This document shows positions 1-23,958 of a stretch of 23,958 nt of DNA, piece by piece (position 1 is the first letter of the stretch; each line of letters opens with the position of its first letter). Below the pieces are notes generated by a model. It was not told the origin of the DNA, did no database searches, and was given only the letters and a program-made list of their open reading frames with translations. The DNA comes from a virus: positions 1 through 23,958 of IMG/VR virus record IMGVR_UViG_3300009169_000099. One strand, given 5' to 3'. The position numbers were made by a program, and so were the translations under genes.

Positions 1-1
1 G

Positions 2-769
2 CTCTTGTATGGACTGTCTACAATCAATGATGTATTGAAACTTATTGATAAAGACTTTGGACTTGGTATAGCTGATGGTAAGCATACAGACGAATATAAA
101 AAGATAGTGTCTGAATACAAGCAACCAGAATCTATTAAAAGAATATCACTCATCCAAGCAATAACAAGAAAGTTTACAAATGCTGAACTTGAATATTGGA
201 ATTCATATCATCAAAGCGTAGACGATCTCAGAGCTAACAATGTATATGCTATTAAGAAAGTCTATCTAAACAAACAGCTAATAAGCAACATTGAAAAGGA
301 AATGACATTTGGCTATTTGTACAATGGTCATTGGAAAATCTACAGACCTCATGCAGATAAGAAGAATAAATGGTTATCAAATGTATCATTGTCTACAAGT
401 TGGGGATTAAATAATCTTGACGTTAATGAAAATGCTCTTATTTGCAAATCTTTAAAAGATTACATGGTTTGTAGAAAAGTATATCCATACGTATGCGGAG
501 TACAAAATGAGTCATTGTCTGCATTTTCTGAAAACACTGTAAATCACATAAAAAACAATTCAAAAATTGTGTTTTACGGAGGAGATTCAGATAAACCAGG
601 TAAAGAAGCTAGTTTTGCTATTACTAATGCTTTTGGATTCAAACATGTAAATCCTCCAAACAACCTTTTACCAAATGTAAAAGATTTTGCAGATTGGGCA
701 AAGTTTGAAGGTTTAGAAAGTTTAGTAAATCATTTCGAGCAAAAAAGATTATTTGGTAATATCAAGTAA
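2..769 (+). CDS. DnaG-like primase, C-terminal TOPRIM part (5' end outside window)
   Basis: C-terminal part of a primase that makes RNA primers for phage DNA replication. The reading frame is open to the window edge, so the gene begins upstream; the first TTG at position 5 is not taken as a start. Counting from that codon, a TOPRIM core is visible: a strand plus SLKD helix near residues 145-153 (ALICKSLKDYM), then the metal-binding acidic motif GGDSDKPGKEAS near 192-203, and a closing KDFADW near 226-231. Phage primases of this family often have a KSLKD-type first motif instead of the bacterial EGxxD. The N-terminal zinc finger and catalytic core are not in the window. A homing endonuclease with its own promoter follows, and that promoter's -33 box lies inside the last codons of this gene. 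A stand-alone TOPRIM protein is the main alternative. Confidence 0.75.
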   Translation, partial: LLYGLSTINDVLKLIDKDFGLGIADGKHTDEYKKIVSEYKQPESIKRISLIQAITRKFTNAELEYWNSYHQSVDDLRANNVYAIKKVYLNKQLISNIEKEMTFGYLYNGHWKIYRPHADKKNKWLSNVSLSTSWGLNNLDVNENALICKSLKDYMVCRKVYPYVCGVQNESLSAFSENTVNHIKNNSKIVFYGGDSDKPGKEASFAITNAFGFKHVNPPNNLLPNVKDFADWAKFEGLESLVNHFEQKRLFGNIK

Positions 770-783
770 ATTACATATTTTTA
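752..783 (+). promoter_or_regulatory. Bacteroidota-type promoter for the HNH gene at 799
   Basis: A -33 box TTTG at 752-755 (extended TTTGGTA) is followed after exactly 20 nt by TATTTTTA at 776-783, one base from the TAnnTTTG -7 consensus. It lies across the end of the primase gene, so it would give the endonuclease an independent transcript starting about 787-790, only some 10 nt ahead of the ATG. The same TTGG-N19/20-TAnnTTT layout recurs before the other endonuclease genes of the window. Confidence 0.6.
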
Positions 784-816
784 TAAAAATTTAAGTTTAT
801 GGAAAAGATATGTAAT
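770..816 (+). promoter_or_regulatory. Hairpin enclosing the start codon of the HNH gene
   Basis: The arm at 770-782 (ATTACATATTTTT) is complementary to 804-816 (AAAGATATGTAAT): 13 pairs with one G-U. The 21-nt loop holds the ATG at 799. The 5' arm overlaps the -7 box, so RNA started at the local promoter (about 787-790) would lack it, while read-through RNA from the primase gene would fold it. Proposed to keep the endonuclease silent on read-through transcripts. The AT-rich composition makes chance pairing possible. Confidence 0.45.
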
Positions 817-1557
817 GTTTGCAAAGAAACAAAATTGCTATCAGAGTATTATTTTAGAAATGGAAAACCTACATATTGTTGTAAGTCTTGTCATAAAACT
901 ATATCAAAGGAATATAAAAGTAAAAACAAAGAAAAAATATATAAAAAAGTAAAAGAATGGAATGCAAATAATCCAGACAAAAGAAAAGCAATTAAACAAA
1001 AGTGGGTAGACAAAAATCCTACATATCATAAAGAGTATAGGGATAAATTTTATAAAGAAAATCCTACATATAATAAAGACTACTATTGGAAAAATCCTGA
1101 GCTTCGCAGAGAAAAATCTAAAGAGTTTAGAAAAAATAATCCTAAGCATAATCAGGAGTATGTTAAAAAAAGATTAAAAAATGATGTAAACTTTAGATTA
1201 GCTTTTAATATGCGACATAGAATAATATATGCAATCAAGTATAGTAAAACAAAGAAGCATACAAAGACTACAGATTTGTTAGGATGTTCTGTAACAGAGT
1301 TAAAATCTTATTTAGAATCAAAGTTTCTTCCAACGATGACTTGGGAAAACTATGGTAAGTTATGGCATGTTGATCATATTTTACCATGTTCTAAGTTTGA
1401 TTTAACAGATAAAGATCAACAAAAAATATGTTTTCATTATACTAATTTACAACCATTATTTGCTACAACTACTACAATTAATGGAATGGAATATTTAGGA
1501 AATATTAACAAAGGTAACAAAAAAATTGAAAATTATGAAAGAGCAATTAAACCTTAG
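799..1557 (+). CDS. HNH homing endonuclease (free-standing)
   Basis: Predicted free-standing homing endonuclease that nicks or cuts DNA at a site near its own gene and spreads by recombination. An N-terminal zinc finger is visible (CNVC at residues 5-8, CCKSC at 27-31). A highly basic spacer with five irregular NP-containing repeats follows (about residues 55-120, e.g. KNPTYHKEY, ENPTYNKDY). The HNH core begins at WHVDHILPCSKF (189-200) and continues through NLQPL (216-220) to a final NKGNKK. It is richer in A+T and Lys codons than the primase before it, as expected of a mobile gene. Its ATG is preceded by its own promoter and enclosed by an inverted repeat. Its last 23 bases overlap the start of the next gene. 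The HNH call is firm; the homing role is inferred. Confidence 0.85.
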   Translation: MEKICNVCKETKLLSEYYFRNGKPTYCCKSCHKTISKEYKSKNKEKIYKKVKEWNANNPDKRKAIKQKWVDKNPTYHKEYRDKFYKENPTYNKDYYWKNPELRREKSKEFRKNNPKHNQEYVKKRLKNDVNFRLAFNMRHRIIYAIKYSKTKKHTKTTDLLGCSVTELKSYLESKFLPTMTWENYGKLWHVDHILPCSKFDLTDKDQQKICFHYTNLQPLFATTTTINGMEYLGNINKGNKKIENYERAIKP

Positions 1558-1888
1558 TATTACTCCTTTTGATTCAGAGATTATAGGAGCTGATTCAAAA
1601 TTTCTTTTTATTAAAGAACAAGATATCAATAATGCCTGGTATGTTTTAAAAATAAGAAGAAGAGATTTTAATAAAATGATTAAGTTATGGATAGATACAA
1701 AAGCTAACTATTGTAAACAATGGAAACATTTTTGTGGAGTATTTGGTAATTTTTATATAACTTCTACAGAAAACCAAGGGAAAATTAATATTTTAACTAA
1801 CTGTGAAGACGAAACTCCTATTTACAACGACGTTCCATTATTGCTAGTTCTATCTTTTGACAATCGTTGTGATATGGAACATGGATAA
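1535..1888 (+). CDS. Hypothetical phage protein, 117 aa
   Basis: No family recognised. The ATG at 1535 is chosen over an in-frame TTG at 1526; either way it begins inside the HNH gene, so it is probably translated by coupling or from the upstream transcript once the HNH gene is ignored. The product is a mixed alpha/beta-looking soluble protein with a hydrophobic C-terminal strand (VPLLLVLSF) and no signal peptide or membrane helix. It contains a KIRRRDFNKM basic patch and two scattered Cys (NYCKQW, HFCGVF). In an ancestor without the endonuclease it would sit directly after the primase, so a replication-linked role is possible but not shown. Confidence 0.6.
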   Translation: MKEQLNLSITPFDSEIIGADSKFLFIKEQDINNAWYVLKIRRRDFNKMIKLWIDTKANYCKQWKHFCGVFGNFYITSTENQGKINILTNCEDETPIYNDVPLLLVLSFDNRCDMEHG

Positions 1889-1930
1889 ATCTTAGTGTAT
1901 AGAAGATTATTTAAAAGAAAAAGACATAAT

Positions 1931-2080
1931 ATGACTTTACAAAATCTCATAAATGACATAAAAAGTAATGTAGAATGGCTAGAAACTACAGAGTATGATT
2001 CTGTAGAATGTATATCTCTTGAAAACCTTGAGTCTATTTTAAGCGAATATTTTAACAAACCAATTAAACTTTCACAATGA
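1931..2080 (+). CDS. Small acidic hypothetical protein, 49 aa
   Basis: Short ORF starting MTLQNLINDI and ending with a TGA that overlaps the ATG of the next gene by 4 nt (ATGA), which suggests translational coupling. The ATG at 1931 is preferred to an in-frame GTG at 1895, because the GTG version adds an implausible run of basic residues (RRLFKRKRH) from a region that otherwise looks like leader sequence. The product appears mostly helical and acidic, with no known motif. Small acidic phage proteins of this kind can be inhibitors or adaptors, but nothing here specifies one. Confidence 0.55.
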   Translation: MTLQNLINDIKSNVEWLETTEYDSVECISLENLESILSEYFNKPIKLSQ

Positions 2081-2874
2081 AAACAGCAACTTACACAACA
2101 ACTAAAGATGTCCTTTTGAATGCTGAAATTCCAGCACAGACACGTACGTACAAACCAGTTACACACCAACAGCTCATCGATCTCACTCTTGAGTCTATAG
2201 AAGGAGCAGGATTTTCTCTTGACAAACAATTGTATTCAGCTTCTCCAGATGGTCTTGTTGCAAATGGTAATTTCACCATCTCTAATGTAGCAGATAAGGA
2301 AATGCAGTTGCAAATTGGTTGGCAGAATAGCTACAATAAAACCCTTAGCCTAAAGTTTGCTATTGGTGCTCGTATATTCATTTGTCAGAATGGTGCTGTA
2401 CATGGTGATATGGGCTCTTTCAAGAAGAAGCACATGGGAACTGTTCAGGATTTCACTCCTAAGGCAATTACAGAATACATCAAACAAGCTGGTGATACAT
2501 TTACACTCATGCAATCTGAGCGTGAGCAAATGAAACAGGTTGAGATGACAAAGCGTACAAGATCAGAGCTCATAGGTAGATTGCTTCTTGAGGAGCAACT
2601 GATTAGCACTATGCAAGTGAATCAAATTGCTAAAGAGCTAACTTCTCCTACGTATGACTATGGTGCTCCTGGAAGCATGTGGGAACTCTATCAGTTCACT
2701 ACACAGACAATGAGAGAAACTCATCCAAGGAATTGGATTGATGACCACATGAAGGCTCATAAGTTCTTTGTAAATGAATCAGGGCTTATCATTCCTTCAG
2801 AGCAATATACACCAGCTTCTGTAATTCAATCAATTGAAGAGTTCGAAGGATTTACACAATTACAAATGTTCTAA
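2077..2874 (+). CDS. DUF932/DUF945-like phage protein
   Basis: A 265-aa soluble protein resembling the DUF932 (phage/plasmid-like) group, mainly through the central segment FAIGARIFICQNGAV (residues 95-109). In that group a strand, a Cys and an Asn-Gly/Thr sit at the middle of the domain. The N-terminal part carries a helix-rich IDLTLESIEGAGF segment, followed by a strand-rich part (QIGWQNSYNKTLSLKF) typical of the same fold. The C-terminal half is helical (residues 125-200) and ends with a YTPASVIQSIEEF tail. Members occur in phages and plasmids beside replication genes; their biochemical role is unsettled. The gene is coupled to the small ORF before it (ATGA overlap), and base composition is less AT-rich than the endonuclease genes on both sides. 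Family assignment is from memory of the pattern and is moderate. Confidence 0.55.
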   Translation: MKTATYTTTKDVLLNAEIPAQTRTYKPVTHQQLIDLTLESIEGAGFSLDKQLYSASPDGLVANGNFTISNVADKEMQLQIGWQNSYNKTLSLKFAIGARIFICQNGAVHGDMGSFKKKHMGTVQDFTPKAITEYIKQAGDTFTLMQSEREQMKQVEMTKRTRSELIGRLLLEEQLISTMQVNQIAKELTSPTYDYGAPGSMWELYQFTTQTMRETHPRNWIDDHMKAHKFFVNESGLIIPSEQYTPASVIQSIEEFEGFTQLQMF

Positions 2875-2896
2875 TATATGAAGTGGGAAAACTTTA

Positions 2897-2928
2897 TTTG
2901 GTAGTTTCATTTAATTACCATATATTTG
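2897..2928 (+). promoter_or_regulatory. Bacteroidota-type promoter for the GIY-YIG gene
   Basis: A perfect match to the Bacteroidota consensus: TTTG at 2897-2900 (extended TTTGGTA), 20 nt, then TATATTTG at 2921-2928. The ATG lies 21 nt past the -7 box. The spacer itself contains a weak 8-pair inverted repeat (TGGTAGTT / AATTACCA, one G-U). This is the best single host-group indicator in the window. Confidence 0.75.
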
Positions 2929-2954
2929 TGTCATAAAATAGAAATCTTATGACA
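2929..2954 (+). promoter_or_regulatory. Hairpin covering the GIY-YIG start codon
   Basis: TGTCATAA (2929-2936) pairs perfectly with TTATGACA (2947-2954), loop 10 nt. The ATG (2949-2951) is inside the 3' arm. The 5' arm begins right after the -7 box, so the local start point (about 2932-2935) would fall within it and leave only a partial arm, whereas read-through RNA would carry the complete hairpin. Confidence 0.5.
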
Positions 2955-3755
2955 TTAAAAAGTAAACCTGGAGTATATATTATAACATGCATTCCAACTC
3001 AAAAGTCTATAATTGGAGAAACAGGAAATGTTAAAAAAAGAATAAATTATCATATCCAAAACTTAAAAGGAAATCGTCACGAGAATCCTTACCTACAAAA
3101 TGCGTGGAATAAGTATGGATATGATAATTTTTCTTTTAATGTGTTAGAATATTGTGATTTTGCTGAGTGTAAAGTTAAAGAAAATTATTACTGTTTGTTA
3201 CATAATACACATGATCCAGAAAAAGGTTTTAATTTACGACCTACAGGGACTAATTTAAAAGGTAAATTTACAGAAGAACATAAAAAAAGGATAAGTTTGT
3301 CTTTAAAAAAATCTGAGAAATTTAAAAATAGAGACTCTGGTAAAGGAATGAGAGGTAAAAAGCATTCTCAAGAAACTCGTATTAAAATGTCTAATAGTAG
3401 TAAAGGAAAAAAACACTCAGAAGAAACAAAGTTAAAATTATCTAAAGTAAACAAAGGAAGAATTAGAGATATAGAATCAATTAAAAAACAAATTGAATCA
3501 AGAAAAAATAACAATAAACCTTGGCACACTGAAAAAACTTTAGAAAAAATGAAAAAGCCAAAAAAATGTAGGCAATCTTCAAATTATGACTATTTATGTA
3601 AAGTAATAAAGAAAAGTAAAGATGGATGTGAAATTTATGTATATGATAACATAGATTCAATACCAAAAGAGTTTAATAAGTATAAAGTTTTGGAAGTATG
3701 TAATAAAGAAAGAAAAACACATGGCAGTTATTTATGGGAATATTTAAAACAATAA
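2949..3755 (+). CDS. GIY-YIG homing endonuclease with NUMOD3 repeats (SegA-like)
   Basis: Free-standing homing endonuclease of the phage Seg/GIY-YIG type. The nuclease domain is residues 6-95: GVYII (8-12) and SIIGETGNVKKR (20-31) replace the GIY and YIG strands and supply the catalytic Arg (R31). NAWNKYGYDNFSF (51-63) is the typical middle motif, and the metal-binding Glu is probably E78 in KENYY. Two or more NUMOD3 DNA-binding repeats follow (about 105-165, e.g. GKKHSEETKLKLS), then a C-terminal domain ending in SYLWEYLK. It sits between the DUF932-like gene and the UDG-like gene with only 3 nt to the latter, has its own promoter, and is strongly AAA-rich. The enzyme class is well supported; homing target and activity are inferred. 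Confidence 0.9.
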   Translation: MTLKSKPGVYIITCIPTQKSIIGETGNVKKRINYHIQNLKGNRHENPYLQNAWNKYGYDNFSFNVLEYCDFAECKVKENYYCLLHNTHDPEKGFNLRPTGTNLKGKFTEEHKKRISLSLKKSEKFKNRDSGKGMRGKKHSQETRIKMSNSSKGKKHSEETKLKLSKVNKGRIRDIESIKKQIESRKNNNKPWHTEKTLEKMKKPKKCRQSSNYDYLCKVIKKSKDGCEIYVYDNIDSIPKEFNKYKVLEVCNKERKTHGSYLWEYLKQ

Positions 3756-3758
3756 AAA

Positions 3759-4475
3759 ATGAACTTTGACAACTTTAAGTCGCAATTTCACGAGAGTTGG
3801 CATGCTAAAATGAAGCCATTTATAGAAAGTGAAGAATGTGACAAGATTTATGAATTTCTCAAGAAGGAATCAAAAAGAGGGAGGCAAATAGCTCCCTCTT
3901 CTTCTGTTACATTCAGATGCTTTAAAGAAACCCCTCTAACTAATCTGAAGGTTGTAATGATAGGAATGTGTCCCTATCACACATTTATTAACGGTGAACC
4001 TGTAGCAGATGGACTGTTGATGGGATGTAGCAATACAAATAAGCTACAACCTTCCCTTGAGAAGTTCTATGAAGGAGTTGAGAATGAGCTTCATAATGGG
4101 CTAAATCTCAAATATGAGAAGCTAGCAGATGTTAACTATTTGGCAAGTCAGGGTGTGTTAATGTTTAACGCTGCTCTTACAACAGAAATGAACAAAGCAG
4201 GCTCTCATATAGATATATGGGAACCATTTACAAAGTATGTTCTAGAGGAGATTATATCAGACACAGGAGTTCCTATTTTGTTTCTAGGAAAAGATGCAGC
4301 TAGGTATAAGAAATATACAAATCCATTTGCTTGGACTTTTACACTTTCTCATCCTGCATCTGCATCATACAAGCAAACAGACTGGAACACAGAAGGCGCA
4401 TTTGGAAAGATAAATAAGATATTGAAAGACAACAACAATTTTGAAATCATGTGGCTCTACGACGTACCATTTTAA
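3759..4475 (+). CDS. Family 1 uracil-DNA-glycosylase-like protein, catalytic Asp replaced
   Basis: Family 1 UDG removes uracil from DNA. The fold signature is visible: the water-activating loop reads GMCPYH (residues 69-74) where active enzymes have GQDPYH, the uracil-binding Asn is in VLMFNAALT (N137), and the DNA-intercalation loop HPSP is HPAS (198-201). Length (238 aa) is normal for the family. The catalytic Asp is Cys (C71) and the Gln before it is Met, while Tyr, His and Asn of the base pocket are kept. This suggests altered or lost glycosylase chemistry with retained uracil or DNA binding. The gene is 3 nt after the GIY-YIG endonuclease. dUTPase and ThyX lie elsewhere in the window, so uracil management is a consistent theme. 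Confidence 0.8.
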   Translation: MNFDNFKSQFHESWHAKMKPFIESEECDKIYEFLKKESKRGRQIAPSSSVTFRCFKETPLTNLKVVMIGMCPYHTFINGEPVADGLLMGCSNTNKLQPSLEKFYEGVENELHNGLNLKYEKLADVNYLASQGVLMFNAALTTEMNKAGSHIDIWEPFTKYVLEEIISDTGVPILFLGKDAARYKKYTNPFAWTFTLSHPASASYKQTDWNTEGAFGKINKILKDNNNFEIMWLYDVPF

Positions 4476-4486
4476 AACAACAAAGT

Positions 4487-4801
4487 ATGAAATTAATAAA
4501 AGTTGAAGATTTAAACGTAGGAGATGAAATACTCATCTCTTGTCAATCGTGTTTCAAGTATTTAAGAATTCTTAGAAAACCAATGGCTAGTAAAAAGAAA
4601 CATTGGCGTACAGGTGCTATAATATATAAATTAGTGAAATGTTCTATACGTAGAGAGATTAAAACATCCACCTATCTTTATAATGGTGTAACTCAAACTC
4701 GTGAGTATAAAGATTGGGGATTTGGTCCAGAAGATCATAACTATGAGCACTATGTTAACTTAAATAACAGAAACATTATATTAGTAAACAAAAAAAATTA
4801 A
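4487..4801 (+). CDS. Hypothetical beta-rich protein, 104 aa
   Basis: No family recognised. The ATG at 4487 is chosen over an in-frame GTG at 4451 that would overlap the UDG-like gene. The start MKLIKVEDLNVGDEILISC followed by alternating strands and basic residues looks like a small beta-barrel. The next gene begins similarly (LEIGDPLLIAYGS) and ends one base after this one, so the two may be diverged duplicates. The product is basic (KKKHWRTG, SIRREIK) and soluble, with no membrane helix. Confidence 0.6.
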   Translation: MKLIKVEDLNVGDEILISCQSCFKYLRILRKPMASKKKHWRTGAIIYKLVKCSIRREIKTSTYLYNGVTQTREYKDWGFGPEDHNYEHYVNLNNRNIILVNKKN

Positions 4802-4802
4802 T

Positions 4803-5120
4803 ATGAAACTTAGATTAGGCGGTACACTAGAAATAGGTGATCCTTTGCTTATTGCTTATGGAAGTGTTATGGAGTTTGGACTATTTGCAGGATATGGTCG
4901 TGGAACCATACAATATTATACACCTAGTGGTATAATTTATCAAGATGAAGCTGCAAGAAGAAAGGGCACTAAGCCAAAGTTTTACAAGGCTTTCATACAT
5001 GGAGACAATACACAATATAGGGTGGCAAAGGTGAACAAACACATATTATATAACGAAGAAGACGCAAGAAACTACGAAGAAGCAATTAATATTTTAAAAC
5101 AAGAAAACATAATAAAATGA
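4803..5120 (+). CDS. Hypothetical beta-rich protein, 105 aa, possible paralogue of the gene before
   Basis: Unrecognised. The N-terminal half is rich in Gly and short strands (LRLGGTLEIGDPLLIAYGS, then GYGRGTIQYY). A helical acidic tail follows (NEEDARNYEEAINILKQ). It begins 1 nt after the previous stop and its TGA overlaps the ATG of the RIIA-like gene (ATGA), so it is translationally coupled to RIIA. Shared IGD/VGD plus LI strand openings suggest a common fold with the gene at 4487. Confidence 0.6.
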   Translation: MKLRLGGTLEIGDPLLIAYGSVMEFGLFAGYGRGTIQYYTPSGIIYQDEAARRKGTKPKFYKAFIHGDNTQYRVAKVNKHILYNEEDARNYEEAINILKQENIIK

Positions 5121-7435
5121 TCTTAGAAAAACAAGCACAAGCATTGGTCCTTCAGGAAGGAGAAGAAACACAAGAGTCAATTGGAATGTCCCTAGACTTA
5201 GATTCTGCTCAGATTTTGATGCAGATGTTAAGTAAGAATTTATATTCAGACGCAGTAGGTTCTGCTGTAAGGGAATGTGCAAGTAATGCACTTGACAGCC
5301 ATAGAAGGGCTGGAACAAAAGATCCAATTGTTGTCTCCTTTGGAATTAATAGTAGTAACAATTATGAGTTTTCTGTAGAAGACTTTGGTATTGGTCTAGA
5401 TGCAGACGATGTAAAGAACATCATTAGTAAATACGGTAAGAGTACAAAGCGTAATATATCTAACGAACTAGGAGCATTTGGTCTAGGTTGGAAATCTCCT
5501 CTTGCATATTCTTCTAGCTTCTATTTTGTAGCAAGGAAGAATGGTGTAGAGCGTAAATACATGATGTATGAAGGAGAAGAAGTGAACACAATTGACCTGC
5601 TTTACGAAACTCCTACAGAAGAAAGAAATGGTGTTAAGATTATTATTCCTGTTCAAAGTAGAGACAAGCACTCCTTTATGGAGAAAATAAGACAACAGCT
5701 TGCTTATTTTGAGGATGTGTTCTTTAACATGAATGATTTCAATAATAACTTTGTAATTCATAGGCATGAGCATTTTCAGTTCTCTGAACTGGCTACTGAC
5801 AGTCAATTGCATATTTGTTTGGATAATGTCTACTATCCTATTGATTTCAATAAAATCAACATTTCTCCTATACCGTTTCCTGTAGCTCTCAGGTTTGGTC
5901 TTTCTGATGGAATATTCCCTACACCAAACAGAGAATCAATACGTTACACCCAGGAAGTTAAGAAGTTGATTCTTGATAAGATTACAAAGGTGGCAGATTT
6001 CTTTGTACAGAAATACAATGAATCTATATCTGAAACAGAAGATGTTATGAAGATGTTTGAATTCTATAGTTCTGATGAAAGAAAAATCACTTTTGGTAAG
6101 TCTTCTTGGAACATACATCCATTGAGCAAACTTTCCAATCTAAAGCTTCAGAAGCCAGTTTACAAACATTCTGATAAACTTGATTTTGCAAAACTGTTCA
6201 ATCTAAAGGATAATCTGTATAGTCAATATCAAATACAGCATTCTATTTCAGGAGGAAGATTTTATACAGAAAAAGACAATAGGTGGAGCAACAACCTTCA
6301 ATGGCACCATGTTCATTCCACTTGGTCAAAGCAGATCATCTATTCTTTCTCTGATAAGGTGAGTGGTATGAAAAAGGACTACTTGAGACATCTGCATGGT
6401 AGGAAAGACAGTGTAAAGATTGTAAAAAAGAATCGTCCTTTCTCCTTAGGAAAGCTAAAGCATGTAGGAAATGGTCACTTCGATAATTACATTAACATTC
6501 TTCGTTTGGATAAACATCCAAGGAGTGAATGGAGGTCTATTATCGTAGAGTTTCAGAAGGTTTTAACCCAACTGGAATATAACTTCATCAATCTTGACGA
6601 GCTTGTTGTTCCTGATAGCTTCATTCAAATGAAGAAGAAAGAGAGAGCCTCTAAGAAAGTTGTAGCTCCAAAGGTTAAGCGTAATAAGCTTGCTGGGGAG
6701 ATTGCAGTTAAAGAGGTGGTTGCTTTGGAAAGGTTTGTATATGGAAAAACTTCAAAGCTTGTTCCTGCAATAATTGATCTTTCAAAAGCACATAAGAAAT
6801 CTTATTTAACAGTGTATGGAAAACAGGAAGATGCATCACTGATGGACAATTGGTTCACTGTGTTTCCAAAAACTGTCAAATTTGTTGTTGTTTCAGAGAG
6901 AGAACTTAAGCTTTTAAAAGACATTAAAATTAGAAACTGGATTAAAATGGAAGACTTCGTAAAAGGTGAACACATAGTTTTTAGAAGAGCTGCAACAGCT
7001 TATTTGATTAAACAATTGATTTATAAACACAGCTCTGCTTTTCTACATGCAGAGGCTTTGAGTAAAATCTCTACAGATCTTTCTAATAAATTAAGTGAGC
7101 TAAAACTGTATTCAGCAAACAACTATCTTGCTGGAGATCCAAAGCTTTACGAAGAAATTAATAGGATAGCAAAAGAGGCAAATATGTTTGACAATTCCAT
7201 TTATTCTACGTATATTGAAATGGAGAATTTCCTTAATGAAAATGTTTACATAAACAATTTGTTGAAACATGTTTCTAGATATGAAGGAATAAATTATGAA
7301 ATGAAAGACATGCTTTGCGATCTTATGAAATATCATAGAAGAAGACTTAACTGGCAAAACTACAAAGTTGTTCTTAATGAGGAGAAAATAGAAGTTCCTA
7401 CAGAAGAGACAATTAACGACCTTACAATAGTGTAA
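5117..7435 (+). CDS. rIIA: RIIA-like protein with GHKL ATPase domain
   Basis: Homologue of phage T4 RIIA, a membrane-associated protein needed for growth in hosts carrying certain exclusion systems. The N-terminal third shows a GHKL ATP-binding fold: N-box ECASNALD (residues 53-60), G1 box DFGIG (89-93), and a Gly-rich lid GAFGLGWKSP (119-128). Length 772 aa is close to T4 RIIA (about 725). The remainder is a mixed region with a basic stretch around KKKERASKKVVAPKVKRNK and helical C-terminal repeats. It is coupled by ATGA to the preceding small gene and followed 2 nt later by a two-helix membrane protein, then an RIIB-like gene, so RIIA-TM-RIIB looks like one operon. The GHKL call is firm; the RIIA name rests on GHKL plus the RIIB neighbour. 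Confidence 0.82.
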   Translation: MILEKQAQALVLQEGEETQESIGMSLDLDSAQILMQMLSKNLYSDAVGSAVRECASNALDSHRRAGTKDPIVVSFGINSSNNYEFSVEDFGIGLDADDVKNIISKYGKSTKRNISNELGAFGLGWKSPLAYSSSFYFVARKNGVERKYMMYEGEEVNTIDLLYETPTEERNGVKIIIPVQSRDKHSFMEKIRQQLAYFEDVFFNMNDFNNNFVIHRHEHFQFSELATDSQLHICLDNVYYPIDFNKINISPIPFPVALRFGLSDGIFPTPNRESIRYTQEVKKLILDKITKVADFFVQKYNESISETEDVMKMFEFYSSDERKITFGKSSWNIHPLSKLSNLKLQKPVYKHSDKLDFAKLFNLKDNLYSQYQIQHSISGGRFYTEKDNRWSNNLQWHHVHSTWSKQIIYSFSDKVSGMKKDYLRHLHGRKDSVKIVKKNRPFSLGKLKHVGNGHFDNYINILRLDKHPRSEWRSIIVEFQKVLTQLEYNFINLDELVVPDSFIQMKKKERASKKVVAPKVKRNKLAGEIAVKEVVALERFVYGKTSKLVPAIIDLSKAHKKSYLTVYGKQEDASLMDNWFTVFPKTVKFVVVSERELKLLKDIKIRNWIKMEDFVKGEHIVFRRAATAYLIKQLIYKHSSAFLHAEALSKISTDLSNKLSELKLYSANNYLAGDPKLYEEINRIAKEANMFDNSIYSTYIEMENFLNENVYINNLLKHVSRYEGINYEMKDMLCDLMKYHRRRLNWQNYKVVLNEEKIEVPTEETINDLTIV

Positions 7436-7437
7436 TT

Positions 7438-7629
7438 ATGACGATTCTTATTTATTTAATAGTTGGGCTCCTGTATTGGGGGCTCAACTCTTTTGTTAGA
7501 AAATTGGAAACAGATGGGGATTGGCTCCTGCCAATTATTTGGTTCTTAGCATGGCCCATCGGATTCATCTCTTGGTTCTTTGTATTTATTGATTATTTGA
7601 TTAGCAAGAAAAGTAAAAAACATTTTTAA
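7438..7629 (+). CDS. Small membrane protein between RIIA and RIIB
   Basis: A 63-aa protein with two hydrophobic helices: residues 2-17 (TILIYLIVGLLYWGLN) and 28-53 (DWLLPIIWFLAWPIG onward), separated by a short charged loop (RKLETDGD). It ends in a strongly basic tail (SKKSKKHF), which predicts both ends in the cytoplasm. No signal peptidase motif is seen. It starts 2 nt after the RIIA-like stop and ends 11 nt before the RIIB-like start. T4 RII proteins act at the membrane and interact with lysis timing, so an anchor, holin or antiholin-like partner is a reasonable guess but not demonstrated. Confidence 0.65.
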   Translation: MTILIYLIVGLLYWGLNSFVRKLETDGDWLLPIIWFLAWPIGFISWFFVFIDYLISKKSKKHF

Positions 7630-7640
7630 AAAACACAATT

Positions 7641-9152
7641 ATGAGTAATTTTTCACTTAGCTGGTTTAAAAGACAACATGAACTTGAAAGCCTCATCATC
7701 GAAGAGCAATTTCTTAAAAACGAAATTTTGCGTCAGCAGGTTGTAGGAGAAACATTTAGTACTAAACCGTACAAATCCATCAAACTAGTCAATGATGTAT
7801 TGACAGTGATTCTTAATGATGGTTCTATTGTAACAAAGAACAATGCTACAGAATTAGATTTTAATAGGATTAGAACAGCTTCTTCTGAAGGAGCAATCCT
7901 TTCTTTGGTTTCTTCAAAAGAAGTGGCAGAAGAAAAAGTTAAACAAGAAGCAGAATTTGCTAGAATGCAATCTCTTCAGAAAGGAATTGCTGTTCTTAAA
8001 ACTTTGAGTGATTTTGAAGTTGAAGAAGATTCTGTTAAACTTGCTGGCACTGGTAGAACTATGCCTCAATTGTTGGTAGAGAGATTTATTGAGATTGTTG
8101 ATACACAAGCCTATTATGCAGGATTTGGTGATTTAGAACACCGTCTTGCAAATAATGAAGAGTATCAAGCTCTTAAGAGGTTCTTTATGTGGTGTTGCTT
8201 GAATCCAAGGGCTGAAGTTGCAAATGATCTTTATGATTTCCTTCAGAAGAATAGCTTTAACATTACAAAGCAAGGTTTCTTTGTTGCTCTTAGGAATGTC
8301 GTAACTCTTCATGGAGGTACAGAATTCGTACAATTCGTAAGTAATGCTTACAATAAAGTGAAGGCTGTATGGAAGAAGAGTCCTGATAAATATACAGTGT
8401 TCTTAGAGAACGGTGCATACAAGCTAGTTCATGAAGATGATTTGACAAAAGAGGAAACTTTTACATCTACAACATGTCCAGATTGTTTGGGAGAAGGTGG
8501 ATGGGAAGATGAGGATAATGAGAACTGGATTGAGTGTGAACTATGTGGTGGATCAGGTGAGGTGGAGGAATACACATACACTCAAACTTTCTATGTAAAT
8601 CATGGAGAAAGACTTGGTGGATTGACAGAACTCTATCTCGATCTTCCTAATAGGGCAGAGAATCGTTTTACAGATGCTCACACACGCACATTTGACATTC
8701 GTGTTGGTAAGGTGACCAATATGCCTCCAGAGGAGTGTAATTGGAACACAGCAGATTGTGGACATGCAGGTTTGCACTTCACAGCTGACCATATCAACTA
8801 TGTAGGATGTGGTGACACTTCTGTTCTTATTCTCATCAATCCTATGAAGGTTGTGGGTATTGGTGAACTTAAGGGTAGGTGTTATGAGTATTTACCTATT
8901 ATGACTGTTCCTACAGAAGAATCTACAACAATTCTCCACGATCTTGATTTTGACACTCTTGAGCTTGACGAAGATTACGCAATTCGTGAATTGCAAAATC
9001 TTGCTGACAAGGCTAAAGATGGTTTTGTTATAGAGGCTTCTAAACATCAATTCAATATTCCAGCGATGACACATGCTCAAATTGAGAGCATTGCAGCTTC
9101 TCTGGATGAAATGAAGAACACTCTGTCAAAGAGAGTGAGCTCCATTCAATAA
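7641..9152 (+). CDS. rIIB: RIIB-like protein with inserted DnaJ-type zinc motif
   Basis: Resembles the RIIB family, partner of RIIA. The family core is visible as NPRAEVANDLYDFL (residues 188-201), the FNITKQGFFVALRNV strand-helix (206-220), and the C-terminal CGHAGLHF (373-380), INPMKVVGI (399-407) and KGRCYEY (411-417) motifs. Unusually, a CPDC...CELC zinc motif with DnaJ-like Gly spacing (C279, C282, C299, C302) is inserted in the middle, and the protein is 503 aa against about 310 in T4. A coiled or helical N-terminal extension (about 10-110) precedes the core. It follows RIIA and the small membrane protein in one operon and is followed by a hairpin terminator. Confidence 0.75.
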   Translation: MSNFSLSWFKRQHELESLIIEEQFLKNEILRQQVVGETFSTKPYKSIKLVNDVLTVILNDGSIVTKNNATELDFNRIRTASSEGAILSLVSSKEVAEEKVKQEAEFARMQSLQKGIAVLKTLSDFEVEEDSVKLAGTGRTMPQLLVERFIEIVDTQAYYAGFGDLEHRLANNEEYQALKRFFMWCCLNPRAEVANDLYDFLQKNSFNITKQGFFVALRNVVTLHGGTEFVQFVSNAYNKVKAVWKKSPDKYTVFLENGAYKLVHEDDLTKEETFTSTTCPDCLGEGGWEDEDNENWIECELCGGSGEVEEYTYTQTFYVNHGERLGGLTELYLDLPNRAENRFTDAHTRTFDIRVGKVTNMPPEECNWNTADCGHAGLHFTADHINYVGCGDTSVLILINPMKVVGIGELKGRCYEYLPIMTVPTEESTTILHDLDFDTLELDEDYAIRELQNLADKAKDGFVIEASKHQFNIPAMTHAQIESIAASLDEMKNTLSKRVSSIQ

Positions 9153-9157
9153 CGTAA

Positions 9158-9190
9158 ATTGGGGAATGTAACATTATTTTACTATATTTG
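9158..9190 (+). promoter_or_regulatory. Promoter for the HNH gene at 9221, lying inside the terminator hairpin
   Basis: TATATTTG at 9183-9190 is a perfect -7 box. ATTG at 9158-9161 is a -33 box one base off consensus with 21 nt spacing, and shares the TTGG core with the other promoters. The -7 box occupies the loop and first bases of the 3' arm of the hairpin at 9161-9201, so local transcripts (start about 9194-9197) cannot re-form it. Confidence 0.6.
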
Positions 9191-9206
9191 TTACATTCCC
9201 CTTTTT
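9161..9206 (+). terminator. Terminator of the RII operon (hairpin plus T run)
   Basis: GGGGAATGTAACA (9161-9173) pairs perfectly with TGTTACATTCCCC (9189-9201), 13 pairs, loop 15 nt, followed by TTTTT at 9202-9206. It lies 9 nt after the RIIB-like stop. The loop is longer than usual for a rho-independent terminator because it also carries a promoter -7 box. Confidence 0.7.
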
Positions 9207-9220
9207 ATAAACAATTGATT

Positions 9221-9598
9221 ATGAGGAAGAAAGCAGCAGCTAAGAAACCAAAAACACAGAAGCCACGTAACGCTGGTACGATGACAGATGTACAGTTTTT
9301 TCAGTGGATAAGACAAATATTAAGAAAATCTTCCCTTTATTGGAAACCTATTTCTCAAGTCAGAAAAGAAGCACAAGTTCCTTATAAAGGACCTAATAAG
9401 AGAAGGAAATATTCTTATATTTGTAGTAAGTGTGGTAAAGAATATCCAGCAACTGAAATAAATGTACATCATAAAATAGAATGTGGTACTTTAAAGTCAT
9501 TTGAAGATTTACCAGGTTTTGTAGAACGTCTTTTTTGTGAAAAAGAGTTGCTTTGTGTATTATGTAAAACATGCCATGATAAGGAGCATGGAAAATAA
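9221..9598 (+). CDS. HNH endonuclease-like zinc protein
   Basis: A 125-aa basic protein. The ATG at 9221 is chosen; the longer frame from the TTG at 9188 would start inside the terminator hairpin. The N-terminus is Lys-rich (RKKAAAKKPKTQKPR). The HNH fold is indicated by CSKC (C68, C71), VHHKI (H83, H84), and a closing CVLCKTCH...H cluster (C112, C115, C118, H119, H123) that supplies zinc and catalytic-site residues. LPGFVERLFCEKELLC joins the two. It lacks NUMOD or other homing DNA-binding repeats, so it could be a resident phage nuclease rather than a mobile one. It has its own promoter and sits between the RII operon and another endonuclease. Confidence 0.72.
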   Translation: MRKKAAAKKPKTQKPRNAGTMTDVQFFQWIRQILRKSSLYWKPISQVRKEAQVPYKGPNKRRKYSYICSKCGKEYPATEINVHHKIECGTLKSFEDLPGFVERLFCEKELLCVLCKTCHDKEHGK

Positions 9599-9599
9599 A

Positions 9600-9631
9600 T
9601 TTGGTAGATTGATTCATTTGCTTTATATTTA
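9600..9631 (+). promoter_or_regulatory. Bacteroidota-type promoter for the endonuclease at 9737
   Basis: TTTG at 9600-9603 (extended TTTGGTA), 20 nt, TATATTTA at 9624-9631 (one mismatch at the last base). The predicted start point, about 9635-9638, coincides with the first base of the long inverted repeat at 9636. The leader would be about 100 nt, unlike the very short leaders of the other endonuclease genes. Confidence 0.6.
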
Positions 9632-9635
9632 TATT

Positions 9636-9727
9636 GCTTATGTATCTATCTATTATTAAACTTATTAGTCCTCAACTTCAGGGTATTTATCGACAGATAG
9701 ATACATAAGCACCTGATTTTGAGGACT
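9636..9727 (+). promoter_or_regulatory. Interleaved inverted repeats: potential large pseudoknot in a 5' leader
   Basis: Stem 1: GCTTATGTATCTATCT (9636-9651) with AGATAGATACATAAGC (9695-9710), 16 perfect pairs. Stem 2: AGTCCTCAA (9667-9675), inside the loop of stem 1, with TTGAGGACT (9719-9727), 9 perfect pairs, extended inward by TTCAGG-side pairs (9678-9682 with 9712-9716, 5 pairs). The order a-b-a'-b' is that of an H-type pseudoknot or of two alternative stems. The 3' arm of stem 2 ends 9 nt before the ATG at 9737, so folding could block ribosome entry. Confidence 0.65.
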
Positions 9728-9736
9728 TTATGTTTT

Positions 9737-10453
9737 ATGAAAATCTTATACCTCTATGTTAAAGAACTTCCAGATGGATTAAAATATCTTGGAACAACTT
9801 CTAAAAATCCTTATAAATATAAAGGAAGTGGAAAATATTGGAAAAGACATATCAAGAAGCATAATTATAAACTTAATGACATTAAAACTACTATACTTTT
9901 TTCAACATATTGTAGAAATACTTTAAAAGAAAAAGGTCTTTATTACTCAAAACTTTACAATGTAGTAGAAGATTCTTGTTGGGCAAATTTAATTCCAGAA
10001 TCTGGAGAAAGTAGCACATTAGGATATAAACCTACAGAAGAAACAAAACAAAAGTATCTTCCAAAAATATCTCATAAAGTAAGAAGAATTAAAGATGATA
10101 AAATATATAATTCTGTAAATGAAGCAGCAAGAGAAAATAATTTATATTCAAGTCATCTTAGACATAGATTAAAATTAAACGATGTTTCAATAGGATTTGA
10201 ATATGTTGATAAAAATTTAGAAGATAAAGCTAAAAGTTTAAAAAATAAAAGAATTCAAGATCAAAATTACAGAAAAATAAAAAATATAAACAAAACTAGC
10301 CGTTGTTTAGGTGTTTCTTGGGATAAACAAAAACAAAAATGGGTAGTTGCAATAAGGATAAATGGTAAAAAAGTATTTTTAGGTAGGTATAATAACGAAG
10401 AAGATGCTTGTAAAGTTTATCAGACTGAATTAATTAATTTAAAAACAAAATAA
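9737..10453 (+). CDS. GIY-YIG-like homing endonuclease with NUMOD1 and AP2 domains
   Basis: The N-terminal 90 residues match the phage nuclease type that reads YLYVK...GLKYLGTTSKNP...YKGSGKYW (residues 5-35), a GIY-YIG variant in which the strands are YLY and YLG and the basic helix is KYWKRHIKKH. The middle part (about 115-150, RIKDDKIYNSVNEAARENN) looks like a NUMOD1 DNA-binding segment. The C-terminus (189-233, CLGVSWDKQKQKWVV, then FLGRYNNEEDA) is an AP2-type DNA-binding domain, common in homing endonucleases. The ATG at 9737 is chosen; an out-of-frame ATG at 9730 opens a 10-codon overlapping uORF. The gene lies 6 nt before thyX, has its own promoter, and a structured leader precedes it. 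Very AT-rich. Confidence 0.78.
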   Translation: MKILYLYVKELPDGLKYLGTTSKNPYKYKGSGKYWKRHIKKHNYKLNDIKTTILFSTYCRNTLKEKGLYYSKLYNVVEDSCWANLIPESGESSTLGYKPTEETKQKYLPKISHKVRRIKDDKIYNSVNEAARENNLYSSHLRHRLKLNDVSIGFEYVDKNLEDKAKSLKNKRIQDQNYRKIKNINKTSRCLGVSWDKQKQKWVVAIRINGKKVFLGRYNNEEDACKVYQTELINLKTK

Positions 10454-10459
10454 ATTATC

Positions 10460-11125
10460 ATGGTAGAATTATTAAGTCATTTTGGAGATGATTTGATGGT
10501 AGTGAATGCTGCAAGAGTTAGTTTTGGAAAATCAAAAGAAATACTTGACAAAAAAGATGAAAATCTAATAAACTATTTAGTAGAACATAATCATAATGCT
10601 CCATTCAGACATCCACAGTTACAATTTAGAATAACCTGTCCTATATATGTAGAAAGACAGCTATTTAAACACCAAGTAGGTTTGTCTGCAAATAGTATAA
10701 GTGGTAGATATGTAGACTTTTCTGACAGTTATACAAAAATTAAAGGATGGCGTAAACAATCTAAATCATCAAAACAAGGTAGTGAAGGATTTTTAGATAC
10801 CTTTAGTCAAGAAGTGGCTTACGAAATAGAAAACGAAGTTATAGAAAAATGTAAATCTGCATATAGAGCATTGTTAGACTTAGGTGTATCAAAAGAACAA
10901 GCAAGAACAATTCTCCCATTGAATTTGAATACAAGTTTCATTTGGACAGGTAGTTTTCTTGCTTTTATGCATCTTTGGAGATTAAGAACAAAATCTGATA
11001 CTCAGCACGAAACTAGAGACATTGCAGAAGATATGTTAAAACTTGTTAAGGAAATAGAAGGCAATCCATTTAAACACACATTAGCCGCTTGGGGATATGA
11101 AGCTTCTGACAACACAAAACTATAA
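10460..11125 (+). CDS. thyX: Flavin-dependent thymidylate synthase ThyX
   Basis: Makes dTMP from dUMP using FAD, NADPH and methylene-tetrahydrofolate. Visible family features are HNHNAPFRHPQLQFRI (residues 43-58), the ThyX signature region KHQVGLSANSISGRY (70-84), and the C-terminal ARTILPLNLNTSF (148-160) and LRTKSDTQHETRDIA (175-189) segments. Length 221 aa is normal. The first part of the signature is KHQ instead of the usual RHR, while the S-N-S-RY part is intact. A homing endonuclease gene lies 6 nt upstream and may have interrupted an original promoter. The 3' end overlaps the next ATG by 29 nt. Works with RNR and dUTPase on dTTP supply. Confidence 0.9.
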   Translation: MVELLSHFGDDLMVVNAARVSFGKSKEILDKKDENLINYLVEHNHNAPFRHPQLQFRITCPIYVERQLFKHQVGLSANSISGRYVDFSDSYTKIKGWRKQSKSSKQGSEGFLDTFSQEVAYEIENEVIEKCKSAYRALLDLGVSKEQARTILPLNLNTSFIWTGSFLAFMHLWRLRTKSDTQHETRDIAEDMLKLVKEIEGNPFKHTLAAWGYEASDNTKL

Positions 11126-11765
11126 AACTGTAAAAGGAGAAAAACTTGGTTATTATACAGGAATACTTTACTTAGCTCCTGGAGATATATCAGGATATGA
11201 AGTTTGTCCTAAAAGGTCTAAAGGTTGTACGGATGGTTGTTTATTCACTTCTGGTATGGGACCTATGCCTAATGTAATAAATGGAAGAATTAGAAAGACA
11301 ATAGAATTCTTTATAAACAGAGATGTATTTTTACAACAATTGATTAAAGATGTAAAATCAATTGAGAAGAAGGCAAAGAAGTTACAAATGACTCCTGCAA
11401 TAAGATTAAATGGAACTTCTGATATAGAATGGACAAGGTTTGGTATAATAGATCAATTTCCTACAATTCAGTTCTACGACTACACAAAAGTGTTAAACCG
11501 TTTAACAAAAGAAAGACCTCCAAACTATTATTTAACCTTTAGTAGAAGTGAGAGTAATGATGATGAGTGTTCAAAAGCTTTAGAACTTGGTTACAATGTT
11601 GCTGTAGTTTTTGATAAAGTTGTTCCTTCTGAATGGAAAGGGTATGAAGTGGTTAATGGTGATGATTCTGATGTTAGATTTATAGACCCTAAAGGTGTTA
11701 TTGTAGGACTTATTGCTAAAGGTAAGGCTAAGAAAGATGAATCTGGATTTGTAATTAAAAAATAA
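11097..11765 (+). CDS. Conserved phage protein with Cys cluster (GP88-like pattern)
   Basis: A 222-aa protein whose N-terminal region has a three-Cys cluster, CPKRSKGCTDGC (C37, C44, C48), and whose remainder alternates strands in a way that suggests a barrel: RLNGTSDIEW (about 103-112), QFYDYT, YYLTFSRSE, VAVVFD, then VVNGDDSDVRFIDP and VGLIAKGKAKK. It recalls the phage gene-product-88-like group, which has no settled function. The cluster could bind zinc or an iron-sulfur site; that is inference. The ATG at 11097 overlaps thyX by 29 nt, so coupling with thyX is likely. No membrane segment. Confidence 0.6.
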   Translation: MKLLTTQNYKTVKGEKLGYYTGILYLAPGDISGYEVCPKRSKGCTDGCLFTSGMGPMPNVINGRIRKTIEFFINRDVFLQQLIKDVKSIEKKAKKLQMTPAIRLNGTSDIEWTRFGIIDQFPTIQFYDYTKVLNRLTKERPPNYYLTFSRSESNDDECSKALELGYNVAVVFDKVVPSEWKGYEVVNGDDSDVRFIDPKGVIVGLIAKGKAKKDESGFVIKK

Positions 11766-11770
11766 AAACT

Positions 11771-12010
11771 ATGGAAGTTAGACTTAGTAAGTTATGGAAA
11801 GGTATGGCAGACATTCGTGATTACACTGTAGAAGACTGCCTTGATAAGAATTATGCTCTTAGAATTAGTTATGATGGAGAAGTTATGATACTTTCTCCTG
11901 AACAATTGAAAAACGAAGTGAAAGCAATATCAAAGCCCATTAAAAGTAAATTTGATGGAACTTATAGGCTTTATAGTTATAAATGGGAACCTAAAGAAAT
12001 ATCCTACTAA
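11771..12010 (+). CDS. Hypothetical protein, 79 aa
   Basis: Unrecognised. Begins 5 nt after the Cys-cluster gene and its TAA overlaps the next ATG (TAATG), so it is part of one operon. Sequence features: ISYDGEVMILSPEQLKNE in the middle and an aromatic C-terminal strand (TYRLYSYKWEP). Looks like a small alpha/beta domain. Confidence 0.55.
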   Translation: MEVRLSKLWKGMADIRDYTVEDCLDKNYALRISYDGEVMILSPEQLKNEVKAISKPIKSKFDGTYRLYSYKWEPKEISY

Positions 12011-12273
12011 TGGGAAACATGAACATTAATATAAACAAAAAGCCCTCTTTTACAGAAATTTGGTATGAGGGTTCTGTTGAATATAATGGTGAGTTTTATA
12101 GCTTTTGGCTTCTTGAACCTCAAGGATCTGATTACGAAGCTGAGGTGAGATGGTTTTATAAATCTGTTCCAAAGGAAGTGAGACGTATGTATTCAGAAAT
12201 TATCAATACATTTAAACAAATACAAGATGATAGAAGGCAAGCAAAAGACAGAAACAACGTACAGAGCTATTAA
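12010..12273 (+). CDS. Hypothetical protein, 87 aa
   Basis: Unrecognised small protein with a beta-strand-rich first half (EIWYEGSVEYNGEFYSFWLLEP), acidic and aromatic, and a helical basic second half (VPKEVRRMYSEIINTFKQIQDDRRQ). It overlaps the preceding stop by 1 nt and the start of the nuclease gene by 47 nt. The long overlap with a clear nuclease gene supports a co-regulated pair. Confidence 0.55.
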   Translation: MGNMNININKKPSFTEIWYEGSVEYNGEFYSFWLLEPQGSDYEAEVRWFYKSVPKEVRRMYSEIINTFKQIQDDRRQAKDRNNVQSY

Positions 12274-13273
12274 TCTAGACAGTTCATCGAGTCTGAAGGA
12301 ATTTAGTTTAGATAGAAAGAAATATTATAAGAAATATGTAGCTGGAGAAACCGTAGAAGACAAAGACACACAAGCTGCTACAACAGGAAGAATTGTAGAA
12401 ACATTGTTATTAGAGCCAGAGGAGTTTGACAATAGGTTTTATATGTCTGCCTGTGCAACAGCTCCTACAGGGCTTATGTTATCCTTTGTAGAAGCATTGT
12501 ACAAGTTTACAAAGGAAGCTACAGATGAGAATGGTGAAGTGAAAAGAACATTTGAGGAAATTGCAAAAGATGCATATGTCGAAAGTGGATTCAAGATTAA
12601 GTTTGATGCTGTAATTGGCAAGTTTGTAGGATCTGATTCTGAAATCTTCTACAATGAGATGCGTACAGTGAAATCAAAAGGTCTTACAGTTGTCACTACA
12701 GAGGATGTTACAAATGCTGAAAAGATTGTACAAGAGCTCAGGTCAAATTCTTTCACTCATGAGGTTGTAAATCTAGTTAACAGTGTTAGGTGGGAAGTGA
12801 TTAATCAAATCCAAGTGGAGGGTTATGTTGTTGATGGTCACAAGTTTAAGAGTATGATGGATAAGGTGGTTATTGACCATGAGAAGAAAACTGTACAAGT
12901 TTATGACCTGAAATGTACATGGAGCGTAGAGAACTTCCTTGAAGAATACTATCTCTATCGTAGGGCATACATTCAAGCATTCTTGTATTGGAAAGCTGCA
13001 ATATACATGAAAGATGAGATGGATATTGCAGATTATGATGTTCTTCCTCCAAAGTTTATTGTTTGTGACAGCACAAACTATTATAGTCCTTTAATATATT
13101 CCCTTGATATGGAGAATATTTTGGAGGCCTATGAAGGGTTTGAATACAAAGGAAGATGTTATCCAGGTGTAAAGTCTCTTATTGAGGATTTGAAATGGGC
13201 TAAGGAAATGAACATTTGGAATGTTTCAAGGAGCAATTATATTTCTAACGGTGTAGTAAAACTTAGGAAGTGA
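12227..13273 (+). CDS. PD-(D/E)XK nuclease, RecE/Cas4-like exonuclease type
   Basis: Predicted recombination exonuclease. The nuclease pattern is visible as GRIVETLLLEPEEF (residues 54-67), the helix with the first acidic residue. KSMMDKVVID (208-217) gives the catalytic Asp (D212), and QVYDLKCT (224-231) gives the D-x-K pair (D227, K229). The YRRAYIQAFLYWKAA helix (244-258) places the conserved Gln. Phage enzymes of this class resect double-strand ends for annealing, and a RecA-like gene lies about 4 kb downstream. The ATG at 12227 is inside the gene before it; it gives a full N-terminal SSSSLKEF segment typical of this group. Length 348 aa fits. Confidence 0.75.
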   Translation: MIEGKQKTETTYRAINLDSSSSLKEFSLDRKKYYKKYVAGETVEDKDTQAATTGRIVETLLLEPEEFDNRFYMSACATAPTGLMLSFVEALYKFTKEATDENGEVKRTFEEIAKDAYVESGFKIKFDAVIGKFVGSDSEIFYNEMRTVKSKGLTVVTTEDVTNAEKIVQELRSNSFTHEVVNLVNSVRWEVINQIQVEGYVVDGHKFKSMMDKVVIDHEKKTVQVYDLKCTWSVENFLEEYYLYRRAYIQAFLYWKAAIYMKDEMDIADYDVLPPKFIVCDSTNYYSPLIYSLDMENILEAYEGFEYKGRCYPGVKSLIEDLKWAKEMNIWNVSRSNYISNGVVKLRK

Positions 13274-13274
13274 A

Positions 13275-13832
13275 ATGGAATTAACAAGAACAATAACTAG
13301 TATTTTCTTTGTACCAACATTAAGTATTGATAGAACCAAGCTTAGAGATAATGGATTTGTCAATGCTTATATAAAGGATGGGAGGAACGACGTACAATAT
13401 GAAAATTCTGTTTATTTATTGTTTCATCCAAAGAACATCGATAGGTTTAAGGTTTTTCTTGACGATGAGTATGAGAGAACAAAGTCTATAGTGGACGATT
13501 ATGATTATGGAGAGGGATTTGTTGTAATAGTGTACAAGCTTGACGAAAGGTTTAAATCTGATTTTGGACTTGTTAAGCTTGGTAAATATTCCAAAACCTC
13601 TCCACAATTTCAATCCTTGTTTCCGAAGATTATAAAAATTATGAAAAACAATCTTCATAAGGATGAAATATCTCTTCAATACAGAATCTTTAACAAAACA
13701 AATGACCTTAAACAGTTCTGGGAGGAAAAGTTAGGAGTGGAATTTACAGAAGACATGGAAGTTTGGCAAGGTTGGATTGAAGAAAAAGAGATTCTTCACG
13801 ATGATAAAATAAAGAATCATGTACAACAGTGA
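13275..13832 (+). CDS. Hypothetical protein, 185 aa
   Basis: No family recognised. Starts 1 nt after the nuclease stop and its end overlaps the next ATG, so it belongs to the same operon. The N-terminus is strand-rich (TITSIFFVPTLSIDRTKLRD), then YLLFHPKNIDRFKVFLDDEY and a VVIVYKL strand. The C-terminus is helical and acidic (WEEKLGVEFTEDMEVWQGW). Soluble, no Cys. Position directly after the nuclease suggests replication or recombination accessory roles, as inference only. Confidence 0.6.
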   Translation: MELTRTITSIFFVPTLSIDRTKLRDNGFVNAYIKDGRNDVQYENSVYLLFHPKNIDRFKVFLDDEYERTKSIVDDYDYGEGFVVIVYKLDERFKSDFGLVKLGKYSKTSPQFQSLFPKIIKIMKNNLHKDEISLQYRIFNKTNDLKQFWEEKLGVEFTEDMEVWQGWIEEKEILHDDKIKNHVQQ

Positions 13833-14031
13833 GATTATAACAGTTATGATTAGTAAATATGGTGTAGAGAAAACCATAGATTTTTGTAAAATGGAAAGTT
13901 TGAAAAATGATCTCCTTCATAGAAGCTATAAATCACGCAATCTTATAGAGGCTGCTGGTGAACACGAATATGAAAGGAAGTGGTGGGAAGAAGCTAAAGT
14001 GCAACTTGAGAACAACTTTATAAAACGTTGA
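13819..14031 (+). CDS. Small helical hypothetical protein, 70 aa
   Basis: Short, charged, probably all-helical protein (VEKTIDFCKMESLKNDLLHR, then EAAGEHEYERKWWEEAKVQL). It begins inside the end of the previous gene and ends 2 nt before the next ATG. No motif recognised. Confidence 0.55.
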   Translation: MYNSEIITVMISKYGVEKTIDFCKMESLKNDLLHRSYKSRNLIEAAGEHEYERKWWEEAKVQLENNFIKR

Positions 14032-14033
14032 TT

Positions 14034-14429
14034 ATGATTGATTTAGAGTTTCTAGAAAAGAACAGGAAAGCTTCAGATGTAATTTGTGACTTCTACACTG
14101 AGAAACTTCTCCTTAATATAAACGAACAGGATTTCCCTGACAATTTCAAAGAGTTTATAAAAAGCCAGAGGTTAACAGATGATAAACTTCTTACATTTGT
14201 AAATGTTTCTCCAAGAGGATTATTTGATGTATTTGATTCATTTAAAATCTATATAAACATAGATGCTCGTATAGAGAATGATTCTGTAATGTATTCCTAT
14301 ACACTCCTTCCTAGAGACATTGATTGTAATGAAAAAGAATGGTATTCTTCAAGACTTGATGTTGAGAGGGTAGCCGTTAAAGATGCTTTTATAATTCTAA
14401 ATGAAAAGTTATGCGAACAGACCCAATAG
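14034..14429 (+). CDS. Hypothetical protein, 131 aa
   Basis: Unrecognised. The ATG at 14034 is preferred to an in-frame TTG at 14028. Mixed alpha/beta: helical, acidic N-terminus (LEFLEKNRKASDVICDFYTEKL), central strands (FKIYINIDARI), and a SRLDVERVAVKDAFIILNEK C-terminal helix. It ends in TAG, one of few amber stops here, so UAG is a stop and is not reassigned. Overlaps the next gene by 19 nt. Confidence 0.55.
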   Translation: MIDLEFLEKNRKASDVICDFYTEKLLLNINEQDFPDNFKEFIKSQRLTDDKLLTFVNVSPRGLFDVFDSFKIYINIDARIENDSVMYSYTLLPRDIDCNEKEWYSSRLDVERVAVKDAFIILNEKLCEQTQ

Positions 14430-14665
14430 TCGATCAGGTTATAGCAAAGTTCCAACAGAGGAGTTCTGTAGGAATAAGTAAGTATAACACAACTTTACAT
14501 GAGAATAATCGTGATAACTACCTTCTTCATCTTCAGCAGGAGTTGCAAGATGCCACCCTGTATATTGAGAAGATACTTACACAGTATTCTGAAATAACTA
14601 CAATCGTTAATTCCACTCCAAATAATTACGATCTTGGAGAGAAAATAAGGAAATTAGTTAGTTAG
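14411..14665 (+). CDS. Small MazG/DUF5664-like helical protein
   Basis: An 84-aa protein. The stretch FQQRSSVGISKYNTTL (residues 14-29) followed by YLLHLQQELQDATLYIEKI (37-55) is the arrangement seen in short phage relatives of MazG/dNTP pyrophosphohydrolases (R..G..KY...L ... hl.EEl.Da..Y). In those, the acidic helix binds metal. Here only one Glu and one Asp of that helix remain (QQELQDA), so catalytic activity is doubtful. It is the last gene before the terminator that precedes the ribonucleotide reductase, which fits nucleotide metabolism. Confidence 0.5.
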   Translation: MRTDPIVDQVIAKFQQRSSVGISKYNTTLHENNRDNYLLHLQQELQDATLYIEKILTQYSEITTIVNSTPNNYDLGEKIRKLVS

Positions 14666-14679
14666 AATTTTATAAAGGT

Positions 14680-14711
14680 GTTGGTTATTAAGAGGGATTG
14701 TGTTAAATTCG
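14680..14711 (+). promoter_or_regulatory. Weak candidate promoter for the ribonucleotide reductase
   Basis: GTTG (14680-14683), 20 nt, TAAATTCG (14704-14711): one mismatch to consensus in each box but the same 20-nt spacing and TTGG core as the endonuclease promoters. The -7 box sits in the loop of the terminator at 14692-14720. The predicted leader is about 30 nt to the ATG at 14748. Confidence 0.35.
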
Positions 14712-14727
14712 CAATCCCTCATTTTTT
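14692..14727 (+). terminator. Terminator before the ribonucleotide reductase
   Basis: GAGGGATTGTG (14692-14702) pairs with CGCAATCCCTC (14710-14720), 11 pairs with one G-U, loop 7 nt, then A and TTTTTT (14722-14727). Ends the operon that begins with ThyX or its upstream genes. Confidence 0.8.
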
Positions 14728-14747
14728 AACTAATTAAACAAAGATCT

Positions 14748-15720
14748 ATGGATTTAGGATTAGATGCTTTATCGAAAATAACTGTGTTTTCGAAATATGC
14801 AAAATACAACCCAGAACTGAAACGACGAGAAACCTGGGAAGAAATTGTTGACAGGTATCAGGGTATGATGATTAAGAAATATCCTAAACTGAAAGATGCA
14901 ATTGTTGATAGTGCAAGAATGATTAGGGATAAAAAGGTGCTTCCTTCAATGAGAGCTCTCCAGTTTGCTGGACCAGCTGCTGAAGTTAACAACTCTAGAA
15001 TCTACAACTGTTGCTATCTTCCTATTGACAGCCTTTACAGCTTTAGTGAAACAATGTTTCTTCTTCTTGGAGGAACAGGTGTAGGCTATTCTGTACAAAA
15101 GCACCATGTTGACCAGCTTCCAGCAATATCAAAGCCAACCAAGAAGCGTAACTATCTGATTGAAGATTCTATCATGGGCTGGGCTGATGCTGTTAAAGTG
15201 CTTATGAAATCATATACAGGATCAGGAAGCCTTCCTATATTTGATTTTCGTGCTATTCGTGAGAAAGGTGCAAGACTTGTTACAGCTGGTGGTAAAGCTC
15301 CTGGTCCAGAACCTCTTAAAATCTGTTTAACACATGTTCAAGCTATTCTTGACAGAAAGAAAGAAGGAGAAAAACTTTCTCCTATAGAATGTCATGATAT
15401 TCTTTGTCACATTGCTAATAGCGTTCTTGCTGGTGGTATTCGTAGGAGTGCAATGATTGCTCTGTTTAGTCACGACGATGAGGAAATGCTCACATGCAAA
15501 TACGGTAATTGGTATGAACTCAATGAACAAAGAGGACGTGCAAACAATTCAGCTGTACTTGAAAGAGGTGCTATTGATGAGGGTAAATTCTATGATATTT
15601 GGAATAGGATAGAAGCTTCTGGTTCTGGTGAACCTGGTATCTATTGGACTAACAATAAAGATTGGGGAACTAATCCATGTTGTGAGATTGCACTACGACC
15701 TTATCAGTTCTGTAATCTCT
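14748..15720 (+). CDS. nrdJ: Adenosylcobalamin-dependent ribonucleotide reductase, exon 1
   Basis: First 324 residues and one base of a 617-aa class II ribonucleoside triphosphate reductase, which makes dNTPs with a B12-derived thiyl radical. The spacing of active-site residues matches the Lactobacillus enzyme: N309, C311 (radical Cys), E313 and C322 correspond to N406, C408, E410 and C419 there, and NCC (87-89) matches the partner Cys near position 119. LLLGGTGVGYSVQ and NSVLAGGIRRSAM are typical core segments. The apparent TAA stop after FCNL is intron sequence. A group I intron interrupts codon 325; joining to exon 2 at 16451 restores the frame (973 + 881 nt = 618 codons) and gives FCNLCEVNVSD. 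Confidence 0.9.
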
Positions 15721-15919
15721 AAACTACCTCATGGAGATTTAAAACCCTGAGAATTGCTGGGAACTCTGACCACATAATGGTGAAGACAATCAGCAGCCGA
15801 GCCTAGAAATAGGAAGGTTCAACGACTAGTCGAAAGACGTACACTCAAGTGAGTGGAAGCACAGGGCCCCGAAAGGGTGATGATATAGTCTGAACAATAT
15901 AGAAATATATTGATGAAAA

Positions 15920-15951
15920 TTTGGAAATCTCGAATAAGTTTTGTAACTTTA
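15920..15951 (+). promoter_or_regulatory. Promoter for the intron HNH gene
   Basis: TTTG (15920-15923, extended TTTGGAA), 20 nt, TAACTTTA (15944-15951, one mismatch at the last base). The predicted start, about 15955-15958, is at the boundary between the loop and the 3' arm of the hairpin covering the HNH start codon, so local RNA would lack the 5' arm. Confidence 0.6.
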
Positions 15952-15969
15952 AAAAAATACAAAACTTAT
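15934..15969 (+). promoter_or_regulatory. Hairpin sequestering the intron HNH start codon
   Basis: ATAAGTTTTGTA (15934-15945) pairs perfectly with TACAAAACTTAT (15958-15969), 12 pairs, loop 12 nt. The 3' arm takes in the A and T of the ATG at 15968. Pre-mRNA of the reductase would hide the start; RNA from the internal promoter would not. In T4 the intron gene of I-TevI is controlled by the same principle. Confidence 0.7.
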
Positions 15970-16429
15970 GAAAACAAATCGAGAAGGTTATAAAATATCA
16001 GAGACAGAACGAGAATGTACTAATTGTGGTACAATGTTTCTTAAAACCTCTAAAACAGTAACTCTTTGTAATAAATGTAATTCAGAACGAGTAAAATGTA
16101 CAAGTCCTGAATCAAAAATGTTCCAAAGAGCAAAAGGAAGAGCTAAACGAAAAAAATTAGACTTCAACTTAACTGTTAAAGATATTGTTATACCAAAATA
16201 TTGTCCAATTCTAGGAATAGAATTAGTTTGTAAAAGTGGAACATCAGGAGGTCAGAAAAAATCTCCTGCTTTAGATAGAATAAATTCAATGAGGGGCTAT
16301 ACTAAAGACAATGTGCAAGTGATTAGTCATCTAGCAAATATGATGAAAAGTCACGCCACTGAAGAAGAACTAATAACATTTGCAAATTGGATAATCAGAA
16401 ATATTCCGAAGGATTCTGGTCAAGAGTAA
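15968..16429 (+). CDS. Intron-encoded HNH homing endonuclease
   Basis: A 153-aa endonuclease that would spread the intron to intronless reductase genes. The N-terminal zinc finger has CTNC (17-20) and CNKC (34-37). The nuclease part reads CPILGIEL (79-86), then SPALDRINSMRGYTKDNVQVIS (99-120) and HLANMMKSHATEEEL (121-135). This is the phage HNH-type core with DRI..GY..NV.V and AN.MK motifs. The gene lies in the peripheral P9 region, so the intron core stays outside the coding part, but its final codons and TAA overlap the 3' hairpin of the intron. The start is ATG at 15968, partly inside an inverted repeat with a built-in promoter. Confidence 0.85.
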   Translation: MKTNREGYKISETERECTNCGTMFLKTSKTVTLCNKCNSERVKCTSPESKMFQRAKGRAKRKKLDFNLTVKDIVIPKYCPILGIELVCKSGTSGGQKKSPALDRINSMRGYTKDNVQVISHLANMMKSHATEEELITFANWIIRNIPKDSGQE

Positions 16430-16450
16430 CGATCTTGATTGAACATTACG

Positions 16451-17331
16451 GTGAGGTGAACGTGAGTGATATTAAGAGTCAAGATGATTTGAATGATCGT
16501 GTTGCTGTAGCATCATTCTTTGGTACACTTCAGGCTGGATTTACAGACTTTCACTATCTCAGACCTATTTGGCATAAGACAACACAGAAAGATGCTCTTC
16601 TTGGTATTGGTATGACAGGTATTGGTTCTGGAGAGATTCTTAAATACAATCTTGAAGTGGCTGCACACATAGCTAAAGTGATGAACAGCATGATTAGTGG
16701 TGTTATTGGTACAAACGAAGCAGCAAGGATTACATGTATTAAGCCAAGTGGTACAACATCATTGGTGTTAGGTACAGCTAGTGGTATTCATGCTTGGCAT
16801 AATGACTACTATCTTAGGACAATGAGGTTTAATAAGAATGAGGACATTGCTGCCTATCTAATGGTTAATCATCCAGAGCTTTGTGAAGATGATGTTCTTC
16901 GTCCTGCAGACACTGTATGTGTACGTATTCCTGTGAAAGCCCCAGAGGGCTCTATATTCCGTACAGAGACAGCTATTGACACATTAGAGCGTGTTAAGAA
17001 GTTCTCTCTAGAATGGATTAATGCAGGACATGTTAATGGTGATAATACACATAATGTAAGTGCTACAATTTCTATTCTAGAAGATGGATGGAAAGAAGTG
17101 GGAGATTGGATGTGGAATAATCGTGAGTTTTACAATGGCTTGTCAGTGCTCCCCTACTGGGGAGGTAGTTATGCCCAAGCACCTTTTCAAGACATTACAA
17201 AGGAAGAATATGAATCCAGGATAGCAAGTCTTAAGTCTATTGATCTTACAAAGGTGATAGAGCTTGATGATACAGTGGACTTTGGTCAAGTGGCAGCCTG
17301 TGCAGGAGGGGCTTGTGAAATCAATCCTTAA
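16451..17331 (+). CDS. nrdJ: Adenosylcobalamin-dependent ribonucleotide reductase, exon 2
   Basis: C-terminal 293 residues of the class II reductase. It begins with the last two bases of the split Cys codon (T|GT) and reads EVNVSDIKSQDDLN, then the barrel segments GTLQAGFTDFHYLRP, CIKPSGTTSLVLGTASGIH (phosphate/radical loop region) and the LPYWGGSYAQAPFQDI segment. It ends in CAGGACEINP. The C-x4-C pair (C608, C613) matches the C-terminal redox shuttle of class II enzymes. The frame is open upstream into the intron (from 16387), but those codons belong to the intron and the HNH 3' end. The TAA overlaps the ATG of a DUF5522-like gene (TAATG). Confidence 0.9.
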
Positions 17332-17504
17332 TGGAGAAGAAGGAATTCATAGAAGGTGTGCATTTCTATTTGGAAAATGGAAAGGTGGTGTTCACTGAAA
17401 AGTATCATCTTGACAGAGGACATTGCTGTGGTTCTAAAGGAGGATGCAGACATTGTCCCTATGAACCAAAAGGAATAAAGAACAACACTGTGATTAAGAG
17501 TTAA
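17331..17504 (+). CDS. DUF5522-like Cys-rich small protein
   Basis: A 57-aa protein coupled to the reductase by a TAATG overlap. It matches the short bacterial family DUF5522 in the pattern VFTEKYHLDRGHCCGSKGG-CRHCPY: three Cys positions (C32, C33, C39, C42 with H31, H41) suggest a metal site. Function is unknown. Because it follows the last redox Cys codons of the reductase, a redox or metal-handling partner is possible. It is the last gene before a strong terminator. Confidence 0.75.
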   Translation: MEKKEFIEGVHFYLENGKVVFTEKYHLDRGHCCGSKGGCRHCPYEPKGIKNNTVIKS

Positions 17505-17524
17505 GCTGTTTTTCGATTTAAACT

Positions 17525-17556
17525 GTCCCGATGTGTCTACATTGGGACTTTTTTTT
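17525..17556 (+). terminator. Terminator after the reductase/DUF5522 pair
   Basis: GTCCCGATGT (17525-17534) with ACATTGGGAC (17539-17548): 10 pairs, one G-U, loop 4 nt, followed by eight T (17549-17556). A textbook rho-independent terminator. Confidence 0.88.
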
Positions 17557-17557
17557 G

Positions 17558-17565
17558 TATATTTG
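17558..17565 (+). promoter_or_regulatory. -7 box for the RecA-like gene
   Basis: TATATTTG directly after the terminator T run, 14 nt before the ATG at 17580. No convincing TTTG lies 19-21 nt upstream (TGTC at 20 nt), so only the -7 half is supported. Confidence 0.45.
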
Positions 17566-17579
17566 ATAAAATAATAATT

Positions 17580-18617
17580 ATGGCAAAATCAACAAAAGAA
17601 AGCAACAACAACAACAAATTTCAAGAAGCTTTAGATAAATTAAATAAGGCATATGGTGCTGGAACTGTTATAACCCTTGACAGTAAAACAAATGGTGACT
17701 ATGATGTAATTAGTACAGGAAGTATTGGTTTTGATTGGGTTACACTTGGTACAGGTGGATTTGTTAAAGGTAGGATGTATGAACTTATGGGATGGGAAGG
17801 TACAGGTAAATCTACAATATCAGGTCATGCTGTAGCTGAATGTCAGAAGAAAGGTGGTGTAGTGCTTTATATAGATGGTGAGCATGCTGTTGACAAGTCT
17901 TATTTCCAGTCAATTGGTGTAGACACAACAAAGATGCTCATTGCCCAACCAAGCTGTGGCGAAGAGGGCTTTAATATTGCAATGGAAATGATTACAAGTG
18001 ATAGTGTAGATCTTGTAATTATAGATTCAGATTCATCATTGATTCCTAAGAAGGTGTTGGATGGTGAAGTGGGTGATAGTGCTATTGGTAAGAAGGCTGT
18101 ACTTAACAGCAATGCCTATCCAAAACTTAAGAGTGCTCTTTCCAAACATAACGTTTGCTTAATTGTAATTAGTCAATATCGTGAGAAGATTGGTGTAATG
18201 TTTGGTAATCCTACAACAACTCAGGGTGGTCATGCTCTTAAGTTCTATAGTGATTGTAGAATCGAGGTGAGTAAGAGTCTTGCAAAAGAGGGTGATGTAA
18301 CTTACGGTAATATTACAAAAGTGAAAGCCACCAAGAACAAAATGTCTCCTCCTTATAGACTATCTCAATTTGAGATTGTTTATGGTGAGGGTATTGATAA
18401 GGTGGGTGAGATTATGGAGCTTGGTAGTGAACATGAGATTTTTAAGAAATGGGGAAAAACAATTACCTTTGACGAGATTAAATATGACGTTGAAGAGTTT
18501 CGTAAGTTGTTGAAAGACAATGAAGAGTTTTATAATAATATTGTAAGCAAGATTAAAAGTAAGATTTTACAAGTTGTTGAAATAAAAGAAGAAACAAATG
18601 ATGAAGGTGAAATTTAA
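17580..18617 (+). CDS. RecA/UvsX-like recombinase
   Basis: ATP-dependent strand-exchange protein for recombination and recombination-dependent replication. Walker A is GWEGTGKST (residues 71-79), the catalytic Glu is in YIDGEHAVD (E101), and Walker B is DLVIIDSDS (144-152). The loop and DNA-binding region reads REKIGVMFGNPTTTQGGHALKFY (201-223), close to bacterial RecA rather than to T4 UvsX. Length 345 aa is RecA-like. The C-terminal tail is acidic (VVEIKEETNDEGEI), as in RecA. It has its own -7 box after a terminator and overlaps the dUTPase start by 20 nt. A symbol is withheld because the phage naming is uncertain. Confidence 0.9.
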   Translation: MAKSTKESNNNNKFQEALDKLNKAYGAGTVITLDSKTNGDYDVISTGSIGFDWVTLGTGGFVKGRMYELMGWEGTGKSTISGHAVAECQKKGGVVLYIDGEHAVDKSYFQSIGVDTTKMLIAQPSCGEEGFNIAMEMITSDSVDLVIIDSDSSLIPKKVLDGEVGDSAIGKKAVLNSNAYPKLKSALSKHNVCLIVISQYREKIGVMFGNPTTTQGGHALKFYSDCRIEVSKSLAKEGDVTYGNITKVKATKNKMSPPYRLSQFEIVYGEGIDKVGEIMELGSEHEIFKKWGKTITFDEIKYDVEEFRKLLKDNEEFYNNIVSKIKSKILQVVEIKEETNDEGEI

Positions 18618-19038
18618 AAAGCTTAATGCAAATTGTAAACTACCTATAAAGGGTAGTTTACATGCTGCTTGCTACGACGTTTATGCAAGTTCTATAAGCT
18701 TCAAAGAAGGTAGAATTGTTTATGGTTTAGGGTTTGCAACAGAAATCCCTGTTGGTTACAAAGGAATAATTGTTCCAAGGAGCAACTTAACCAAACACAG
18801 ATGGACTATGAATAACAATTTAGGTGTTATTGATAGTGACTATCGTGGTGAATGGATGCTTTCTCTTTCTCCTTTTGAAGGAAGTATTGTGGATGCTGGT
18901 CCTCTTCCTTATTCTGTTGGAGAGAGAGTTGCTCAAATTTATTTTGAGAAAATCCTTGACTTTGAATTTGAAGAAGTTGACAGTCTTGAAGATTCTGAAA
19001 GGGGAACTGGTGGATTTGGCAGTACAGGAGTTAGTTAA
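18598..19038 (+). CDS. dut: dUTPase
   Basis: Hydrolyses dUTP to dUMP and pyrophosphate, supplying ThyX and keeping uracil out of DNA. All five trimeric dUTPase motifs are visible: I AACYDVYA (residues 23-30), II PRSN (60-63), III GVIDSDYRGEW (76-86) with the catalytic Asp, IV GERVAQI (108-114), and V RGTGGFGSTG (135-144), the flexible P-loop-like C-terminal arm. Length 146 aa is typical. Two adjacent ATG codons (18598 and 18601) are possible starts, both inside the RecA-like gene end. Confidence 0.93.
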   Translation: MMKVKFKKLNANCKLPIKGSLHAACYDVYASSISFKEGRIVYGLGFATEIPVGYKGIIVPRSNLTKHRWTMNNNLGVIDSDYRGEWMLSLSPFEGSIVDAGPLPYSVGERVAQIYFEKILDFEFEEVDSLEDSERGTGGFGSTGVS

Positions 19039-19047
19039 TATTTAAAC

Positions 19048-19446
19048 ATGGTTTCAAAGAAATGTAAGATGGAAGGATGTAACAGTCCTGTATGGGGAAA
19101 TGGATTATGTAAGAATCACATTCCTAAGAAGTCTTTAAAGAAAACAGTAAGTAAGAAAGCAGATGGAGGAGGAATGGAGATGAAAACTTTCTTCCTAGAT
19201 GTCTGGAAAGAACGCACTCATTATTCTGAAGTTAGTGGTAAATATCTAGGAGATGAAGCATTGTCAACCTATTTTCATCACATTCTTCCTAAGAGCAAAT
19301 ATTCTGATGCACAGTATGACAAAGAAAACATCATCCTACTCACTCTAGAGGAACATGATCAAGTTGAGAGTGATATTTACAGGTATGAAGAAGTGAACGT
19401 TAGAAGACAAAAACTACTTGAAAAGTATGAAAGAACCAAAGCGTGA
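19048..19446 (+). CDS. HNH-like nuclease with N-terminal zinc finger
   Basis: A 132-aa basic protein. The N-terminus has a CxxxxC-x9-CxxH zinc finger (C6, C11, C21, H24) followed by a Lys-rich linker. The second half, FFLDVWKERTHYSEVSGKYLG (residues 48-68) then HHILPKSKY (77-85), DKENIILLTLEEHDQVE (91-107), gives the His-His, Asn and His of an HNH core. No NUMOD-type repeats and no strong own promoter, so it looks like a resident phage nuclease in the recombination cluster, not a homing gene. It overlaps the PhoH gene start by 20 nt. Confidence 0.68.
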   Translation: MVSKKCKMEGCNSPVWGNGLCKNHIPKKSLKKTVSKKADGGGMEMKTFFLDVWKERTHYSEVSGKYLGDEALSTYFHHILPKSKYSDAQYDKENIILLTLEEHDQVESDIYRYEEVNVRRQKLLEKYERTKA

Positions 19447-20080
19447 GTATAAGAATGATATTAAGTATAAAATCACTCTTAACGAAGAACAAAAAGAAGC
19501 CAAGAGACTTATAATTGACAATCAGATTGTTATAATAACAGGAAGAGCAGGCAGTGGTAAGTCATTAGTTGGTGCTCAAGTGGCTCTTGATTTCCTTTTT
19601 AAGAAGCAATGTGAAAAGGTGTTTGTAACAAGAGCCACTATTGAAGTGGGTAACTCATTAGGCTATCTACCTGGAGGAATAGAAGATAAGTTCAATCCTT
19701 ACTTAGAAGCCTTTCAGGAAAACCTTCTTAAGTGTTATGATGGAGTGAAGATACAGGAGTTTATAGAAGCTAAAAAGATTCTCACCTATCCTGTACAGTT
19801 TATACGTGGTAAGACTATTGATGACTTGTTGATTGTTGAGGAAGCTCAAAATCTTACAAAGGCTCAGATGTTAGCTATTCTCACAAGACTTGGTAAGACA
19901 GGTAAGATTATCATTAATGGTGACCTTGAGCAAACTGACATTAGGGATAATGGTATGAATGGACTGGCTTATGTCATTGAGATGTCTAAAAGGATATCAG
20001 AACTCAAATGGATTAAGCTTAAGGAGAACCACAGATCAGACATCGTTGGAAAAATTCTTGATTATGAATATGGAAGATAA
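19427..20080 (+). CDS. phoH: PhoH-like ATPase
   Basis: PhoH-family P-loop ATPase, common in large phages, with a proposed helicase/RNA role. Walker A GRAGSGKS (residues 39-46), Walker B LLIVEEAQN (134-142), the PhoH-typical VTRATIEVGNSLGYLPG (67-83) and GDLEQTDIR (165-173) are all present. Length 217 aa fits the short, PIN-less form. The ATG at 19427 is chosen over an in-frame TTG at 19418. Overlaps the HNH-like gene before it and the thermonuclease-like gene after it, so it is tightly coupled in the cluster. Confidence 0.92.
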   Translation: MKEPKREYKNDIKYKITLNEEQKEAKRLIIDNQIVIITGRAGSGKSLVGAQVALDFLFKKQCEKVFVTRATIEVGNSLGYLPGGIEDKFNPYLEAFQENLLKCYDGVKIQEFIEAKKILTYPVQFIRGKTIDDLLIVEEAQNLTKAQMLAILTRLGKTGKIIINGDLEQTDIRDNGMNGLAYVIEMSKRISELKWIKLKENHRSDIVGKILDYEYGR

Positions 20081-20423
20081 ACTTTATTATTACAAAGCTA
20101 TTGTAATTAGAGTGTTAGATGGAGACACTGTAGAACTTGCTATTGATACAGGATTCAGAAACACTTACACCTCTACATGTAGATTTTATGGAATTAATGC
20201 TCCTGAGACAAAGACAAAGAATCTACAGGAAAAGGAAAAAGGAATGATTACAAAACAATTTGTAATAGATTCACTACCTTTGAGGAGTGTTATAATGGTT
20301 AAGAGTGTAGACTTGGACAAATACGGAAGACCTCTAATAGATGTATATTGTGGAGAAGGATTCTTAACACATTTAAATAGTGTTATATTGGAAAAAGGTT
20401 TAGCTGTTCCTATGGTTTATTAA
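20070..20423 (+). CDS. Staphylococcal nuclease-like (thermonuclease) protein
   Basis: A 117-aa SNase-fold nuclease. It carries VLDGDTVEL (residues 15-23, metal-binding Asp), CRFYGINAPE (37-46) with the catalytic Arg and Glu (R38, E46), DKYGRPL (83-89) with the second catalytic Arg (R87), and a C-terminal LNSVILEKGLA (102-112). All known active-site positions are intact, so activity is likely. There is no signal peptide, so it would act in the cytoplasm, for example on host DNA or in repair. ATG codons at 20064 and 20070 are both possible; both lie in the end of phoH. The longer upstream frame (from 19959) is phoH coding sequence in another frame. Confidence 0.85.
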   Translation: MEDKLYYYKAIVIRVLDGDTVELAIDTGFRNTYTSTCRFYGINAPETKTKNLQEKEKGMITKQFVIDSLPLRSVIMVKSVDLDKYGRPLIDVYCGEGFLTHLNSVILEKGLAVPMVY

Positions 20424-20438
20424 TTAAAATACAATACA

Positions 20439-20738
20439 ATGAGTGAAATGTTTTTTTACAAGAGGAAAGAGATTTCTGGTGGAACTCCAGAAGCTCCTGA
20501 ATATAAGGAGTATGTTGATGGGTTCAATTTAAACAAGGTTATCAGAGCTGTAACACTTGAGGATGAGAGAATGATTGTCCTTCTGGACGACATACATGAA
20601 AGGTCACAAGAAGTTCCTGATGTAGATGTAAGAACAAATAAGGTGAAAGGAACTAAGCGTCAAAGAGATGTTTTTCAAACAGAAATCTATTTAACTAAAG
20701 AAGATGCAGAAAGATTTATTAAACTTATGAATATTTAA
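20439..20738 (+). CDS. Hypothetical protein, 99 aa
   Basis: Unrecognised small charged protein: basic aromatic start (MFFYKRKEISGG), central strand-rich part (NKVIRAVTLEDERMIVLLDD), a basic turn (TNKVKGTKRQRD) and helical end (TKEDAERFIKLMNI). No Cys, no membrane helix. It lies between the thermonuclease-like and the methyltransferase genes and ends 1 nt before the latter. Possibly a nucleic-acid-binding accessory of the recombination cluster; this is inference. Confidence 0.58.
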   Translation: MSEMFFYKRKEISGGTPEAPEYKEYVDGFNLNKVIRAVTLEDERMIVLLDDIHERSQEVPDVDVRTNKVKGTKRQRDVFQTEIYLTKEDAERFIKLMNI

Positions 20739-20739
20739 T

Positions 20740-21378
20740 ATGATAAATATTATAGAAGAAAAGGTCAAAAATCAGATAGTTGATATATCTAAAATACTAG
20801 ATACTATAGGTGAACGAGTAGAAGGTAATTTGATATGCGATATATCTTCAAACAACCTTATAGATCATGTAAATGAAAGTAAAATATACAATCTATTAAA
20901 ACTATCTGAAGGTAAGTCAAAAATATGTGAAATAGGAGTTAATGCTGGTCATAGTTTACTACTAATGATAAATAAGAATCCTTTAGCAGAGTATTTAATT
21001 TTTGACTTAGGTGGACACAGATATACAAAACCTTGTGTAGATTACATTAAAAAACAATATCCTTCTACAAAAATAACAGAGGTGTACGGTGATACAAACA
21101 TCACTTTAAAGGAATACGTAAAAAGTAATGAAAAACATACTTTTGATATGATCCATATTGATGGAGGACATGATACTCCCACTGTTATAAATGACTTTAC
21201 TTACACCCAAGACCTTCTTACTTCAGATGGAGTTGTTATTTTTGATGATTATAACTATGAAAATATAAAAAGAGTAATTGACAATTACAAACTTGAAGGA
21301 GTTATATATCCTTATAAAGAAAACTTAGTTGAGACAAATTTACACTATGTTTATAAATTTAACAACAAGAACAAATGA
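20740..21378 (+). CDS. Class I SAM-dependent methyltransferase (Methyltransf_24 type)
   Basis: Rossmann-type methyltransferase. The SAM-binding motif I is ICEIGVNAGHS (residues 62-72), the motif II acidic strand is LIFDLGG (86-92), and DMIHIDGGHD (136-145) plus VVIFDDYNY (165-173) are the DxGH/DD metal-binding segments of this subgroup, which usually methylates small molecules or sugars. It overlaps the next gene by 4 nt (ATGA). It is noticeably richer in AT and uses more ATA and AAA codons than the replication genes before it, so this pair may be a later arrival. The substrate cannot be read from the sequence. It could act with the glycosyltransferase on a surface or DNA-linked sugar. Confidence 0.75.
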   Translation: MINIIEEKVKNQIVDISKILDTIGERVEGNLICDISSNNLIDHVNESKIYNLLKLSEGKSKICEIGVNAGHSLLLMINKNPLAEYLIFDLGGHRYTKPCVDYIKKQYPSTKITEVYGDTNITLKEYVKSNEKHTFDMIHIDGGHDTPTVINDFTYTQDLLTSDGVVIFDDYNYENIKRVIDNYKLEGVIYPYKENLVETNLHYVYKFNNKNK

Positions 21379-22070
21379 TTAGTGTTTTAACTCTTACATA
21401 CAAAAGACATCATCTTCTAGAGGAAGCAATACAGTCATTTCTTTCACAAAAAAATCCACCAGAATGTGAAATGGTTGTTATAAATGATAATGCAGATGTA
21501 GATTATGTTTTTGATCATCCTAACGTTCGAATTATTAATCACAAAACAAGATTTCCATCAATATCTGCAAAACTTGAATGGGGATATAAACAGTGTAAAT
21601 ATGATTTAATATATAGACTTGATGATGATGATTTATTAACTGAATGGGCATTGGATAATGTTATTACAGATGTAACTGCCAATCCAGGCTATGATGTCTA
21701 TAGAAGTAGAGGAATGTTTCTTTTTGTAGATAATCAATTCGAAAAAGAAGATGGAAGTGTAAATAATGGAAACGTTTATACTAAAAACTACCTTGATAGA
21801 ATTGTATTCCCTGACAAGAGTGGTGATGAAGATCTTGAACTTACATTTGGCAATAACTCAAAGATTTATCAATCAACTCTTGATCACACAATGATTTATA
21901 GATGGGGAATGGGAACTCTTCATATATCAGGAATGGGAATACAACCTAATAATGTAATACTTGCACAAGCAGACAGAGTTTTAGACAACTTCTCTAAAGG
22001 AACAATACATTTACATCCCAATTTTATGTGTGATTATTATAGTATGATTAAGAAAAAAGCCCCTAAATAA
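21375..22070 (+). CDS. Family 2-like glycosyltransferase
   Basis: GT-A fold transferase. It starts ISVLTLTYKRHHLLEEAIQS (residues 2-21), the nucleotide-sugar binding first strand and helix. IND (36-38) and YRLDDDDLL (80-88) give the acidic metal site. The rest is shorter and lacks transmembrane helices, so it acts in the cytoplasm. It is the last gene of the plus arm; its stop lies in the loop of the bidirectional terminator. It probably modifies DNA bases, a virion protein or a host glycan; the adjacent methyltransferase favours a two-step modification. AT-rich like its partner. Confidence 0.82.
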   Translation: MISVLTLTYKRHHLLEEAIQSFLSQKNPPECEMVVINDNADVDYVFDHPNVRIINHKTRFPSISAKLEWGYKQCKYDLIYRLDDDDLLTEWALDNVITDVTANPGYDVYRSRGMFLFVDNQFEKEDGSVNNGNVYTKNYLDRIVFPDKSGDEDLELTFGNNSKIYQSTLDHTMIYRWGMGTLHISGMGIQPNNVILAQADRVLDNFSKGTIHLHPNFMCDYYSMIKKKAPK

Positions 22071-22079
22071 GGGGCTTTT
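22055..22079 (+). terminator. Bidirectional terminator between the opposed gene arms
   Basis: AAAAGCCCCT (22055-22064) and AGGGGCTTTT (22070-22079): 10 perfect pairs, loop 5 nt containing the glycosyltransferase stop. Plus strand T-rich downstream (TTTTCTTTT); minus strand has six T after the stem. It can end both the plus arm and the minus-strand operon, whose last stop is 7 nt away. Confidence 0.88.
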
Positions 22080-22085
22080 CTTTTA

Positions 22086-22241
22086 TTATTTAGAAAGACG
22101 TTTCTGCTTCATAGGCCATTGAGGACTCTTTAGCCTAAGCTTTGTGTCAGCTTCCTTCATATAATTGTCCTTGGGGCGAGGGTTATTCACCTTAGGAGCC
22201 TTTTTAGGAGATCCTGATTTCTTAGCTTTACCTGATGTCAT
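22086..22241 (-). CDS. Small basic protein, 51 aa, last gene of the minus operon
   Basis: Reads MTSGKAKKSGSPKKAPKVNN and onward, ending MKQKRLSK. Lys/Pro-rich, no hydrophobic core, with a single Trp (PQWP). It begins at an ATG that shares one base with the preceding gene's TAA (TAATG), so it is in the same operon. Likely a nucleic-acid-binding or structural peptide of the virion arm; no family recognised. The stop is 7 nt before the bidirectional terminator. Confidence 0.6.
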   Translation of the reverse strand: MTSGKAKKSGSPKKAPKVNNPRPKDNYMKEADTKLRLKSPQWPMKQKRLSK

Positions 22242-22591
22242 TAGCAGCCGTTTTTGCACTTGCCACCACCTTTCATTTTCATTCCACTCATAGCTTTCTT
22301 TGCCATCTTGCCACCATTCTTAATAACACCACGTCCTTTAAGAATGTCAGCCTTAGTAACTTTACCATCCTTGTTAAGATCTGGGAAGGCTTTACCACCA
22401 TTCTTCATTTTCTTCTTAGGAGCTACAGCTTTCTTATTCTCAGGACGAGAGAAATACTGATCATTCATGGATTTAACCATGTCATCTTGCCTTTTCATAA
22501 AAGCTTTCCTGTCAACCATCTTACCAGACTCTGTTACAGCTTTGCTCTTGGGAACACCTTTACCCATTTGGGCTTTCTTAATTTTTGCCAT
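22241..22591 (-). CDS. Basic virion-type protein with EF-hand-like loop
   Basis: A 116-aa Lys-rich protein starting MAKIKKAQMGKG. Three K-N/G-GGK motifs are seen (KMKNGGKAF, IKNGGKMAK, MKGGGKCK). In the middle, FPDLNKDGKVTKADIL (about residues 68-84) has the spacing of an EF-hand/dockerin calcium loop (D-x-N-x-D-G-x-x-T). It ends in CKNGC. I recall similar MAK-KKAQ, GGK and NKDGK proteins in uncultured gut phages, including crAss-like ones, without known function. One of eight basic genes in the operon, coupled by TAATG to the next. Confidence 0.65.
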   Translation of the reverse strand: MAKIKKAQMGKGVPKSKAVTESGKMVDRKAFMKRQDDMVKSMNDQYFSRPENKKAVAPKKKMKNGGKAFPDLNKDGKVTKADILKGRGVIKNGGKMAKKAMSGMKMKGGGKCKNGC

Positions 22592-22611
22592 TATTATTAT
22601 GTTTTAAATTA

Positions 22612-22971
22612 TTAACAATTCCATTTACGTAAACTCTTATTGATCCTGCTATTTGGATCGTTAGCAGTTTTGGCAGATGTCAGTTTCTTCTTCATACCTG
22701 ACATTCTACTACAAAATGATTTGCGTCTCTTGGCAGCTTTACTTCCTTTCTTAAGTTTAGAAGGCTTTGTTGTAACAGCTGTCTTAAGTTTAGATCCAGG
22801 ATTAGCAGCTCTATAGCTAGCAACACCTTTAGCATTTAATCCTCCAGAAGGATTTTTTCCTTCAGAGCGTGTCCAGGCTGGTGTCTTACCACCATTTTTA
22901 AGAACACCTTTCCCTACATAAGCTTCTGCTTTCTGTGGGTTATAAACTTTAGTCTTGGGTATTCTGGCCAT
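22612..22971 (-). CDS. DUF6321-like basic phage protein
   Basis: A 119-aa protein starting at the ATG at 22971 (MARIPKTKVYNPQKAE), preferred to an in-frame TTG at 22980. The core TPAWTRSEGKNPSGGLNAKG, then SKLKKGSKAAKRRKSFCSRM and the end INKSLRKWNC, agree with the small phage family I know as DUF6321 (W..EGKNPsGGLn.kG..s ... KRRKSFC.RM ... LRkWNC). Function unknown; high Lys/Arg and two Cys suggest nucleic-acid or capsid contact. It carries one KNGGK motif like its neighbours and overlaps the gene before it by 23 nt. Confidence 0.75.
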   Translation of the reverse strand: MARIPKTKVYNPQKAEAYVGKGVLKNGGKTPAWTRSEGKNPSGGLNAKGVASYRAANPGSKLKTAVTTKPSKLKKGSKAAKRRKSFCSRMSGMKKKLTSAKTANDPNSRINKSLRKWNC

Positions 22972-23161
22972 ATCTTCCAAATGTTATATTAGCTTTCACA
23001 ATAATATCTTTATGTCTGAGCTGCCAAAGCTCACCTGTATTGTTAATAATTACAGTGTATATTGTGTCTGTTTCATGTCCGTAGTCTGTAACAAGCCAAA
23101 TGATTCCTTCTCCTTTTGGAGTGATTACTTCTATTCTATTAGAAGGTTCGAATATTGTCAT
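22949..23161 (-). CDS. Small beta-rich hypothetical protein, 70 aa
   Basis: MTIFEPSNRIEVITPKGEG, then IIWLVTDYGHETDTIYTVII and GELWQLRHKDIIVKANITF: alternating strands resembling a small SH3/KOW-like barrel. Less basic than the other genes of the operon. ATG overlaps the stop of the preceding gene (ATGA). No family recognised. Confidence 0.6.
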   Translation of the reverse strand: MTIFEPSNRIEVITPKGEGIIWLVTDYGHETDTIYTVIINNTGELWQLRHKDIIVKANITFGRYGQNTQD

Positions 23162-23307
23162 TTGCTTTTACGAGCTTTAGCCATTTTCTTAAGAGTCACA
23201 GCAAGAGCTTTTCTCTTAGGCGTACATGTGGCTTTAGTCATGGGAGTACAATAACCTTTATGTTTAGGATTGATTGCCTTCTGTATCCATTTCTTATCTG
23301 TAGCCAT
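23158..23307 (-). CDS. Small basic Cys-containing protein, 49 aa
   Basis: MATDKKWIQKAINPKHKGYC and onward through TPMTKATCTPKRKALAVTL to KKMAKARKSK. Two Cys (YCTPM, TCTPK) and a fully basic C-terminal helix. The WIQKAI...KG start is common in very small phage proteins of unknown role. Start overlaps the preceding TAA (TAATG), end overlaps the next ATG (ATGA), so it is embedded in the operon. Confidence 0.65.
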   Translation of the reverse strand: MATDKKWIQKAINPKHKGYCTPMTKATCTPKRKALAVTLKKMAKARKSK

Positions 23308-23570
23308 TATTTCTTTTTAGACATTTTACCACCAGATTTCAAAGTCATTTTACCAGCAGCTTTTGGTGCTCCTTTTAAAAATCCTTTAACTGTTCTTCTT
23401 TGAACAGCACTAGTAGGTGCAGAATTATCATCTCCACCTTTAAATTTCATTTTATAGTTTCCGTCTTCAGAAACATATTTGGATTTTTTAGCACTAACTT
23501 TAGTAGCATCTCCCATAGACTGATACTTGCCACCAACTTGTGCCTTCTTAATTTTTTTAGCAGCTGCCAT
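23307..23570 (-). CDS. Small basic protein with GGK tail, 87 aa
   Basis: MAAAKKIKKAQVGGKYQSMG start like that of the 116-aa protein at 22241, a central KMKFKGGDDNSAPTS, and the end AAGKMTLKSGGKMSKKK. The GGKMSKKK tail is nearly that of the next gene (GGKISKKK), which suggests duplicates or a shared sorting/processing signal. Probably DNA- or capsid-binding; no known fold. Confidence 0.65.
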   Translation of the reverse strand: MAAAKKIKKAQVGGKYQSMGDATKVSAKKSKYVSEDGNYKMKFKGGDDNSAPTSAVQRRTVKGFLKGAPKAAGKMTLKSGGKMSKKK

Positions 23571-23572
23571 AA

Positions 23573-23728
23573 TTATTTCTTTTTAGAGATTTTGCCACCT
23601 TTCTTCATGTTACCAAGAGTGCGTTCTTGCACCTTTGTATATGCACCTTTTGGATCTACCATAGGAGCTTTCTTACCCTTACCACCAACACCTGCTGACA
23701 GGTTTTTAGCTTTGCTTATCTTTGCCAT
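23573..23728 (-). CDS. Small basic protein with GGK tail, 51 aa
   Basis: MAKISKAKNLSAGVGGKGKK and onward through VDPKGAYTKVQERTLGNM to KKGGKISKKK. It shares its MAK-I start and GGK-I/M-SKKK tail with neighbours. It begins at an ATG sharing a base with the upstream stop and ends 2 nt before the next start. Unknown function. Confidence 0.62.
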   Translation of the reverse strand: MAKISKAKNLSAGVGGKGKKAPMVDPKGAYTKVQERTLGNMKKGGKISKKK

Positions 23729-23958
23729 TATTTAGACTTTTTGTATTTATAATTAGGATTGTCTTTGTGCCATTTCTTTGTAGAGGCTACACCCTGTTTA
23801 ACAGTTTTAGCTCTTCCTATCTTGGTGAGGTTTATTGTATCCCATTTACCTTTATCCTTTGTAGGATGGTTTACAATTATGTCTCCTTTGGTAGCTTTAC
23901 TACTATTTTTCTTAGATTTATAAACTACGTGCTTCTCACCACCAGCACTCACTGTCAC
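23728..23958 (-). CDS. Basic phage protein, C-terminal part (5' end may be outside window)
   Basis: The frame is open to the window edge; the first codon there is GTG, which could be an internal Val. Visible sequence: KGDIIVNHPTKDKGKWDTIN, TKIGRAKTVKQGVASTKKW, then HKDNPNYKYKKSK. Basic, with conserved-looking GDIIVNHPT and QGVASTKKWHKDNP segments that I associate with small gut-phage proteins, no function known. Stop overlaps the next ATG (TAATG). Confidence 0.6.
   Translation of the reverse strand: MTVSAGGEKHVVYKSKKNSSKATKGDIIVNHPTKDKGKWDTINLTKIGRAKTVKQGVASTKKWHKDNPNYKYKKSK

Follow-up and report, generated by a model that had tools for sequence, protein, structure and literature searches.

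A family of leader RNAs with mutually complementary loops precedes unrelated endonuclease genes in uncultured phages

RNA regulation of phage homing endonucleases has so far been described gene by gene, in T4-like phages. The hairpins of this type belong to I-TevI, I-TevII, I-TevIII, segB and Aeh1 mobE (PMC2988022), and intrinsic terminators lie at the 5' end of T4 mobE and segF, with a measured termination of about 30% for mobE (PMC2988022). Here we describe one RNA architecture whose conservation lies in covariation and not in sequence, and which is common to unrelated endonuclease families and to several phage groups. It defines a previously undescribed family of leader RNAs in several uncultured phages with gene signals resembling those of Bacteroidota, and the family is cis-acting on the evidence of its own-loop pairing.

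The window, that is, the whole 23,958-nt stretch of DNA that was analysed and whose numbering is used throughout, is a fragment of an uncultured phage with rIIA, rIIB, ThyX and UvsX-like genes. Only one of its 26 genes has a Shine-Dalgarno site; the sequence before the AUG is A-rich, as it also is for the other genes of leader-bearing phages. That the hosts are Bacteroidota is inferred only from the promoter type and the absence of Shine-Dalgarno sites. The leader cassette directly follows a small HNH gene, whose stop is at 9598, and the promoter and the interlocked structure (9635-9727) precede the ATG at 9737 (Table 1). The GIY-YIG assignment of the ORF that follows rests on the motif YLY..KYLG..YKYKGSG and on alignment; an AlphaFold/Foldseek search supported its AP2 domain and nothing else. 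Behind the HNH gene lies a hotspot of endonuclease insertion and loss. At L060:6045-6200 a decayed endonuclease remnant follows the HNH gene, with the promoter start and a C-terminal KTAGGFIWKY tail left. A strong hairpin with a T-run lies past rIIB, just 5' of the HNH gene (9155-9207), and the same terminator-before-AUG arrangement is seen at L022:2251-2334. An open frame at 9588-9659 (MENKFGRLIHLLYIYIAYVSIYY, then a stop) overlaps the HNH stop and ends between arms a and b; it is also open in two relatives (L097 and L105), with poorly conserved residues, and may possibly encode a leader peptide.

Table 1. Positions of the leader, its flanking genes and its promoter in the window, and loci with the promoter motif
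Feature	Positions	Strand	Sequence or remarks
Upstream gene, small HNH protein	9221-9598	+	PHROG 1985; by synteny follows rIIB in most related phages
Promoter	9600-9631	+	TTTGGTA-N17-TATATTTA; Bacteroidota-type -33 and -7 boxes; predicted start about 9635
Arm a	9635-9651	+	TGCTTATGTATCTATCT; 17 perfect pairs with 9695-9711
Linker between a and b	9652-9666	+	ATTATTAAACTTATT; (A/T)AAA(C/A)TTATT conserved in family alignments
Arm b, 5' strand of H2	9667-9682	+	AGTCCTCAA-ct-TCAGG; pairs with 9712-9727
Alternative inner hairpin	9683-9691/9696-9704, loop 9692-9695 (span 9683-9704)	+	Minimum-energy fold; rivals arm a for a'
Arm a'	9695-9711	+	Partner of arm a; counterpart of the H2 apical kissing loop in other members
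Arm b', 3' strand of H2	9712-9727	+	Pairs with arm b
U-rich spacer, H2 to AUG	9728-9736	+	TTATGTTTT (window tail)
Downstream ORF, GIY-YIG-like free-standing endonuclease with C-terminal AP2 DNA-binding domain	9737-10453	+	PHROG endonuclease matches; Pfam AP2
Promoter motif sites	752, 2897, 9600, 15920; also L017, L018, L022, L059, L074, L097, L105		

The initial annotation, made from sequence alone, had proposed perfect inverted repeats interlocked in the order a-b-a'-b', with a first stem of 16 pairs and a second of 9 pairs (+5) whose last arm ends 9 nt before the ATG. Order and perfection of the repeats held, with a:a' one base longer, at 17 pairs, and the second stem held exactly: AGTCCTCAA (9667-9675) forms 9 perfect pairs with 9719-9727, followed after a 2 x 2 mismatch by 5 pairs (9678-9682 with 9712-9716). 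Two further claims were also upheld, that the predicted transcript start (about 9635) coincides with the first base of the structure, and that two such stems would be rare in random sequence. When the whole window was scanned for interlocked perfect pairs of at least 10 and at least 8, a:a' with b:b' was the sole instance, and none of 200 first-order Markov shuffles of the window contained interlocked pairs of at least 14 and at least 9.

The minimum-energy fold is a nested hairpin and not a pseudoknot, as it combines b:b' with the inner hairpin (z = -4.9). The a:a' conformer is nearly as stable, at -27.9 kcal/mol against -29.3 to -31 kcal/mol. The loop of the inner hairpin reads GACA in the window and GAGA in L097 and L105. 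Classical coaxial H-type stacking seems unlikely, by geometric reasoning only, because stem 1 has 17 bp and only 0-7 nt separate a' from b'. Possibly, the window form is a non-classical pseudoknot or an alternating structure.

Leaders of the window type are borne by L097 (contig 3300032311_000459) and L105 (3300042691_002606), the only real matches when core-sequence patterns were run on IMG/VR; the rest were chance. Homologues with an uncompensated change in one arm would have refuted the structure, as the initial annotation had put it, and this test was run. In L105, two adjacent a:a' pairs are changed on both sides (9645/9701 from U-A to C-G; 9646/9700 from C-G to U-A), and the same changes preserve the inner hairpin via G-U/A-U exchange; only the outermost pairs fray, from 17 to 15. 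In distant members the interaction is retained despite wholly different sequence. The L097 leader is 93.5% identical to that of the window, and the ORF behind it is an unrelated, different GIY-YIG-like gene. At L004 and L005 the endonuclease is 64% identical, leader and promoter are missing, and the start of the endonuclease gene overlaps the stop of the HNH gene.

The first distant members, the L170 group (L170-175), were found in a z-score screen of regions upstream of GIY-YIG genes, and share with the window the flanks TTATTRGTCC ... GGACYTT around different stem sequences. A pattern made from those flanks and run on IMG/VR led to many further members, after chance matches (L241-243, L246, L247, L253 and L267) had been dropped. 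The family amounts to about 15 distinct sequences, with up to 7 copies per phage record. The usual layout is a hairpin H1 with a 7-nt loop, a linker ending in TTATT, a hairpin H2 with a 7-nt loop, a U-tract and the AUG. The H1 and H2 loops form a perfect 7-bp complement in all 15 cognate pairs and in none of the 206 non-cognate pairs. The distance from loop to loop is 46-52 nt, and 68 in the window and L105. In an alignment of four sequences, five of the seven kissing pairs are changed on both sides and 95.7% of cells are paired; for the whole structure, 0/500 shuffles reach its score. The base of H2 covaries as well (GGTCC/GGACC, GACCT/AGGTC, AGCCC/GGGCT, GGCTC/GAGCC, AGGGC/GCCCT), and the tails after H2 are 84% U and run 9-11 nt to the AUG in nearly all members. 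One member, L270, has lost H1, and its orphan H2 loop alone remains. The 52.7-kb phage record G014 has several copies (as many as 7 by two models), with a separate loop pair in each copy read. We infer action in cis because each of the up to 7 copies per record has a loop pair of its own.

A covariance model (R1) built from four sequences, excluding the window, L097 and L105, recovers the window at 9629-9739 (E 0.003), L097 (1e-4) and L105 (0.04), although these E-values are rough. In these three sequences the 5' strand of H1 is missing, and the 5' arm that is left forms 15-17 bp with an enlarged H2 loop; in the window and L105 the H1 stem is 0 bp, so that the complementary segment is not in a closed hairpin loop. 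Arm a is the counterpart of the H1 kissing loop plus the 3' strand of H1, and the 5' segment GCTTATG and the H2 loop CATAAGC of the window are perfect complements, stretched to 17 bp. As in the family, a linker ending in TTATT precedes H2 of the window and a U-rich tail and the AUG follow it (9652-9739). Since the window lineage lacks the H1 5' strand and its arm pairs with the H2 loop, the pseudoknot is that lineage's version of the kissing interaction. The window is a derived variant of the family, in which H1 was lost and the pairing lengthened to 17 bp. The proposal of a pseudoknot leader of an endonuclease gene is supported with refinements: the family form usually has two hairpins with kissing 7-nt loops, a U-tract follows H2, and the leader is common to unrelated endonucleases. 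We conclude from sequence, pairing, covariation, family and position that the interlocked repeats are an evolutionarily conserved RNA leader.

The generic z-score screen of GIY-YIG upstream regions showed no overall enrichment (13% versus 10% at z < -3), and shuffles of the 5' part only, with any complement allowed, gave weak significance per element (p 0.002-0.3 for most). The decisive statistic is the comparison of cognate with non-cognate loops and not the per-element shuffles. For the full set of 11 type-1 sequences, pair counts by fixed column were left unused because some rows have their loops displaced by one column.

Most members start no more than about 17 nt past the stop codon of an upstream gene (GroEL, dUTPase, HNH and others). 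Most of the ORFs downstream are homing endonucleases of unrelated kinds, namely GIY-YIG with NUMOD3, HNH, and HNH_3 with NUMOD3 or NUMOD4; a GC-richer subtype stands before replication-initiation or methyltransferase genes. At L170:1800-2880 a GIY-YIG cassette lies behind the 3' end of a phage GroEL gene, and a GroEL-like tail, SGDGLQGMGGMM, closes its endonuclease ORF, as though the cassette had supplied a replacement C-terminus for GroEL and pushed out the original.

The endonuclease has a dedicated promoter; the primary sigma factor of flavobacteria has TAnnTTTG as its -7 box (PMC9723704). Across 1.44 Mb of related phage sequence, taken on both strands and with the window included, the motif TTTGGWA-N17-TAnnTTTR has 12 distinct sites, and all 12 are immediately 5' of an ORF readable as a GIY-YIG or HNH endonuclease. 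The interval from promoter to AUG is usually near empty, and it holds the RNA leader in three cases and a small ORF in two relatives. The promoter occurs without the leader in L018, where it directly abuts the ATG, in L059 and before three other endonucleases of the window. At L022:3636-3820 and L074:6035-6220, a short ribbon-helix-helix-like ORF (about 44 aa) lies between promoter and GIY-YIG ORF and overlaps the start of the latter by ATGA. It is possible, on resemblance only and without a family-library search, that this ORF is a protein counterpart of the RNA leader. Elsewhere in the window, a group I intron (RF00028, 67 bits; match 15680-15912) occupies 15680-16429 in the ribonucleotide reductase gene, and the HNH ORF after it has its own TTTGG promoter at 15920. 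The ORF at 799-1557, which has an HNH-like WHVDHILP motif and no Pfam match, has a TTTGG promoter at 752.

Neither the window nor other members matched Rfam 15 at the gathering threshold or at E <=1 with a plausible structure, in agreement with the earlier statement that no RNA family could be named. Sub-threshold matches to U12 and to a miRNA were rejected as implausible. The group I intron already mentioned is the only RF00028 match in the window, and there is none at the leader site. DNA similarity searches found no homologue in 50,697 named phages (window, L170, L249 and L252 leaders) or in 72,556 plasmids (L249 leader). A further model, R2, run with stricter filters on 395 Bacteroidota genomes that included no positive control, found none. 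Another 96 related phage records gave no match, the 4 records that matched in that run being members already, and a pattern search of genome contigs gave 21 matches, all chance. Absence from the 395 genomes and the 96 records makes the distribution look sporadic and phage-borne.

What the leader does is inferred, in the absence of transcript, 3'-end or expression data. We propose, as the likeliest reading, a cis-acting brake, in which H2 and the U-tract serve as a terminator or attenuator tuned by the loop pairing; this proposal could as readily prove wrong as right. H2 with its U-tract would form an intrinsic terminator right before the start codon, most transcripts would stop there, and endonuclease output would therefore be low. 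The loop-loop pairing, or arm-loop pairing in the window, would compete with H2 or lock it and so set the amount of read-through. The inner hairpin of the window and its 5' arm vie for one strand at near-equal energy, which would suit a switch. Expression control, termination as its step and a role for the kissing pairing are all inferred, and the direction of that role, lock or antiterminator, is undetermined. That the promoter is followed interchangeably by nothing, by a ribbon-helix-helix-like ORF or by the RNA, that the ORF is swapped behind the leader and that the position is fixed argue for a control module. Most members have a GC-rich stem base with a U-tract at once after it, as in an intrinsic terminator, and U-rich tails, against A-rich sequence before the AUG elsewhere, favour a terminator. 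The T4 mobE and segF terminators (PMC2988022) are a precedent for it. Against it, the window tail is a weaker U-tract than in other members, and L270 has only its orphan H2 loop. A simple terminator scan allowing no bulges did not flag the window H2. Moreover, a terminator needs no constant distance to the AUG, so the constant spacing fits translational control as well. Two other forms of control were rejected: autoregulation by the endonuclease itself, because one leader can have different ORFs behind it, and Shine-Dalgarno sequestration, because these phages have no such sites. Arm b' contains GAGG; the other members have no GAGG there.

The main rival, which remains possible, is translational repression: the kissing or pseudoknot pairing would lock H2, and H2, lengthened by weak A/U pairs as far as the AUG, would block initiation without termination. 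In its favour, the distance from H2 to the AUG is constant in nearly all members, and the predicted outer A/U pairs extend to the AUG in several. In Flavobacterium, structure between -20 and +20 and an A at -3 tune initiation (PMC6847099), and the leader tails lack A at that position. The repression of T4 I-TevI, segB and Aeh1 mobE by RNA structures (PMC2988022) also counts for this reading. Against it, the outer A/U pairs show no covariation, a U-tract straight after a GC-rich stem base is a terminator trait, and classical sequestration of a ribosome-binding site is inapplicable given how few genes have a Shine-Dalgarno site. Of the functions first suggested for the repeats, a translational switch is thus neither established nor excluded against a transcriptional attenuator; a protein-binding DNA operator is disfavoured, and a homing footprint is only indirectly true, in that the leader sits in endonuclease cassettes.

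It is unlikely that the leader is mainly an insulator that provides the transcript of the interrupted upstream gene with a new 3' end and so lowers the cost of endonuclease insertion, the endonuclease being expressed by read-through or from its own promoter. The start of the element close behind the upstream stop codon and the likeness of H2 and U-tract to a terminator speak for it. However, it leaves the conserved kissing interaction and the constant distance to the downstream AUG unexplained, and in the window, L097 and type-2 members the promoter lies within the insertion, 5' of the structure. Still less likely is a trans-acting product, a small RNA of about 95 nt that would work at another site or in the service of the endonuclease. 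A promoter with two hairpins and a U-tract does resemble a stand-alone small-RNA gene, but each copy is perfectly complementary solely to itself (0/206 cross pairs), the AUG distance is constant and, the downstream proteins being unrelated, no common RNA partner protein is expected. A DNA-level feature, that is, inverted operator sites or a recombination footprint whose RNA has no role, is suggested by dyads perfect in DNA at a hotspot of insertion and loss but all but excluded, as the loops are complementary just within a copy, vary freely between copies and have no common DNA sequence, the inner hairpin is preserved by G-U pairs, and orientation and AUG spacing are fixed.

A bolder reading, somewhat less likely than not, is also compatible with the data. 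The leader would be a portable RNA module with self-specific kissing loops, spread together with unrelated homing endonucleases, and with some genes for replication and methylases, among the phages of Bacteroidota-type hosts; every copy would evolve its own loop pair, so that several could act in a genome without cross-talk, and the attenuator or switch would sense the state of infection. The family suggests that selfish endonuclease genes carry their own RNA brake along. Gene control in Bacteroidota differs from the E. coli model, and the orthogonal 7-nt loop pairs offer a testable, ready-made set of cis-acting parts for these bacteria.

Like the T4-type hairpins (PMC2988022), the leader is a cis RNA structure directly 5' of the start of a phage homing endonuclease, with a promoter at or inside the structure. 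Those hairpins are single, particular to their gene, and hide a Shine-Dalgarno site (PMC2988022), whereas the leader is one family, with a kissing-loop or pseudoknot interaction and a U-tract, before many endonucleases of unrelated kinds, in phages that make no use of Shine-Dalgarno sites. As with the T4 mobE and segF terminators in the 5' coding region (PMC2988022), a stem and U-tract are proposed to limit endonuclease transcripts, but the leader stem lies 5' of the AUG and its loop pairs with that of an upstream hairpin. The put antiterminator of phage HK022 is likewise a two-hairpin RNA at the start of a phage transcript; its hairpins are nearly adjacent and act on distant terminators, and put RNAs are not known to form kissing loops. 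Unlike put, the leader ends in a U-tract at the next AUG. RNA I and RNA II of ColE1 resemble the leader in their 7-nt kissing loops, with fully complementary apical loops. The ColE1 loops, however, pair between two RNAs, and those of the leader pair within one.
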